From contig CACJML010000001.1 in NCBI GenBank assembly GCA_902594515.1, forward strand, positions 272,977-336,976: a stretch of DNA of 64,000 nt, given 5' to 3'. Numbering within the stretch: position 1 is the stretch's first letter; each line of letters starts with the position of its first letter. The notes beneath the pieces are model-generated. The model was not told where the DNA came from and searched no databases. It saw only the letters and a program-made list of their open reading frames with translations. Shown here piece by piece: positions 1 to 64,000 of this stretch. This stretch comes from an uncultured SAR86 cluster bacterium. Lineage in GTDB: Bacteria > Pseudomonadota > Gammaproteobacteria > Magnimaribacterales > D2472. A program made the position numbers and the translations under genes.

Positions 1-686
1 TCAATAATATCATCTGGCACAATGCAAGTTTTTCCCTCAACGTCACCAATAATATTCATTACTTCTGATTCATTTGCAGCCGCTCTTCGTTTATCAATAA
101 TTGCAAGGTCAGATTCATCTAGAAATTTTGCAAGAGCGCGAGATCTAACTACTCCACCTACATCTGGAGAAACAACAATTAATTTTTCATTTGCGCTTGG
201 ACTTCTTTTGATATCATCAACCATAATCTTGGTTGCATAAACATTATCTGCAGGCATATCAAAAAATCCTTGAATTGTTTCAGAATGAAGATCTACTGTA
301 AGAACTCTTTGAATTCCCACTTGATTGAGCATGTCTGCTACAACCTTTGCACTGATTGGTACTCTTGCTGATCTAACTCTCCTGTCCTGTCTTGCGTAAC
401 CAAAATAGGGGATGATGGCAGTAATTCTCGAAGCAGAAGACCTCTTTAGTGCATCAGCCAATAGCATTAACTCCATTATGTTTGCATTAGACGGCTGACA
501 AGTTGATTGAATTATAAATGTTTCATGTCCTCTAACATTTTCAAGCAACTCAACTCTTATTTCGCCATCTGAGAATTTGCTGACCTCGACCTTACCAAGA
601 TCTTGTCCCAAAATAGATGCAACTTCTGATGCAAGGACTGGGGTCGCATTCCCAGAAAAAATATCTAAACTAGATTTACTAAACAT
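1..686 (-). CDS. prs: Ribose-phosphate pyrophosphokinase (PRPP synthetase), partial at left edge
   Basis: Makes PRPP from ribose 5-phosphate and ATP in the cytoplasm, feeding nucleotide, His and Trp synthesis. The minus-strand frame opens with ATG at 686 and runs off the window, giving about 228 N-terminal residues. It begins [19 protein letters not shown] and contains the family regions [20 protein letters not shown] and [12 protein letters not shown], the last being the metal/ribose-phosphate region. The C-terminus lies outside the window. It sits just downstream of tRNA-Gln and ispE on the same strand, the usual gammaproteobacterial ispE-tRNA-Gln-prs order, so it is probably co-transcribed with them. 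Identity is firm. Confidence 0.95.
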
Positions 687-692
687 TTTAAT

Positions 693-767
693 TGGCTGGG
701 GTGGTAGGATTCGAACCTACGCATGACGGGATCAAAACCCGTTGCCTTACCGCTTGGCCACACCCCA
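693..767 (-). tRNA. tRNA-Gln (anticodon TTG)
   Basis: On the minus strand the 75-nt sequence starts TGGGGTGTGGCC and ends with an encoded CCA (plus-strand 693-695). The 7-bp acceptor stem TGGGGTG/CACCCCA closes, the T arm contains GGTTCGAATCC, and the anticodon loop TTTTGAT carries TTG at plus-strand 733-735. This reads CAA, and CAG by wobble. It begins one base after the ispE stop codon, so it is probably processed from an ispE-tRNA-prs transcript. A complete GatCAB amidotransferase is also encoded in this window, so this tRNA may be charged indirectly through Glu-tRNA-Gln. That last point is inference. Confidence 0.96.
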
Positions 768-1598
768 TTAATTATCATTAATAGGTGAGTATTGTAATGG
801 TTCAACATTAAAGAATCTCCAATTATTTGGAATTTTTTTTACAAATTCACTAACTTCAAGCTCATTTTTGTAGAAACAGAAGTGCGAAGAACCTGTTCCA
901 GTAATAGCGAATTCTAAATTAAACTCTTCTTCTGACTGACTAAAAAAATCACTTATCACAGGGAATTTTTTATTAAAAATATACTGGAAATCATTATGTT
1001 TGCCAGAAATTTTTTTATCACTTTGAATTCTTCTCTGGGCTTGGAGCTCATCAAACATCTCTTTTGTTGAAACATGAATATTTGGATATATCAGAAGTAT
1101 TTTTGAATTAATTGAATCACATGGAGACAATATTTCTCCAAATCCAGACACATGAGCATTCTCGCCATTGATGAAGAATGGAATATCAGCACCTAGTTCT
1201 GCACCAAGGTGGGTTAATTCAATACGGGATAAGTTTAATTTAAATAAATCATTTAAGCCTACCAAAGTTGAGGCAGCATTTGAGCTGCCACCACCTAATC
1301 CTGCGCCCATGGGAATGTTCTTTATAACAGTAACCTCACAACCCAAGTCTTCATCAACAGCTTCTTGAAGCTTTAAAAATGCATCCAGAATAATATTTTT
1401 ATTCAAAAAGCTTTTATCTTTAACGTTTGATCTTAGAGAAATATTTTTATTGTTCATTTTTTTTATAGTGATTTCATCAAATAGGTTTATTAGCTGAAAT
1501 CTTGATTCTATATTATGAAAGCCATCAGACCTTTTTTTATCAACTTTAAGGAAAAGATTAATTTTTGCAGGTGAAAAAGTTGAGTTAGAGAGAGACAT
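768..1598 (-). CDS. ispE: 4-diphosphocytidyl-2-C-methyl-D-erythritol kinase
   Basis: Phosphorylates CDP-methylerythritol in the MEP isoprenoid pathway, which supplies undecaprenyl phosphate and quinone side chains. The 276-residue length is normal. The N-terminus has the family's PAKINLFL strand, and the GHMP-kinase ATP loop PMGAGLGGGSSNAAS lies near residue 95. The Asp in LGADIPFF near 140 matches the catalytic-base region. It overlaps the end of lolB by 14 bp, and its TAA abuts tRNA-Gln. The neighbouring pathway steps IspD and IspF are encoded as one fused protein at 56869-58008. Confidence 0.95.
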   Translation of the reverse strand: MSLSNSTFSPAKINLFLKVDKKRSDGFHNIESRFQLINLFDEITIKKMNNKNISLRSNVKDKSFLNKNIILDAFLKLQEAVDEDLGCEVTVIKNIPMGAGLGGGSSNAASTLVGLNDLFKLNLSRIELTHLGAELGADIPFFINGENAHVSGFGEILSPCDSINSKILLIYPNIHVSTKEMFDELQAQRRIQSDKKISGKHNDFQYIFNKKFPVISDFFSQSEEEFNLEFAITGTGSSHFCFYKNELEVSEFVKKIPNNWRFFNVEPLQYSPINDN

Positions 1599-2094
1599 TT
1601 CTTAGAAATCCATTTGCTTCAAGATTCAATGTTGAAATTTTAAACATTATTTTTCCTTCATTAAATTTACATGTATAGCCATCAGTTATAACTAATTTTT
1701 TATTAATCAAGCAGCTCCTTGTATTTGAAATAATATTCATTTTGTCTAGTTCAATAAGCACATCTTGTTCTAAATAATTAAAAAAGTTTTCCTGAAAAAT
1801 AAAATTTTCATTGAATTTAATGTCATATTCAAAAATGGTACCAATTAACGGCCTATAAAGTTGTATAATAAATTCATTATTTGTGTACTTTATGAGCATA
1901 TTTGATCTTAATATCTCTTTGTTATAGCTAATCTCAACTTTACCTTGATATTTTATATATTTGTCAGCATTAAATGTTGCACATGAAGAAAGCAAAAAAA
2001 TAATAAAAATTGTTGAATATTGAAAAATGGAACTAAAGCTTTTTGGAATTAGCCATAAAACTGCAAATTTAGAGATGCGGGAATCTTTTGTCAT
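1585..2094 (-). CDS. lolB: Outer-membrane lipoprotein LolB (divergent, start uncertain)
   Basis: LolB receives lipoproteins from LolA and inserts them into the outer membrane. The sequence is divergent; the call rests on position (divergent from hemA, upstream of ispE, as in E. coli), length (about 170 residues) and a lipoprotein signal ending LLSSC, which puts the lipidated Cys near residue 38. The remainder is a beta-rich domain of about 130 residues, consistent with the LolA/LolB fold. The only upstream ATG (2094) lies 68 bp inside hemA and has no visible Shine-Dalgarno. A shorter product from a non-ATG codon after 2027, such as ATT just before FQYS, is possible. Start confidence is low, function moderate. 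Confidence 0.62.
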   Translation of the reverse strand: MTKDSRISKFAVLWLIPKSFSSIFQYSTIFIIFLLSSCATFNADKYIKYQGKVEISYNKEILRSNMLIKYTNNEFIIQLYRPLIGTIFEYDIKFNENFIFQENFFNYLEQDVLIELDKMNIISNTRSCLINKKLVITDGYTCKFNEGKIMFKISTLNLEANGFLRNVSL

Positions 2095-3247
2095 AAATGA
2101 TGACCATTATAGTTATATGCAGAATCTTTTAGAAACAAAGTTTGCCGGTGAAATAGATAGCATCTTTGTTTTATCAACGTGCAATCGAACTGAGGTTTAT
2201 TCATATTGTAGAGGCGAGGATTCCCATCAACAATTTTTTCAATCAATTTATAAATATTTAGGCTGTGACTTAGATATAACTAAAAATTTTTATCAATTCT
2301 CTGGAATAGCAGCATTCAAGCATATGTGTTCAGTTGCATCAGGTATTGAGTCAAGAATAATAGGTGAGAAAGAAATATTTGGTCAATTCAAAAAAGCCAA
2401 TGAGCTTTTCTTAAATATCGGCCTCAATAAACGCATGTTGTCAATGTATACGGATGCAGCAATCAAGATTGCTAAACAAGTAAGGTCAAATACAAAAATT
2501 GATCATAATCCTGTATCTATTTCTTCATTAGTATTGAATGTTTTCGCTGAAATATTTGAAAATCCTTTGAATCAAAAAATAATTACAATTGGAGCCGGTG
2601 AGGTTGCTTCAGGAGTTTTGAACGCTTTAGTAAATGCAGGATTCCAAAATCTAACATTTGCAAATAGAACTCCTAAAAAAATTAGCCTTGGAGATAATAT
2701 AAGTCTCTCGTCTAGACCTCTAAACAAGCTTGATCAATTATTATTAGGACAAGATATTATCATTTCATCAATCTCTACCGATTTACCCTTTATCGGCAAG
2801 GGATTGATCGAAAAAATTTCGGCTCATAGAAAAAATAAACCACTCGTTATTATTGATCTTGGGGTACCTAGGAACGCAGAGTCTTCGATTAAAAATATTG
2901 AGCAAGTTTATCTTTTCTCGCTGGAAGACATCGAGTCTTTTAGTAATGAAAATTTAAGAGCTAGAGAGTCTGAAGCTGAGAAGGCAAAAGTACTTATCAA
3001 TGACTTATGCTCCTCAAATGATGAGGGGCTAAAAGAAAAAGTTTCACGTAAAGAACTTTACTCAGCTCTTACAAAATTAATTCAAGGTGCAACTGAGGAT
3101 TTCAAAACCAAACTTTTAAATTCTAATGATCCCATCAAAGCACTAAATGAAATCAATGATGCAGAAATAAAATTACCAAATAACATAAATGATATTGAAA
3201 GCTATGCACTTAAATCTATGATTAGGGAGATCATCGATGTTGCCTGA
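2027..3247 (+). CDS. hemA: Glutamyl-tRNA reductase
   Basis: Reduces glutamyl-tRNA(Glu) to glutamate-1-semialdehyde, the first step of C5-pathway tetrapyrrole synthesis. The 406-residue protein starts MELKLFGISHKTA, exactly where family members start, which supports ATG 2027 although no strong ribosome-binding site precedes it. The catalytic Cys is in STCNRTEVY (C52). The NADPH-binding region follows at about 185-195 with IGAGEVA, and a C-terminal helical dimerisation domain ends the protein. Heme made here would supply the cytochrome bc1 encoded at 27.3-29.3 kb. Its last 11 bp overlap prfA, so translation is likely coupled. Confidence 0.96.
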   Translation: MELKLFGISHKTANLEMRESFVINDDHYSYMQNLLETKFAGEIDSIFVLSTCNRTEVYSYCRGEDSHQQFFQSIYKYLGCDLDITKNFYQFSGIAAFKHMCSVASGIESRIIGEKEIFGQFKKANELFLNIGLNKRMLSMYTDAAIKIAKQVRSNTKIDHNPVSISSLVLNVFAEIFENPLNQKIITIGAGEVASGVLNALVNAGFQNLTFANRTPKKISLGDNISLSSRPLNKLDQLLLGQDIIISSISTDLPFIGKGLIEKISAHRKNKPLVIIDLGVPRNAESSIKNIEQVYLFSLEDIESFSNENLRARESEAEKAKVLINDLCSSNDEGLKEKVSRKELYSALTKLIQGATEDFKTKLLNSNDPIKALNEINDAEIKLPNNINDIESYALKSMIREIIDVA

Positions 3248-4340
3248 GTCTGTATTAAATAAGCTTAACTCTTTGGTATTGAGAAAAAAGGATCTTGAGG
3301 ATCAGTTATCCAGTGAAGGTGCCACCGAGGACATTTCAAAATTTACTTCACTCAATAAAGAATACTCTGAAATTACACCAGTAGTTGAATTGTATGGAAA
3401 TTATAATCATTCGCTTCAATCCATTCAGGAATCAAAAGAAATGCTTGATCTTGAGGAAAAAGAGATTATTGAATTAGCAAAACAAGAAATCGAAGAACTA
3501 GAATCAAGCATTGAGATAATTGAAAAAGATCTTAAGTTGTTGTTACTTCCAAAAGACAACGCTGATGATGGTGCCGCATACCTAGAAATTAGAGCTGGAG
3601 CAGGAGGTGACGAAGCTGCAATTTTTGCATCGGATTTATTGCGTCTTTACTCAAGATTTTGTGAAAGGGAAGGCTGGAAATTTGAGCTTATGACTAATAA
3701 AGTTTCTGAACCGGCAGGCACAAAAGAAGCTGTAATGAAGATTGATGGAGATGGAGTTTATAAATACTTGAAGTTTGAATCAGGAGTTCATCGAGTTCAA
3801 AGAGTCCCAGAAACGGAATCGCAGGGTAGGATTCATACTTCAACAGTAACTGTTGCTGTATTGCCAGTAGCAGATGAGGTTGAAGAAGTAGAAATTGATA
3901 AAAATGACCTTAGAGTGGATACATTTAGAGCTTCAGGTGCTGGAGGTCAACACGTTAATAAGACTGATTCTGCCATAAGGTTGACGCATCTTCCTACTGG
4001 CCTCGTTGTTGAGTGCCAAGATGACAGGTCACAGCATAAAAATAAAGCAAAAGCTATAACACTTTTGTCCAGTAAATTAAAAGCTATGGAGGAGGAGCAG
4101 CAGGCTCAAAGCATAGCAGATGAACGTAAGATTCTTGTTGGCACAGGCGATAGAAGTGAAAAGATTAGAACCTATAATTTCCCACAAGGCAGAATCACGG
4201 ATCACAGAATTAAATTGACTCAACATAACCTTGATCAGGTCATGGATGGAGACATCAAAGACATCTCAAGTGCTTTATTAACAGAGCATCAACTAGCCCA
4301 ATTAGCAGATTTAGAAACAGATGGAAGCCAACAACAATAA
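3237..4340 (+). CDS. prfA: Peptide chain release factor 1
   Basis: Recognises UAA and UAG and triggers peptide release. The 367-residue protein has the GGQ catalytic loop GAGGQ at residues 234-238. The codon-recognition tripeptide position reads PET (191-193), where E. coli RF1 has PAT; the context VQRVPETESQGRIHTS is RF1-type, not the SPF of RF2. The neighbouring prmC gene encodes the methyltransferase that modifies the GGQ glutamine. It overlaps hemA by 11 bp and prmC by 20 bp, so the three genes form one tightly packed operon. Confidence 0.97.
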   Translation: MLPESVLNKLNSLVLRKKDLEDQLSSEGATEDISKFTSLNKEYSEITPVVELYGNYNHSLQSIQESKEMLDLEEKEIIELAKQEIEELESSIEIIEKDLKLLLLPKDNADDGAAYLEIRAGAGGDEAAIFASDLLRLYSRFCEREGWKFELMTNKVSEPAGTKEAVMKIDGDGVYKYLKFESGVHRVQRVPETESQGRIHTSTVTVAVLPVADEVEEVEIDKNDLRVDTFRASGAGGQHVNKTDSAIRLTHLPTGLVVECQDDRSQHKNKAKAITLLSSKLKAMEEEQQAQSIADERKILVGTGDRSEKIRTYNFPQGRITDHRIKLTQHNLDQVMDGDIKDISSALLTEHQLAQLADLETDGSQQQ

Positions 4341-5151
4341 AGAGTTCATTTTTAAAAAGTGTCAGGCTTATAAAAAAGATTTCCCCGAAATACAAAAAGA
4401 CTTAAACATCTTTTTGAACTTCAAAGGCATTCTTAAATATCCGATTGAGTCTCCAATTGATCAAAAGATTGATAATCAATCTAAGTCATTTATCGATGAT
4501 GTTTTCTTCAGAAATTATCTTCAAGACATGCCTGTGGATTATATTTTAGGCAAGACCAATTTTTATGGTATCGAATTCAACGTTAATTATGATGTTTTAA
4601 TTCCAAGACCTGAGACCGAGCTAATTATTGACTATCTTATCGAGAGTGTTGGCTCAAAAAGAATTATCGTCGATGCAGGGACAGGCTCAGGGTGTATTGG
4701 AATAACTGCTGCTAAAAAGTTTCCTTCTTCAAAAGTGTTTGGTATTGATAAATCTTTTAGCGCACTAAAAATTGCGCAACAAAATCAGTTAGAGTTGGAT
4801 TGCAAAAACTTATATTTAATTCAATCGGATTGGCTTAAATGTTTTCAAAAAAATTCTATTGATATTATTTTGGCTAATCCTCCTTATCTTACATCATCAG
4901 ATCCTCATCTAAATTCTTTGCAATGGGAGCCCGAAAATGCCCTTGTATCAGGAGATACCGGAATTGAGTGTTTTGAAGAAATATTTTCACAATCTAAGTC
5001 ATTATTAAAAAAGGAAGGTTTTTTAGTTGTTGAGCATGGATATGATCAGCATAGAGACTTAGTTGATCTTGCAACTAGTATTAACTTAAGGGTTATTGAT
5101 AGCATTATTGATTATCAAAAAATACCTAGATGTTTGGTGTTAGGGACCTAA
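4321..5151 (+). CDS. prmC: Release factor glutamine N5-methyltransferase
   Basis: Methylates the GGQ glutamine of class-1 release factors using S-adenosylmethionine. The 276-residue protein has an N-terminal helical release-factor-binding region (about 1-75). The Rossmann methyltransferase domain shows the SAM motif DAGTGSGCIGI near 118-128 and the glutamine-binding signature NPPY at 186-189. The N-terminal part is poorly conserved, but the IPRPETE motif at 94-100 is typical of PrmC/HemK. It starts inside the 3' end of its substrate gene prfA, the classic order. Confidence 0.95.
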   Translation: MEANNNKEFIFKKCQAYKKDFPEIQKDLNIFLNFKGILKYPIESPIDQKIDNQSKSFIDDVFFRNYLQDMPVDYILGKTNFYGIEFNVNYDVLIPRPETELIIDYLIESVGSKRIIVDAGTGSGCIGITAAKKFPSSKVFGIDKSFSALKIAQQNQLELDCKNLYLIQSDWLKCFQKNSIDIILANPPYLTSSDPHLNSLQWEPENALVSGDTGIECFEEIFSQSKSLLKKEGFLVVEHGYDQHRDLVDLATSINLRVIDSIIDYQKIPRCLVLGT

Positions 5152-5157
5152 GCCAGA

Positions 5158-5883
5158 ATGAATTTCTGGGAAACAGCAACTCAGCTAAGTGGTTTTAATG
5201 AAACTTTAGTTGATGAACTTAATTCAAAAAAAATACTCTTAATAGGAGCTGGTGGATTGGCTCATCCCTTAGTAACTTCATTATGCGGTTCAGGGTTAAC
5301 AACTTTTGATATTGCCGATGGAGATGTAATCGAATACAAAAACCTTCACCGACAGTTCTTATTTAGTGAAAAATGTATTGGTCAAGGTAAAGCCAGAGTT
5401 TTGAAGTCTAAGTTAGATGATCACTACCCTCAAACTAACATTTCGATTATTGAAAAATTTCTTGAAGAAAAAGATCTATTTGAACAAATACCAAATTATG
5501 ATTTGATAATTGACTGTTCTGATAACTTTAAAACTAGATATAACATTAATGAGGTCTGTGTTGAAAAGAATATCCCTTTAGTCATGGGTCTAGCATCAGG
5601 AGTGACAGGTCATGCTGCAGCATTCCTAAATTATGCCAACAGCCCGTGTTACGAATGTATTTTTCCAAGGAACACAAATATCAATGAGGATTCATGTGAT
5701 GAGGTAGGAATTCTTACTCCAGTGTTGTCATATGTAAGCTCAATAGTTGCAATGATGACCATAAGAATAATCTTGGATCAATTCACAAAGGAAAATTTCT
5801 TATATAGGATAGATGGGATGACTTTAAAAACTAATCAAACGCTCATTAATAAAGATAAAGAGTGTTTTATATGTAAAAAATAA
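5158..5883 (+). CDS. moeB: MoeB/ThiF-family E1-like adenylyltransferase
   Basis: E1-like enzymes of this family adenylate the C-terminal glycine of a ubiquitin-like sulfur carrier (MoaD for molybdopterin, ThiS for thiamine). The 241-residue protein has the nucleotide loop GAGGLAHP (30-37), the DGD...NLHRQF region (55-68) and two zinc CxxC pairs, CYEC (164-167) and CFIC (236-239). Cys180 sits where the family's conserved Cys lies. There is no C-terminal rhodanese domain. Position after prmC matches moeB in many gammaproteobacteria, but sequence alone does not separate MoeB from ThiF. Its stop overlaps the next start as TAATG. Confidence 0.85.
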   Translation: MNFWETATQLSGFNETLVDELNSKKILLIGAGGLAHPLVTSLCGSGLTTFDIADGDVIEYKNLHRQFLFSEKCIGQGKARVLKSKLDDHYPQTNISIIEKFLEEKDLFEQIPNYDLIIDCSDNFKTRYNINEVCVEKNIPLVMGLASGVTGHAAAFLNYANSPCYECIFPRNTNINEDSCDEVGILTPVLSYVSSIVAMMTIRIILDQFTKENFLYRIDGMTLKTNQTLINKDKECFICKK

Positions 5884-6926
5884 TGCTTACAGGGTACATA
5901 GAAGGTTACTACGGTTCTTTGCTAGATTGGAATCAAAGGCTAAAAATTCTTGAATCCTTATCGGCCTTGAATCTCAACTCATATTTTTACTGTCCAAAAG
6001 AAGATCCATTTCATAGACTGGAATGGGCAGAAGATTATTCTGATGAGTATCTATTGAATGTGGGCTCATTTTTTGAATCTGCAAAATCTTCAAACATTGA
6101 ATTAATTTTCGGAATCTCACCTGGGTTTATAAGCGAGTCAATTGATCAGAAAATACTTAATAATAAAATCCAATCTATTTTTGATCTGGGAATCAAAAGC
6201 TTGTGTATTCTATTCGACGATATTTCATTTGAAGCCACAAAACAAAAAGGGAAAGAGCATGCAGAAATTTTAAATAAAGTTGTACAAGATTTTCCTGAAA
6301 TAAAGCTATACATAGTTCCACAAATATACTCTGATCAATTGTCTAAAACAGATGCCACAGATTGCCTGTACTTAAATGAGCTTTTTTCTAGTATGAAATA
6401 TCAGGTTCCTTTTTTCTGGACCGGAGAGAGTGTGGTTTCAAAAAGCTATGACCTTGAATACATTTCAAAAATTCAGGAAAGATTTAATCAAGACCTCATA
6501 ATTTGGGATAACTTTTATGCATCAGATTACTGTGAGCCTAGAGTTACCATTGATGCCTATAACCCATTTGTTAAAAATCCAAAAAATATTTACGGTGTAA
6601 TGATTAATCCTACTGGTAAGGTTAATCTTGATATTCTGTTACTTGAATTATTTTCATCTGGAATGGGTAAGGGTAATGAAGATTTCAAATCAATCTTAAA
6701 AAAACATTTACCAAATGAAATGATTGATATCTTGCATTATTTTAAATTTGAAGGGCGCATTGGTGATGTAGATAAAGATATAAAGATAATTGATAAGGTG
6801 CTATGGAACTCATCCATGGAAATTAAACTTGAGCTTTATCCATATCTACACTTTCTGAGATTTGTTTTAAAAAATAAGCCCGATCTAAAATATTTATTGG
6901 ATCAGCGCTTAAGATTAAAAAGCTAA
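5883..6926 (+). CDS. GH84-family beta-N-acetylglucosaminidase (O-GlcNAcase-like), no signal peptide
   Basis: GH84 enzymes remove beta-linked N-acetylglucosamine by substrate-assisted catalysis. The 347-residue sequence follows the GH84 catalytic barrel from its first residues: GYIEGYYGS (4-12), the YCPKEDPFHRLEW region (36-48), FGISPG (76-81), the catalytic Asp pair FDDI (D112, D113), FWTGESVVS and IWDNFYASDY. The protein begins directly at the first barrel strand, with no signal peptide or lipobox, so it looks cytoplasmic. It is coupled to the upstream MoeB-like gene through TAATG. The substrate is unknown: recycled cell-wall GlcNAc, a glycoconjugate, or a modified protein are all possible. 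The family call is strong; the biological role is open. Confidence 0.85.
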   Translation: MLTGYIEGYYGSLLDWNQRLKILESLSALNLNSYFYCPKEDPFHRLEWAEDYSDEYLLNVGSFFESAKSSNIELIFGISPGFISESIDQKILNNKIQSIFDLGIKSLCILFDDISFEATKQKGKEHAEILNKVVQDFPEIKLYIVPQIYSDQLSKTDATDCLYLNELFSSMKYQVPFFWTGESVVSKSYDLEYISKIQERFNQDLIIWDNFYASDYCEPRVTIDAYNPFVKNPKNIYGVMINPTGKVNLDILLLELFSSGMGKGNEDFKSILKKHLPNEMIDILHYFKFEGRIGDVDKDIKIIDKVLWNSSMEIKLELYPYLHFLRFVLKNKPDLKYLLDQRLRLKS

Positions 6927-6928
6927 AA

Positions 6929-6956
6929 TTTACTATTAGAGATTTTTTAATACAAT
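6929..6956 (+). promoter_or_regulatory. Putative sigma-70-type promoter for the acyl-CoA ligase gene
   Basis: TTTACT at 6929-6934 and TACAAT at 6951-6956 are separated by 16 bp, just after the GH84 stop codon. A strong Shine-Dalgarno, TAGGGGGA, follows at about 6968-6975 before ATG 6981. Called by eye from similarity to the -35/-10 consensus. Confidence 0.45.
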
Positions 6957-6980
6957 AGTTCATTACTTAGGGGGAAATTC

Positions 6981-8585
6981 ATGAAAGGTAATATGCAGAA
7001 TATGGATCTAACGATCCCTAAACTTATTGAGCATGCTGAAAGGTATACCAGCGATACTTTAATTGTCAGTCGCGAAACTGATAATTCAATTTTGAAGAAG
7101 ACTACTGGTGAGTGTTTAAATCAATCAAGGAAAATTGCTAAATTACTTCAAAGCCTTAAGGTTGGTATAGGGGATCGTGTGGCAACGATTGCATGGAATA
7201 ATTCTAGGCACTTTGAGATTTATTTTGGGGTAACCGGTATGGGCGGGGTTTTGCACACTATAAATCCAAGGCTTTTCCCAGAGCAACTAATCTACATTCT
7301 AAATCATGCTGAGGATAAAGTTGTATTTGTTGATGATACATTTCTACCACTTATTGAGGGAGTTCAAGATCACTTAGAGTTTTCACCAGCAATAATTCTT
7401 ATGGGTCCCAAAAAAGAGATAAATTTTGATATTAAAAATTTATATTTTTATGATGAAATGGTCGAGCAATCTGACCCTATTTCAGACTGGGTTGAAGTGG
7501 ATGAGGGGGATGCGGCAGCACTATGTTATACCTCTGGAACTACAGGTAATCCAAAGGGAGTTCTCTATAGTCACAGGTCTACCATGTTACATACTTGGGC
7601 ATCAGGAAATGCATTAAGGTTTGACACCACTAGCTCGGTATTACCGGTTGTACCAATGTTTCATGTGAACGCATGGGGAACACCTTATGCTGCTTTGATG
7701 ACTGGCTGTAAATTAATTCTGCCCGGTCAAGCGCTTGATGGAGCTTCACTATTTGAACTTATAAGTGCAGAAAATCCAAATATCCTTATGGGAGTGCCCA
7801 CTGTTTGGCTCGGATTATTAAATTATTTGTCTGAACAAAACCTAACTCTCGAGGGCGTTGACAGCGTCATGGTTGGTGGGTCAGCTGCGCCCCTTGCAAT
7901 GATTAAAGAGTTTAATGAAAAGCATAATACGTTTTTAGTCCATGGATGGGGCATGACAGAAATGAGCCCCCTTGGAACCATGAATCTTCAAACAAAGAAA
8001 ATGAAAGAATTACCAGATGAAGAGAGATATGAATTGCAAACTAAACAGGGCTATCCACTTTTTGGAGTAGAAATAAAGATTGTGGATGATGCTAACAATG
8101 AGCTTGCTAGGGATGGATCAGCGCAGGGCGCATTATTGGTCAGAGGGCCATGGATCATAGAGAGTTACTTCAAATCTGATTCACCAGCGGTTGATGATGA
8201 GGGATGGTTTGATACCGGAGATGTTGCAAAAATCTTCCCAGATGGTTGTATGCAGATAATGGACAGATCAAAAGATGTAATCAAGAGTGGCGGGGAATGG
8301 ATCAGCTCTATTGATCTTGAAAATGCTGCTGTTGGACATCCAGATGTCGAAGAAGCATGCGTAGTTGGAGTGCCCCATCCAAAATGGGATGAAAGACCGA
8401 TTCTTTTAGTGATTTGTAAGGGGGATTTAGATAAAGAATCAATTAATGAGTTTCTTGGAGATAAAGTGGCAAAGTGGTGGTTGCCTGATGATATTATTAA
8501 GGTAGACGAATTACCTCATGGAGCAACTGGTAAATTATTAAAAGTAGAGCTTAGAGAGCAGTATAAAAAACATTTAATGGAGTAA
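6981..8585 (+). CDS. Medium/long-chain fatty-acyl-CoA ligase (AMP-forming)
   Basis: Activates a carboxylic acid to its CoA thioester through an acyl-adenylate. The 534-residue protein has the AMP-binding P-loop YTSGTTGNPKGV at 183-194, the later motif GWGMTEMSP, the hinge-region motif DGCMQIMDRSKDVIKSGGEWIS, and the C-terminal catalytic Lys in LPHGATGK. The substrate cannot be read from the sequence, but the form resembles medium/long-chain fatty-acid ligases. A strong ribosome-binding site precedes the start. Only 3 bp separate it from the MaoC-like gene, suggesting a two-gene lipid-metabolism unit. A thiolase at 62.2 kb could act in the same kind of pathway. Confidence 0.9.
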   Translation: MKGNMQNMDLTIPKLIEHAERYTSDTLIVSRETDNSILKKTTGECLNQSRKIAKLLQSLKVGIGDRVATIAWNNSRHFEIYFGVTGMGGVLHTINPRLFPEQLIYILNHAEDKVVFVDDTFLPLIEGVQDHLEFSPAIILMGPKKEINFDIKNLYFYDEMVEQSDPISDWVEVDEGDAAALCYTSGTTGNPKGVLYSHRSTMLHTWASGNALRFDTTSSVLPVVPMFHVNAWGTPYAALMTGCKLILPGQALDGASLFELISAENPNILMGVPTVWLGLLNYLSEQNLTLEGVDSVMVGGSAAPLAMIKEFNEKHNTFLVHGWGMTEMSPLGTMNLQTKKMKELPDEERYELQTKQGYPLFGVEIKIVDDANNELARDGSAQGALLVRGPWIIESYFKSDSPAVDDEGWFDTGDVAKIFPDGCMQIMDRSKDVIKSGGEWISSIDLENAAVGHPDVEEACVVGVPHPKWDERPILLVICKGDLDKESINEFLGDKVAKWWLPDDIIKVDELPHGATGKLLKVELREQYKKHLME

Positions 8586-8588
8586 ATT

Positions 8589-9047
8589 ATGGCTATAACA
8601 GTAGTGAAAGTTGAAGATCTTGAAAGTTATGTTGGAAAAGAGTTAGGAGCTACTGACTGGTTTAAGATAGATCAAGAAAGAATTAATAAATTTGCGGATG
8701 CAACACTTGACAATCAATTTATTCATGTTGATCCTGAGCAAGCAACACCAATTTTTGGATCTACTATAGCCCATGGCTTTTTGACCCTATCGCTAACAGC
8801 AGGGATAGGGCAAGACGTTGCACTCGTTGTTGAAGGAGCCAAGATGGGCTTAAATTATGGTTTAGATAAGGTTCGTTTTTTAAGTCCCGTTCCAGTTGAT
8901 TCAGAAATTAGAATGCATTCAAAAGTTGTTGATATTACAGAAAAAAATCCTGGTCAATTTCTTGTTAAATCAGCAGTCACAATGGAAATTAAAGGAACTG
9001 ACAAACCTGCATGTATTGCTGAGACTTTGTCTATGTGGGTAACTTAG
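8589..9047 (+). CDS. MaoC-like (R)-specific enoyl-CoA hydratase/dehydratase
   Basis: Hot-dog fold protein of 152 residues. MaoC family members hydrate enoyl-CoA or dehydrate 3-hydroxyacyl-CoA. The hydratase signature is visible: Asp and His in DNQFIHVDPE (about residues 40-49), followed by GSTIAHGFLTLSL (about 58-70). It resembles the NodN-like subgroup. It lies 3 bp behind the acyl-CoA ligase and overlaps the convergent gatB end by 4 bp. The acyl substrate is unknown; a role in beta-oxidation-like chemistry with the ligase is inference. Confidence 0.87.
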   Translation: MAITVVKVEDLESYVGKELGATDWFKIDQERINKFADATLDNQFIHVDPEQATPIFGSTIAHGFLTLSLTAGIGQDVALVVEGAKMGLNYGLDKVRFLSPVPVDSEIRMHSKVVDITEKNPGQFLVKSAVTMEIKGTDKPACIAETLSMWVT

Positions 9048-10471
9048 TTATCTAGTTTATCTTTTAAAATTTTATTTGCTGATGCAGGGTTAGCTTTTCC
9101 CTGAGTTGCTTTCATGATTTGACCGACAAAAAATCCAAATAGCTTAACTTTACCACCTTTGTAAGCAGACACTTGATCAGGATGTTCAGAAATAATTTGA
9201 TCTATAATTCTTTCAATTTCATCATCATCATCAATTTGTTTGAGCCCGCTTGATTCAACAATTTCTATAGGGCTTAATCCTGAATCCCATGTTTCTTCAA
9301 GAACAGTTTTTGCTATTTTCCCTGAAATAATGCCCTCACTAACTAAATTTACTAGCTCTGAAACATTTTTAGTTGATAGTTTTGAGTCTGTGATTTCTAT
9401 GTTTTCTTTATTGAGTAATGAGCTAATATCTCCTATTAGTAAATTGGATAAGAGCTTTGAGTCCTTAGCATTTTCCATACATTCTTCAAAAAATGTGGCA
9501 AGATTTTTAGATGAAGAGATAATTTGTGCATCATTTTCAGGAATCTTAAATTCAGATTGATACCTAACAAATTTATCTTTAGGCATTTCAGGAAAAGCTG
9601 CCTTAATCTCTTCAATTTCTTCATCGCTTATCATGACTGGCAAAAGGTCAGGATCTGGAAAATATCTATAATCATTAGCAAATTCTTTAGATCGCATTGG
9701 CCTAGTTTCATTTTTGATACTGTCATATAGCCTTGTTTCTTGAGTTACAGATTCCCCAGATTCGATAACATCTATTTGTCTTTCAATTTCATAGTTGATA
9801 GCTTTTTCAATAAATCTAAACGAATTGATATTTTTTATTTCAGTTCTTGTTCCAAGCTCCTTATCACCTTTTTTTCTTACAGAAACATTTGCATCGCACC
9901 TTAAGGATCCTTGAGACATATTTCCATCAGAGACATCTAAGAAAGTAACTATTTGATGAAGTGCTTTCATGTAAGCAACTGCCTCTTTAGCTGACGAAAT
10001 TTCTGGCTCAGAAACTATTTCAAGCAAAGGAGTTCCAGCCCTATTTAGATCTACCCCTGTTCCAGCCATACCCTCATGTATTGACTTTCCAGCATCCTCT
10101 TCAAGATGCGCTCTAGTTAAGTTAATAATTTTTTTTGCTCCTTCAATTTCAATTTCAACTTTTCCGCCTGAAACTATTGGAAGCTCCATTTGGGTAATTT
10201 GATATCCCTTTGGCAAATCGGGATAGAAGTAGTTTTTCCTATCAAATAAAGAAGTTTGATTGATGTCAGCATTTACTGCGAGACCAAACCTTATCGCCTT
10301 ATAAAATGCATTTTTGTTGACAGTAGGCAAAACACCAGGCAATCCACAGTCTACTAAATTGACGTTTGTATTTGGCTCTTCCCCAAAAGATGTTGAAGCT
10401 CTTGAAAAGAGCTTGGTTTCAGTAGAGAGCTGAACATGAGCCTCTAAACCAATCACGCATTCCCAACTCAT
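9044..10471 (-). CDS. gatB: Asp/Glu-tRNA(Asn/Gln) amidotransferase subunit B
   Basis: GatB binds the misacylated tRNA and phosphorylates and amidates its Glu or Asp using ammonia from GatA. The 475-residue protein starts at WECVIGLEAHVQL and has YFYPDLPKGYQITQ, RAHLEEDAGKS and LRCDANVSVR, all GatB signatures. The C-terminal GatB/YqeY tRNA-binding domain ends with the motif around GQIMKATQGKANP. Operon order on the minus strand is gatC-gatA-gatB with gaps of 0-2 bp. Presence of the complex implies indirect synthesis of Gln-tRNA and/or Asn-tRNA in this organism; which one cannot be told here. Confidence 0.96.
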   Translation of the reverse strand: MSWECVIGLEAHVQLSTETKLFSRASTSFGEEPNTNVNLVDCGLPGVLPTVNKNAFYKAIRFGLAVNADINQTSLFDRKNYFYPDLPKGYQITQMELPIVSGGKVEIEIEGAKKIINLTRAHLEEDAGKSIHEGMAGTGVDLNRAGTPLLEIVSEPEISSAKEAVAYMKALHQIVTFLDVSDGNMSQGSLRCDANVSVRKKGDKELGTRTEIKNINSFRFIEKAINYEIERQIDVIESGESVTQETRLYDSIKNETRPMRSKEFANDYRYFPDPDLLPVMISDEEIEEIKAAFPEMPKDKFVRYQSEFKIPENDAQIISSSKNLATFFEECMENAKDSKLLSNLLIGDISSLLNKENIEITDSKLSTKNVSELVNLVSEGIISGKIAKTVLEETWDSGLSPIEIVESSGLKQIDDDDEIERIIDQIISEHPDQVSAYKGGKVKLFGFFVGQIMKATQGKANPASANKILKDKLDN

Positions 10472-10473
10472 TA

Positions 10474-11922
10474 TTAAAAACCCTCAAAAGTTGGTTTCGC
10501 ATTGTGAAAATCTGTACTTTGCTGAAACCTATTAGCAAAATTTAAAATCATGCTTTCTTCAAGATAGTTTCCTATAAGCTGAATACCTACTGGTAGTCCA
10601 TTTACAAAGCCATGAGGCATTGATAGGGCTGGAAGACCTGCAAGATTTGATGAAATGGTATAAAGATCTTCAAGATATAATTCAGTTGGATCTTGAGTCC
10701 CCTTGGATCCAAATTCAAATGCTTCACTTGGCGAAGTAGGTGAAACAATTAGATCCACATCTTTAAATGCTTCCTCAAAATCGTTCTTTATAAGCCTTCT
10801 AACCTGCTGTGCTTTTTTATAATATGCATCGTAGTATCCTGCTGATAAAACATAGGTTCCTATAAGTATCCTTCTTTTAACTTCATCACCAAATCCCTCA
10901 CTTCTGGAGTTTATGTATAAAGATTCGAGATCTTCAGCTTCAAGACTTCGATGACCAAACTTCACTCCATCATATCTTGAAAGATTTGAAGAACATTCTG
11001 CAGGCGCAATGACATAGTATGTAGGTACCGATTGATTAATGTTAGGTAGAGAAATCTTATGAATTGAAGCACCAAGTGACTCAAAAACTTTTAGTGACTC
11101 ATTGAATAACGTTTGAGATTCTTTACTTAAAGCATCTACATTAAATTCATCCACAATTCCTATTCTTAGATTTTCGTATGACTTATTTAAGTCAGCGTAT
11201 GTGTTGGTGGGATCAAGATTAAGAGAAGTCGTATCTCTTGAGTCATAACCGGTCATTGCATCAAGTAAAATTGAACAGTCTTCAGCAGTTCTGCAAATTG
11301 GACCGGCTTGGTCTAAGCTTGAGGCAAAAGCGATCATCCCCCACCTTGAGATTCTCCCATACGTAGGCTTAATGCCAGTGAGACCACATAATGCAGCTGG
11401 TTGTCTTATTGAGCCACCCGTATCCGTTCCAGTGGCTGCAGGCACTAACCCAGCTGCCACTGAGCATGCCGCACCACCAGAGCTTCCACCTGGAACAAAT
11501 CCCTTTTTCCATGGGTTGTGTACATTTCCAAAGAAGCTCGTCTCATTAGATGATCCCATTGCAAACTCATCCATATTTGTTTTACCAATGCATATTGAAC
11601 CAGCAGCATTCAAAGCCTCTTCAACTTTTGAGCTGTAAGGTGGGTAAAAACTTTCTAGCATTTTTGATCCACAAGTTGTTTTAATTCCTTTTGTACAAAA
11701 AAGATCTTTTTGTGCAATTGGAATACCAGATAACAGGTGAGAATCTTTGCTAACTTTTATTTTTTTTGCTCTTGCTAGAGCATTTTCTTTATTCAATGAG
11801 ATAAAACAATTCAGGACTTTGTTTTCGTTAATTAGGGCAAAAGTATCTTTAATGAGCTCTTCTACAGAGAATTTTTTAGAAACCAGGCCAAAATTGATTT
11901 CTTTGATTGTTTTAAATTGCAT
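10474..11922 (-). CDS. gatA: Asp/Glu-tRNA(Asn/Gln) amidotransferase subunit A
   Basis: The glutaminase subunit of GatCAB, an amidase-signature enzyme. The 482-residue protein contains the catalytic Lys in GIPIAQKDLF (about residue 72), the Gly/Ser-rich signature beginning GGSSGGAACSVAAG, and the nucleophile Ser in TDTGGSIRQPA. Ammonia released here is channelled to GatB. The gene follows gatC directly and precedes gatB by 2 bp. Length and motifs are normal. Confidence 0.96.
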   Translation of the reverse strand: MQFKTIKEINFGLVSKKFSVEELIKDTFALINENKVLNCFISLNKENALARAKKIKVSKDSHLLSGIPIAQKDLFCTKGIKTTCGSKMLESFYPPYSSKVEEALNAAGSICIGKTNMDEFAMGSSNETSFFGNVHNPWKKGFVPGGSSGGAACSVAAGLVPAATGTDTGGSIRQPAALCGLTGIKPTYGRISRWGMIAFASSLDQAGPICRTAEDCSILLDAMTGYDSRDTTSLNLDPTNTYADLNKSYENLRIGIVDEFNVDALSKESQTLFNESLKVFESLGASIHKISLPNINQSVPTYYVIAPAECSSNLSRYDGVKFGHRSLEAEDLESLYINSRSEGFGDEVKRRILIGTYVLSAGYYDAYYKKAQQVRRLIKNDFEEAFKDVDLIVSPTSPSEAFEFGSKGTQDPTELYLEDLYTISSNLAGLPALSMPHGFVNGLPVGIQLIGNYLEESMILNFANRFQQSTDFHNAKPTFEGF

Positions 11923-12204
11923 TTAATCAACAACCTTAGGAACTAAAAAGAAATTTTCATCTGATTCAGGAGCATTTTCTAAGAATAGTTCCTTATTGTT
12001 ATCAGATTTTATTTCGTCATTGAATTTCCTTGCAGTTTCTTCTAAAGGGTTATAAAGAGGTGAAATATTTTCAGTATCTGTAGACGATAAGGAGTCAATC
12101 ATTTCAATAATTGTATCGAGATCGCTCAATATTTTTTTAGATTTTTCATCATCCAATCTAAGTCTTGAGAGGTAGCAAATAGTTCTGACTGTTTGATCAT
12201 CCAT
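11923..12204 (-). CDS. gatC: Asp/Glu-tRNA(Asn/Gln) amidotransferase subunit C
   Basis: Small 93-residue subunit that wraps around GatA and stabilises the GatA-GatB interface. It begins MDDQTVRTICYLSRLRLDDEKSKK and has the typical motif with LDTIIEMIDSL; the C-terminus extends as an acidic tail. It is the first gene of the gatCAB operon and is divergent from mreB across a 69-bp region that must hold both promoters. Confidence 0.93.
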   Translation of the reverse strand: MDDQTVRTICYLSRLRLDDEKSKKILSDLDTIIEMIDSLSSTDTENISPLYNPLEETARKFNDEIKSDNNKELFLENAPESDENFFLVPKVVD

Positions 12205-12273
12205 ATGATATTATTGTTTTAAAATCGCAATATTATACTATTTGTATCATTATTTACATGAAGGGGACCGCAA
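12205..12273. promoter_or_regulatory. Divergent gatC/mreB intergenic region with mreB ribosome-binding site
   Basis: AT-rich 69 bp between divergent operons. TATACT at 12234-12239 could be a -10 box toward mreB, with a poor -35 (TTATTG, 12211-12216, 17 bp spacer). A clear Shine-Dalgarno AAGGGGA (12261-12267) lies 6 bp before a TTG at 12274 and decides that unusual start codon. The ATG at 12258 opens only an 8-codon out-of-frame peptide. Confidence 0.4.
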
Positions 12274-13323
12274 TTGAAATATAACTTATTTAAAACAGTT
12301 AGAGGCATGTTTTCAAATGATCTTTCCATAGATCTCGGAACAGCTAATACCCTCATCTACACCAAAGAGGTTGGTATTGTTTTGAATGAGCCTAGTGTTG
12401 TTGCAATCAGAGAATCTAAAGGCCAAAAGACAGTAGTTGCGGTTGGTCATGAAGCAAAAAAAATGCTTGGAAGAACTCCTGGTAATATCAATGCAATAAG
12501 GCCTTTATCTGATGGTGTGATAGCTGACTTCCAGGTAACTGAAAAAATGCTTCAGCATTTTATTGCTAAGGTTCATGAACAAAGGTTTATTAAGCCTAGT
12601 CCCAGAGTATTGGTATGTGTGCCATGCAGATCTACTCAAGTAGAAAGAAGGGCAATCAGAGAATCTGTCCTTGGAGCAGGTGCCCGCGACGTTAAATTAA
12701 TTGAAGAGCCTATGGCCGCTGCAATTGGTGCAGGTCTTCCAGTTGAAGAAGCTAATGGAAACATGGTTGTTGATATCGGTGGCGGCACTACTGAAATCGC
12801 AATTCTTTCACTAAATGGAGTAGTTTATGCTGAATCTGTAAAGATTGGTGGAGATAAAATGGATGAATCAATCACTTCATGGGTTAGAAGAAATTATGGA
12901 TGCGTTATTGGTGAATCAACATCAGAAAAAATCAAAAAAACTGTAGGTTGTGCAACAGATGACTCTGAAAAAACTGAAATGACGGTAACCGGCAGGAATC
13001 TTGCAGAGGGAATACCTGAAAGCTTTACCCTTAACAGTCATCAAGTTTTCGAAGCTATGAAAGATCCGTTATATGGCATGGTTAGAGCTATTAGAAATGC
13101 ACTTGAGCTTTCTCCACCTGAGCTGGCAGCTGACATAGCTGAGAGAGGTATTGTATTAACTGGCGGCGGTGCTATGTTGAGGGATTTAGATAAGCTAATA
13201 TCTAATTCAACTGGAATACCAGTAATTATTGCTGAAGATCCCCTAACTTGCGTTGCGAGGGGTGGCGGTCAGGCACTTGAAATTATTGATAAGTACAATA
13301 TTGACTTACTTTCAACAGAGTAA
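12274..13323 (+). CDS. mreB: Rod-shape-determining actin homologue MreB
   Basis: Cytoskeletal actin-like ATPase that organises lateral cell-wall synthesis, so the cell is probably rod-shaped. The 349-residue protein has the phosphate-1 motif [12 protein letters not shown] (about 19-30), the connect/phosphate-2 region [13 protein letters not shown] (about 166-178) and the adenosine motif near LTGGGAML (about 298). The start is TTG, placed 6 bp after AAGGGGA; the family start [18 protein letters not shown] aligns with it. The next in-frame ATG (12307) would lose the N-terminal membrane-contacting segment. First gene of mreB-mreC-mreD-yhdP. Confidence 0.97.
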
Positions 13324-13329
13324 TTGTAA

Positions 13330-14109
13330 ATGGCGAACGAGACGCCCAGATTCACCTCTAGACTACCCTATGTTATTGCCTGTTTATTCGGATTAACTTT
13401 ATTTTTTCTTGATATTACATATCAAACATTCGATCCATTAGATCGAATAAAAATAAATTCTCAAAACTTTATAAAATCTGGGCTGAGCAATCTAAAAAAC
13501 TCTTTTGTCTCATTAGAAATTAATTTTAGTGACAAGAAAATATTATTGAATGAGAACAAAAACTTGAAAGAACAGTTAAGCATATTATCAGTCATTGCCC
13601 AGCAGAATATTTTCAATTCAAAGCTTGAGGATGTAAGTGCTCCTCATAGGATTATTGTCTTTGATACTGATCAGTATTTTTGTTGCTCAAATCACAGAAT
13701 GTTCGTAGAAAAAAATGAAAAAAATTATCAAAAAGGATTTGCTATGAATTCATCTGGTCTTATTGGCCAAATTATTAAAGATCACCCTAATTCATATGAA
13801 CTAATTTTGCTGAGCGACGTTGATCATAAAATTCCAATTTATAACAAAGATTTTGAAGTCTACTGTAACGCTGAGGGCAGTGGTTTTGAGAGGCTTATCA
13901 TTTGTAAAGTTTTTATGGATTTAGATAGGGAGTCAATTATTGGACAAGAATTTTATACTTCTGGCTTTGGAGGAGTTTTTAACAAAGATACACCCGTTGG
14001 TAAAGCCATAAGTGTTACTCAGGCTGAAGGCAATGAGTATGAAATTTTTATAGAGATTATTGCAAATCCATTATCAGATGAAAGAGTATTTTTATTCAAA
14101 CCAACATGA
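13330..14109 (+). CDS. mreC: Rod-shape-determining protein MreC
   Basis: Bitopic inner-membrane protein that links MreB to the periplasmic elongation machinery. The 259 residues show one N-terminal membrane segment (about 12-28), a coiled-coil stretch (about 60-90), then the beta-barrel periplasmic domain with GFAMNSSGLIGQI and a later TSGFGGVFNKDTPVGKA motif typical of the family. It is shorter than E. coli MreC (367 residues), lacking a long C-terminal tail. It overlaps mreD by 4 bp. Confidence 0.92.
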   Translation: MANETPRFTSRLPYVIACLFGLTLFFLDITYQTFDPLDRIKINSQNFIKSGLSNLKNSFVSLEINFSDKKILLNENKNLKEQLSILSVIAQQNIFNSKLEDVSAPHRIIVFDTDQYFCCSNHRMFVEKNEKNYQKGFAMNSSGLIGQIIKDHPNSYELILLSDVDHKIPIYNKDFEVYCNAEGSGFERLIICKVFMDLDRESIIGQEFYTSGFGGVFNKDTPVGKAISVTQAEGNEYEIFIEIIANPLSDERVFLFKPT

Positions 14110-14582
14110 GAACCAGAGAAATAATATTAGTTTACTCAAGCATCTTGTTTGCAATTATCTTAGATTCGTTATTATCGTTTAAGGTCGGAGTTATTTTTTT
14201 TGATACTAACTTTTCATATTTGGTATTTAGTTACTGGGTTTTTGCTGTGCCAGAGAAGATAAGGGTTAATCAGTCGATTTTAATTGGATTTTTAGTAGAT
14301 TTTCTCTCAAATTCTGCAATTGGATTTCATATTTCACTTTATTGTTTATTCTCACTAGTTATCCACGCTTATGCTTATACCTTTCGTCTTTTTTCATATT
14401 TACAGTTAGCAATATTTTTTGGAACATCCACAGCGTTTATTTCGGCGTTGTTCTACCTTTTTCATCATCCATTGCATTACTCATACTTAGATATTTTTAT
14501 TTATTGGATTACAAGCATGATCTTATGGTTTCCGGTCTATTTTGGAATGAGAAGGTTTAGACAGAAGTTTTTTTATGCTTAG
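14106..14582 (+). CDS. mreD: Rod-shape-determining protein MreD
   Basis: Small polytopic membrane protein of 158 residues with about five hydrophobic segments, starting MRTREIILVYSSILFAIILDS. MreD works with MreC in the elongasome. The call rests on topology, length (E. coli 162) and its place after mreC, since MreD sequences are poorly conserved. It overlaps mreC by 4 bp and the next gene by 8 bp, so it is translationally coupled on both sides. Confidence 0.88.
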   Translation: MRTREIILVYSSILFAIILDSLLSFKVGVIFFDTNFSYLVFSYWVFAVPEKIRVNQSILIGFLVDFLSNSAIGFHISLYCLFSLVIHAYAYTFRLFSYLQLAIFFGTSTAFISALFYLFHHPLHYSYLDIFIYWITSMILWFPVYFGMRRFRQKFFYA

Positions 14583-16962
14583 AACGATTAAGAGGATTGG
14601 ACTAACTTCATTAATTATAGCAACAGGATTAATATTAATTTTAGCCTTGTTAATATTTCTATCAATAAATAGATTTCCTGAAGCGAGCCTTAAGTTTGTC
14701 GATGATTATTTGCTAACTAGTCTTGAAATAAAATATGAAAAAATTAAAAGAACGGGATCAGTACTCTCTCCAAAACTAAGTTTTGAGGGAATGAGAGTTT
14801 TGAATAACTCAAACAAAATAATATTTAAAGCTGAAGAAATTACATTAACGATTAAAATTTTAAGCTCAATTATTTTTTTTAGCCCTAAGTTAAATGGAAT
14901 TACTTTGAAGATTGGTGATCAGGAATTTTTTTCTGGGGAGCTTGATTTTGATAAAGACAAATTTAATTTTGCAAATTTGAATTATCATTTTCTATCTAAT
15001 TCAGTCAGTTTAGAAAAAGGAACTATCTACTTTAGGCAAGGTCAATTACTAATAAATGCTATATCAGGAAATTTTAATGAAATATCTGGCAGAGATTTTA
15101 GGGTTAATGTTGATATTGCTTCGGGTAAAATATATTTTTCATCAAAGCATATACCAAATAAGAAAGAATTAAATATTATAAGTGAGCTCATTAATTTTGA
15201 TCTGAGGGAACTCTCCATAGATCCATCTATCAGTATTCTTGAATCAGGAGTTTATGACTTTCGCTCTCAAGACCTTGAGCATTTAATTGAAGTCTCAAAT
15301 ATTAAAGGAAGATCATTTTCACTACTTGATCATTCTTTAAAATTAATGGATGCCAGCTTAACCGTTAAAAATTTTCAAAACCTTGAAGGAATTATCTTTT
15401 TTAACTTTGATGATCAAAAAAATATAAAGGGAAATTTATTGGGCTATAAACTAAGACAAACTCCCAATATTCAACTTAAAACAAGCATCTATCTAGATCC
15501 AAAAAGTTTTTATTCTGATCAAGAGTTCCTCCAACTAGATGGTAAAACAAAAACTGATCTTGATATAATTTTTTTAAATGAATCAATTACGGCATTTGCA
15601 AAGACAAATTTTATAGGTACTTCATTTAATTCACCATTCGCTTACATCCGAAAAAATTCAGATGAGCCTCTCGATACAGAGATCATTTATAAAAATAAAA
15701 CGCGTTCTTTAAAAGTTACCAACAATAAGTTAGACGTTTATCTCCCTAATTTAAATCAGAATTCAGCTTTAATTCATTTGGGGAAGGCAAAAACAAAATT
15801 AATAAAAAATTTAGAACCAAACCAATATTATCTAATTGCTAAGCTTGATTCATTTAATACAGAGGAATTATTTGATTTTTTATCATCAGAAAGACCTAGC
15901 ACCAATCAAGCAGAATTAAAAATTGATTTTGATATACAGGAGCTTTCTTTTTTTAATCAAAAATATCTTAATCAAAAGGGTAGGGTTAATGTTCAAAATG
16001 GTTTATTTGATCTTCAGCTAACAGGCGAAGAAATATCTGGTAAGGTTTTTAATGATTCAACAAGTTTTATAAAGGCTGAGATAAACGGCTTAGATTTTAT
16101 TTACGACTTTAATACTTTAAATTCTGAATCAGGGCTATTGAATGATTTAAACCTTAGAATCATTTTATCTAACTCAACTATAAATAATATATTTTTTGAA
16201 GATCTCTCAGCATATATACAAAAATCTGGTTCAAAACTTGGTATAAACAACATTCAGTTGTCATCAAGCATAATCAAGACATACAGTGAAAAATCAGAGG
16301 CAAACTATTTTTTCTATGATTCGAAGGAAGATTTTTATCGTTTTAAAGGTAAATACATCATTGAGGATTTAAATTTTAATCCTTTAAGTTTTAATGATGA
16401 CTTTAAATTAGGTTATGCAGATCTTGACTTAAATTTTCAATTCAAAAACATCAAAAATCTCAATAGTTTAGAAGGCGAGGGAAAGTTACTATTAAAGGAT
16501 TTAAAATGGGACAGTTTTGTACCAAATTCAGCAGCTCTCAATCTTTTAGGCATATTTAATTTAAAAAATATCATTGGAAAGGTTGCTAACTTAGATCTAA
16601 GTTTAGATGAGTATGCTCAAACTAAGATTGATCGGTTAGAGATATATCCTATTGCTGCCAAAAACTATGTTCGACTAAATGAAACAATGACAATTGAAAC
16701 GAACTCATCAAAAATGATGTGGAAAGGCTTAATTCAAAAAGATAATACGGGCAACTTTGATGAATTAGATCTCAGTCTAGATGTACGTTTACGCATTACA
16801 GAAAATCTTCCATGGTACGCAGGAATTTTTGTTGGACTGCCAGCAGCAGCCGGAGCTCTATTTTTTAATGAAATCTTTCAAGAAGACTTAACAAATGCAT
16901 CAACAATCCAGTTTGATGTAAAAGGCCCAATTAATGATCCTGTTCTTGAAAGAATTAATTAA
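14575..16962 (+). CDS. yhdP: YhdP/AsmA-like inner-membrane-anchored transport protein (short form)
   Basis: Large protein of 795 residues with one N-terminal membrane helix (about 9-30) followed by a long beta-strand-rich periplasmic region. YhdP-family proteins are predicted bridges carrying phospholipid to the outer membrane. Support: position downstream of mreBCD (yhdP lies downstream of mreBCD in E. coli and Pseudomonas), AsmA-like repeats such as LEGEGKLLLKDLKWD, and a C-terminal segment YAGIFVGLPAAAGALFFNEI resembling the YhdP end. E. coli YhdP has about 1270 residues, so this is much shorter. The intervening maf and rng genes are absent. It overlaps convergent mgtE by 8 bp. Confidence 0.72.
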   Translation: MLRTIKRIGLTSLIIATGLILILALLIFLSINRFPEASLKFVDDYLLTSLEIKYEKIKRTGSVLSPKLSFEGMRVLNNSNKIIFKAEEITLTIKILSSIIFFSPKLNGITLKIGDQEFFSGELDFDKDKFNFANLNYHFLSNSVSLEKGTIYFRQGQLLINAISGNFNEISGRDFRVNVDIASGKIYFSSKHIPNKKELNIISELINFDLRELSIDPSISILESGVYDFRSQDLEHLIEVSNIKGRSFSLLDHSLKLMDASLTVKNFQNLEGIIFFNFDDQKNIKGNLLGYKLRQTPNIQLKTSIYLDPKSFYSDQEFLQLDGKTKTDLDIIFLNESITAFAKTNFIGTSFNSPFAYIRKNSDEPLDTEIIYKNKTRSLKVTNNKLDVYLPNLNQNSALIHLGKAKTKLIKNLEPNQYYLIAKLDSFNTEELFDFLSSERPSTNQAELKIDFDIQELSFFNQKYLNQKGRVNVQNGLFDLQLTGEEISGKVFNDSTSFIKAEINGLDFIYDFNTLNSESGLLNDLNLRIILSNSTINNIFFEDLSAYIQKSGSKLGINNIQLSSSIIKTYSEKSEANYFFYDSKEDFYRFKGKYIIEDLNFNPLSFNDDFKLGYADLDLNFQFKNIKNLNSLEGEGKLLLKDLKWDSFVPNSAALNLLGIFNLKNIIGKVANLDLSLDEYAQTKIDRLEIYPIAAKNYVRLNETMTIETNSSKMMWKGLIQKDNTGNFDELDLSLDVRLRITENLPWYAGIFVGLPAAAGALFFNEIFQEDLTNASTIQFDVKGPINDPVLERIN

Positions 16963-18313
16963 TTAAAAATATAGTTGCTAAGCCTAGAAAGGAAAAAAAT
17001 CCAACTACATCCGTTACCGTTGTTACAACAACACTCCCTGCAATTGCAGGATCTTGATTTAATTTTCTTAGTATTATCGGAACAACCATCCCAGCTACTA
17101 CAGAGCTAATTAAGTTGATAGTCATAGCGACACATATCAAGATTGAGATCATCATCTCCTGAAACCAAAGGAAGGTAATACCACCGATTGCAACAGAAAG
17201 AACCACTCCATTGATAATTGATACAACAAGCTCTCTTTTAAAAAGCCATCTAATATTTGCTTTATTGATTTGCTGGAGAGTAAGGCCCCTGATTACAATG
17301 GTAAGGGTTTGTGTTGCAGCAACTCCGCCCATGCTAGCAACAATTGGCATCAGAACTGCAAGGTAAACCAACTTATCAATAGTGCTCTCAAAGAGATTAA
17401 TTGTCATGGCAGCAACAAATGCTGTGATTAAATTAATTGAAAGCCAAACAACTCTGGATCTAGCTGCTCTTGCAGGAGCTGCAAATGTATCTTCAGCAAT
17501 CCCTGTAATACTCATTAAGTTTTGGTCAGCATCTTCTCGAATCACATCAACAACGTCATCTACGGTAATTCTTCCAACTAATTTGGAATTTTCGTCTAAA
17601 ACTGGGGCAGAGATTAAATCATTTTGTTCAAATAAAATTGAAACCTCTTTATCATTCATATTTGCATCTATAGGCAGTGCATCTGTTTCCATTAATTCTC
17701 TAACGCTTAAAGTTGGTTCAGAAACGAGTATTTTTGAAATAGATAAATCCCCAAGATACTGATCATTTTTTGAAACAACAAAAATCTTATCAGTATTTTT
17801 AGGAAGAGCTTTCTTTGATCTTAGATACCTCATTACAACCTCGAGGCTGTGTCGGGGTCTTACACTGATAATGTCAGTATTCATTAAGCCCCCAGCAGAA
17901 TCCTCAGGATAATCCATAACCGTCCTGATTTTTTCCCTATCAAGTGATGATGCTTTTGATAAAAACTCATCTACCTGAGGCTGAGGTAATACCTGAAGAA
18001 TATCTACAATATCATCGAGCTCTAAATTTGAGATTATCTCAATCAGATCATCTGAATCGATTTTTAAAAGAAGCTCCTGTTGAATCTCATCATGAAGCTC
18101 GGTAAGTATTTCTCCTTCCTCATCATGATCAAGAAGTGACCATATTAATTTTCTATAATATGGAGGTGATGACTCTATCGCATGCGCTATCTCAGATGGA
18201 TTCATTGCATCAAGCTGAAGTTTAATCTGATTTATTGAAAAAGACTTATCAGTTTCATCCAAGGCACTAATAAGTTCAGTTGATAGTTCTGATGACGAAT
18301 TAGTTTCTTTCAT
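16955..18313 (-). CDS. mgtE: Magnesium transporter MgtE
   Basis: Mg2+-gated Mg2+ channel. The 452-residue protein shows the cytosolic N domain (about 20-130, with the acidic helical repeat region ending LPQPQVDEFL), a CBS pair (about 140-260, including MNTDIISVRPRHSLE and GRITVDDVVDVIREDAD), and a C-terminal membrane domain of five helices. That domain contains the pore region PIVASMGGVAATQTLT. It starts inside the rpoN end (14-bp overlap), so it is probably expressed with the rpoN operon, in the place where hpf and ptsN are found in many relatives. Confidence 0.95.
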   Translation of the reverse strand: MKETNSSSELSTELISALDETDKSFSINQIKLQLDAMNPSEIAHAIESSPPYYRKLIWSLLDHDEEGEILTELHDEIQQELLLKIDSDDLIEIISNLELDDIVDILQVLPQPQVDEFLSKASSLDREKIRTVMDYPEDSAGGLMNTDIISVRPRHSLEVVMRYLRSKKALPKNTDKIFVVSKNDQYLGDLSISKILVSEPTLSVRELMETDALPIDANMNDKEVSILFEQNDLISAPVLDENSKLVGRITVDDVVDVIREDADQNLMSITGIAEDTFAAPARAARSRVVWLSINLITAFVAAMTINLFESTIDKLVYLAVLMPIVASMGGVAATQTLTIVIRGLTLQQINKANIRWLFKRELVVSIINGVVLSVAIGGITFLWFQEMMISILICVAMTINLISSVVAGMVVPIILRKLNQDPAIAGSVVVTTVTDVVGFFSFLGLATIFLIN

Positions 18314-19574
18314 TTAAAGTCTTAATATTAGATGAGCTCACCTCGAAACGAATAGATTTTTGTCTATATTTATTAATAGTTCTTCTTGCTAATCCATATC
18401 CCTTTTTGTTGAGTAAATTTGCAATCATTTGATCGCTTAATTTTTTTTGAGAAGATTTGATTAATAAGTCAATTTCTCTTATTAAGTTTCGTGAGGTAAT
18501 TTTTTTAGATTTAGAAACTGATGGAGCTAAAAGTGATTTCATGGGAAGGAGGCCATCATCATATTGGATATATTTTGCCCGAATAACTCTTGATACTGTC
18601 GAAGTAGAGAGGTTAAGCTCCTTTGCAATTTCCTTGCCAGAAAGAGGCTCTGGATCTATTGAAGTTTTTGTTAAAAATTTAATTTGTTTTTCGCAAATTA
18701 GGGTACCTATTTTAGATACATTTTTATTCCTAGTTTCAACTGCCTTTATGAACCATTTAGCTTCATGAACCTTATCTTTAATCTTTTGTGATACTGATTT
18801 TTCTTTTTTAAATGTCTCATATAGCTCAAGATCAAATTCCAAGCTTGGCAGATCATTTTCAATTAATTTAATCTCTAAACTCTTATCAGCACTACTTACC
18901 ACAATATCAGGACGTATGAATTCATTTTTTGCAAAATTCATTCCAGGGCTTAAATCACATTTTTTTATAAAATTAATTGCATCCCTTATCTTTTTTTTAT
19001 CGAAATTCATAGCTAATTCATTTTCCAAGTCCTGGAAATTAAAGTTTTCTGATCTAACTAGAATCGCATCTGCAATTTTTTTCACTTCAATATCAGAGAC
19101 TTTTTTATCAACTTGTATTTTAATCATTTCCTTAAAATCCCTTGCTCCAACACCGAGGGGATTAAGCTTTTGAACAACGTTAATTAAATTCTCTAAAATT
19201 TTTATTTGTGAATACTTGAAATCTAAAATATCTTCTAGTTCCTCAAGCTCATCGATCAACATACCATTTTCATCTAATGAATATATTAATGTTTGACAGA
19301 TTTTTTCATCTTCTTTTTCCAATGAAAGATCAAAAATTTGCATGAGCAGATGTTCTTGTAAATTAACTTCTTCTGAAAAGTTTTCATAATCTAATTCAAA
19401 AAATTCTTCATTTTCATTGTTATTTTTAATGAATGGATTTTCATCTCGATGATGTTTTATTTCTTCAAGCAATTCAAATTTTGACAGTTGTAGCAATTCA
19501 ATTGATTTTCGAAGGGATGGTGTCATCGCCAGAATTTGGCTCTGATTGAAAGTTTTTACTAACTTGATCGACAT
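18300..19574 (-). CDS. rpoN: RNA polymerase sigma-54 factor
   Basis: Alternative sigma factor that needs AAA+ activators and recognises -24/-12 promoters. The 424-residue protein has the N-terminal activator region (QSQILAMTPSLRKSIELLQL, about 11-30), the acidic region II, the core-binding domain, a helix-turn-helix with STSTVSRVIRAKY, and an intact RpoN box ARRTINKYR (396-404), so it should bind DNA. It follows lptB by 3 bp. The usual downstream hpf, ptsN and rapZ are missing here. I found no clear -24/-12 promoter in the intergenic regions of this window. Confidence 0.95.
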   Translation of the reverse strand: MSIKLVKTFNQSQILAMTPSLRKSIELLQLSKFELLEEIKHHRDENPFIKNNNENEEFFELDYENFSEEVNLQEHLLMQIFDLSLEKEDEKICQTLIYSLDENGMLIDELEELEDILDFKYSQIKILENLINVVQKLNPLGVGARDFKEMIKIQVDKKVSDIEVKKIADAILVRSENFNFQDLENELAMNFDKKKIRDAINFIKKCDLSPGMNFAKNEFIRPDIVVSSADKSLEIKLIENDLPSLEFDLELYETFKKEKSVSQKIKDKVHEAKWFIKAVETRNKNVSKIGTLICEKQIKFLTKTSIDPEPLSGKEIAKELNLSTSTVSRVIRAKYIQYDDGLLPMKSLLAPSVSKSKKITSRNLIREIDLLIKSSQKKLSDQMIANLLNKKGYGLARRTINKYRQKSIRFEVSSSNIKTLNERN

Positions 19575-19577
19575 GAG

Positions 19578-20297
19578 TTATTCAAAAGAAGAGCCTAAGT
19601 ACTTCTCCTTGGCTATAGGATTACTAACAATTTCTTCTTTGGTGCCTGCTAAAAATATTGATCCATCAACCATAAGATAGGATTTATCGCATATTTTTAG
19701 TGTTTCTCTGACATTATGATCTGTTATCAGGATTGAAATACCCATAGTCTTGATATGTGAAAGTAAATCTTTAATTTCGTCAACAGCTATTGGATCAATA
19801 CCGGAGAAGGGCTCATCTAGCAGTAGAAGTTTTGGACTTCCAATAAGAGTTCTAGCAATTTCTGTTTTTCTTCTTTGTCCCCCAGATAGTTCTCTTCCTT
19901 TTTTATTAATAATTTTTTTTAGATTGAAAGTATGAATAATCTCATCCACTGTCATTAGATTTGGTTGCTTTGATAGCTCACTAATACCAATGAGGTTTTC
20001 TATTACTGAAAGGTCGCTAAACAAAGAAGGTTCTTGTGGAAGGTATGCTAGCCCGTGATTGGCACGCTTATGTATTGGAAGGTTATGAATTTCATTTTCT
20101 TGAAAAAGGATTTTTCCACTGTTTATTTTCACAATGCCTGCTATGGCATAAAAAGTAGATGTTTTTCCTGCTCCATTCGGACCCAATAGACCAACTATCT
20201 GGTTCTTATTAACTGCTAGAGATATGTTTTGAATTATTAATTTTTCAACCACTTTGATGGAAATTTTTTCGCATGACATGAGAATACTTTCCATCAA
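19578..20297 (-). CDS. lptB: LPS export ABC transporter ATP-binding protein LptB
   Basis: Cytoplasmic ATPase that powers extraction of LPS from the inner membrane by LptFG. The 239-residue frame shows Walker A GPNGAGKTS (about 39-47), Q-loop YLPQEPSLF, signature LSGGQRRK, Walker B LLLLDEPF, and the switch His in ITDHNVRETL, all LptB-like. The longest frame starts with TTG at 20297; ATG at 20294 overlaps the lptA TGA by one base, and ATG at 20279 (MSCEKIS) best matches the length of homologues. Operon: kdsD-lptA-lptB-rpoN-mgtE. Confidence 0.94.
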   Translation of the reverse strand: MMESILMSCEKISIKVVEKLIIQNISLAVNKNQIVGLLGPNGAGKTSTFYAIAGIVKINSGKILFQENEIHNLPIHKRANHGLAYLPQEPSLFSDLSVIENLIGISELSKQPNLMTVDEIIHTFNLKKIINKKGRELSGGQRRKTEIARTLIGSPKLLLLDEPFSGIDPIAVDEIKDLLSHIKTMGISILITDHNVRETLKICDKSYLMVDGSIFLAGTKEEIVSNPIAKEKYLGSSFE

Positions 20298-20692
20298 TTA
20301 GACCCTCCAAGCTGGTAGAGTATTTTTTTAGATTTAAGCTCTCCGTCAGTAGTCCTAAGAACTGCCTCACCCACTAATGATATTTCTTTTGCCGGGGTAT
20401 ATTTTATTTGTTTTGCTTCTCCAAAAATCTTTTCAGGATTTTCAAGATTTATTCTTGCGGGATTTCCCATAATAGAAATTACTTCTTCATTCATGGAAAT
20501 CGTTGCAGTTGTTCCAGATATTTGAAAATCATCAGAGGTCATGGATATCGCTCCATCAAGAGATATTATTTTCTTGCTTGGATCATAGTCAATAATTTCA
20601 GCATTTATCTTAAATTCATTTTGATTAGCACCAGCATAATGACTTGCTAGAATTACTATCGTTAGACAAACAAGATTGGAAACAGATTTCAT
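20294..20692 (-). CDS. lptA: LPS periplasmic bridge protein LptA
   Basis: Periplasmic beta-jellyroll protein that carries LPS between LptC and LptD. The 132 residues include a signal peptide (about 1-22, ending near AGA) and an OstA-type repeat domain: KINAEIIDYDPSKKIISLDGAI, then ISGTTATISM, then KIFGEAKQIKY. At 132 residues it is clearly shorter than E. coli LptA (185). Its start overlaps the kdsD stop by 4 bp, which leaves no room for the kdsC and lptC genes normally found there. Confidence 0.88.
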   Translation of the reverse strand: MKSVSNLVCLTIVILASHYAGANQNEFKINAEIIDYDPSKKIISLDGAISMTSDDFQISGTTATISMNEEVISIMGNPARINLENPEKIFGEAKQIKYTPAKEISLVGEAVLRTTDGELKSKKILYQLGGSN

Positions 20693-21654
20693 ATAATGCC
20701 AAATTCAAGAAGCTGATGCATTGTTATGACTGAGGGTTGTTTTTTGTGATTAAGGACATTAAGTGTAAAAATTTTATTCTTCTCCATTAGAGTTGCAGCG
20801 TCTATGGCAAGATTATTTTCAGAAATGCTAATAAATTTTTTTGTCATAACACTTGATACAGAGTTATTCTCAATATCAATTTCTTGATTTAATGCTCTTC
20901 TTAGATCTCCGTCAGTAAATATACCAACAACCTCTTCATTATTAACAACAAGAGCCATGCCAAGCTTTTTAGAGGTAACTTCAATAATTGTATCTTTAAT
21001 ACTTGAGTCAATTTCGACGCATGGAACTTTATTTCCACTAATAGCAAGATCGGCAACATATGTTGTTAATTTTTTGCCTAATTCACCTGCAGGATGAGAT
21101 TTTGCAAAATCTTCGCTCGAAAAGTTCTTTTCCTCAATTAAAGAAATTGCCAATGCATCCCCAATTACCATTGATGCAGTGGTTGAACTTGTGGGTGCAA
21201 GATCATGTGGACAAGCTTCTTTTTCAACTTGAACTTTTAAGTGCACTGAAGATGCTTTTGCAATTGAGGAATTAGCATTACCCGTAATAGAAAAGATATC
21301 TGAGGTCATTCTCTTTAAGGCAGGCAAAATCGCAGTAACTTCTTTGGTTTCACCTGAATTTGAAAAGATTAAGACCGCATCATCTTTTGCAATCATTCCA
21401 AGGTCACCATGAGCTGCTTCAGTTGGATGAATAAAAAAAGAAGGTGTTCCAGTGCTTGCTAATGTTGCAGAAACTTTCTGGCCCACGTGCCCTGACTTGC
21501 CAACACCCATAACAATTAGTTTTCCTTTAAGAAGTGACACTTTTTTACCAATTTCTGCAAAAGATTTGTCAACTTGATTGCTCAGAGATGCAATCGAATC
21601 TGCTTGTATTTCAATAGTTTTTTTTGCTGAATTGATAAATTTATTAGTACTCAT
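20689..21654 (-). CDS. kdsD: Arabinose-5-phosphate isomerase (KDO pathway)
   Basis: Interconverts ribulose 5-phosphate and arabinose 5-phosphate, the first step of KDO synthesis; KdsA, which uses the product, is encoded at 54467-55294. The 321-residue protein has a SIS domain (about 40-175) with GVGKSGHVGQK, FSNSGETKEV and SSTTAS, then a CBS pair (about 205-320), including GIFTDGDLRRAL. It heads the kdsD-lptA-lptB-rpoN operon and is divergent from mlaC across 31 bp. Confidence 0.95.
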   Translation of the reverse strand: MSTNKFINSAKKTIEIQADSIASLSNQVDKSFAEIGKKVSLLKGKLIVMGVGKSGHVGQKVSATLASTGTPSFFIHPTEAAHGDLGMIAKDDAVLIFSNSGETKEVTAILPALKRMTSDIFSITGNANSSIAKASSVHLKVQVEKEACPHDLAPTSSTTASMVIGDALAISLIEEKNFSSEDFAKSHPAGELGKKLTTYVADLAISGNKVPCVEIDSSIKDTIIEVTSKKLGMALVVNNEEVVGIFTDGDLRRALNQEIDIENNSVSSVMTKKFISISENNLAIDAATLMEKNKIFTLNVLNHKKQPSVITMHQLLEFGII

Positions 21655-21685
21655 ATTGAAATCTTAACCTAACACTAATGTTATA

Positions 21686-22300
21686 ATGAAGTTAATGAAA
21701 AAAGTTTTTACATACATATTCTCATTATTATTTTTAGTCCCTGCAAATAGTACTGAAATAAACCCTCAGACCTTTATTGATAGCAATGCTCAGTCTATGG
21801 TGCAGGTTATAGTTAATAATCAAGATTTATTTGAATCTGATCCTGATCTCTTTAAAAAGAAGATAAAAGATATCTTTGAACCCATGGTCGATTTTAGAAG
21901 AGTTTCAGCTAGTGTTATGGGTAAGGAAAATTATTTAAAGGCTTCAATTGAACAAAGGTCTGAATTTATTGAAGTATTCAAAAACTCTCTGCTTGATACT
22001 TATGCATCTACCTTAGCGCAGTGGGGAGATCAAAAAATAATCACTAACTTCACGAATAAAAGTTCATTTGAGAAGATTGAGGATGTAAATCAAGATCTAG
22101 TTACCGAGTCAAATTCTTATCCAATAACTTATAAAGTTAGAAAATCAGGAGAAGGCTGGAAAATTATTAATATCATTGTTAATGGTGTTAATCTTGGGCT
22201 AACTTTTAGAAATCAATTCAGAGCCCTTGCAGAAGAATTTGATGGTGATATTGATAAAGTAATTCTGAACTGGACTTCAGATGCAAACATACCTGAATAA
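21686..22300 (+). CDS. mlaC: Phospholipid-binding periplasmic protein MlaC
   Basis: MlaC shuttles phospholipid between the outer membrane MlaA complex and the inner-membrane MlaFEDB transporter. The 204 residues begin with a signal peptide (MKLMKKVFTYIFSLLFLVPANS) and continue with the Tol_Tol_Ttg2 domain, with FEPMVDFRRVSASVMGKENY and the C-terminal YKVRKSGEGWKIINIIVNGVNLG. ATG 21686 overlaps a TATAAT sequence, so the in-frame ATG at 21695 may be the real start. mlaF, mlaE and mlaD are not next to it. Its TAA overlaps the next ATG. Confidence 0.92.
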   Translation: MKLMKKVFTYIFSLLFLVPANSTEINPQTFIDSNAQSMVQVIVNNQDLFESDPDLFKKKIKDIFEPMVDFRRVSASVMGKENYLKASIEQRSEFIEVFKNSLLDTYASTLAQWGDQKIITNFTNKSSFEKIEDVNQDLVTESNSYPITYKVRKSGEGWKIINIIVNGVNLGLTFRNQFRALAEEFDGDIDKVILNWTSDANIPE

Positions 22301-22542
22301 TGGACCATGAAAAAATTAAAAGTATTTTGGAGACCAACCTTCAGGGTTCTGAGGTAACTCTCTCCAATTCTGACTGTAATCTTACACTGACAATAGTTTC
22401 CGATAAATTTATCGGGCAAAAGGTACTCAATAGGCATAAAGAGGTTTTATCTCACCTCAAGGAATGTTTCTCCTCGGGGGAGCTCCATGCATTAAGTATT
22501 AAGACTTTGACCAAAGAGGAGTTCAGTCTTGGAAAAACTTAG
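22300..22542 (+). CDS. ibaG: BolA/IbaG-family protein
   Basis: Small 80-residue BolA-fold protein; family members pair with monothiol glutaredoxins and act in iron-sulfur cluster or stress physiology. The length and the helix-turn signature (KFIGQKVLNRHKEVLSHLKE, about 37-56) fit the family. Position between mla genes and murA is that of ibaG (yrbA) in E. coli, so I favour IbaG over BolA. The invariant His of the BolA C-terminal helix corresponds to LHALSIKTLT. It overlaps murA by 14 bp. Confidence 0.88.
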   Translation: MDHEKIKSILETNLQGSEVTLSNSDCNLTLTIVSDKFIGQKVLNRHKEVLSHLKECFSSGELHALSIKTLTKEEFSLGKT

Positions 22543-23785
22543 GATCATAGGTGGTTCAAGATTAGAGGGATCAATAGAATGCTCAGGCTCAAAAAATGCT
22601 GCCTTACCAATATTAGCTGCATCAATACTTTCTGATAGAACTATTACGTTTGATAATTTGCCTTATTTGCAAGACATAACAACCATGTTTGAGCTTCTTG
22701 GTTCAATGGGAGTAGATATAGTTTTAGACGAGTCAATGAAGTTTTCAGTTGATTCATCAAATATTAAGAACTTTGAGGCCCGATATGAACTTGTAAAAAC
22801 CATGAGGGCATCAATACTAGTTTTGGGGGCCTTATTGGGAAGGTATGGTCAAGCAAAAATTGCTTTACCAGGCGGCTGTGCTATTGGAACAAGGCCTGTA
22901 AATTTTCATTTAACCGCACTTGAACAAATGGGTGCTGAAATAGAATTAGATGGTGGTTATATAATCGCAAAAGCCAATAAGCTTTGCGGAGCAGATATAA
23001 CTTTTGGAGGTGTGACTGTTACTGGAACTGAAAATCTAATTATGGCTGCTGTTCTGGCTAATGGAAAAACCATCTTAAGGAATGCAGCTAGAGAACCTGA
23101 GGTTGTGGATTTATCTAATTTTCTCAATTCAATCGGTGCTAATATTGAGGGTGCTGGCTCTGATGAAATTCACATAGAAGGTGTAAAAGAATTGACAGGC
23201 GGAGATTGCATTATTCCATCAGATAGAATTGAGGCAGGAACTTATCTTGCAGCAGCCACACTTACAAATGGCTCTATAACAATTAACAAAGTAGATCCCA
23301 AAAGGTTGGAAAATATCCTTTCAAAACTAAGGCTATGTGGTGCAGATATTGAAACAGCAAATGAATCTGTTTCCATCGAAATGAAGAAAGAAATTCATCC
23401 TGTTGATATTCAAACTCAGCCATTCCCAGGATTTCCTACAGATATGCAAGCTCAATTCACGGTTCTAAATGCTTTATCAAAAGGGTCATCAGTTATTACT
23501 GAAAATGTTTTTGAAAATCGTTTTATGCATGTTCAAGAATTAGTTCGCATGGGTTGCAATATCTCCATTCAAGGAAAAAATGCATTTATTCAGGGAGTTA
23601 AAGCGATAACAGGTGCCCAGGTGATGGCTACAGATTTGAGAGCATCCGCCTGTTTAATTCTGGCAGGATTATGTGCTGAAGGTGAAACAATAGTTGATCG
23701 AATCTATCACATCGATAGGGGCTATGAGAGGATAGAAGAAAAGTTATCTTACCTTGGAGCAAACATAATTAGATTACCTAGATAG
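22529..23785 (+). CDS. murA: UDP-N-acetylglucosamine 1-carboxyvinyltransferase
   Basis: First committed step of peptidoglycan synthesis: transfers enolpyruvate from PEP to UDP-GlcNAc in the cytoplasm. The 418-residue protein has the typical N-terminus LRIIGGSRLEGSIECSGSKNAALP, the catalytic-loop motif PGGCAIGTRPV with the nucleophile Cys that is the fosfomycin target, and the C-terminal DLRASACLILAGL. Length matches E. coli (419). It is coupled to ibaG and converges on the degS-like gene with an 8-bp overlap of coding ends. Confidence 0.97.
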   Translation: MEKLRIIGGSRLEGSIECSGSKNAALPILAASILSDRTITFDNLPYLQDITTMFELLGSMGVDIVLDESMKFSVDSSNIKNFEARYELVKTMRASILVLGALLGRYGQAKIALPGGCAIGTRPVNFHLTALEQMGAEIELDGGYIIAKANKLCGADITFGGVTVTGTENLIMAAVLANGKTILRNAAREPEVVDLSNFLNSIGANIEGAGSDEIHIEGVKELTGGDCIIPSDRIEAGTYLAAATLTNGSITINKVDPKRLENILSKLRLCGADIETANESVSIEMKKEIHPVDIQTQPFPGFPTDMQAQFTVLNALSKGSSVITENVFENRFMHVQELVRMGCNISIQGKNAFIQGVKAITGAQVMATDLRASACLILAGLCAEGETIVDRIYHIDRGYERIEEKLSYLGANIIRLPR

Positions 23786-24758
23786 ACTCAGTCTTAATTC
23801 TGTAAGAATGCAATTCACCCTTATCATCCATGAGAGTTAAGTTTATCGGATCACCTGGAAAAGCATTTTCAAGTACCAACCTTAACCTGTCTAAACTCAT
23901 GGGCTCTTCATTTATTTGAAGGATGCATAATCTTTCATGTGTTTCAAATAAATCTAAGATTGGACCACTTGAATAATTAACGATCTCCCCACAATATTTA
24001 AGCTGGTTATTATGTAAAACTCTTAATGAACGGATAGAAAAATTTCCAAGGGATGCTTTCTTTGCAAGTCCAAACTTAATTATTTCAGAGGCTATATCGG
24101 AAAGCTTATCAACCGGCAAAGCAAAACTTATGCCCGAAAAAGAGCCAGTTGTTGAAAAAATTTTTGATGTAATTCCAACTAATTCTCCATTTTCATTAAC
24201 CAATGCTCCACCTGAATTTCCTGGGTTTACTGCGGCATCGGTCTGTATGAGCTCTAGATATGGGTTTCCAGTATTCCTATTATTAGCACTTACAATTCCT
24301 GATGTAACGGTTAAACCAAGTCCAAATGGATCGCCTATTGCATATACTTTGTCACCAATACTTATCGAATTTTTTTTTGCAAAGACAATTGAATTTAAAT
24401 CCAACTCATTGTCATTAGTAACTTTAAGTATGGCTAAGTCAGAGCGTTTATCAAAGCCAATTAAATTTGCATCTAGATTGATGCCTTCATTGGTTTCCAG
24501 TACAAAGTTTTGTATCCCACTGATCACATGAAGATTTGTTACTATATAACCATCATCGGAGATAATTACCCCTGAACCAATATGCTTGTCATTGAAAGCT
24601 GATGACCGAGTTGGTTTTGTTTTAATGATCACAACAGATTTAACTATTTTTTCAAAATTAAGATCATTTCTATCAAATGAGAAGTGAAATATACTAAACA
24701 CGGCTAGAGCCGTCACCGCAACTGTGATAATTGATTTGAAATTAAGATTAATCGCCAT
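23778..24758 (-). CDS. degS: Membrane-anchored DegS/HtrA-type serine protease
   Basis: Trypsin-like S1C protease of 326 residues: one N-terminal membrane anchor (about 9-27), a protease domain with the triad H77 (TNLHVI), D107 (SDLAILKV) and S182 (NPGNSGGAL), and a single divergent C-terminal PDZ-like domain (about 235-326). One PDZ and an anchor instead of a cleavable signal favour DegS, the sensor that cleaves RseA, over DegP or DegQ. Position beside murA and zapE is conserved. No rseA/rpoE is in the window. It is divergent from zapE with 11 bp between starts. Confidence 0.88.
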   Translation of the reverse strand: MAINLNFKSIITVAVTALAVFSIFHFSFDRNDLNFEKIVKSVVIIKTKPTRSSAFNDKHIGSGVIISDDGYIVTNLHVISGIQNFVLETNEGINLDANLIGFDKRSDLAILKVTNDNELDLNSIVFAKKNSISIGDKVYAIGDPFGLGLTVTSGIVSANNRNTGNPYLELIQTDAAVNPGNSGGALVNENGELVGITSKIFSTTGSFSGISFALPVDKLSDIASEIIKFGLAKKASLGNFSIRSLRVLHNNQLKYCGEIVNYSSGPILDLFETHERLCILQINEEPMSLDRLRLVLENAFPGDPINLTLMDDKGELHSYRIKTESI

Positions 24759-24769
24759 AATTTAAAAAG

Positions 24770-25798
24770 ATGATATCAATATCTATTCTAGATGAATTCC
24801 AAAAAAAGGACATTAAGCTAGATTCTAAACAAGTAGAATTTTTGAACCTTGTTGAGGTTTCAATTAAACGAGACAAAAAAATTTTTAGTTTTTTGAGATC
24901 CAAAAAAATCCCAAGCATATATTTGTATGGCGGCGTGGGAATAGGCAAAACTATCCTTTTGAAAAGCATTGCTAGTAAGCTAAATCAAGAATTTGAATTT
25001 ATTCACTTTACTAACTTTATGAACCACATAAAAAAGGAGCTCGATAAATTAGATGACCAAAAAAATCCATTAGATAGAGTCATAGATGAGCTTAAAGATC
25101 AAAAAAGAATAATATTTATTGATGAGTTTCAGGTAGAGGATGTGGCTGATGCAATGATAATTGCAGAAATTATCCCAAAAATTTATTTAAATAAAATCCC
25201 TTTATTCATTTCTTCTAATTCAAGTGTAGATGAGCTATATCAAAATGGTCTTCAGAGAGAAAAATTAATTAAATCTCTTCAATTTATAAAAAATGATTTT
25301 CTGTACCATCATTTAGATTCAACAAAAGATTACAGAAAAACGAATTCATCTCTACTAAACATGGATTCATCTAATGAAAATGAAATCATTAAATTAATTG
25401 AAAGCTATTTTGGTGAAAAGGTTAAATTAGACAATGAATTAATTTTGAATAATAGAAAATTCCCTGTAAAAGGTTTCACGGCTGAATGCCTATGGATAGA
25501 TCTTGAAAGTTTTTTTTCATTGCCTGTTGCAACTCAGGATTTCAATATTTTATGCAGAGATTTCAATTGGATTTTTTTAAGCAATATTTCAATTGTTAAC
25601 GATGAATCAATGGATTTGGTCAGAAGACTAATAGCCTTTGTTGACATAGCATATATTGCTAATACAAAAATAAAGTTTTTTTATCCTGCAGCAGATTTGC
25701 CTCATATTTATGATGGCAAGGGGCTTATAAAGTTGTGGGAAAGAACAGCAAGCAGATTGGTTGAAATGTCATCCCAAGAATACATCACAAAAAATTAA
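24770..25798 (+). CDS. zapE: Cell-division AFG1-like ATPase ZapE
   Basis: AAA+ ATPase that associates with the Z ring in E. coli. The 342 residues have Walker A GGVGIGKT (54-61), a Walker B IIFIDEFQVEDVADAMI region (about 114-130), and the AFG1 motifs SSNSSVDELY and CLWIDLESFFSLPVATQDF. Position upstream of rplM-rpsI and next to degS matches E. coli. It lies 11 bp from the divergent protease gene, so its promoter must overlap that gene or its leader. Confidence 0.93.
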   Translation: MISISILDEFQKKDIKLDSKQVEFLNLVEVSIKRDKKIFSFLRSKKIPSIYLYGGVGIGKTILLKSIASKLNQEFEFIHFTNFMNHIKKELDKLDDQKNPLDRVIDELKDQKRIIFIDEFQVEDVADAMIIAEIIPKIYLNKIPLFISSNSSVDELYQNGLQREKLIKSLQFIKNDFLYHHLDSTKDYRKTNSSLLNMDSSNENEIIKLIESYFGEKVKLDNELILNNRKFPVKGFTAECLWIDLESFFSLPVATQDFNILCRDFNWIFLSNISIVNDESMDLVRRLIAFVDIAYIANTKIKFFYPAADLPHIYDGKGLIKLWERTASRLVEMSSQEYITKN

Positions 25799-25804
25799 TT
25801 CTTC

Positions 25805-25845
25805 GAGCATAATTTGTTGATTAAATGCTCATGAAACATTAATAT
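25805..25845 (+). promoter_or_regulatory. rplM promoter region with inverted repeat
   Basis: TTGATT (25817-25822) and TAATAT (25840-25845) with a 17-bp spacer look like a sigma-70 promoter for rplM-rpsI. An inverted repeat GAGCAT (25805-25810) / ATGCTC (25825-25830) surrounds the -35 element. It could be the weak end of the zapE transcript or a protein-binding site. The predicted leader before ATG 25868 would be about 16 nt. Confidence 0.45.
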
Positions 25846-25867
25846 TCACGTCTATTTTTAGAAACAA

Positions 25868-26302
25868 ATGAAAACAGAATCACTAAAAAAGCAATCAGTT
25901 GATCCAAAGTGGTACATTGTTGATGCTGATGGGCAAATTCTTGGACGATTTGCCTCTAAGTTAGCTGATAGGCTTCGTGGAAAAGATAAACCAACTTTTA
26001 CTCCTCATACTGATGGAGGAGACTTCGTGGTGGTCATCAATGCAGAAAAAGTAGCTGTCACAGGAACCAAGCATGACAAGAAAACTTATTACAGACACTC
26101 ACAGTATCCTGGAGGACTAAAAGAAAAAACTTTTAAAGAAATGATTGATAAAAAGCCTGAGGAAGTTATTAGGCTCGCTGTTAAAGGCATGCTCCCTAAA
26201 AATAAATTAAGCAATCAAATTATCAAGAAACTAAAAATTTATGCTGGTTCAGACCATCCGCATGATTCACAACAACCTGAAATTTGGAAACCAATTAAAT
26301 GA
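25868..26302 (+). CDS. rplM: 50S ribosomal protein L13
   Basis: Early-assembly 23S rRNA-binding protein. The 144 residues match L13 throughout: the [26 protein letters not shown]-terminal region, the [22 protein letters not shown] block, and the [11 protein letters not shown] motif. Length is normal (142 in E. coli). Its last bases overlap the rpsI start by 4 bp, the conserved rplM-rpsI pair. In E. coli L13 represses its own operon; no such site could be confirmed here. Confidence 0.98.
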
Positions 26303-26688
26303 GCGAAATCCACTATGCAACGGGCAGAAGAAAGACTTCCTCTGCAAGAGTTTATCTGAGTAAAGGAAAAGGAGATATTACTGTTAATAGTAAACCTCTA
26401 AACGAATACTTTGGTAGACAGGTTGCTCAGATGCTTGTCATGCAACCTTTGAAGCTAACTGAGTTAGATGAAAAAGTTAACATTAAAGTTATGGTCAAGG
26501 GCGGCGGTAGTTTTGGTCAAGCAGGTGCAATCAGGCATGGTATATCTAGAGCCCTGATTGAGTATGATGAAGAGCTTAGACCTCAACTAAAAAAAGCTGG
26601 TTTGTTGACCAGAGATCCAAGGAAAGTTGAAAGAAAAAAACCTGGTTTGAAGAAAGCTAGAAAGAGCTCTCAATTCTCAAAACGGTAG
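26299..26688 (+). CDS. rpsI: 30S ribosomal protein S9
   Basis: The C-terminal tail of S9 reaches the P-site tRNA. The 129-residue protein shows the [14 protein letters not shown] start region, the [19 protein letters not shown] block, and the basic C-terminus ending SSQFSKR with the terminal Lys-Arg that contacts tRNA. Length equals the usual 130. It is coupled to rplM and followed after 42 bp by petA. Confidence 0.98.
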
Positions 26689-26730
26689 TGGTTTATATAG
26701 ACTAATTATATTAGAATATAAATCCCAATT

Positions 26731-27321
26731 ATGACCGAATCCACCAAAAATAATAAGAGAAGAAAAGTACTGATAGGTATGACAGCTGCTTTTGGTGCAG
26801 CCGGTATTCCATTTGCTGCGACACCTTTTATAGCTGCATGGAATCCGAGTGCCAAAGCCAAGGCATTAGGCGCTGCTGTAAAAGTAGATATTTCTAAAAT
26901 TGAAGAAGGACAAATTGTTCAAGTGGCTTGGAGAAAGCAACCAGTCTTTGTATTGCGTCATACAAAAAGTTCCATCTCTAACTTACCATCAGTTGAAACT
27001 AAGCTCGCAGATCCAAACTCGCTAGCAATTGATGAGCCATATAGAGACCTTTATCCAACCAGATCAAAAAGTGATGAATTCTCAATACTTGCCGGAGTTT
27101 GCACGCATTTAGGATGTTCACCAAAATATCATCCTGAAGTTGAACCAAAACCATGGGATGCAACCTGGACAGGAGGCTTCTTTTGCCCTTGCCACGGCTC
27201 AATGTTCGACATAGTTGGGAGGGTATTCAAGGGTGTTCCAGCGCCAACCAATCTAAAGGTGCCACCTCATAATTTTCAGGGATCAATTTTAACAATTGGA
27301 GAGGATAAGGAGATTACTTAA
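26731..27321 (+). CDS. petA: Ubiquinol-cytochrome c reductase Rieske iron-sulfur subunit
   Basis: Takes the first electron from ubiquinol in the cytochrome bc1 complex. The 196 residues have a twin-arginine-like N-terminus (NKRRKVLIGM) plus a membrane anchor (about 12-36). The 2Fe-2S domain shows CTHLGC (C124, H126, C129) and CPCHGS (C152, C154, H155); C129 and C154 would form the structural disulfide. The rplM-rpsI-petABC-sspA order is standard in gammaproteobacteria that have bc1. It overlaps petB by one base (TAATG). Confidence 0.97.
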   Translation: MTESTKNNKRRKVLIGMTAAFGAAGIPFAATPFIAAWNPSAKAKALGAAVKVDISKIEEGQIVQVAWRKQPVFVLRHTKSSISNLPSVETKLADPNSLAIDEPYRDLYPTRSKSDEFSILAGVCTHLGCSPKYHPEVEPKPWDATWTGGFFCPCHGSMFDIVGRVFKGVPAPTNLKVPPHNFQGSILTIGEDKEIT

Positions 27322-28526
27322 TGAATACAGTATTTAAGTGGTTTAACGACCGATTGCCTATAGTTAATACGTTTGAAAGACATCTTTCAAAACATCCCGT
27401 TCCTAAAAAGGTTAATTTCTGGTATCTGTTTGGTGCCTTAGCATCAGTTGTCTTGATAATACAGATTATTTCTGGGATATGGCTCATGATGCCTTATCAA
27501 AATACAGAAGAGGGTGCTTTTTCATCAATAGAATTTATTATGCGGGATGTAGATTATGGATGGGTAATCAGGTACATGCATACTACTGGCGCATCCATGT
27601 TTTTTGCAGTGGTTTATCTGCATATGTTTAGAGGACTTTTGTACGGCTCCTATAAAAAACCAAGAGAACTGGTTTGGATTTTTGGAATGACAATTTATCT
27701 TGTGATGATGGCAGAAGGGTTTCTGGGGTATGTATTACCTTACGGTCAAATGTCTTATTGGGGAGCACAAGTAATTATTTCTCTTTTTGGTGCTATTCCA
27801 TATATTGGTGAATCTTTAGAGGTATGGGTTAGAGGAGACTATTATATTTCTGGATCTACGGTTTCAAGGTTTTTTGCCCTACACGTTGTTGCATTACCTC
27901 TTATGTTAATCGCTCTTGTTTTTATGCATTTGGTTGCTTTGCATGAAGTTGGTGCTGGTAACCCAGAAGGCATAGATATTGAAGAACACCTTGATGAAGA
28001 TGGGGTACCTCTTGATAGCGTTCCCTTCTTTCCATACAAAGTTTTAAATGCTTTGGTAGGTATTGGTGTCTTCATGACAGTTTTTTCAATAATAATGTTC
28101 TTTTTTCCAGAAGCTGGAGGATATTTTATTGAAAAAGCTAATTTTGAAGAAGCTAATCCGCTCAGCACTCCAGAACATATTGCTCCTGTTTGGTATTACT
28201 CTCCTTACTATGCAATGCTTAGAGCTGTCCCAGACAAACTTGGAGGATTGATTGTCATGGCTGGTGCCATTGCAATTTTATTTGTAGTGCCTTGGCTTGA
28301 TAGAAGCAAAGTTAATTCGATTAGATATAAAGGCATCTTTAGTAAAATCGCAATCTCTCTATTCGCTATCAGCTTTTTAACCTTAGGTTATCTTGGAACA
28401 GTCCCAGTTACTGAATTAAGGACCTTAATGAGCGTTATCTGTACTGCTATTTATTTCCTATTTTTCTTTTTAATGCCAATATACACATCACTTGAATCTA
28501 CAAAGCAGCCACCCGAGAGATTATGA
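27321..28526 (+). CDS. petB: Ubiquinol-cytochrome c reductase cytochrome b subunit
   Basis: Membrane core of bc1 carrying hemes bL and bH. The 401 residues have about eight membrane helices. The four heme His residues lie in RYMHTTGASMFFAVVYLHMF and in FALHVVALPLML...FMHLVALHEVG. The quinol-site PEW motif is replaced by a segment reading APVWYYSPYYAML, where PVWY stands in the PEWY position. It overlaps petC by 4 bp. Part of an aerobic respiratory chain ending in a cytochrome c oxidase, which is not in the window. Confidence 0.96.
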   Translation: MNTVFKWFNDRLPIVNTFERHLSKHPVPKKVNFWYLFGALASVVLIIQIISGIWLMMPYQNTEEGAFSSIEFIMRDVDYGWVIRYMHTTGASMFFAVVYLHMFRGLLYGSYKKPRELVWIFGMTIYLVMMAEGFLGYVLPYGQMSYWGAQVIISLFGAIPYIGESLEVWVRGDYYISGSTVSRFFALHVVALPLMLIALVFMHLVALHEVGAGNPEGIDIEEHLDEDGVPLDSVPFFPYKVLNALVGIGVFMTVFSIIMFFFPEAGGYFIEKANFEEANPLSTPEHIAPVWYYSPYYAMLRAVPDKLGGLIVMAGAIAILFVVPWLDRSKVNSIRYKGIFSKIAISLFAISFLTLGYLGTVPVTELRTLMSVICTAIYFLFFFLMPIYTSLESTKQPPERL

Positions 28527-29317
28527 TTAAAATTTTTATTATCATTTTCTCTATATACTTTGCACCCATTGTTTTTTCTGCTGAGTCGGCCCCTTGCGGT
28601 GATTACGGAGAATGCGATGATTACAGTTATGATCTTTATAACAATGAATCTCTCCAAAAAGGATTAGCAACCTATATAAATTATTGTTACGGCTGTCACT
28701 CGCTAAAATACTCTCGTTGGGGAAGGATAGCAGCTGATCTTGAAATTCCTCAAGAGATATTATTTGAAAATTTAATTTTTAATCAAGAGACTAAGCCTGG
28801 AGATTTAATGACAGGCTCAATGATTAAAAGAAATGCGGAAGAGTGGTTCGGTGTTGCACCACCTGATTTAACTCTGGTAACACGATCACATAGCCCTGAG
28901 TGGGTATACACATATCTAAGAACTTTTTATGAAGATGATTCCAAACAATATGGAGTTAATAATCTTGTTTATCCTGGCGCCGCCATGCCAAATGTTTTGA
29001 GTCATTTGCAAGGTAAACAAGTATTGGGTTGCAAGGAAGTACCCATAATTGCATCAAATGGTGGCGTTAAAAGAGATGAAAATAGAAGTGACATTACCGA
29101 AGAAAAATGTGGCTATCTTAAAATTAAAGAATCTGGCGAATTAACTCAGGCAGGCTTTGATAGCTTAATTTATGATCTTACTAATTTTTTAGTATATGTT
29201 GGTGAGCCTGCAAAAAGAGACAGAGAAAGAATCGGTTGGTATGTAATATTCTTCTTTATAACCTTTACCGCACTATCACTTTTGCTATATAGAGAATATC
29301 AAAAGGATTATCATTAA
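28523..29317 (+). CDS. petC: Ubiquinol-cytochrome c reductase cytochrome c1 subunit
   Basis: Periplasm-facing heme subunit that passes electrons to soluble cytochrome c. The 264 residues contain a signal peptide (about 1-20), the covalent heme site CYGCH (55-59), a distal Met candidate in YPGAAMPNVL, and a C-terminal membrane anchor (about 238-256, WYVIFFFITFTALSLLLY). Cys residues at 25 and 31 in the mature N-terminus are unusual and could form an extra disulfide. Coupled to petB by a 4-bp overlap. Confidence 0.96.
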   Translation: MIKIFIIIFSIYFAPIVFSAESAPCGDYGECDDYSYDLYNNESLQKGLATYINYCYGCHSLKYSRWGRIAADLEIPQEILFENLIFNQETKPGDLMTGSMIKRNAEEWFGVAPPDLTLVTRSHSPEWVYTYLRTFYEDDSKQYGVNNLVYPGAAMPNVLSHLQGKQVLGCKEVPIIASNGGVKRDENRSDITEEKCGYLKIKESGELTQAGFDSLIYDLTNFLVYVGEPAKRDRERIGWYVIFFFITFTALSLLLYREYQKDYH

Positions 29318-29334
29318 GTTTAGGGGAAACAGCT

Positions 29335-29943
29335 ATGATTTTATATTCAGATAAAGACGACCATTACAGCCATAGAGTTAGGATTGTGCTAGCAGAAAAA
29401 GATATTGCGTGTGAAATAAGAGAAACCAATAACGATGACGCTCCAGAAGAGGTTTTATCTATTAATCCATATCATGAATTACCCATTCTTGTAGATAGGG
29501 ACTTAGGGTTATATAACACCAATGTAATGATGGAATACTTAGATGAGAGATTTCCTCATCCTCCATTACTTCCTGTTTATCCAGTCACAAGAGCCAACAG
29601 CAGAACACTTATGTTGAGAATAGACAAAGAAATCTGTCCTTTAGTTGATAAATTGACCTCCAAAGACGGTACAGACAAAGAGTTATTAGTTGCTAAAGAG
29701 GAGCTGCTTCATGAGATTAGCGCCATCGCCCCAACATTTAAAGAGTTTCCATTTTTTATGAGTGAGGAATTCTCACTTGCTGATTGTTATCTTGCTCCAA
29801 TACTATGGCGCCTTCCATCCTTAGGAATTAATATTCCCCTGAATAGACATCTGAAGCCGCTTTTAGATTATCAAGCAAAGATATTTGAGAGGCCTGGCTT
29901 TCAAGACAGCCTTTCATTGATAGAAAAAGATCTCAGAGATTAA
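29335..29943 (+). CDS. sspA: Stringent starvation protein A (GST-fold RNA polymerase-associated protein)
   Basis: Binds RNA polymerase and affects starvation and acid-stress gene expression in E. coli. The 202-residue protein has an N-terminal thioredoxin-like GST domain (SDKDDHYSHRVRIVLAEKDI, then NPYHELPILVDRDLGLYNT and MEYLDERFPHPPLLP) and a helical C-terminal domain (about 90-200). The start has AGGGGA 11 bp upstream. The partner sspB, usually next, is not here; the gene instead abuts a convergent lipoprotein gene with a 4-bp overlap. Confidence 0.94.
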   Translation: MILYSDKDDHYSHRVRIVLAEKDIACEIRETNNDDAPEEVLSINPYHELPILVDRDLGLYNTNVMMEYLDERFPHPPLLPVYPVTRANSRTLMLRIDKEICPLVDKLTSKDGTDKELLVAKEELLHEISAIAPTFKEFPFFMSEEFSLADCYLAPILWRLPSLGINIPLNRHLKPLLDYQAKIFERPGFQDSLSLIEKDLRD

Positions 29944-31040
29944 ATCTGACTTATAGGAATATTCCTGTCAATACAGCCGCTTCCAGTATATTTTAAAACC
30001 CCTGAGTAACCGTTAATCAAAGCTTTAGTAACACCAATTTGCCTTAAAGCCTCAATTAAGATCGTGTCACTTATGATCGCATGATTGTTTGAAAATATTT
30101 CGTTTGTTTTTGAATAGCTATCTACAGGTCTTGGTATTGGAGCAAATAGCTTTTCAAGGTCATTAAGATCAATCTCATCATTAAATAGTAGGTTTGCTGA
30201 GGATGTACTATAGTAATTTAAATCCGCAGCGTAATTATAATTAAAGGCTGGCAAAAGCCTTTTTAAATTAGAAGCACTTACATCCAAAATTATGATCTCT
30301 AAATTTGAATTTCTTCTTGGTAAAAATTCAATGGACAGACCAGAGGAAATTCTTTTAATCTCATTAAATCTTTCTTGAGATTCTTTGATGCCTAAAACTT
30401 CGGCTGCAAAAGCTTGTGGGTTCTGTTGTTCATAAAAATAATCTTTTTTTGGTGAGATATTTTCTTTTATTAAATTATTTTGAAAATTTGAAAGTTTTTG
30501 ATCAGTTACTAATACAAAATCTCTCTCTTCTTGAATTAATTTTTCAATAACAGATATATCCATTTCATCATAGTAGCTTGAACAAAATAAAAGTTTATTT
30601 GAAAGAATATTGCTAATTGGCTGATTAGATCTTAATAGTTTATTTTTTATGGGTTGTTCATAAGCACTTAAATACACATCTGTTGAATCTAGATCGAAGG
30701 GCGTATTAATTTGCACTCTTTTTTTTGAGTCTTGTATCCTATTTATGTTGTTATATAAGGTTCTAATAAGTTGTCTATTTTCAGTCTCTAAATTCCTATT
30801 ATTTTGAATATTTACAATAAAATCTTTAGCATCTTGTTCAATGTTTCTGTAGCTGAATAAAGTAGAGATTCTCTTATTCTCTTCATAACTTAAATTCTTA
30901 TCAAAGAAGAAAAGATCAGGGCCTTTTTTAACCAATGTATCTTCAGAATTAATAATTACATTTTGTGAATACTGTTGTGATGAGCAAGCACTCATTATAA
31001 TTACTATAATTAAAAGAAAATCTTTCATACTTATACTCAA
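29940..31040 (-). CDS. lpoA: LpoA/LppC-like outer-membrane lipoprotein (PBP1A activator), short form
   Basis: LpoA reaches from the outer membrane to stimulate PBP1A. The 366-residue frame has a lipoprotein signal ending IMSACSS (Cys near residue 19). Its C-terminal half resembles the LpoA C domain: FNEIKRISSGLSIEFLPRR, then LPAFNYNYAADLNYYSTSSA, and ends GYSGVLKYTGSGCIDRNIPISQI, where LpoA ends with the GxxGxL...R..PWA pattern. It is divergent from rsmI, as lpoA is in E. coli. At about half the E. coli length (678), the N-terminal TPR-like domain is largely missing. ATG 31028 (MKDFLL) is the likelier start. Confidence 0.75.
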   Translation of the reverse strand: MSISMKDFLLIIVIIMSACSSQQYSQNVIINSEDTLVKKGPDLFFFDKNLSYEENKRISTLFSYRNIEQDAKDFIVNIQNNRNLETENRQLIRTLYNNINRIQDSKKRVQINTPFDLDSTDVYLSAYEQPIKNKLLRSNQPISNILSNKLLFCSSYYDEMDISVIEKLIQEERDFVLVTDQKLSNFQNNLIKENISPKKDYFYEQQNPQAFAAEVLGIKESQERFNEIKRISSGLSIEFLPRRNSNLEIIILDVSASNLKRLLPAFNYNYAADLNYYSTSSANLLFNDEIDLNDLEKLFAPIPRPVDSYSKTNEIFSNNHAIISDTILIEALRQIGVTKALINGYSGVLKYTGSGCIDRNIPISQI

Positions 31041-31043
31041 TAT

Positions 31044-31865
31044 ATGCTGTACATTATCGCTGCGCCAATAGGAAATACAAAAGATATTTCTTTACGATCA
31101 ATCGAAGCAATTAAATCAGTTAAGTATATATTTGCTGAGGACACAAGAAAAACCTCAAGGCTTTTATCTAATCTTTCAATAGATAAACCATCTATTCGAA
31201 CATTTCATGAGCACAATGAAAATGAGGTCTCCAAAAAAATACTCTCATATCTAGTTGATAATATTGATGTAGGAATTATGTCGGATGCAGGAACACCAGT
31301 CATTTCTGATCCTGGATTCCCACTAATCAGGCTCTGCATAGAGAATAAAATACCTTTTGAAGTGCTGCCAGGTGCATCTTCAGTGATCACTGCCTTGGTT
31401 TATTCTGGGCTGCCCCCTAGCTCATTTAATTTCCAAGGGTTTTTTCCAAAAAAAAGTATTAGAAAGGATAAAGCAATTTCAATAATTGAGAATTTCGAGG
31501 GCTCAACAATTTTTTTTGAGAGCCCAAAAAGACTCAGAACAACAATAAATTTTTTACATGAGAAATTAGGTAATAATTGTGAGATAGCTATTTGTCGTGA
31601 GATGACTAAGAAGTTCCAATCAATTAAAAGAGGCTCTTTAAAAAAAATTGCTCAAGATTTAGAAAATGATGAAATTACATGTAAAGGTGAAATAGTAATT
31701 GTACTTAGTTCAAAAAGAGAACCTGGAAAAAATTTCTCTCTTTCTGAGGAGGAAGGAAAAAAATTTTTGAAATACCTCTCTACAAAGGATGCTTCAAAAC
31801 TAATTTGTGACCTCTATGGACATAATAAGCAGTCTGTATATAAATTTTTGTCAGATATATCTTAA
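31044..31865 (+). CDS. rsmI: 16S rRNA 2'-O-ribose C1402 methyltransferase
   Basis: Methylates the ribose of C1402 in the decoding centre; RsmH, which modifies the base of the same nucleotide, is encoded at 33909-34799. The 273 residues begin MLYIIAAPIGNTKDISLRSIEA and show AEDTRKTSRLL, the SDAGTPVISDPGF block and the LPGASSVITAL SAM-binding region of the SAM-dependent tetrapyrrole methylase fold. The starts of rsmI and the lpoA-like gene are only 3 bp apart, so promoters overlap. Confidence 0.95.
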   Translation: MLYIIAAPIGNTKDISLRSIEAIKSVKYIFAEDTRKTSRLLSNLSIDKPSIRTFHEHNENEVSKKILSYLVDNIDVGIMSDAGTPVISDPGFPLIRLCIENKIPFEVLPGASSVITALVYSGLPPSSFNFQGFFPKKSIRKDKAISIIENFEGSTIFFESPKRLRTTINFLHEKLGNNCEIAICREMTKKFQSIKRGSLKKIAQDLENDEITCKGEIVIVLSSKREPGKNFSLSEEEGKKFLKYLSTKDASKLICDLYGHNKQSVYKFLSDIS

Positions 31866-31893
31866 TAGAACATTTAGTATTAAAATCTACGTC

Positions 31894-32216
31894 GAGTTGG
31901 TCGGATGGTCGCTGCTTTTGCAGAGGAAAGTCCGGACTTCATAGAGCAGGATGCCAGGTAACTCCTGGGAGGCGTGAGCCTACGGAAAGTGCAACAGAAA
32001 ATATACCGCCCTAGGGTAAGGTTGAAAAGGTGAGGTAAGAGCTCACCGCATCAGTGGTAACAGTGATGGCAGTGTAAACCCCATCCGAAGCAAGACCAAA
32101 TAGGAATCTTATTGATTGCTCATCACAGATTCGGGTAGGTTGCTAGAGCATTATGGCGACATAATGTCGAGATAGATGGCCATCTAGACAGAATCCGGCT
32201 TACAGACCAACTCATT
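31894..32216 (+). ncRNA. rnpB: RNase P RNA (class A)
   Basis: Catalytic RNA of RNase P, which trims tRNA 5' ends. Visible conserved parts: P1 closed by GAGTTGGTC (31894-31902) and GACCAACTC (32205-32213); the GAGGAAAGTCCGGAC core from 31923; GCCAGGTAAC; AGTGCAACAGAAA; GGTAAGAGCTCACCGC; AGTGTAAACCCCATCC; AGACCAAATAGGAA; and the GAATCCGGCTTACAGACC 3' end. P3 is reduced to a tiny hairpin CTGC-TTTT-GCAG (31912-31923). A TAAAAT at 31881-31886 is a plausible -10. Order rsmI-rnpB-mraZ is conserved in gammaproteobacteria. The exact 3' end is uncertain by a few bases. Confidence 0.95.
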
Positions 32217-32243
32217 TGATACTTTTTTTAAAAAAATTAAAAA

Positions 32244-32281
32244 AAAGTGTGTCAAAGTGTGAAAAAATGTTTTAAAGTGTG
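32244..32281 (+). promoter_or_regulatory. MraZ-box operator array upstream of mraZ
   Basis: Four units at an exact 10-bp period: AAAGTGTG at 32244, AAAGTGTG at 32254, AAAATGTT (degenerate) at 32264, and AAAGTGTG at 32274. MraZ is known to bind tandem 10-bp-spaced boxes before its own gene (TGGGN type in E. coli, AAAGTG[T/G] type with 3-nt spacers in Mollicutes); this array matches the second form. A -10-like TATAGA follows at 32288-32293, so bound MraZ would cover the -35 region. mraZ then starts at 32305 with a very short leader and no Shine-Dalgarno. Confidence 0.8.
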
Positions 32282-32304
32282 TAGAACTATAGATTTAACT
32301 ACAC

Positions 32305-32772
32305 ATGTTTGGCTTTAATTCAATAACAATCGATCCCAAGGGCAGAATAGCAATGCCTGCAAAATATAGGGATATTTTGTTTGGACTAAACACAAACAAA
32401 ATAGTTGTTACTCAAGATCCTCAATATCCTGCACTAAAAATTTATCCTCAAAGTGTATGGAATGATATTTCTTCTAGACTACAGTCTTTACAAAGTCTTG
32501 ATCCAATTGTGAGAAAGCTGCAATGGACAATTCTAGGAAACGCCTCAGTTCAAGACTTTGATGCTCAATCTCGAATGCTTCTTATGATTCCAGGTGAACT
32601 GAGAGCTCATGCAGAAATAGAAATAAAAGAAAAGATTGCATTAGTTGGTATGGGGGATAAGTTTGAGCTTTGGAGTCTTGCAAATTGGGAAGCTAGACAG
32701 CACGGTGGACCGCTATCAACTGAAATACTTGAAGTGGTTTTACCAGAAACAGTAAAAAATATGTCTTTTTAA
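32305..32772 (+). CDS. mraZ: Transcriptional regulator MraZ
   Basis: AbrB-fold DNA-binding protein that controls the dcw cluster. The 155 residues contain two SpoVT/AbrB-type units: the first SITIDPKGRIAMPAKYRD (about 6-23), the second DFDAQSRMLLMIPGELRAHAEI (about 89-110), each with a conserved Asp-Arg pattern. Length is normal (152 in E. coli). Four MraZ-box repeats lie directly upstream, implying autoregulation. The next gene is ftsZ, not rsmH, so MraZ probably controls ftsZ at first hand here. Confidence 0.94.
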   Translation: MFGFNSITIDPKGRIAMPAKYRDILFGLNTNKIVVTQDPQYPALKIYPQSVWNDISSRLQSLQSLDPIVRKLQWTILGNASVQDFDAQSRMLLMIPGELRAHAEIEIKEKIALVGMGDKFELWSLANWEARQHGGPLSTEILEVVLPETVKNMSF

Positions 32773-32782
32773 GGGGAGAGAT

Positions 32783-33904
32783 ATGAATTGGGAAATTATT
32801 GAAGATCATTCAGAGCAAGCAAAAATAAAAGTTATCGGGGTGGGTGGCGCCGGAGGCAATGCAGTGATTCATATGATGAATCACAATATTGATGGTGTTG
32901 AGTTTATCTGTGCTAATACGGATGCTCAGGCTTTAGCAAAGGCTAATGGTGCCACTATTTTAAAGTTAGGTGGTGGTATTACCAAAGGATTAGGTGCAGG
33001 AGCTAATCCAGAGGTAGGACGTCAGGCAGCTGAAAGAGATAGGGAGTCACTTGAAGAACTCTTAGATGGTGCCGATATGGTCTTTATTACTGCGGGAATG
33101 GGAGGCGGAACTGGAACAGGTGCCGCACCAATTATTGCCTCAATAGCAAAAGAAATGGGTGCTCTTACAGTTGCAGTAGTAACAAAGCCTTTTCAGCTGG
33201 AAGGCAAAAAAAGAATTACTGCAGCAGAGCAAGGAATTGCTCATTTAGTAGAGGAAGTTGATAGCTTAATAACAATCCCAAATCAGAAATTAATGGAAGT
33301 ACTTGGATTAAATGTTTCTATGCAAGAGGCTTTTGCCAAGGCAGATGACGTGCTCAGAGGAGCGGTGCAAGGAATTTCAGACATAATCATGAAGCCTGGT
33401 TACGTTAACGTTGACTTTGCTGATGTCAAAACTGTTATGTCGGAGAAAGGTATTGCAATGATGGGAACCGGAGTCGCAGTTGGTAAAGAGAGAGGAGTTG
33501 AAGCAGCATCTCAAGCAATCGGTTCAGAACTTCTTGAAGACATAAACCTCAAGGATGCTAGAGGCATATTGGTAAATTTAAGTGCTAAAAGTCCTACCAT
33601 GGGCGACATGCATGAAGTTAACACAGTGGTTGAGGACATAGTTGCCGAAGATGCCCAAGTAATTTATGGAGCAGTAATTGATGAAAACCTTAATGAAGAT
33701 GAGCTTACTGTTACAGTCGTAGCAACTGGAGTTAATCAAAAAGCACCAAGGCTTGCAGTTGATAATTCTCCTGCAACGGTAAAACTATCTCCAGTTGGAC
33801 TCGATAAAGATCATACAAAGGATTCAGTCAGTGTTGGCACATCGTCTGCAGAGGATATTGATTTCCTCGATGTGCCAACTTTCATGAGAAAGCAGGTAGA
33901 TTAA
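32783..33904 (+). CDS. ftsZ: Cell division GTPase FtsZ (relocated to second place in the dcw cluster)
   Basis: Tubulin-like GTPase that forms the division ring. The 373-residue protein has the N-terminal nucleotide motif [13 protein letters not shown] (16-28), the tubulin signature GGGTGTG (107-113), the T7 synergy-loop region with NVDFADVK, and the conserved C-terminal peptide DVPTFMRKQ (363-371) that binds FtsA/ZipA. All key parts are intact. A strong Shine-Dalgarno (AAGGGGAGAG) precedes ATG 32783. It lies between mraZ and rsmH with gaps of 10 and 4 bp, whereas ftsZ normally follows ftsA. The linker (about 320-360) is short. Confidence 0.98.
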
Positions 33905-33908
33905 TCAA

Positions 33909-34799
33909 ATGCAACATATTCCGGTTCTACTGGAGGAATCGGTCAGCCTTTTAAATATAAAGCCCGATGGTGTATATCTTGATGGAACATTTGGTAGGGG
34001 AGGGCATTCTAAAAAAATCCTCTCTCAACTAAATGATAAAGGAAGATTATTCGCAATTGATAAAGATCCTCAAGCTATTAGTTATGCAAAAAAAACCATA
34101 CAAGACAAAAGAGTTAAAATCTTTCACCATGACTTTGCACATCTAGGCAAACTTAATATTCCTAAGATTAACGGTGCTCTCTTTGATTTTGGAGTTTGCT
34201 CAACTCACTTTGATGATCCTCAAAGAGGTTTTAGCCTAAATAAGGATGGTCCCCTAGATATGAGGATGAATAATCTTGAAGGCATAAGTGCAGAAAAATG
34301 GATAAATGAAACTCCTGAGGAAGATATGGCAAATATTTTTTTTAAGTATGGAGAAGAAAAGCAATCAAGAAAAATTGCAAAACTTATTTCAATTTATAGG
34401 TCTGAGCAAAGAATTGAATCGACACTACAATTAGCAAATTTAATTTCAAGTTCAATTAAATCAAAATCAAGAATTCATCCAGCAACCAAGATTTTTCAGG
34501 CAATCAGAATTGAAGTTAATCAAGAGATTTCTGCAATTGAAATGATGCTTGACGCTCTTGATAAAATTTTATTACCTGGAGCAAGAGTAGCAATAATTTC
34601 ATTTCACTCCCTAGAGGACAGAATAATAAAAAATTACTATTCTCCAAAAACTTTCTCGTATCCAAAAGAAATACCAATCAACAATACCATTGATGAGAGT
34701 TATAGGGCAGTTGAAAAAAAATTGAGAGCTAAACCAGAGGAAGTAAAAGCCAATCCTAGAAGTAGAAGTGCAGTATTAAGGGTATATGCAAAAAAATGA
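33909..34799 (+). CDS. rsmH: 16S rRNA C1402 N4-methyltransferase
   Basis: Methylates the base of C1402 of 16S rRNA, complementing RsmI. The 296 residues start MQHIPVLLEESVSLL and show the SAM motif DGTFGRGGHS (about 25-34), FDFGVCSTHFDDPQRGFS (canonically DLGVSSPQLD), PLDMRM and FHSLEDRIIKNY. Substitution of the usual SS by CS in that motif is a small oddity. It overlaps ftsL by 4 bp. Normally second in the cluster; here third because of ftsZ. Confidence 0.96.
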   Translation: MQHIPVLLEESVSLLNIKPDGVYLDGTFGRGGHSKKILSQLNDKGRLFAIDKDPQAISYAKKTIQDKRVKIFHHDFAHLGKLNIPKINGALFDFGVCSTHFDDPQRGFSLNKDGPLDMRMNNLEGISAEKWINETPEEDMANIFFKYGEEKQSRKIAKLISIYRSEQRIESTLQLANLISSSIKSKSRIHPATKIFQAIRIEVNQEISAIEMMLDALDKILLPGARVAIISFHSLEDRIIKNYYSPKTFSYPKEIPINNTIDESYRAVEKKLRAKPEEVKANPRSRSAVLRVYAKK

Positions 34800-35059
34800 G
34801 TAATACCAAGGTCCATCTTTTATATTTCATACTCTTTTTAATATTGGTATCAAATATCTGGTTAATAAAAATTAGATGGGAAAATTCAATTTTGGCAAAT
34901 GATATTGAGAATACAAGGTACGAGATTTTGAAATTAAAAGAAATTAATCTCAACCTAACCACAGAAAAAAATTTCTTAACTTCATTAGCTAAAACAGAGA
35001 AGTTCTCTATTCAAGATTTAAATATGCAGAACGCCGAAACAAGGTTAAAAATAAAATAG
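34796..35059 (+). CDS. ftsL: Cell division protein FtsL
   Basis: Small bitopic divisome protein: 87 residues, a membrane helix (about 7-24), then a periplasmic leucine-zipper-like coiled coil (about 28-70). The sequence is poorly conserved, as usual for FtsL, so the call relies on topology, length and its place between rsmH and ftsI. It should pair with the FtsB encoded at 56568-56876 and with FtsQ to activate FtsW-FtsI. Confidence 0.85.
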   Translation: MSNTKVHLLYFILFLILVSNIWLIKIRWENSILANDIENTRYEILKLKEINLNLTTEKNFLTSLAKTEKFSIQDLNMQNAETRLKIK

Positions 35060-35063
35060 ATTT

Positions 35064-36647
35064 ATGAGTAGCAGATTGACAGTTCGTTTTTATATCATAT
35101 TCGGAGTTATGGTTCTTATGACAACCATAATTATCTTGAGAATATTTTATTTGTATCAGGAAGAGGGTGATTTTTTAAAGGCTAAAGGTGATTACAGGAC
35201 TATTTCAGTAAGAGATATTCCACATGCAAGAGGTGCAATATATGATGCAAATAATTACCCCTTAGCTACCAGTCTGATTAAATATAATTTATATGGTCTT
35301 AAAGGTCTTGATACATCTGATTTAGATCTTTCCTTTGATGTTTTAAATCAAGATACCGGCTTCTTAAAAAAGAAAAAAATATTAAAAAAAGATATCTCGC
35401 TAGCAGAAATTCAGGAAATTAAATCAAAAAGGAATGATTATCTTGAGATTGAATCCTTTAGTAAAAGAATTTACCCCCTTGGAGAGCAAATAGCTACGCT
35501 TATTGGTTTTGCGGGAGCAGATAATAAAGGCTTAGAGGGACTAGAAAAAGAATTTGAAAATCACCTAAAAGAAGAGGTTGGAAAAAAGCAGATCTTTAAA
35601 AATCGAAGGCAAGAAATAATTAAGCCCCCAAAGATTTTAAATAGAGGATCCGACGGCAACAATCTTAAGTTGACCATTAAGCATGAGATTCAATATTCAG
35701 TTCATAAGAGCCTATCCCAAGGAGTAATTCAAGCTCAGGCAAAAGGCGGTAGCGCAGTTGTTTTGGATAATGAAACTGGAAGAATATTAGCAATAGCAAG
35801 CTATCCATCATATAACCCTAATGATCCTAATAGAATAATTCAGAGGAATAGAGCTTTATTGGATAGTTTCGAGCCAGGGTCAGTTATTAAGCCAATTGCT
35901 CTCGCAATTGGGATTGAAAATAATGACATAGATTTTAATAAATCTGTGGAAACTGGTCCTGGATATATAGAGCTTAACTCTCAAGTTATTGCTGATCCAA
36001 GAAATTATGGCTCATTACTTCCTGTTGATATTATTGCAAAATCAAGTCAGGTAGGGGCTGCAAAGATTGCATTAGAAATTGACTCACATGATTTGACTAA
36101 TGGATATAAAAGATTTGGGTTGGCTGTTCCCCCGAATATAAACTTTCCATCAATAGCGTACGGAAAAATTAATCAAAGATCTAATATTAGTGATCATGAA
36201 ATAGCAAGCTTAGGATTTGGATATGGGTTAGAGGCATCTGCAATCCAATTAGCCATGGCATTTTCAGTGTTTGCAAATGATGGAGTTTTAAAAGGATTTC
36301 AATTAATTGATGAAAAAGATCACAGCAATCCAAGTCAGGTAATTTCTAAGCATACGGCTGAACTAATTATGGAATCACTTGAGCAAGTTATTATTGATGG
36401 TACAGGTACACAAGCAAAGCATCATTTACATAGAGTTGCAGGCAAGACTGGCACATCTCATAAAGTTAGCAATGGAAAATATGATAAAAGCAAATACATT
36501 TCATCATTCATTGGCATCGGACCACTTCAAACGAAAAAGTATACAATTTTAGTGACAATTGATGAGCCTGGTCTAAATCGTTACTCTGGAGGAGAAGTAG
36601 CAGCGCCAGTTTTCAAAGAAATATTCGACGATCTAGTAAGCTTGTAA
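35064..36647 (+). CDS. ftsI: Septal peptidoglycan transpeptidase FtsI (PBP3)
   Basis: Class B penicillin-binding protein that crosslinks septal peptidoglycan with FtsW. The 527 residues show an N-terminal membrane anchor (about 8-28), the pedestal domain with RDIPHARGAIYD (about 50-61), and the transpeptidase domain with active-site Ser in GSVIKP (S273, K276) and KTGT (461-464). The SxN motif reads SSQ at 327-329 instead of the usual SSN, a notable change at an active-site residue. It begins 4 bp after ftsL. Confidence 0.96.
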   Translation: MSSRLTVRFYIIFGVMVLMTTIIILRIFYLYQEEGDFLKAKGDYRTISVRDIPHARGAIYDANNYPLATSLIKYNLYGLKGLDTSDLDLSFDVLNQDTGFLKKKKILKKDISLAEIQEIKSKRNDYLEIESFSKRIYPLGEQIATLIGFAGADNKGLEGLEKEFENHLKEEVGKKQIFKNRRQEIIKPPKILNRGSDGNNLKLTIKHEIQYSVHKSLSQGVIQAQAKGGSAVVLDNETGRILAIASYPSYNPNDPNRIIQRNRALLDSFEPGSVIKPIALAIGIENNDIDFNKSVETGPGYIELNSQVIADPRNYGSLLPVDIIAKSSQVGAAKIALEIDSHDLTNGYKRFGLAVPPNINFPSIAYGKINQRSNISDHEIASLGFGYGLEASAIQLAMAFSVFANDGVLKGFQLIDEKDHSNPSQVISKHTAELIMESLEQVIIDGTGTQAKHHLHRVAGKTGTSHKVSNGKYDKSKYISSFIGIGPLQTKKYTILVTIDEPGLNRYSGGEVAAPVFKEIFDDLVSL

Positions 36648-36650
36648 TTT

Positions 36651-38081
36651 ATGAATTCAAAAGATATTTGGAAAGATAGTTTTGGTTTTGATTTCCCATC
36701 ACTAAGTGCGGTGCCCCATATTTCAAACTCTTCAAAGGAGATCAAAAAAAACTCTGTTTTCTTTGCTTTGCAAGGCACCAAATCTCATGGTTGCCAATTT
36801 ATACATGAGGCTTTTACTAAAGGGGCTGCCTTTGCAGTAACAGATAAGATGCCTGAGAATATTAATTCCGAGAATATTTTTCTTGTGCCTGACCTAGAGA
36901 AAAAAATCTTAAATTTCTTAGTTCAATATTATTCGATTGATATTACAAAAATAAAATTTTTTGGTATCACAGGTACTAATGGCAAAACCTCAGTAGCCTA
37001 TTTGTGCTATCAGCTCTATAAAAAGACTGGGAATCCTAGTGCTTACATGGGAACCTTAGGATTTATTAGTGATGAATATCAATCGACTTCAAAGGAAACC
37101 ACTCCGGATATATTTAGCCTATTCAAGCACCTTGCAAGCCTTAATAATATAGAAGGGCTTGGATTATTCTTAGAGCTATCCTCTCATGGACTTCATCAAG
37201 AAAGATTGAACATGCTCGATTATGAGAAAGTATGTATTGCAAACATCGGCAGTGATCACCTTGATTATCATAAAACTCAAGAAGACTATGAAAGATCAAA
37301 GTTATCCATTTTAGATTTAAGCCAAAGATCAATACCATTGGTTAACTATGATGTATTAGAGGTAATGAAAAAACATAAGATCAAGGGCTATGAGATGCAA
37401 ACCTTTTCAGATATGCAAGAAAAAGGTGATTTTTTATTTAGAATTCTTCCAGGAGAAATCGATAGCTATGATGTCGAGATAAGTGAGCTTGAAAAAAGTA
37501 AATCAATTAAATTCAATACAAACTTATTTCCAAAATTTAATATTACAAATTTATGTACAGCAATAGTGATTCTAAAAAATAATTTAATTAAGTTAAATAT
37601 TAATAAAGAAATACAGAATATAGCTTTGCCAAAAGGGAGAAATACTGTTTTTAAGTCAACAAGCAAACATGTCATTATCGATTTTGCTCATAATGATGCA
37701 GCCATGAATAATATTCTTGCTAGTTATAAAGAAAAGTACAAAGATATTTGGGTTTTGTTTGGATGCGGTGGTGATAGAGATAGGCCTAAAAGATCTAGAA
37801 TGTATAAAACTGCTCAAATTTATGCATCAAAGATATTTTTTACCTCAGACAATTCAAGAAATGAGGACTTTTTGAGCATAAAAAAAGATGCACTGCCATC
37901 AGATCTCCCAGATAGCACTAGCATTATCGAGGATAGAGAAGAAGCAATTGAAAGCGCTGTTTTATCTCTTCCAAAAGATATACCCTTATTAATTCTTGGC
38001 AGAGGCCATGAAGAATTTTTAGATATCAAAAATAAGACCATTGCTCACTCCGATATTTCATCCGTAAAACGGTTTTTTTAA
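36651..38081 (+). CDS. murE: UDP-MurNAc-tripeptide ligase MurE
   Basis: Adds the third stem-peptide amino acid, normally meso-diaminopimelate in gammaproteobacteria. The 476 residues have the ATP loop FGITGTNGKTS (about 104-114), the TTPDIFSLFKHL region, SSHGLHQERL, and the GCGGDRDRPKR block. The meso-DAP selectivity motif, usually DNPR, reads DNSR at 400-403; the Arg that contacts DAP is kept. It directly abuts murF, sharing one base at the stop/start junction. Confidence 0.94.
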   Translation: MNSKDIWKDSFGFDFPSLSAVPHISNSSKEIKKNSVFFALQGTKSHGCQFIHEAFTKGAAFAVTDKMPENINSENIFLVPDLEKKILNFLVQYYSIDITKIKFFGITGTNGKTSVAYLCYQLYKKTGNPSAYMGTLGFISDEYQSTSKETTPDIFSLFKHLASLNNIEGLGLFLELSSHGLHQERLNMLDYEKVCIANIGSDHLDYHKTQEDYERSKLSILDLSQRSIPLVNYDVLEVMKKHKIKGYEMQTFSDMQEKGDFLFRILPGEIDSYDVEISELEKSKSIKFNTNLFPKFNITNLCTAIVILKNNLIKLNINKEIQNIALPKGRNTVFKSTSKHVIIDFAHNDAAMNNILASYKEKYKDIWVLFGCGGDRDRPKRSRMYKTAQIYASKIFFTSDNSRNEDFLSIKKDALPSDLPDSTSIIEDREEAIESAVLSLPKDIPLLILGRGHEEFLDIKNKTIAHSDISSVKRFF

Positions 38082-39418
38082 TGCGAATTCTTGATTCAAC
38101 AGATTTTTTACTAAAACTACTTAAGATAGAAAATCATTCAATTTCATCACAACCTATTACAGACGTCCAAATCGATTCTAGGCTAGTTAAAAGTGGGACA
38201 TTATTCTTTGGGCTTCAAGGAAATAATGTTAATGGATCAGATTATGCACAAGATGCAATTAATCGTGGGGCATCATGTGTTATTTCAAATAACTTGGATA
38301 AATCACTTGATGAAAAATACCACTTATTTCATCAAAGTCCTATCGAATTACTGCAATTCGTCGCAAAAGCCCTCGCAAAAAATTTCAATGGAACTAAGCT
38401 CGGTATAACCGGAAGCAATGGAAAAACAACTGTTAAAAATTTACTATCTGAGCTTATTGAAGATGCTTACTCAAGCTCTGGTAACTTTAATAATGAAATT
38501 GGATTACCGCTAAGTATTTTAGATCTTCCGGTCAATGCTAATGTAGGTATTTTTGAAATGGGTGCCGGGCAACCTGGAGATATTAAATTTTTATCAGAGA
38601 TTTTAAGTCCAAGTATTGGGATAATTACTTCAATAGGTCGTTCACATCTTGAAAGATTGGGGTCAGAGGAGGGCGTTCTAAGAGTAAAATCTGAGTTAAT
38701 TGAAAATATACAATCAGGTGGAACGGCTATTATCCCACATGGAAAATATGAACAATATTGGAAATCAATCCGCTCTGATATTGATTTTATTACATTCGGT
38801 TTTGATAAAGATGCTGATTTTCAAGCAAAAATTATTAGTCAAACACATCAAAATTGCTCATTTGAAATAAAAGATAATTTAAATCAGCCTCAGCAAACAC
38901 TAATAAGCCCATTGCTTGGAACACACAACGTCTTAAATGTATTAATAGCATTTATTGCTTCTCAAATTTTGGGACAGGAGCATACTTTTTTCAAAACTAA
39001 ACTTAAAAAGTTTAAAAATTTTGAAAATCGATTAAGCCCAAGATCTTGGATTAATAAATCAATAATTATTAACGATTCCTATAACGCTAATCCAGAATCT
39101 TTCAGTGCAGGAGTTGATTCTTTGAACTTATTTGAAGGACGTAAAATTATAATCCTTGGAGATATGCTTGAGTTAGGTAATGACTCTAAATTATTTCATG
39201 AGGAGGCTGGACATTATGCGCTAAATGCTGGAATTGAATCTCTATTTAGTTTTGGAAATCATTCCAAATATGCCTCAATGGTCTTTGGTAAAAATGGCAA
39301 ACATTTTGATGATGAAAATGATCTAAAACTCTTTATTAAAAATAATATTAGTAGCGGAGATTTGGTATATATTAAGGGTTCGCGGGGAATGAAAATGGAG
39401 AGATTTATCGATGATTGA
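38081..39418 (+). CDS. murF: UDP-MurNAc-pentapeptide ligase MurF
   Basis: Adds D-Ala-D-Ala to the UDP-MurNAc tripeptide. The 445 residues show the N-terminal substrate domain (TDVQIDSRLVKSGTLFFGLQG), ATP loop GITGSNGKTT, the EMGAGQPGDI block and NDSYNANPESF near residue 328, all MurF signatures. The D-Ala-D-Ala supplier Ddl is in the same cluster at 45255-46151. The end overlaps mraY by 8 bp. Confidence 0.95.
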   Translation: MRILDSTDFLLKLLKIENHSISSQPITDVQIDSRLVKSGTLFFGLQGNNVNGSDYAQDAINRGASCVISNNLDKSLDEKYHLFHQSPIELLQFVAKALAKNFNGTKLGITGSNGKTTVKNLLSELIEDAYSSSGNFNNEIGLPLSILDLPVNANVGIFEMGAGQPGDIKFLSEILSPSIGIITSIGRSHLERLGSEEGVLRVKSELIENIQSGGTAIIPHGKYEQYWKSIRSDIDFITFGFDKDADFQAKIISQTHQNCSFEIKDNLNQPQQTLISPLLGTHNVLNVLIAFIASQILGQEHTFFKTKLKKFKNFENRLSPRSWINKSIIINDSYNANPESFSAGVDSLNLFEGRKIIILGDMLELGNDSKLFHEEAGHYALNAGIESLFSFGNHSKYASMVFGKNGKHFDDENDLKLFIKNNISSGDLVYIKGSRGMKMERFIDD

Positions 39419-40493
39419 GCTGCTTGGAAGCTATTTAGTAGTTTTTGATTCAGGGTTCGATGTATTGCGTTATCTAACGGTGCGAACTATTGGAGTAACA
39501 ATTACTGCATTGTTCTTATCTATTTTTCTTGGACCGATAATAATTAAATATTTAAATCATCTTCAATTTTCACAGTCCATCAGAGATGATGGCCCTCAGT
39601 CACATTTATCTAAGGCCGGCACCCCAACAATGGGGGGATTAATAATTTTCACCTCACTAATTATCTCTACTCTTTTGTGGGCAGACTTATCAAATTACTA
39701 CATCTGGCTTTTAGTGCTAACAACATTTTTATTTGCAGGCATTGGGAGCTTAGATGATTATTTAAAAATTAAGGAAAAGAATTCCAAAGGATTAAAAGGT
39801 AAGCATAAATTAATTTTTCAAGTGTTATTTTCGGTTTTGATCCTTGTAATTTACTTATATCTGTCTGATGGTGACAATTTATACTTCATCCTTCCTTTTA
39901 ATAAGGATTTTATTTTTGATATTTCAATCGTATTTTTTATCTTATTTGGGATATTTGTGATAGTTGGTTCATCCAACGCAGTTAACTTAACTGATGGTTT
40001 AGATGGTTTAGCAATCTTGCCTTCTATTTTAATTACCGGAGGATTAGGGTTAGTTGCATACGCTATGGGAAACCAAATTATAGCTGAATATTTATATGTT
40101 CCTTTTTTACCTCTTTCAGGTGAGCTTATCGTATTTGCGGGTGCTTTGATTGGGGCAGGAATTGGCTTTCTTTGGTACAACACTTACCCTGCACAAATCT
40201 TCATGGGTGATGTTGGTTCTTTAACCTTGGGAGCAATTTTAGCAGTGTTTGCAATTTTACTAAGGCAAGAAATTGTATTCGCCTTTATGGCAGGTATTTT
40301 TATTTTAGAAACAGTAAGTGTAATTTTGCAGGTTGCATCTTATAAACTTTTTGGAAAAAGAATTTTTCTAATGGCACCAATCCATCATCATTTTGAATTA
40401 AAGGGTTGGCCAGAACCAAAGGTAATTGTTAGATTTTGGATCATCACTTTCTTATTAGTATTATTTGCGCTCGCAACCCTTAAGTTACGTTGA
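39411..40493 (+). CDS. mraY: Phospho-N-acetylmuramoyl-pentapeptide transferase MraY
   Basis: Integral membrane enzyme that makes lipid I from undecaprenyl phosphate. The 360 residues hold about ten membrane helices and the conserved loops SHLSKAGTPTMGGL, the DDYLK motif of the Asp-rich site, NAVNLTDGLDGLA, YNTYPAQIFMGDVGSL, and the MAPIHHHFELKGWPE signature. Length equals E. coli MraY (360). It overlaps the TTG start of murD by 4 bp (TTGA). Confidence 0.97.
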   Translation: MIELLGSYLVVFDSGFDVLRYLTVRTIGVTITALFLSIFLGPIIIKYLNHLQFSQSIRDDGPQSHLSKAGTPTMGGLIIFTSLIISTLLWADLSNYYIWLLVLTTFLFAGIGSLDDYLKIKEKNSKGLKGKHKLIFQVLFSVLILVIYLYLSDGDNLYFILPFNKDFIFDISIVFFILFGIFVIVGSSNAVNLTDGLDGLAILPSILITGGLGLVAYAMGNQIIAEYLYVPFLPLSGELIVFAGALIGAGIGFLWYNTYPAQIFMGDVGSLTLGAILAVFAILLRQEIVFAFMAGIFILETVSVILQVASYKLFGKRIFLMAPIHHHFELKGWPEPKVIVRFWIITFLLVLFALATLKLR

Positions 40494-41737
40494 TTGAAGA
40501 ATATTTTCTTATCATTGGTTCAGGTTTATCTGGAGTCTCAGTTTCTGAGTATCTTTTAAAAAAAGATCTACCTTTTGACATAGCTGATACTCGTGAAGTA
40601 CCGCCATTTGAAATTAATCCCTCAAAAAATGGGAAAGCTTTTTTTGGAGATGATTTTAAAAAGATAGATTTTCAAAAATATCAAAAAATTTACTTATCTC
40701 CAGGATTCAATCCTGAACAAATTATGGAGTTTTCAAGTAAATTTATTACTGAGTTAGACCTATTTCTCAATGACTCATCTGCTCCAATTATTGCGGTTAC
40801 TGGAACAAATGGTAAAAGCTCCACCATAAATCAGTTAGAGCAGATTTTATCAATGCAAGGCTTGAAGTCTGCGAAGGGAGGCAATATTGGAATACCAATG
40901 CTTAATAATCTAAAGCTTGATGATCAAATAGACGTTCATTTAATTGAGCTTTCAAGTTTTCAGTTAGAGTTCTTTAAAGGAAAAAAATTAGAACATAATT
41001 CTTCTACTTTCGGTGTTTTTTTAAACTTTGCTCCAGATCATCTAGATCGTCATAAATCTATGCAGAATTATCTAAGCTGCAAGTCAAACATAGCAAAACT
41101 TTTGCTTGAGTCTGATTGTCTAATTTTTAATAGCAAAGATCCAGAGACACTTATCGAAGGTAATTTTAGAATGGAATCAATCCCTTTTGAGCAATCAAAA
41201 TCAAAAAAAAATTGTATTGAGGCAAATTTTATTGCAAGAGTTTTTATTGAATGGTTGGGTTCAGATTTTAAGGAATATCCTGAAGAAAAAATAGAGCAAC
41301 TACCATTTCGAAATCAGCAATTGAATTTGCTTGAAGGCCTCTTGGCAATTAATGACTCAAAGTCAACTAACCCACACTCAGTTGAGTTTTCTTTATCTAA
41401 ATTAGATTCTTCAAAAAAAACGTTACTTATCTTGGGAGGATTGAAGAAAAATATTTCTTTCCGAGATTTAGATTTGCCGCAAAGTGTCCATACAGTTTAT
41501 TTATTTGGTCAAGACAGGAAGAAGATAGCAGAAGAAATTGCACACGAAGATATAGTGATCAGAGAATGCCTAGATGAAATAATTGATGAAATAAAAAATT
41601 ATTTTTCAAGTAGAAACGATCTGAATCAATTTATTATTTTATTTAGTCCAGGTTGTTCGAGCTTTGATCAGTATAAGAATTTTGAGGAAAGAGGTACTGC
41701 GTTTAACCAACTAATAAATCAAGCTATAAGAGTATGA
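40490..41737 (+). CDS. murD: UDP-MurNAc-L-alanine:D-glutamate ligase MurD
   Basis: Adds D-Glu to UDP-MurNAc-L-Ala. The 415 residues start at a TTG codon coupled to the mraY stop (TTGA overlap); the first residues MIEEYFLIIGSGLSGVS give the expected Rossmann strand, supporting this start. ATP loop AVTGTNGKSS (about 102-111), the AKGGNIGIPM region and IELSSFQLE follow. The C-terminal domain has LLILGGLKKNISF, where homologues read GGxxKG. It overlaps ftsW by 4 bp. Confidence 0.94.
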   Translation: MIEEYFLIIGSGLSGVSVSEYLLKKDLPFDIADTREVPPFEINPSKNGKAFFGDDFKKIDFQKYQKIYLSPGFNPEQIMEFSSKFITELDLFLNDSSAPIIAVTGTNGKSSTINQLEQILSMQGLKSAKGGNIGIPMLNNLKLDDQIDVHLIELSSFQLEFFKGKKLEHNSSTFGVFLNFAPDHLDRHKSMQNYLSCKSNIAKLLLESDCLIFNSKDPETLIEGNFRMESIPFEQSKSKKNCIEANFIARVFIEWLGSDFKEYPEEKIEQLPFRNQQLNLLEGLLAINDSKSTNPHSVEFSLSKLDSSKKTLLILGGLKKNISFRDLDLPQSVHTVYLFGQDRKKIAEEIAHEDIVIRECLDEIIDEIKNYFSSRNDLNQFIILFSPGCSSFDQYKNFEERGTAFNQLINQAIRV

Positions 41738-42843
41738 TTCTTTCACGTTCATCGCTTTTAATTACTTCGCTCACTGGATTAATAATTTTTGGTATTACCT
41801 TTGTAACATCTGCATCAGTTTATGTTGCTGTTGATCTTACCGGTGACCCATTTTATTTTGCAAAACGTGAAATTATTTTTATATTTCTTGGTGTTTTAGC
41901 AATCCTGATATCAGCAAACATACCAACAGATTTATATCATAAATATGATTGGGTGTTTTTATTAATGTCTTTGGCTTTATTGATTGCTTTATTTATCCCA
42001 GGAATAGGGAAGGTCGTTAATGGGAGTCTGCGTTGGATTGATTTGGGGTTTTTTAATTTACAGCCCTCAGAACTAGTTAAATTAGCACTTATTCTTTACA
42101 TTGCGGGATACTCAGTAAGACGCACCACAGAGTTAAGTACCCTCATAGGTTTTATTAGACCGATGATGATCTTGTCTCTTTTATCACTCTTAATTTTATT
42201 ACAACCTGATCTTGGTTCGACAGTAATTATATGCAGCCTTGTTTTAATAATGCTTTTTTTTGCAGGCATTTCATTCAGTCAATTTTTATTTCTAATTTCT
42301 GTTTTAGGTTTTCTAGCATACATAGCAATAATTTATACTCCGTTTCGATTAGCTAGATTGGTATCCTTTAGGGACCCATTCGCTCCTGAATTTGAGCTGA
42401 GCTCAGGATGGCAGCTTTCAAATGCTCTCATTGGGATTGGCAGAGGTGATCTCTTTGGAATAGGTCTTGGGAACAGCATTCAAAAAAACCTCTATTTGCC
42501 TGAACCACATACTGATTTTATATTTGCGATTATTCTTGAGGAGACTGGCATTATTGGAGGCTTTCTCCTTATGTTATTGTTTATTTTGCTAATTACATCA
42601 ATCGTACAAATTTCATTTGACGCGTTAAGGCAAAATAGACTGTTTCAAGGTTATGTATGTTTTGGAATAGGTTCTTTGCTATCTATTCAATCCATCTTTA
42701 ACATCGGAGTAAATATAGGCTTATTGCCTACAAAGGGCTTGACGCTTCCATTTATCAGTTATGGTGGAGCAAGTTTAATTATTTTTATGCTTATGATGGG
42801 TATTGTTTTTAGGGTTGATTTTGAAAACAGGAATCTAGATTGA
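41734..42843 (+). CDS. ftsW: Septal peptidoglycan glycosyltransferase FtsW
   Basis: SEDS-family glycan polymerase of the divisome that works with FtsI. The 369 residues contain about ten membrane helices and SEDS signatures: NGSLRWIDLGFFNLQPSEL, the LLLQPDLGST motif containing the catalytic Asp, ALIGIGRGDLFGIGLGNS, LPEPHTDFIFAIILEE, and the C-terminal GLTLPFISYGGAS. It is preceded by murD and followed by murG, with 4-bp overlaps on both sides. Confidence 0.96.
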   Translation: MILSRSSLLITSLTGLIIFGITFVTSASVYVAVDLTGDPFYFAKREIIFIFLGVLAILISANIPTDLYHKYDWVFLLMSLALLIALFIPGIGKVVNGSLRWIDLGFFNLQPSELVKLALILYIAGYSVRRTTELSTLIGFIRPMMILSLLSLLILLQPDLGSTVIICSLVLIMLFFAGISFSQFLFLISVLGFLAYIAIIYTPFRLARLVSFRDPFAPEFELSSGWQLSNALIGIGRGDLFGIGLGNSIQKNLYLPEPHTDFIFAIILEETGIIGGFLLMLLFILLITSIVQISFDALRQNRLFQGYVCFGIGSLLSIQSIFNIGVNIGLLPTKGLTLPFISYGGASLIIFMLMMGIVFRVDFENRNLD

Positions 42844-43874
42844 AAATATTTGTTTCAGCTGGAGGAACAGGTGGGCATGTTTTTCCTGCATTAGAGTTTA
42901 TTAAACTTGCCATGGCTAATGGCCATAAAGTTTATTGGTTTGGAACTAAGCGCGGAATTGAAAGAAATAATTTGCCTGCAAACTGTCACTTATTTGAGAT
43001 AAATGCAGTTGGCTATAGAGGGAAAAGATTTTTACAAAAAATATTCTCTATTTTTCGATTAGTACAAACCATTTTTGAAGTTGCAATCAAATTTATAAAA
43101 TATAAACCCAAAAAAGTACTATGTTTTGGGGGATATGTCAGTCTTCCGGTTGGATTAGTAGCAGTTCTATTTAGAGTCCCAATTTATTTGCATGAGCAAA
43201 ATACTGTTCTTGGAACAGCAAATAAAATACTTTTAAAATTTGCTAAAAAATGCTTTTTGGGTCTCCCCTTAATCGATACTCAAAAGAGTGATCATTTCGA
43301 ACTTACTGGTAACCCAATTAGAAAAATTTTGCCTGAACCTGATCAGGAATACGATACTGCATCAATCTATATTACCGGCGGTAGCCAAGGTGCAAATTAT
43401 CTTAACGATGTTATTCCTAAGGCTTTAAACAAAGTTAACCATAGACTAAGAGTTGTCCACCAAGCCGGAAAGGGGTCATCAGAGCTCGTAATTAATACTT
43501 ACCTAAAAAATAAATTTGATTTACTAGTAGTGAAGGATTTTTTTGATGATCCTTTTGTAGAAATTCAAAAAGCTGATTTTGTAATCTCACGATCTGGTGC
43601 TTTATCAGTATCTGAAATTACTTCACTTAATAAGGGAGGCCTATATATCCCTTTACATAATTCGATCGATGATCACCAAATGCATAATGCTAAATATGTA
43701 GTTGGGGTTGGTATGGGAGAGATTTTTTCTGAAAGTGAAAGTTTGGACGATTTAATTGACAAGCTTAATGAAATAATTGAACAGAGATCATATCTTTCTT
43801 GGCAAAAAAACTCTGATATAGATCATTCTCAAGCTGCTGAGAAGATTTACAATCATATCTTTAATTATGACTAG
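42840..43874 (+). CDS. murG: UDP-GlcNAc:lipid I N-acetylglucosaminyltransferase MurG
   Basis: Peripheral membrane glycosyltransferase that makes lipid II. The 344 residues start at TTG 42840 (overlapping the ftsW stop), giving MKIFVSAGGTGGHVFPALEF with the G loop that family members carry at the N-terminus. Also seen: LCFGGYVSLPVGL, LHEQNTVLGTANK, the TGNPIR motif, ITGGSQGANYLND and VISRSGALSVSEI. It overlaps murC by 8 bp. Confidence 0.95.
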   Translation: MKIFVSAGGTGGHVFPALEFIKLAMANGHKVYWFGTKRGIERNNLPANCHLFEINAVGYRGKRFLQKIFSIFRLVQTIFEVAIKFIKYKPKKVLCFGGYVSLPVGLVAVLFRVPIYLHEQNTVLGTANKILLKFAKKCFLGLPLIDTQKSDHFELTGNPIRKILPEPDQEYDTASIYITGGSQGANYLNDVIPKALNKVNHRLRVVHQAGKGSSELVINTYLKNKFDLLVVKDFFDDPFVEIQKADFVISRSGALSVSEITSLNKGGLYIPLHNSIDDHQMHNAKYVVGVGMGEIFSESESLDDLIDKLNEIIEQRSYLSWQKNSDIDHSQAAEKIYNHIFNYD

Positions 43875-45273
43875 ATCTCAAAAACATTTTGGTGAGCTTA
43901 AAAGGATACACCTTATTGGAATTGGTGGTTCCGGGATGATTGGTCTAGCAATGGTCCTCCAAAAAAAGGGATTTAATATTTCAGGATCGGACCTTCAGAT
44001 GACTGAAGAACTTAGTTCACTAAAGGCCTTGGGAGCAAAAGTTCAACTAGGTCATGATCCGAGATATATTAAATCTTCAGATGTTGTTGTGGCTTCAAGT
44101 GCGATAGCCAAAAATAATGCTGAGCTGAAATACGCAAATAAAAATAACATTACCATCATTCCAAGAGCGGTCATGTTGGCAAGTATTTTGCATGGCTATA
44201 GAACAATTGCTGTGTCTGGTAGTCATGGAAAAACTACAACTACAAGTCTAATATCAAATATATTTGATGCTGCAAAACTAAGCCCAACCTATGTTGTTGG
44301 CGGACAAATATTAGGCGGTAGAAATAGTTCTCACTTGGGAGATGGTCTTCACATGATTGTTGAGGCAGATGAATCCGATGGATCTTTTTTGCATTTGCAT
44401 CCCGAGGTTATTGTAATTACTAATATAGATAATGATCACCTGTCTTTTTACGAAAATGATCAACAAAAACTTAATACCGCATTCTTAAATTTCACAAAAA
44501 ACCTCCCGTTTTACGGTTATGTACTTATGAACATAGACTCAAAAAATGCTAGAGATGTTTTTAAAAAAATCCGCAGAAAAAAAATAAGTTTTGGATTTTC
44601 TAAATTAAATGACTACCAGATAAAATTATTAAATCAGAGGGGATTTTCTCAAACCTTTTCAATTCAAGATACCTTAAATTCAAAAAATTCTTCTTTCACT
44701 ATTCCTATGCTTGGTAAGCATAATGTATTAAATGCAGCCGGTTCAGCAATCATAGCGATGAATGAAGGAATTAAGATGACATCCATTAAAAGAGCTCTAC
44801 TAAACTTTCCAGGAGTTGCTAGAAGGTTTGAGAGGTATGAGTTGTCTTTACCGAACCGCGATCTACTCCTCATCGATGATTATGGTCATCATCCTGAAGA
44901 AATTAGAAGTACATATGTATCTGCATTATCTGTCTTTAATCGCAGTGAAATAGTTATGATTTTTGAGCCTCATAGGTATACCAGAACAGAGCAATTATTT
45001 GATGATTTTGTAGATGTCCTAAAAAAATTAAAAGAGGTTTATTTACTCGAAATATATTCAGCATCAGAGCGTAAAATACCAAAAATTACATCTGCTAATT
45101 TAGTAAAAGCAATAAATAGAGAAGGAGGGAATGCCGAAATATTAAACCCTGCTAATTTAGCAAACAAAATTTTAAGTATGAAAAAATCAAATAAAGTCAT
45201 AATTATGCAAGGCGCAGGCAAAATTTCTAGTTACCTTAAAAACTTTGTTGAATCATGTCAGGTAAAAAAATAA
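43867..45273 (+). CDS. murC: UDP-N-acetylmuramate:L-alanine ligase MurC
   Basis: Adds the first amino acid, L-Ala, to UDP-MurNAc. The 468 residues show HLIGIGGSGMIGLA (about 15-28), the ATP loop VSGSHGKTTTTSL (about 117-129), VEADESDGSFL, ITNIDNDHL and the C-terminal LLIDDYGHHPEEI and FEPHRYTRTEQLFDDF. All are standard MurC motifs. MurB, which makes its substrate, is not in the window. It overlaps ddl by 19 bp. Confidence 0.96.
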   Translation: MTRSQKHFGELKRIHLIGIGGSGMIGLAMVLQKKGFNISGSDLQMTEELSSLKALGAKVQLGHDPRYIKSSDVVVASSAIAKNNAELKYANKNNITIIPRAVMLASILHGYRTIAVSGSHGKTTTTSLISNIFDAAKLSPTYVVGGQILGGRNSSHLGDGLHMIVEADESDGSFLHLHPEVIVITNIDNDHLSFYENDQQKLNTAFLNFTKNLPFYGYVLMNIDSKNARDVFKKIRRKKISFGFSKLNDYQIKLLNQRGFSQTFSIQDTLNSKNSSFTIPMLGKHNVLNAAGSAIIAMNEGIKMTSIKRALLNFPGVARRFERYELSLPNRDLLLIDDYGHHPEEIRSTYVSALSVFNRSEIVMIFEPHRYTRTEQLFDDFVDVLKKLKEVYLLEIYSASERKIPKITSANLVKAINREGGNAEILNPANLANKILSMKKSNKVIIMQGAGKISSYLKNFVESCQVKK

Positions 45274-46151
45274 TTGTTTTAAGTGGCGGAACTTCAGCTG
45301 AAAGAGAGGTTTCCTTAAAATCTGGAAGTCAGATTCACTCAGCTCTAATTCAGCTTGGTCGTCAAGTTGAGCTTGAAGATCTTCTAACAATTAATCAGAT
45401 AAATTATCTGAAAAAAAATGTTGAGGTATTCATTGCGCTTCATGGTTTTGAGGGAGAGTCTGGAATTCTTCAAGATAAGTTAACCAATTTGGGAATAGAT
45501 TACTTTGGCTCAAATGCACAAGGTTGTATCAATACATGGAACAAAGCTAATTGCAAAAAGATACTTATTGAAAATGGAATAAATACACCTAAATTTTTAA
45601 CTACAAAAAATATCAAGGCTATGGAATTTCCATCAGATATTTTTTTGAAAAATGGTTTTTACATAAAACCATCTGAGGAGGGCTCATCCATTGACACATT
45701 TGCAGTTAAATCTAATGAGGAATTTAAATCTCTTAAACAGAATCTTGTAAATCCTGAAAGAGAATTTCTTATTGAAGAAACAATTAATGGAAGAGAATTT
45801 ACGGTATCTGTTCTTAAGGGTAGGTGTTTGGCACCGTTAGAGATAATCCCTGCTAGCGGAATGTATGATTATCATGCTAAATACATTGCTGAAGATACAA
45901 TTATTCAAAAAGCGCAACTTGAACCTGATCAGATTAAATTACTTTGTGATATTGCTCTTAAAGCTTGCACAGTCTGCGAATGCAAGGATTGGGCTCGAGT
46001 AGATGTTATGCAAAATGAAGATGGCAAATTTTATGTACTAGAGATTAACACTGTACCTGGAATGACAGACCACAGCCTTTTCCCAGCGGCTGCAAAAATA
46101 TCTGGCTTGAGCTTTAATGAACTTATTCATGAAATCATAAGTGATGCTTAA
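45255..46151 (+). CDS. ddlB: D-alanine:D-alanine ligase
   Basis: ATP-grasp enzyme that makes D-Ala-D-Ala for MurF; the D-Ala comes from Alr (50654-51706). The 298 residues begin with IIVLSGGTSAEREVSLKSG, the family's N-terminal signature. ALHGFEGESGILQDKL, KPSEEGSSIDTF, EREFLIEETINGREFTVSVL and VLEINTVPGMTDHSLFP follow, the last with the metal-binding Glu and Asn. Placement between murC and ftsQ is canonical. It overlaps ftsQ by 11 bp. Confidence 0.96.
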   Translation: MSGKKIIVLSGGTSAEREVSLKSGSQIHSALIQLGRQVELEDLLTINQINYLKKNVEVFIALHGFEGESGILQDKLTNLGIDYFGSNAQGCINTWNKANCKKILIENGINTPKFLTTKNIKAMEFPSDIFLKNGFYIKPSEEGSSIDTFAVKSNEEFKSLKQNLVNPEREFLIEETINGREFTVSVLKGRCLAPLEIIPASGMYDYHAKYIAEDTIIQKAQLEPDQIKLLCDIALKACTVCECKDWARVDVMQNEDGKFYVLEINTVPGMTDHSLFPAAAKISGLSFNELIHEIISDA

Positions 46152-46773
46152 GAATTTTTTGTTAGCCACATCTTTAGGTTTTATAAGTGGTTTTGAATTA
46201 AATATAGGTCTTAATTTAAACATTCAATTTTCTGAACCGTTAAAGTTCAATTATGAAAAAGAGTTCATGAATGAGCTTTATAATCTAAAAAAAACAAAAG
46301 AAGTAGAGCATTTACTAAATAATCAAGAATGGATTCAAGGATATGTGTACAAGAAATTTTATTTCAAAGCAGACTCTATATTTATTGAACAATCTGTACC
46401 GATTGGAGTGCTCAATAATGAGTTCTTCTTGGCAAAAAATAAAAATATTTTTCCAGTTGATTCAACATCAAACTCACTGCCACGTTTTAGCGTTCCTGAA
46501 AATAAAATTGATGAACTAATAAATCTCTTTATATTTCTTGACGATGAAATTCAAAAGAATCAGATTCTTATCAGTGAAATAAACTACGATTTTGGAAGCG
46601 GCTGGGAAATAACTTTAAATAATAAACAGAAAATAATTTTTGCTAGAAATATGAGCAATCAAAATATGGAGAGATTTCAAATCTTGATGAGATATTTGTA
46701 CGCAAATAGTTTAAATCCTAGTATTATTGATATGCGAAATAAAAGTGGAGCAGCTTTGAAATATGGCAACTAA
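46141..46773 (+). CDS. ftsQ: Cell division protein FtsQ (short, divergent)
   Basis: FtsQ recruits FtsB and FtsL to the divisome. The 210-residue protein has a short N-terminal hydrophobic segment (about 4-20) and a divergent periplasmic region including the motif EVEHLLNNQEWIQGYVYKKFY (POTRA-like) and a C-terminal beta domain ending MRNKSGAALKYGN. Similarity to known FtsQ is weak and the cytoplasmic tail is nearly absent; the call rests mainly on its place between ddlB and ftsA and on overall topology. E. coli FtsQ has 276 residues. Confidence 0.78.
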   Translation: MMLKNFLLATSLGFISGFELNIGLNLNIQFSEPLKFNYEKEFMNELYNLKKTKEVEHLLNNQEWIQGYVYKKFYFKADSIFIEQSVPIGVLNNEFFLAKNKNIFPVDSTSNSLPRFSVPENKIDELINLFIFLDDEIQKNQILISEINYDFGSGWEITLNNKQKIIFARNMSNQNMERFQILMRYLYANSLNPSIIDMRNKSGAALKYGN

Positions 46774-47995
46774 CGGAAATAAAAAAGAAAATGATTATGT
46801 TGTTGCCCTGGACATTGGAACTTCTAAAGTTGTTTGTTTAATAGGGCAGCTTACTGACTCACATGCAGTTGAAATTGTTGCTCTTGGATCATACCCATCA
46901 TCAGGATTAAAAAAAGGTGTTGTTGTAAATATTGATGCTACAACGGACGCTATTCAAAAATCTATGGATCAGGCAAAAAATTCATTTGATGGCAAATTAA
47001 AAAATGTTTACGTAGGTATTGCCGGAAATCATATTAAGAGCCTTAATTCACATGGCATTGTTGGTATTAAGGATAAGGAGGTTACTCCCTTTGATATTGA
47101 CAGAGTCATTGAGGCTGCTCAGGCTGTGGCTATTCCCTCAGATCAAAAAGTACTTCACGTGCTTCCACAAGAATTCGTAATTGATGATCAAGACTCTATA
47201 AGAGAACCATTAGGAATGTCTGGAGTTAGACTTGAATCCCATGTTCATTTGGTAACTTGCGCTAATAATGCAATTCAAAACATAGAAAAATGCGTTAAAA
47301 GATGTGGAATCACACTAGATGGATTTGTTTTAGAGCAACTTGCAAGCTCATATTCGGTTTTATCAGAAGATGAAAAGGAGCTAGGAGTTTGTATTGTAGA
47401 TATTGGTGGAGGGACAACTGACATAGCCATATTTAATTCAGGTTCTATTTCATTTACAGGTGTTATTCCAATTGCAGGTGATCAAGTAACCAGTGACATA
47501 GCTGTTGCACTTAGAACTCCAACGCCGCAGGCAGAAGAACTTAAACAAAAATATGGATGTGCCGTTGCAGAATTTACTACAGAATCTGAAACCATCGAAG
47601 TTGCTGGCGTTGGCGGAAGAGCTCCAAGAGAGTTATCTCGAAAAGCACTAGCGGAAATTGTTGAACCAAGATATGTTGAATTATTCGAGCTTGTGAAAGC
47701 TGAAATTCAAAGAAACGGTTTTGATGGAAAAATCCCTGCTGGCATTGTGTTAACGGGCGGTACTTCAAAGATGGAAGGAGTGGTGGAGCTTGCAGAGTCG
47801 ATTTTCCAAACAAGCGTTAGGATTGGAGTCCCTGAAAACTTCAAAGGCATGGAGTCTGTTCTTAAAAACCCAATATATGCTACGAGTCTTGGTCTTTTGG
47901 GATATGGGTTTGATCAACTAAAGCAAGGAATTGCACTTGAGCAGAATAGAAGCCTTTTTGATAAGGCATTTGGCTGGCTAAAAAGTAATTATTAA
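46763..47995 (+). CDS. ftsA: Cell division actin-like protein FtsA
   Basis: Tethers FtsZ polymers to the membrane. The 410 residues have the actin-like phosphate-1 motif ALDIGTSKVVCLIG (about 15-28), the 1C domain (about 85-160), the phosphate-2 motif [13 protein letters not shown] (about 212-224), LTGGTSKMEGV near 330, and a C-terminal amphipathic membrane-targeting helix in SLFDKAFGWLKSNY. FtsZ, its direct partner and usual downstream neighbour, lies 13 kb upstream. FtsA is therefore the last gene of the cluster, followed by a possible weak terminator and the rpsF promoter. Confidence 0.97.
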   Translation: MATNGNKKENDYVVALDIGTSKVVCLIGQLTDSHAVEIVALGSYPSSGLKKGVVVNIDATTDAIQKSMDQAKNSFDGKLKNVYVGIAGNHIKSLNSHGIVGIKDKEVTPFDIDRVIEAAQAVAIPSDQKVLHVLPQEFVIDDQDSIREPLGMSGVRLESHVHLVTCANNAIQNIEKCVKRCGITLDGFVLEQLASSYSVLSEDEKELGVCIVDIGGGTTDIAIFNSGSISFTGVIPIAGDQVTSDIAVALRTPTPQAEELKQKYGCAVAEFTTESETIEVAGVGGRAPRELSRKALAEIVEPRYVELFELVKAEIQRNGFDGKIPAGIVLTGGTSKMEGVVELAESIFQTSVRIGVPENFKGMESVLKNPIYATSLGLLGYGFDQLKQGIALEQNRSLFDKAFGWLKSNY

Positions 47996-48016
47996 ATCTA
48001 TTGCAAATAGATTTTT
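47996..48016 (+). terminator. Weak hairpin plus T-run after ftsA
   Basis: Directly after the ftsA stop, ATCTATT (47996-48002) pairs with AATAGAT (48006-48012) across a 3-nt loop and runs into TTTTT (48012-48016). The stem is AT-rich, so termination is uncertain. It also overlaps the -35 element of the proposed rpsF promoter. Confidence 0.35.
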
Positions 48017-48029
48017 CATTCTCTAAAAT
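48001..48029 (+). promoter_or_regulatory. Putative promoter of the rpsF-rpsR-rplI-dnaB-alr operon
   Basis: TTGCAA (48001-48006) and TAAAAT (48024-48029) are spaced by 17 bp, a good sigma-70 match. Predicted transcription start near 48036 gives a leader of about 45 nt that contains the hairpin at 48039-48071 and the Shine-Dalgarno AAAGGAAAG before ATG 48082. Confidence 0.5.
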
Positions 48030-48038
48030 GCGCTGACC

Positions 48039-48071
48039 TTGGTTATTTGCTAGCAAATAATCTTTAACCAA
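48039..48071 (+). promoter_or_regulatory. Candidate structured leader (nested hairpin) before rpsF
   Basis: A perfect 18-bp palindrome TTATTTGCTAGCAAATAA (48043-48060) sits inside an outer pairing TTGGTTA (48039-48045) with TAACCAA (48065-48071); the two overlap at GGTTA/TTA, so they could be alternatives. The outer arm ends just before the Shine-Dalgarno at 48072-48079. It could be an autoregulatory r-protein leader, like the S6:S18 site in other bacteria, but the CCG feature of that motif is not visible, or a DNA operator. Confidence 0.4.
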
Positions 48072-48081
48072 AAGGAAAGAC

Positions 48082-48615
48082 ATGAATCATTACGAACTTA
48101 CTTTAATATTAAACCCAGATCTCGCTTCAAAGTTTGATCCCTATAAAGAGCACTTTGAGTCCGTTCTTTCACAACTAGGTTTTAACATCCACTATTGTGA
48201 AAATGTTGGTATTAGAGAACTTGCATACACAATTGGGATAAATAAAAAAGGCCATTATCTCATTTATCAATTAAATGGTGATCCTGCTAACATTAATGAG
48301 CTTGAGACCAAGATTAAATATGATAATTCAGTTATTCGCCACTTACTATTAAAAACTGAAACAGTCACTGAGTCAGACTCTTTTCTCACTCAAGATACAA
48401 AAGAAGCAAAGAAAAGGGCCGAAGAAAGAGCTCATGAGGCAAAACTAAAAGCTCAAGTACAACAGCAGCCAAAACCAACTCCAAGTGAAACTAAAGTGGA
48501 TGAGAGTTCATCTGAAGAAAAAAAAGATGAAAGCCCTTCAGGTGAAGAGGAAAGTTCTACCACAGAGGAGACAACTTCAGAAAAAACTGAATCTGAAAAT
48601 GAGGAGCAAGCATGA
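48082..48615 (+). CDS. rpsF: 30S ribosomal protein S6 with long acidic tail
   Basis: S6 binds S18 in the 30S platform. Residues 1-95 form the S6 ferredoxin-like fold ([54 protein letters not shown]). Residues from about 105 to 177 form a disordered tail rich in Lys/Ala first and then in Glu, Ser and Thr. E. coli S6 has 131-135 residues and a short Glu tail extended by RimK, so this tail is unusually long. It overlaps rpsR by 4 bp. Confidence 0.95.
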
Positions 48616-48806
48616 AGAAGTTAGCATTACCTGAAAATTTTGACCATAAGAATATCGATATTCTTAAACAATTTATTACTGAAACGGGAAAAATTATTCC
48701 TGCTAGAGTTTCTGGCATTACTGCCCCAGAGCAAAGAAAATTAACAAAGGCTGTTAAGATTGCAAGATTTCTTGCTTTGATACCATATACAGATAAACAA
48801 ATATGA
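48612..48806 (+). CDS. rpsR: 30S ribosomal protein S18, short N-terminus
   Basis: S18 partner of S6. The 64 residues match the S18 core from [26 protein letters not shown] to [14 protein letters not shown]. The usual N-terminal basic segment (in E. coli the first dozen residues, rich in Arg and with a Cys) is missing. No in-frame upstream ATG fits because the region is coding for S6. Start overlaps the rpsF stop by 4 bp and rplI by 4 bp. Confidence 0.94.
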
Positions 48807-49249
48807 AAATTATTTTACTTGATAAGATTCCTAACCTTGGCGATATTGCTGATGTTGTTGAGGTTAACTCAGGGTATGCTAGAAACTTTCTTATACCTCA
48901 AAAAAAAGCAATGTTTGCTTCTAAAAACAATCTTGAATATGTAGCTGAAAGAAAGGCAGAGCTTGCTGCAGCATCAGCAGATGAAGTTTCTAGAGCTGAA
49001 GCAAAGGCATCGCAGCTAAAAGATCAGTCAGTGGAAATTAAAGTTCAAGTAACAGATGAAGGAGCCTTGTATGGATCTGTTGGAACTCGAGAGATTTCAG
49101 ATGCATTTGCTGAGAAAAATCTTGAGGTTGATAAGAGTTATGTGCAACTTCCTGATGGACCTATCAAAGAGGTCGGCGATCATAAGATCAATCTTCTTTT
49201 TCACCCAGAAGTATCAACAGAAATAACCGTTATTGTTAAGCCTGAATAG
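48803..49249 (+). CDS. rplI: 50S ribosomal protein L9
   Basis: Two-domain L1-stalk-base protein. The 148 residues have the N-terminal domain [30 protein letters not shown], a long connecting helix (about 41-75) and a C-terminal rRNA-binding domain with [12 protein letters not shown] and [17 protein letters not shown]. Normal length. Last of the three ribosomal genes; dnaB follows after 37 bp. Confidence 0.97.
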
Positions 49250-49277
49250 TTGTCATTCACTGGATATGATGTAAAAA
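49250..49277 (+). promoter_or_regulatory. Possible internal promoter for dnaB
   Basis: TTGTCA (49250-49255) followed by TAAAAA (49272-49277) at 16 bp. The predicted start would be only a few bases from ATG 49287, so a near-leaderless mRNA is implied. Weak. Confidence 0.3.
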
Positions 49278-49286
49278 TCATTTCCT

Positions 49287-50657
49287 ATGCCTGAATATTC
49301 AAACGATCAAATTGACCAAGTAAGAGAGCTTGAAAGAGCTGTCCTAGGTGGCCTGATGCTTGAGACTGAGCGTTATGACAACGTGCGTTTGGTAATCTCT
49401 CATGCAGATTTTCAAGGTAAAGACCATCAATCGATCTTTGAATCGATGGGGGACCTTGTTAATGCAGGTAAACCACTGGATCCGATCACTGTTGCTGACC
49501 GACTCGATAGCAAAAATTTATTAACACGAGCTGGAGGTAAGAACTACCTTATTGAGCTTGCAAGCTCTTCTCCTTCTGCAGCAAATTTAGAAACCTATGC
49601 AGAGTTGATTAGGCAAAAATCAATATCAAGAAAGCTAATGAAGATAAATTCTGAAATAGCTGAATTAATTGTTAACCCTCAGGGAAAAGATGCTTCAGGT
49701 TTATTGGATGAAGCCGAATCCAAGATTTTTTCATTAAATGATGAGGCTGAGCGGACATCAACAAACATCCAAACACTAGAAAATCTAATTGAGAAGTCTA
49801 TTGATAGGCTTAATGAACTCTCTCAAAGTGGATCAAGTCTAATCGGTTTCTCTTCTGGTTTTAAAGATCTAAATAAACAAACTCAAGGACTTCAAAAGGG
49901 AGACTTGATTGTTGTCGCTGGAAGACCAAGTATGGGAAAAACTTCCTTCGCAATGAACATCGCTGAGAATTTTCTATTAAATGAGGATGTTAAAGGTGGA
50001 GTATTGGTATTTAGTTTAGAAATGCCAGGCGAATCTCTTACAACCAGGCTTCTAGCTAGTCATGCAAAAATCAATCAGCAAAATGTAAGATCTGCCTCAC
50101 TTTCCAACGAAGAGCTAAAAAGATTTATGGACTCTTCCTCTAAATTAAGGGAACTCCCTTTATACATTGATGATAGTTCCTTGTTATCACCAATGGAGCT
50201 AAGAGCAAGAGCAAGAAGAGTTTCACGACAAGAGGAGCATGGGTTATCTCTTATCGTTGTTGACTATCTTCAGTTAATGCAATTACCAGGCTCAACAGAG
50301 AATCGGGTTAATCAAATATCCGAGATCTCAAGATCTTTAAAAGCTCTTGCAAAAGAGTTAAATATACCTGTGATCGCTTTATCTCAGCTAAATAGAGCTG
50401 TGGAACAAAGACCAAACAAAAGACCTATGATGGCTGATCTGAGAGATTCAGGTGCAATTGAGCAAGATGCAGATCTTATACTATTTATCTATAGAGATGA
50501 GGTTTACAACGAAGATTCCGAAGAAGGTAATAAAGCTGAAATTATCATTGGAAAGCAAAGAAATGGCCCAATTGGAACTGTGAACCTATCCTTCTTGAAG
50601 GAATTCACTCGTTTTGAAGATTTCGCAGTGGACAGTTACTTTGATCCATTTCAATGA
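49287..50657 (+). CDS. dnaB: Replicative DNA helicase DnaB
   Basis: Hexameric 5'-3' helicase of the replication fork. The 456 residues show the N-terminal helical domain (REEL-type start RELERAVLGGLM, about 13-24), the RecA-like domain with Walker A AGRPSMGKTSFAM (about 211-223), FSLEMPGESL, Walker B LIVVDYLQLM, the SLKALAKELNIPVIALSQLNR block and DLRDSGAIEQDAD. No intein is present. Its stop overlaps alr by 4 bp, as in E. coli where alr is adjacent. Confidence 0.97.
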   Translation: MPEYSNDQIDQVRELERAVLGGLMLETERYDNVRLVISHADFQGKDHQSIFESMGDLVNAGKPLDPITVADRLDSKNLLTRAGGKNYLIELASSSPSAANLETYAELIRQKSISRKLMKINSEIAELIVNPQGKDASGLLDEAESKIFSLNDEAERTSTNIQTLENLIEKSIDRLNELSQSGSSLIGFSSGFKDLNKQTQGLQKGDLIVVAGRPSMGKTSFAMNIAENFLLNEDVKGGVLVFSLEMPGESLTTRLLASHAKINQQNVRSASLSNEELKRFMDSSSKLRELPLYIDDSSLLSPMELRARARRVSRQEEHGLSLIVVDYLQLMQLPGSTENRVNQISEISRSLKALAKELNIPVIALSQLNRAVEQRPNKRPMMADLRDSGAIEQDADLILFIYRDEVYNEDSEEGNKAEIIIGKQRNGPIGTVNLSFLKEFTRFEDFAVDSYFDPFQ

Positions 50658-51706
50658 GCAAAGAGTCAGCTGAATTACATATAAATTTCTCTGTTATTCA
50701 GGATAATATTTCCTACTTGAAGACCAACATTAGTGATCATACAAATTTCCTATCTGTTATCAAAGCAAATGCTTACGGGCATGAACTAGAAGAATTTGTT
50801 TCAAGGCTAAATGATTTTACAGACGGCTTCGCAGTTGTAAGACTTGATGAGGCAATGAAGATAAGAAAAATCTCTAATAAGCCCATTCTATTAATGCAAG
50901 GTGTCTATCAGCAAAATGAAATTGATCAGGTAATTGAGCATAACTTAATGACCGTATTGCATACTCATGAACAAATTAATTTATACAAGGATATTCAATC
51001 CAAGACAAAGATATGGATTAAGTTTAATACAGGGATGAATCGATTAGGATTTCAAATGAGTGAGGCTGATCAAATTCAATCTTTTATAAATGATCAAAAT
51101 GTCCTCATGACACATCTTGCCTCGTCAGATGATCCCTCTGATCCATCAAACCAGAAACAGATGAGCAAGTTTCAAGATCTCTACGAATCTTTTTCAACTA
51201 AATCTGAAAGAAGTATCTTAAATAGCAGCGGAGTAATAAATTTTCCAAGTCATGCATACGACTGGGTTAGATGTGGTATTGGTTTGTATGGAGGTGTTAG
51301 CGGAGTTTCTGAACTGAAAACAGCCGTGACCTTTAAAAGCAAAATCATTTCGATCAATAAAATTAAGAAAGGCGATGCAGTAGGTTACGGTGGAAGAATA
51401 AGAGCAAAGCAAGATATGTCAATTGCTGTTGTATATTGTGGTTATGCTGATGGATTTCCTCAATCAGCTCTTGATGGTACATCCGTACGAATTAATGATA
51501 AGGAGGCTAAAATGTTTGGAAGAGTCTCCATGGACTTAATTACAATTGATATAACGCATTTAAATGATGTAAAGTTTGGGGACTGGGTTGAGTTTTGGTC
51601 TCCTCAACATAGCATAAACAAATTTGCTGATTATAATAAACTAATCTCATACGAATTAATGACCAGGATAGACCAAAGAGTTAGACGAGTAATATATGAA
51701 AATTAA
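50654..51706 (+). CDS. alr: Alanine racemase
   Basis: PLP enzyme that makes D-alanine for Ddl. The 350 residues have the PLP Lys in SVIKANAYGH (about residue 39), the substrate region FNTGMNRLGF, HLASSDDPSD, VRCGIGLYGG (usually VRPG) and the second catalytic Tyr region in GDAVGYGGR, followed by VYCGYADGFPQSAL and GRVSMDLITID. Adjacent to dnaB as is usual. It overlaps the following diiron protein gene by 11 bp. Confidence 0.94.
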   Translation: MSKESAELHINFSVIQDNISYLKTNISDHTNFLSVIKANAYGHELEEFVSRLNDFTDGFAVVRLDEAMKIRKISNKPILLMQGVYQQNEIDQVIEHNLMTVLHTHEQINLYKDIQSKTKIWIKFNTGMNRLGFQMSEADQIQSFINDQNVLMTHLASSDDPSDPSNQKQMSKFQDLYESFSTKSERSILNSSGVINFPSHAYDWVRCGIGLYGGVSGVSELKTAVTFKSKIISINKIKKGDAVGYGGRIRAKQDMSIAVVYCGYADGFPQSALDGTSVRINDKEAKMFGRVSMDLITIDITHLNDVKFGDWVEFWSPQHSINKFADYNKLISYELMTRIDQRVRRVIYEN

Positions 51707-52775
51707 TCAATTAGATTCAACTCCCAGAAATATTAGATACGAAGACGAGTTTGAGAGTCACATGACATCTGAAATCGCAGATGATGTTATTGAAATCTTT
51801 CAAACTCCATTAACCGGAACTTATAACTGGGATTACACTCTTCAGGATAATAGGATTAAAAAACTTTATGAGCTTGGCAAGGAGCTCAATTGGAATGCTA
51901 ACATCGATGTAGATTGGTCTAAACCCTTTGAGCAGATTTCTGAGCCACCAGAATGGTTTTGGGATGACTATGAGCCTTACCAAAAATTATCTGATGAGCA
52001 AAAGATAGAATTTGCTAAACATAGAAATGCATGGAGCTTAAGTCAGTATTTGCATGGCGAACAGGGCGCACTGCTTGTAGCATCTCAGCTAACAAGTTGC
52101 GCTCCCACATATAACGCAAAACTTTATGCAGCATCTCAAACATTTGATGAAGCTAGACATGTTGAAGCTTTTAACAAATACATTCAAACTAGAACCAAAC
52201 TAATGTATCCAATCGGAAATGCATTGAAATCAATCTTGGACAAAATTCTTACTGATCCTCGGTGGGATTTAAAGTTTATAGGTATGCAATTAATTATAGA
52301 GGGTTTGGCTCTAGCAGCTTTCCAAGCAACTCGTGATTTAGCAAAAGATTCTGTTCTCTACGATATGCTGGGTTTAATCATCAGGGATGAGGCAAGGCAC
52401 GTAACTTTTGGAGTGAATTATCTAGAAGAATTTGTTGAAACTCTCTCACATGACGAAAAAGAGGATAGAGCTCAGTTTGCCTATGAGGCTTGTTTACTGA
52501 GTAGGGAGAGGCTTTTGTCGACTGATGTATATGAGCATTTTGGGTGGGATGTTGAGGATGCAAGACAATTCCAACTCGGCTCAGAAATAATGCAACATTT
52601 TCAAAAGCTTTTATTTTCAAGGGTTATGCCAAACTTATCAAGAATAGGACTGCTTACCGATTCAGTTAAAGAAAAATTTGATGATCTAGGTATATTGGAA
52701 TTTGCTTCACTGCCAAGTGATGGTGATATTGATTGGGCAGATTTATCTCGACCTTTGTTCGAAGAATCTGCTTAG
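51696..52775 (+). CDS. Ferritin-like diiron protein of unknown function
   Basis: I do not recognise a named family. The 359 residues show the ligand pattern of a four-helix-bundle diiron carboxylate enzyme: E122 (HGEQGALL), E152/H155 (DEARHVE), E202 (IEGLAL) and E232/H235 (DEARHVT). This is the E...ExxH...E...ExxH arrangement of ribonucleotide-reductase-like oxygenases and ferritins. An aromatic/acidic segment (PPEWFWDDYEPY) precedes it. It has no signal peptide and is coupled to alr by an 11-bp overlap. It could be an oxygenase, desaturase-like enzyme or metal-handling protein. Confidence 0.82.
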   Translation: MKINQLDSTPRNIRYEDEFESHMTSEIADDVIEIFQTPLTGTYNWDYTLQDNRIKKLYELGKELNWNANIDVDWSKPFEQISEPPEWFWDDYEPYQKLSDEQKIEFAKHRNAWSLSQYLHGEQGALLVASQLTSCAPTYNAKLYAASQTFDEARHVEAFNKYIQTRTKLMYPIGNALKSILDKILTDPRWDLKFIGMQLIIEGLALAAFQATRDLAKDSVLYDMLGLIIRDEARHVTFGVNYLEEFVETLSHDEKEDRAQFAYEACLLSRERLLSTDVYEHFGWDVEDARQFQLGSEIMQHFQKLLFSRVMPNLSRIGLLTDSVKEKFDDLGILEFASLPSDGDIDWADLSRPLFEESA

Positions 52776-52785
52776 ACTGTTTTTA

Positions 52786-52813
52786 TTGACCCAATTATCT
52801 GATATTCTGTTAT
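52786..52813 (+). promoter_or_regulatory. Putative promoter for pyrG operon
   Basis: TTGACC (52786-52791), a strong -35, with TGTTAT (52808-52813) at 16 bp, in the 60-bp gap before pyrG ATG 52836. No Shine-Dalgarno is evident before the ATG. Confidence 0.45.
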
Positions 52814-52835
52814 CCCATCTAATTAATTATTGTAG

Positions 52836-55294
<2,459 letters not shown>

Positions 55295-55297
55295 CTA

Positions 55298-56590
55298 ATG
55301 GCAAACATTACATCAGTAAAAGCAATTCAAATATTAGATTCTAGAGGGCTACCAACTGTCTCTTGCAGGGTTGAAACTGATGATGGCCTGTCAGCCGTCA
55401 GCAAAGTTCCAAGCGGAGCTTCCACCGGTGAAAGAGAGGCTCTTGAATTAAGAGATGGCGGTAATGAATATCTCGGTAAAGGAGTATTAAAGGCAGTAAA
55501 GAATATCAATACTAAATTAGCTGATGTTTTAATTGGTATGGATGCAAGAAATCAATTTGAGATTGATCAAGCCTTGATAGATCTAGATGGAACTCCAGCA
55601 AAGAAAAACTTAGGAGCAAATGCTATTCTCGCTGCTTCAATTGCTACCCTAAGATCAGGTGCTAAATCTGCCAAATTACCTTTATATGAGCATGTAAATA
55701 ATCTCTACTGTTCAAAATTTAAAGTAAATAAACGATTAAGTTTGCCTGTACCAATGCTGAATATTATTAATGGAGGAGAGCACGCCAATAATAATATTGA
55801 TATTCAAGAGTTTATGGTGATGCCAATAGGTGCTGGGTCATTTAATGAGTGCATTCAGTGGGCAATAGAAATCTACGGAGCTTTAAAATCATTGTTAGCA
55901 TCAAAAGGTCTCACTACAGCGGTTGGTGATGAGGGAGGTTTTGCTCCAGATTTAAAATCAAATCACGAAGCAATAGAACTAATCTTAAAATCGATTGAGG
56001 ATTGTGGTTTTGAGGCTGGCAAAGATATTGTTTTAGCTCTTGATTGCGCAGCCTCAGAATTTTTTACAGATGGTAAGTATGTATTAAAAGGTGAAAATAA
56101 ATCCTTGGATTCAAATGATTTTGTTGATTACCTAAAATCTTTAGTAAGTTCTTATCCAATTCGATCCATTGAAGATGGTATGGATGAAAATGATTTTAAT
56201 GGTTGGAGCATCCTTACCAATGAGCTGGGCAATAGCATCCAGATTGTTGGAGATGATTTATTTGTTACTAATGTAAAAGATCTTCAACATGGCATAGATA
56301 AAAGTTTGGCTAATTCAATTCTCATCAAACTCAATCAAATTGGAACTGTTAGTGAAACGCTTGAAGCAATCAATCTTGCAAGTCAGAATAATTACTCAGC
56401 AGTAATCTCTCATCGATCTGGTGAAACAGAAGATAATACTATCGCTGATATTTGTGTTGGTGTAAGTGCAGGCCAAATTAAAACTGGAGCTCCTTGCAGA
56501 TCAGACAGAACATCAAAATATAATAGATTGTTATGGATAGAATCTGATCTCGGCAACTCTGTCTCTTATGCAAATGAAGTATTTCTTTAA
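55298..56590 (+). CDS. eno: Enolase
   Basis: Glycolytic 2-phosphoglycerate dehydratase, also a degradosome component in E. coli. The 430 residues include the N-terminal ILDSRGLPTVSCRVETDDG, SGASTGEREALELRD, NIINGGEHANNNIDIQEFMV, the catalytic loop region AVGDEGGFAPDL, IEDGMDENDF, the metal-binding VGDDLFVTN and the catalytic Lys region ILIKLNQIGT with SHRSGETEDNTIAD. Length normal. Its last 23 bp overlap ftsB. Confidence 0.98.
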   Translation: MANITSVKAIQILDSRGLPTVSCRVETDDGLSAVSKVPSGASTGEREALELRDGGNEYLGKGVLKAVKNINTKLADVLIGMDARNQFEIDQALIDLDGTPAKKNLGANAILAASIATLRSGAKSAKLPLYEHVNNLYCSKFKVNKRLSLPVPMLNIINGGEHANNNIDIQEFMVMPIGAGSFNECIQWAIEIYGALKSLLASKGLTTAVGDEGGFAPDLKSNHEAIELILKSIEDCGFEAGKDIVLALDCAASEFFTDGKYVLKGENKSLDSNDFVDYLKSLVSSYPIRSIEDGMDENDFNGWSILTNELGNSIQIVGDDLFVTNVKDLQHGIDKSLANSILIKLNQIGTVSETLEAINLASQNNYSAVISHRSGETEDNTIADICVGVSAGQIKTGAPCRSDRTSKYNRLLWIESDLGNSVSYANEVFL

Positions 56591-56876
56591 TTTTATTATC
56601 CTTTTATCCTTAATTTTTTTAGTAATAAATAGTTTTTCAATATTTATTGGTGATGATGGAAGAAAGCTAAATAACGAACTCAAATCAGAGCTTAGTACTT
56701 ATAAAAATGAAAGAGATTTGATCTTTGATATGAACGAAACCTTAGAGGAGGAAATTATTTCAATTCAAATGAGCGATTCATTTGTAGAAAGTTATGCAAG
56801 GGAAAAACTTGATCTTGTTAAACCAGATGAAGTTCTTATCGAAATAGACGTAACAAAAGATAATCCCAATGAGTAA
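56568..56876 (+). CDS. ftsB: Cell division protein FtsB
   Basis: Small bitopic divisome protein, partner of FtsL and FtsQ. The 102 residues consist of an N-terminal membrane helix (about 5-25), a coiled coil (about 32-70) and the conserved YAREKLDLVKPDEVLIEI segment that FtsB/DivIC proteins carry after the coil. It lies between eno and ispD, the gammaproteobacterial ftsB position. Start inside eno; the in-frame ATG at 56574 is an alternative. Overlaps ispDF by 8 bp. Confidence 0.92.
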   Translation: MQMKYFFNFIILLSLIFLVINSFSIFIGDDGRKLNNELKSELSTYKNERDLIFDMNETLEEEIISIQMSDSFVESYAREKLDLVKPDEVLIEIDVTKDNPNE

Positions 56877-58008
56877 AATCTATTTCATTGTTCCTGCAGC
56901 AGGTTTGGGTAATCGCTTTGATAGCAATCTTCCCAAGCAGTATTCAAGAGTTGGCCACGAATCAGTCATTGAGCGAACAGTTAATCGATTATCTCTTACA
57001 GATCCAGAAAAGATTATTATTCCAATCTCTGCTAAAGACGAGTTATTTGCATCTCAGTCTTTTTCACATCCTGATTTAATTATTAAGGCTTCAGGGGGAC
57101 CATCGAGGCAAGTCTCGGTCCTAAATGCTCTAAATGAAATCAAGTTTTCTGATGACGATATAATCATAGTTCATGACGTCGTAAGGCCATTTTTTGAGAT
57201 TGACTGGCTAAATAATCTTATTAATGATTTTCAAACAAGTAATGGTGATGGGTTAATCCCAGTGCTGGAATTTAATGACTCCATCAGAGATAGTTCAAAC
57301 GAATTTAAACCAATGGATAGAAAAAGTTTGGTTCAAGTTCAAACTCCTCAAATATTTAATGCAAAAGTACTTCATGAATCACTGACGATTGCTGAAAAAG
57401 AGGGCTTGAAATATTCTGATGAATCTCAGGCAGTTGAGAATGCAGGTTTTAAGATTTCTTTTTCTAAAGGCTTGCCTAAAAACATCAAAATAACCACACC
57501 CGATGATCTATATTCTTTATCAGCACATGATGTATTCGTTGGAAGAGGTATAGACTTTCACAGGTATGCTATCAAAGAGAATTCAATTCTTAAATTGGCA
57601 GGAGTAGAAATACCTTCTGATTATCAGATTATCGCTCATTCTGATGGAGATATTATTTTGCATGCATTAGCTGACGCGATATTAGGAGCTGGAGGATTCA
57701 GGGATATAGGCCATTATTTTTCAGATAAGAGTCCTGAAAACTTAAATTTAAATAGCAAAAAAATTATTGAAAAGACGATGAATCTGATTTCGAAAAAACA
57801 ACTTAAACTAAATAATGTTGATGTAACGATTGTAGCTCAAAAGCCTAATTTATCCAGTTACATAAGCGAAATGGAATTTTCGTTATCATCAATCTTAGAC
57901 ATTTCTTCGGATCGTATAAGCTTAAAAGCTACCACAACTGAAGGGATGGGTGAGATTGGAGAGGAAAATGGCTTAGCTGTCTATGCCTTAGCTACACTTA
58001 ATAATTAA
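56869..58008 (+). CDS. ispDF: Bifunctional IspD-IspF fusion (MEP pathway)
   Basis: Two MEP-pathway enzymes in one 379-residue chain. Residues 1 to about 220 are IspD, MEP cytidylyltransferase: the CTP loop VPAAGLGNRFDSNLPKQY (8-25), the VHDVVRPFF block (101-109) and VQVQTPQIF (155-163). Residues about 222-379 are IspF, MECDP synthase: GRGIDFHRY with metal ligands D229 and H231, HSDGDIILHALADAILGA with H265, and the C-terminal KATTTEGMGEIGEENGLAVYA. IspE, the step between, is encoded at 768-1598. Most gammaproteobacteria keep ispD and ispF separate. It is followed directly by surE. Confidence 0.96.
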   Translation: MSKIYFIVPAAGLGNRFDSNLPKQYSRVGHESVIERTVNRLSLTDPEKIIIPISAKDELFASQSFSHPDLIIKASGGPSRQVSVLNALNEIKFSDDDIIIVHDVVRPFFEIDWLNNLINDFQTSNGDGLIPVLEFNDSIRDSSNEFKPMDRKSLVQVQTPQIFNAKVLHESLTIAEKEGLKYSDESQAVENAGFKISFSKGLPKNIKITTPDDLYSLSAHDVFVGRGIDFHRYAIKENSILKLAGVEIPSDYQIIAHSDGDIILHALADAILGAGGFRDIGHYFSDKSPENLNLNSKKIIEKTMNLISKKQLKLNNVDVTIVAQKPNLSSYISEMEFSLSSILDISSDRISLKATTTEGMGEIGEENGLAVYALATLNN

Positions 58009-58746
58009 ATGAGCATTTTAGTGACAAATGATGATGGCTTTGAAGCAATTGGTATTCAGGCGCTGTTAGCGTCTACAAAGACCCTAGATCCAATAATGGT
58101 TGCGCCAAAACAAAATTGTAGTGGCATGAGTGCTGCAATAAGCCTTCGAAAAGAAGTAAAAGTTAAACAATTAAATTTGAAGGAGTTTGTGGTCACAGGC
58201 ACTCCTGCAGATTGCTCTTATTTTGGTCTATATGGAATGAACGAAAATAACATTGAGCAAGTTATCTCTGGAATTAATTTGGGAGCAAATTTAGGAACTG
58301 ATGTCTTTTATTCTGGGACTGTCGGCGCAGCTATAGCTGGTATTAATTTAAAATATGCTCCTGTTGCGATATCGGTTTGTTCATTTTCCCCTAGAGATAT
58401 TAGTTTTATTGCCGATAAAGCATTTGAGCTTATTCAGAAATTTAGATCCATTTCACTTCAGCAGAATTCATTAATAAACATCAACTTTCCAGATATTTTG
58501 AGACAAGATTACAAAGGTGAGCTCTATACAAAGCTTGCTAGAAGAGGGGCCCCAGAAGCTCCTAATATAATAAGTAAAAACGATCAACTAAGCTTTACTT
58601 TCAGTGCTTCAGGAGATTTTATCGACGGTCAAACTGATACAGATATGCAAGCCATAGAAAATGGTTACGTATCTGTTTCAATACTTAACTATGACATTAG
58701 CAATGCTAACGATCTTTTGGGTAGAGAAATAAGTCATGGAAGCTAA
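58009..58746 (+). CDS. surE: 5'/3'-nucleotidase SurE
   Basis: Metal-dependent nucleoside monophosphate phosphatase of stress/stationary phase. The 245 residues begin MSILVTNDDGFEAIGIQAL with the metal-binding Asp pair (D8, D9), followed by APKQNCSGMSAAIS, VTGTPADCSYFGL and SGINLGANLGTDVFYSGTVGAA. Starts at the base after the ispDF stop; overlaps pcm by 11 bp. truD, usually between ispF and surE, is missing. Confidence 0.96.
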   Translation: MSILVTNDDGFEAIGIQALLASTKTLDPIMVAPKQNCSGMSAAISLRKEVKVKQLNLKEFVVTGTPADCSYFGLYGMNENNIEQVISGINLGANLGTDVFYSGTVGAAIAGINLKYAPVAISVCSFSPRDISFIADKAFELIQKFRSISLQQNSLININFPDILRQDYKGELYTKLARRGAPEAPNIISKNDQLSFTFSASGDFIDGQTDTDMQAIENGYVSVSILNYDISNANDLLGREISHGS

Positions 58747-59413
58747 ATCTGGATTTACATTTAAGCGAGTAAGGGAGCAAATGGTTGAAATGCTTCTTGA
58801 GATGGGAATCAAAGATTTTAGAGTTTTGGATGCAATGAGTCAGATTGCTCGTCATCAATTTCTTGATGAGGCCTTTTGGTCAAGAGCATATGAAAATAGA
58901 TCTTTAACTATTGGGTATAAGCAAACAATTTCTCAACCATATATTGTCGCAAGAATGACCGAATTGTTAATTGAAAAAGCCAGTGGAAGGGGAAAAATTT
59001 TTAAAAAGATAATTGATATTGGTTCTGGCTCAGGCTATCAAAGTGCAATACTTTCATTTTTTGCAGAAGAAGTAATTGGTATTGAGAGAATAAAGCCACT
59101 AGCTTCAAAAAGCAGATCAACTCTTTTAAATTTAGGAATAAAAAATGTCTCAATTATAAATGGAGATGGTTATGTGCTTGATGGTCTAAAAAACGTTGAT
59201 GGAATAATATGTGCAGCAGCACCACCAGAAATACCCGAAGATCTTATCAAGCTGTTAAAAAAAGATGCAAGACTAATTTTACCAGTAGGCTTTAAAGATA
59301 TGCAGAAACTCATTTGTATTGAAAAACAAAATAAAAATTCATATGAAAAATTTGAAGTGGAAGATGTAGCTTTTGTTCCAATGCTTGGAGGAATCAGCAG
59401 AAATGGTGATTAA
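58736..59413 (+). CDS. pcm: Protein-L-isoaspartate O-methyltransferase
   Basis: Repairs isoaspartyl damage in proteins using SAM. The 225 residues include VLDAMSQIARHQFLDEAFW, the typical ISQPYIVARMTELL segment and the SAM-binding motif IIDIGSGSGYQSAIL (about 97-111), then GDGYVLDGLKNVDGIICAAAPPEIP. Order surE-pcm is conserved. The next gene starts 8 bp downstream. Confidence 0.95.
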   Translation: MEAKSGFTFKRVREQMVEMLLEMGIKDFRVLDAMSQIARHQFLDEAFWSRAYENRSLTIGYKQTISQPYIVARMTELLIEKASGRGKIFKKIIDIGSGSGYQSAILSFFAEEVIGIERIKPLASKSRSTLLNLGIKNVSIINGDGYVLDGLKNVDGIICAAAPPEIPEDLIKLLKKDARLILPVGFKDMQKLICIEKQNKNSYEKFEVEDVAFVPMLGGISRNGD

Positions 59414-59421
59414 TTTTAAAA

Positions 59422-60141
59422 ATGAAAAATAAATTAAGGTACTCATTGGCTGGATTTTGCATGGGTATTGCGGAGTTAATTCCAGGTATCTCTGGAGCTA
59501 CCATTGCATTGCTCTTTGGCATTTATAAAAATTTAATATCTATCCTTTCAAATATTAAGTTATCAAAAAAAATATTTTCAAAAGAATATTTTGTAAATGA
59601 TCTTCAGATTTCACTAATGGTATTTCTTATTTTCTCGATGATTGCAGCAATCTTATTATTTTCAAATCTTATTCACTATCTGATCGAAAGTCATTCTTCT
59701 GAGTTTTTTAAAATTTTGTCTGTAATTATGGTTTTAGTTTCCTTAAGAATATTCTTGTTTCATCCTGTTTCTGAAAGATCCCTTCAAAGATTGTTATTTG
59801 TAATTGCTGGTGGCTTGATTGGTTACCTCTTATCTCTTTTTTCTGTAAATTTTGAGGAATTTATATTTTTTCTTTTTATAGGAGGCTTTATAGCATTTAC
59901 TTTTTTTATAATTCCAGGAATATCAGGAAGTGCAATTTTATTAAGTATTGGATTGTATGAGACAGTGATTACATCTATAGCAACATTCGAGGTCTTAAAT
60001 TTACTAGTATTTGGTTTGGGTTGTGCTGCCTCATTAATTTTAATGCCAAAGTTAATTAAAAAAATTTATGAACAAAACAGTCTAGCTATGGATACTTTTT
60101 TTGCAGGTTTAATTCTTATTTCTGGAATTTTTTTGTGGTAA
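59422..60141 (+). CDS. DUF368 polyprenyl-phosphate transporter-like membrane protein
   Basis: DUF368 (PopT-type) proteins were recently assigned to flipping undecaprenyl phosphate back to the cytoplasmic side. The 239 residues are highly hydrophobic, with about eight helices, and contain the paired family motifs GIAELIPGISGATIALLFGIY (about 15-35) and FFIIPGISGSAILLSIGLYE, the repeated PGISG pattern being diagnostic. It lies between pcm and the nlpD-like gene and overlaps the latter by 7 bp. In this window it would recycle the carrier used by MraY and MurG; that link is inference. Confidence 0.88.
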   Translation: MKNKLRYSLAGFCMGIAELIPGISGATIALLFGIYKNLISILSNIKLSKKIFSKEYFVNDLQISLMVFLIFSMIAAILLFSNLIHYLIESHSSEFFKILSVIMVLVSLRIFLFHPVSERSLQRLLFVIAGGLIGYLLSLFSVNFEEFIFFLFIGGFIAFTFFIIPGISGSAILLSIGLYETVITSIATFEVLNLLVFGLGCAASLILMPKLIKKIYEQNSLAMDTFFAGLILISGIFLW

Positions 60142-60743
60142 AGATTTTACTAATAGTTTTAATGATAAGCTCATGTTCAACAATTAGTAATTTTTATGAA
60201 AAAACATTCACTGAGCCTAAAGAAATTTATCTAGTAAAAAAGGGTGAAAATCTTTATTTAATATCTAGAAAACTTAACATAGATATTTTTAATTTGATTG
60301 AAATCAATAACCTAAAGAGTCCCTATAAAATCTTTCCCAATCAATCATTAAAACTACCTGATCGTAAAGCTCAAGATCCCTCTTCAAAAATCAAATTCGT
60401 TAACAAACCTGTCAATCTAAATACATATAAGGAGGAGGCAAGGAATTGGATTACTTTTTATGCATCTGAAGGGACCACAGTATTTTCAGCAGATGCAGGC
60501 GAAGTTATTATTTCGGGCCCTGATATTCCCGGCTATGGAAATATGATAATCATTAAGCATTCAAAGGGCATATTAAGTGTTTACGCACACTTGAATAAAT
60601 CATTAGTCTCCAAAGGGGATACCGTGACATCAAATCAACCTATTGCAAGTGTTGGTAAGTCAGAGAGTTCAGTCTCCATGCTTAAATTTCAACTTCGTAA
60701 AGGTGATTCGTCTATTTCGACCAAAGACTATAAATTTTTGTAG
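60135..60743 (+). CDS. nlpD: NlpD-like LysM/M23-domain lipoprotein (degenerate LytM)
   Basis: NlpD activates the amidase AmiC at the septum in E. coli. The 202-residue frame starts at GTG 60135 and gives a lipoprotein signal (VLMISSCS, Cys near 14). A LysM domain follows (about 30-76, YLVKKGENLYLISRKLNIDIF), then a LytM/M23 fold (about 100-200, GTTVFSADAGEVIISG and GYGNMIIIKHSKGILSVYAHL). Most of the metal-binding His/Asp set is absent, as in NlpD and EnvC, which act as activators and not as hydrolases. It is shorter than E. coli NlpD (379). rpoS, its usual downstream neighbour, is missing. Confidence 0.85.
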   Translation: MVKILLIVLMISSCSTISNFYEKTFTEPKEIYLVKKGENLYLISRKLNIDIFNLIEINNLKSPYKIFPNQSLKLPDRKAQDPSSKIKFVNKPVNLNTYKEEARNWITFYASEGTTVFSADAGEVIISGPDIPGYGNMIIIKHSKGILSVYAHLNKSLVSKGDTVTSNQPIASVGKSESSVSMLKFQLRKGDSSISTKDYKFL

Positions 60744-61067
60744 TTATCTTTCTAAAAGATGTTTTTTTTCTTTTACCTCTTCAAACTCCTCGCATTCAGG
60801 GAGGGGGGTCTTTTGTTCGGTAATATTTGGCCAAACTTCAGATAATTCGGCATTAATCTCAATAAATTCGATTTGATCATCGGGAAGCTCATCTTCTGAG
60901 AAGATTGCATCAACAGGACATTCGGGCTCACATAAAGCACAATCGATACATTCATCAGGATGTATAACAAGAAAGTTTGGACCTTCATAAAAACAGTCAA
61001 CAGGACATACCTCGACACAGTCTGTATGTTTACATTTAATGCATGATTCAGTAACTATAAAAGCCAT
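60744..61067 (-). CDS. fdxA: Seven-iron ferredoxin FdxA
   Basis: Small electron carrier with [3Fe-4S] and [4Fe-4S] clusters. The 107 residues show [18 protein letters not shown] (about 9-26) and [17 protein letters not shown] (about 40-56), the Azotobacter-type FdxA pattern, and a normal-length acidic C-terminal half. In Pseudomonas fdxA lies between rpoS and mutS; here it sits between nlpD and recA. Its coding end abuts the nlpD stop with no gap. Confidence 0.95.
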
Positions 61068-61118
61068 TAAAAGAATTCTAACAACCTCTTATAATCAAGT
61101 CAGTATTAATTTTTTTTA

Positions 61119-61146
61119 TTTACTTTTCTTTATTTTTTTATATACT
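61119..61146 (+). promoter_or_regulatory. Putative recA promoter
   Basis: TTTACT (61119-61124) and TATACT (61141-61146) with 16 bp between, upstream of recA. The -10 is overlapped by the SOS box at 61143-61162, so a bound LexA would block the polymerase. Confidence 0.5.
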
Positions 61147-61162
61147 GTATAAATATACAGTA
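61143..61162 (+). promoter_or_regulatory. LexA-binding SOS box upstream of recA
   Basis: TACTGTATAAATATACAGTA matches the E. coli-type LexA consensus CTGT-N8-ACAG with full dyad symmetry in both arms, 13 bp before the recA ATG and overlapping the proposed -10. It implies a LexA regulator of the gammaproteobacterial type elsewhere in the genome. Confidence 0.93.
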
Positions 61163-61175
61163 AACGGAGAAAATC

Positions 61176-62180
61176 ATGTCAGATAAAACCAAAAATTTAA
61201 ATGAAGCCTTGTCTCAAATAGAAAAGCAGTTTGGTAAAGGCGCTGTTATGAAAATGGGAGATAGAGAAAATACTGATATACCATCAGTATCAACTGGTTC
61301 TCTTGGCTTAGATATAGCCCTTGGAATTGGTGGACTTCCTAAGGGTAGAGTTATAGAGATTTTTGGTCCTGAGTCTTCTGGTAAAACAACCCTCACACTT
61401 CAGGCCATTGCTGAATGTCAAAAAGAGGGTGGTACTGCAGCATTTATAGATGCAGAGCATGCACTTGATCCATCTTACGCTGAAAAGTTAGGTGTTAATG
61501 TTGATGAACTACTTTTATCCCAACCTGATACTGGAGAGCAAGCTTTAGAGATTACTGACATGCTTGTTAAATCAAACAGCGTCGATCTTATTGTTGTAGA
61601 TTCAGTTGCTGCTTTAACTCCCAGAGCAGAAATTGAAGGAGAGATGGGTGATCATCATGTTGGCTTACAGGCTCGTTTAATGTCGCAGGCTTTAAGAAAG
61701 ATCACAGGTAATATTCAACGATCAAACGCGATGGTTATTTTCATTAATCAAATCAGGATGAAGATTGGTGTCATGTTTGGTAATCCTGAAACCACAACTG
61801 GTGGAAATGCTCTTAAATTTTATTCTTCAGTCAGGCTTGATATCAGAAGAATAGGATCTGTTAAAGAAGGTGATGAGGTTATTGGTAACGAAACAAGAGT
61901 CAAAGTTGTAAAAAATAAAGTCTCACCTCCATTTAAGCAAGCTGAATTTCAAATCATGTATGGCCAAGGAATAAATGTTGAAGGAGAGATTCTTGAATAT
62001 GGACAAAAGCTTGGGCTTGTTGAAAAAGCAGGTGCTTGGTATAGCCATAATGGAGAAAAGATAGGACAAGGAAAGGTTAATGCTAGTAATTTCTTAAAAG
62101 AAAATTCAAAGATTAAAAATAGTCTGCTTAAAGAAATAAGAAATTCTTACATTAATATTAAAAACAAATCTAAAAAATAA
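61176..62180 (+). CDS. recA: Recombinase RecA
   Basis: Strand-exchange ATPase and LexA co-protease. The 334 residues include [16 protein letters not shown], Walker [15 protein letters not shown] (about 64-77), [14 protein letters not shown], Walker [23 protein letters not shown], the [10 protein letters not shown] and [26 protein letters not shown] blocks, and a C-terminal domain with [14 protein letters not shown]. The acidic C-terminal tail of E. coli RecA (353) is missing; it ends in Lys residues. A clear Shine-Dalgarno (CGGAG) and an SOS box precede it. recX does not follow. Confidence 0.98.
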
Positions 62181-62199
62181 AGCTTGTTTATAAGCTTTA
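62178..62199 (+). terminator. Possible hairpin at recA end
   Basis: TAAAGCTT (62178-62185) pairs with AAGCTTTA (62192-62199) across a 6-nt loop; the first arm includes the recA stop codon. The following AAATTGTTT is only loosely T-rich, so terminator function is unsure. Confidence 0.35.
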
Positions 62200-62239
62200 A
62201 AATTGTTTAACATAGTCTTTCATTAAGTAGAGGAAAGAA

Positions 62240-63418
62240 ATGTCAAATAATGCATACATTGTCTCAGCAGTCAGGACAGCTGGGGGTAAGAAAAATGGCC
62301 GTTTGTCAGCATGGCATCCAGCTGATCTTGGAGCTAAGGTTTTAGATGAGTTAGTTTATAGGTCTGGGATTAAACCAGAATTAATTGATGATGTTATTTT
62401 TGGTTGTGTTGACCAAGTTGGTGCACAGTCAGGTAACGTAGCCAGGAATGCAATTTTATCTTCCTCTTTGCCAGAGTCAGTTCCAGGTACTTCTGTTGAC
62501 CGTCAGTGCGGGTCATCACAGCAAGCAATTCACTTCGCAATACAAGCAGTAATGTCTGGGACACAAGATGTTGTTGTTGGTGGTGGCGTTGAAGTTATGT
62601 CTATAGTTCCAATTGGAGCAAGCATTAAAGATGGTTATGAGGCAGGTCACGGACTTCCTTTTGATTCTGATGGCATTAAAGAGAATTATCCAGGAGTATT
62701 CTTTTCTCAATTCACTGGTGCAGAGTTAGTTGCAAAAAAATGGAATCTTTCAAGAGAAACATTAGATCGCTTTGCCCTCTCAAGTCATGAAAAAGCAATT
62801 GCTGCTACTGAGGGTGGATATTTTGAAAAAGAAATCTTGCCCGTAGCTGGAAAGAATGCAGAAAATAATAATGAAATGTTACTTCATGATGAGGGCATAA
62901 GATTTGATGCAAGTTTTGAAGCATTATCAGGGTTAAATCCAATAACTGAAGATGGTGTGATTACTGCTGGAAATGCAAGTCAAATTACTGATGGTGCTGC
63001 TGCAGTTTTGGTATGCAATGATGCTGGGCTTAAAAAAGTAAAAGCAGATCCTATGGTTAAAGTAAAAGCAATTAGTGTTGTAGGAGATGATCCAATTTAC
63101 ATGCTAACCGGACCTATTCCAGCCACTCATAAGGTCCTAAATGCTGCAAAAATGAAAATTGATGAAATAGGTTTATATGAAGTTAATGAGGCTTTTGCAC
63201 CTGTTCCACTAGCTTGGGAGATTGAAGTTGGTGCTGATCAAGAAAAGCTCAATGTTAATGGTGGTGCAATGGCACTAGGGCATCCTTTAGGTGCGACAGG
63301 TGCCAAGCTTATGACAACTCTTATTTATGAGATGCACAGAAGAGATGTTAAGTATGGATTGCAAGCAATTTGTGAAGGTGGCGGAACTGCAAATGCTACG
63401 ATTCTTGAAAAAATTTAG
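62240..63418 (+). CDS. Acetyl-CoA acyltransferase (thiolase)
   Basis: Thiolytic cleavage or Claisen condensation of acyl-CoA. The 392 residues have the nucleophile Cys in SVDRQCGSSQQAIHFA (about residue 92), the VNEAFAPVPLAWE block, the general base His in NGGAMALGHPLGATGA (about 349) and the second catalytic Cys in AICEGGGTANA (about 381). Probably fatty-acid beta-oxidation or a related pathway; no FadB partner is adjacent. AGAGGAAAG precedes ATG 62240. The coding end overlaps convergent proS by 23 bp. Confidence 0.92.
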   Translation: MSNNAYIVSAVRTAGGKKNGRLSAWHPADLGAKVLDELVYRSGIKPELIDDVIFGCVDQVGAQSGNVARNAILSSSLPESVPGTSVDRQCGSSQQAIHFAIQAVMSGTQDVVVGGGVEVMSIVPIGASIKDGYEAGHGLPFDSDGIKENYPGVFFSQFTGAELVAKKWNLSRETLDRFALSSHEKAIAATEGGYFEKEILPVAGKNAENNNEMLLHDEGIRFDASFEALSGLNPITEDGVITAGNASQITDGAAAVLVCNDAGLKKVKADPMVKVKAISVVGDDPIYMLTGPIPATHKVLNAAKMKIDEIGLYEVNEAFAPVPLAWEIEVGADQEKLNVNGGAMALGHPLGATGAKLMTTLIYEMHRRDVKYGLQAICEGGGTANATILEKI

Positions 63419-64000
63419 CTATATACCCGTTTAATTCTTCAGGCTTAATGAGGTCCTTGGTACCTCTTCTAGGGGATACCTCAATGAGGCCATCATTTTT
63501 TAGAGATTTACCTATTATGATATTGAGTGGAATTCCAATCAGTTCTGAGTCTTTAATCTTTTTTCCAAATCGCTCATCCCTATCATCTAACATTACTCGA
63601 AAATCACTTTTTTCAATTTCATTGTAAAACTTAATCGCTGATCCATCTAAGTTATCTGTAAGATCAATAACATTTATTTGGATTGGCGCCAGACCCTTTG
63701 GCCATGCGATACCAAACTCATCATTATTCTGCTCTATTGACGCTGCGACCATTCTTGAAATTCCAATTCCATAGCAGCCCATATATGGATTAACCTCATT
63801 TGAGTTCGCATCCTGAAGACTCAATTTCATTGACTCTGAATATACCTGACCTAATTGGAAGATATGTCCAACCTCAATACCTTTAATTAGTTGAATTTTC
63901 CCACCTTCCGGAAATTCTTGACCCACTAATGAGGACGGATCTTGATCTTTCTCAAGAAGAAGTTCCGAGTTAATTGCGATTTCTGAACTATCTGAAACAG
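63396..64000 (-). CDS. proS: Prolyl-tRNA synthetase, partial at right edge (C-terminal part)
   Basis: Charges tRNA-Pro. The minus-strand frame enters from the right edge and ends with TAG at 63396-63398, leaving about 201 C-terminal residues. Visible: the SDSSEIAIN segment, class II motif 3 region with IEVGHIFQLGQVYSESMKLS and GCYGIGISRMVAASIEQNNDE, then IAWPKGLAPIQINVI and the anticodon-binding domain with VMLDDRDERFGKKIKDSELIGIP. This matches bacterial-type (E. coli-like) ProRS. Its last 23 bp overlap the end of the convergent thiolase gene. Confidence 0.95.
   Translation of the reverse strand, partial: VSDSSEIAINSELLLEKDQDPSSLVGQEFPEGGKIQLIKGIEVGHIFQLGQVYSESMKLSLQDANSNEVNPYMGCYGIGISRMVAASIEQNNDEFGIAWPKGLAPIQINVIDLTDNLDGSAIKFYNEIEKSDFRVMLDDRDERFGKKIKDSELIGIPLNIIIGKSLKNDGLIEVSPRRGTKDLIKPEELNGYIAKFFQES

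Follow-up and report, generated by a model that had tools for sequence, protein, structure and literature searches.

A Leaderless GH84 β-N-Acetylglucosaminidase Proposed to Replace NagZ in the Peptidoglycan Recycling of a SAR86 Lineage

The GH84 Locus

The window analyzed here is a 64,000-nucleotide stretch of DNA from an uncultured SAR86 cluster bacterium, the assembly of which has 1.36 Mb and is 93% complete. It contains the gene order hemA-prfA-prmC-moeB-like-GH84-ACS-MaoC-gatB (Table 1), in which ORF calling gave the GH84 gene an ATG start and a product of 347 residues. The name prmC, based on synteny, and the names acyl-CoA synthetase-like (ACS) and MaoC-like, based on sequence, are putative.

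Table 1. Features of the GH84 locus in window coordinates
Feature	Position	Strand	Basis
hemA and prfA, upstream section of the conserved gene order	2027..4340	+	named from sequence and synteny
prmC-like methyltransferase, conserved gene bounding the GH84 slot on the left	4321..5151	+	MTS domain, synteny; putative gene name by synteny
ThiF/MoeB-family adenylyltransferase, 241 aa; neighbor outside the proposed mechanism	5158..5883	+	PF00899; missing beside GH84 in several relatives
TAATG, ThiF/MoeB-family stop overlapping the GH84 start	5881..5885	+	sequence; possible translational coupling inferred
GH84 β-N-acetylglucosaminidase, 347 aa, leaderless; proposed cytoplasmic NagZ analogue	5883..6926	+	profile, PDB search, model, start-site and hydrophobicity scan
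Catalytic aspartate pair codons, D112-D113	6216..6221	+	invariant in alignments; aligned to DD of human OGA
ACS and MaoC-like genes, conserved genes bounding the GH84 slot on the right	6981..9047	+	putative names from sequence

The GH84 gene was initially annotated as coupled to a MoeB-type gene, the stop of which it overlaps. The overlap stands, as the GH84 ATG has one base in common with the upstream stop codon, and this arrangement may possibly permit translational coupling. The identity of the neighbor does not: its product matches PF00899 (E 8e-54) but neither the MoeB equivalogs (TIGR02355, 128.6 against a cut-off of 376.55; PRK05690, 153.1 against 266) nor ThiF (TIGR02356, 172 against 275.25) at the required score, and the MoeB-type label is therefore loose. 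A functional coupling of the two genes was rejected because GH84 persists in several families in which the neighbor has been altered or is absent; lineages without moeB at this position keep GH84 after prmC (L006, L008, L024, L143-L145). The link is positional only and incidental. Conservation of the locus itself extends to relatives, with the prmC-[moeB]-GH84-ACS slot common to the four SAR86 families f1, f2, f3, and f4, with or without moeB, wherever the loci reach far enough and genus g12 apart. At a related locus (L054, 4851-6081), hemA of the SAR86B genome FRAM18_bin313 lies in two overlapping frames, reflecting a frameshift or an assembly error.

A Complete GH84 Enzyme without a Leader

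The 347-residue protein scored 173.7 bits on Pfam PF07555 (NAGidase; cut-off 25, E 7.1e-51), which keeps it inside GH84. Its sole Pfam and NCBIfam matches were to GH84, with no match to the GH3/PRK05337 (NagZ) profile; the NCBIfam GlcNAcase equivalog NF041654, a model 732 positions long, was not reached (111.1 bits against a cut-off of 1000). The best PDB matches were human O-GlcNAcase (OGA; 2e-29) and the Oceanicola granulosus enzyme OgOGA (2xsa), with residue 1 aligned to residue 1. D112, D113, G4, K39, Y149, W208, N210, D215, and N242 are invariant in all 64 aligned GH84 proteins (42 from SAR86, 9 from SAR116, 9 from family f16, 1 from f20, and 3 alphaproteobacterial; the short L060 ORF was dropped from a set of 65), and these catalytic and pocket residues are also invariant in a second alignment of 34 proteins. 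Their pairing with the residues of the human catalytic pair and GlcNAc pocket comes from the PDB alignment. An AlphaFold2 model (25 sequences; pLDDT 86.1, pTM 0.89) has the GH84 barrel fold by structure comparison, with Z 35.0 against human OGA (335 residues, 3.2 Å) and Z 33.7 against OgOGA, and residues 2-6, at the start of the modeled chain, form the first barrel strand.

Just two codons separate the ATG from the nearest in-frame stop upstream of it, and no hydrophobic stretch was found in the first 40 residues (maximum KD19 0.5). Secretion was rejected because the protein has no leader and there is no space for one upstream of the ATG; judged by sequence only, it is predicted to be cytoplasmic. 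The GH84 landmarks, including the aspartate pair, and the start of a signal-free chain at the first barrel strand had been read from the letters in the initial annotation, and both observations were borne out. The gene is thus confirmed as that of a complete leaderless GH84 enzyme, with its activity predicted.

Human OGA resembles the SAR86 protein in fold, in active-site residues, and in its cytoplasmic location, but the two share 23-27% identity, and 347 residues leave no room for a pseudo-HAT domain. Two bacterial GH84s, Thermobaculum terrenum OGA (TtOGA; range 5..440) and OgOGA (1..396), likewise start near the first barrel strand but are longer, with about 440-460 residues in the crystal chains, and a 443-residue OgOGA-like protein (L071/L110) branches away from the short clades in the GH84 tree. 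Since Thermobaculum OGA has been demonstrated to be mainly intracellular (PMC4683255), a cytoplasmic bacterial GH84 is not new as such; in the accessible literature text, neither of the two longer enzymes is placed in peptidoglycan recycling.

Reciprocal Distribution of GH84 and NagZ

Profile searches of 101 SAR86-order genomes found GH84 in 58, NagZ in 38 (36 above the curated cut-off and two fragments, in G035 and G055), both in none, and neither in five. In the 40 genomes with a completeness of 90% or more, the corresponding counts were 26, 13, 0, and 1. nagZ, the absence of which had been left to be checked, is thus missing from all 58 GH84-bearing genomes. Three of the genomes with neither gene (G004, G041, G057) represent assembly gaps, as they lack even prfA; the other two (G025, G058) have an intact locus from which GH84 is missing, and the other listed members of their genera mostly carry NagZ. 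A published account of a SAR86 isolate reports, in its accessible part, that nagZ is missing from most SAR86 families, with one genus besides the "Suzuki" family, where it occurs across genera, as the only carriers, and files the gene among carbohydrate enzymes (PMC11582366).

Downstream and upstream steps of recycling are retained in the same genomes. AnmK was found in 92 of 101, including 51 of the 58 with GH84 and the window's own genome. AmpG-family permeases were found in 94 (76 above cut-off), including 55 of the 58; the window's own 93%-complete assembly gave no AmpG match, and five of six congeners (G001, G002, G004, G005, G006) have the permease. The SAR86 GH84 gene itself does not sit beside a recycling gene.

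The fold and pocket, closest to those of human OGA, could instead point to removal of O-GlcNAc from cytoplasmic proteins as in eukaryotes, together with an O-GlcNAc transferase (OGT), an option contained in the earlier suggestion of an intracellular GlcNAc conjugate. Thermobaculum terrenum offers a bacterial case, an intracellular OGA occurring together with an OGT (PMC4683255, accessible part). Human OGA has its OGT partner, but a GT41 match was obtained in 0 of 101 SAR86-order genomes, with Caulobacter and Synechococcus as positive controls, and O-GlcNAc cycling was rejected for SAR86 on this count. Such cycling would also leave unexplained the mutual exclusion with NagZ and the clustering with AnmK and MurQ described below, which makes it a very improbable function here.

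The same split recurs in f16, a gammaproteobacterial family unrelated to SAR86. Of its 151 genomes, 120 carry GH84 only, 26 NagZ only, four both (all of genus g213), and one neither, giving GH84 in 124 and NagZ in 30. Fisher tests returned p-values of 1e-22 and 6e-24, which ignore shared ancestry. Three f16 members with GH84 and genomes of 4.3-4.4 Mb gave zero GH3 matches. NagZ matches were likewise absent from all 10 SAR116 genomes with GH84 (completeness not stated), and the f20 carrier G286 has a GH3 match of just 1.9e-12. In a wider sample of 349 Pseudomonadota genomes, GH84 was found in 10 and NagZ, above cut-off, in 285. The rule that GH84 occurs exactly where NagZ is absent and the downstream enzymes are kept holds for SAR86, f16, and SAR116 but fails in four alphaproteobacterial carriers (G359, G368, G385, G421), which also have a NagZ-like GH3 (6e-67 to 6e-59). 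G186 has a partial GH84 plus NagZ.

Evolution of the GH84 Slot

In SAR86 genomes with NagZ, the slot is empty, reading prmC-moeB-ACS in f3 genus g19 (L094, L095) and prmC-ACS in genera g4, g8, and g9 (L082, L085, L086, L087). Occupation of the slot by NagZ was considered and not found; nagZ sits elsewhere, with no match to window genes around it at L061-L066 (also L101, L104). A species tree of 34 tips, built from four flanking markers, mixes the two states: g2, with GH84, adjoins g5, with NagZ, and G048, with GH84, is sister to the other g6 genomes, which have NagZ. Parsimony on this tree requires at least 5 (about 5) GH84/NagZ changes or, if both genes were ancestral, 6 GH84 losses and 11 NagZ losses.

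In the NagZ tree, the SAR86 sequences of f3 genus g19 (L066, L128/L129) and of f1 (L122-L127) split from those of other gammaproteobacteria with support of 100; three of 23 sequences, with no ORF by motif, had been dropped, and inner nodes are weak (50-64). This joint separation of NagZs from two SAR86 families would fit an ancestor with both enzymes followed by reciprocal loss. Genus g12 of f3 looks as if GH84 had been lost and then reacquired, because its slot is empty (L147) and its GH84, which lies elsewhere (L106), groups with those of f1 at support 97. The L106 gene neighbors an esterase, cytochrome b561, and a photolyase, none with a link to recycling.

Gene Clusters in Relatives

The named relatives are SAR86 and SAR116 marine bacteria, and the SAR116 GH84 proteins nest within those of SAR86 (moderate tree support, 65). 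AnmK and a PIG-L deacetylase lie upstream of GH84 at 10 of 10 SAR116 loci, an AmpG-family gene lies downstream at 8 of 10 (L052 ends early and L060 has none within 14 kb), and MurQ adjoins AnmK at 4 of 10; the gene families were profile-confirmed on example loci. Similar neighborhoods occur in Alphaproteobacteria, with sphingomonads carrying GH84 in a cluster of MurQ, AnmK, NagB, and NagA. At L108 (f45), the order is TonB receptor, MurQ, GntR, NagX-like, FAD oxidase, NagB-II, NagA, GH84, AnmK, and Novosphingobium sp. EMRT-2 is annotated with MurQ, symporter, TonB receptor, AnmK, phosphatase, SIS protein, NagA, GH84, D-lactate dehydrogenase, and BadF-type kinase, D-lactate being the byproduct of MurQ. 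The neighbors in the SAR116, L108, and EMRT-2 clusters fit GlcNAc-anhydroMurNAc as the predicted substrate. No recycling genes adjoin GH84 at the f16 (L098, L117) and f20 (L099) loci.

The SAR116 deacetylase is PIG-L/BshB-like, matching BshB1 below the cut-off; it lies between AnmK and GH84 at L046 (7250-7939, - strand) and in the same place at nine other loci, and may act on a GlcNAc or MurNAc compound. Its constant position could hint that GH84 serves another GlcNAc compound, such as a nucleotide-sugar or lipid-linked conjugate unique to these bacteria. There is next to no chance of this, given that a scan of SAR86 loci revealed no such deacetylase next to GH84 and that the substrates of AnmK and MurQ are MurNAc compounds.

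GH84s are somewhat promiscuous exo-hexosaminidases, and longer members of the family sit amid glycan-degrading genes in Asticcacaulis and Deinococcus, so that more than one role exists across the family. The SAR86 protein might accordingly be pictured as an exo-GlcNAcase with a general task in the cytoplasm, acting on chito-oligosaccharides or glycan fragments taken up by the cell, the NagZ pattern reflecting shared ancestry and not function. However, the same exclusion of NagZ appears in two unrelated lineages, loss from the slot repeatedly tracks retention of NagZ, and the clusters contain AnmK and MurQ, which are specific for anhydroMurNAc. The Asticcacaulis and Deinococcus proteins are, moreover, longer, at about 460-650 residues by annotated spans. 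We regard a general role as improbable.

Proposed Role in Peptidoglycan Recycling

We consider it very probable that, in this SAR86 lineage, the NagZ step of peptidoglycan recycling has passed to a predicted cytoplasmic GH84 exo-β-N-acetylglucosaminidase. We infer the substrate, activity, and cellular role from a computed basis comprising the family, active-site conservation, the missing leader, reciprocity with NagZ, AnmK in the window's own genome, and the clusters of relatives. The mutual exclusion in two unrelated lineages (0 of 101 SAR86-order genomes with both enzymes and the same split in f16) and the clusters with AnmK, MurQ, NagA, NagB, and AmpG strongly support the earlier idea that the enzyme stands in for NagZ in cell-wall recycling.

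In the proposed mechanism, anhydromuropeptides made by lytic transglycosylases would be imported via AmpG, and GH84 would cleave GlcNAc-anhydroMurNAc, whether or not it bears a peptide, at its β-1,4 bond by the substrate-assisted mechanism typical of the family. Of the two aspartates, assigned by alignment, D112 would orient the 2-acetamido group and D113 would act as general acid/base. The freed anhydroMurNAc would be phosphorylated by AnmK, and GlcNAc would pass to sugar-phosphate metabolism.

GH84 would catalyze the same reaction in the same place as NagZ, a GH3 enzyme, acting in the cytoplasm on GlcNAc-anhydroMurNAc(-peptide) between AmpG and AnmK, and the two enzymes are present reciprocally but without sequence kinship. 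GH84 enzymes have a barrel that carries an Asp-Asp pair and work by substrate-assisted catalysis, whereas NagZ uses a GH3 nucleophile and a His-Asp dyad. In Gram-negative peptidoglycan recycling, NagZ is regarded as the standard glucosaminidase of the cytoplasm, and inhibitors are being designed against it. The proposal suggests that in such bacteria this step would be blocked by GH84-type inhibitors and not by NagZ-selective ones. A precedent for an unrelated protein taking one step of the same pathway is YejBEF-YepA, which replaces AmpG in Agrobacterium according to the accessible part of PMC9790009; there, the step is transport and not a glycosidase reaction. The same paper describes GlcNAc-anhydroMurNAc accumulating in an A. 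tumefaciens nagZ mutant.

GH84 is proposed as the missing enzyme where SAR86 lacks nagZ, and what replaces nagZ is a question that the accessible text of PMC11582366 does not ask. The proposal would also give a cytoplasmic role to bacterial GH84s, into whose physiological roles insight is described as lacking (PMC4683255, accessible part). No open-licence paper proposing GH84 as a NagZ replacement was found, in a scope that included Caulobacter recycling (PMC13046382, as far as accessible). Nor did this literature yield a paper joining AnmK with GH84, a GlcNAcase with AnmK in Sphingomonadales, or NagZ with a non-orthologous replacement. Open-licence work on NagZ, GH84, and peptidoglycan recycling together concerned inhibitor selectivity only, and that on O-GlcNAcase and muropeptides contained, in its accessible parts, no proposal of GH84 in recycling.

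A wider reading would make short cytoplasmic GH84s a second independent class of recycling glucosaminidase, repeatedly swapped with NagZ across Pseudomonadota, with muropeptide processing as the ancestral cytoplasmic GH84 job from which eukaryotic O-GlcNAcase was later recruited. This extension is doubtful.

GH84 in Other Records

An Aeromonas caviae record (NZ_AP026896.1; 4.94 Mb, filed as a plasmid) has GH84 and an AnmK match. It stands outside the best 40 NagZ matches (442 further) and the best 60 (423 further), which is suggestive only; the best matches listed include chromosome-sized records of E. coli, Klebsiella, Proteus, Acinetobacter, and Neisseria. Many Enterococcus plasmids (67 records, with E. 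faecium among the matches listed) encode a GH84 that is ~25% identical to the query and bears the annotation protein O-GlcNAcase or hyaluronate lyase.
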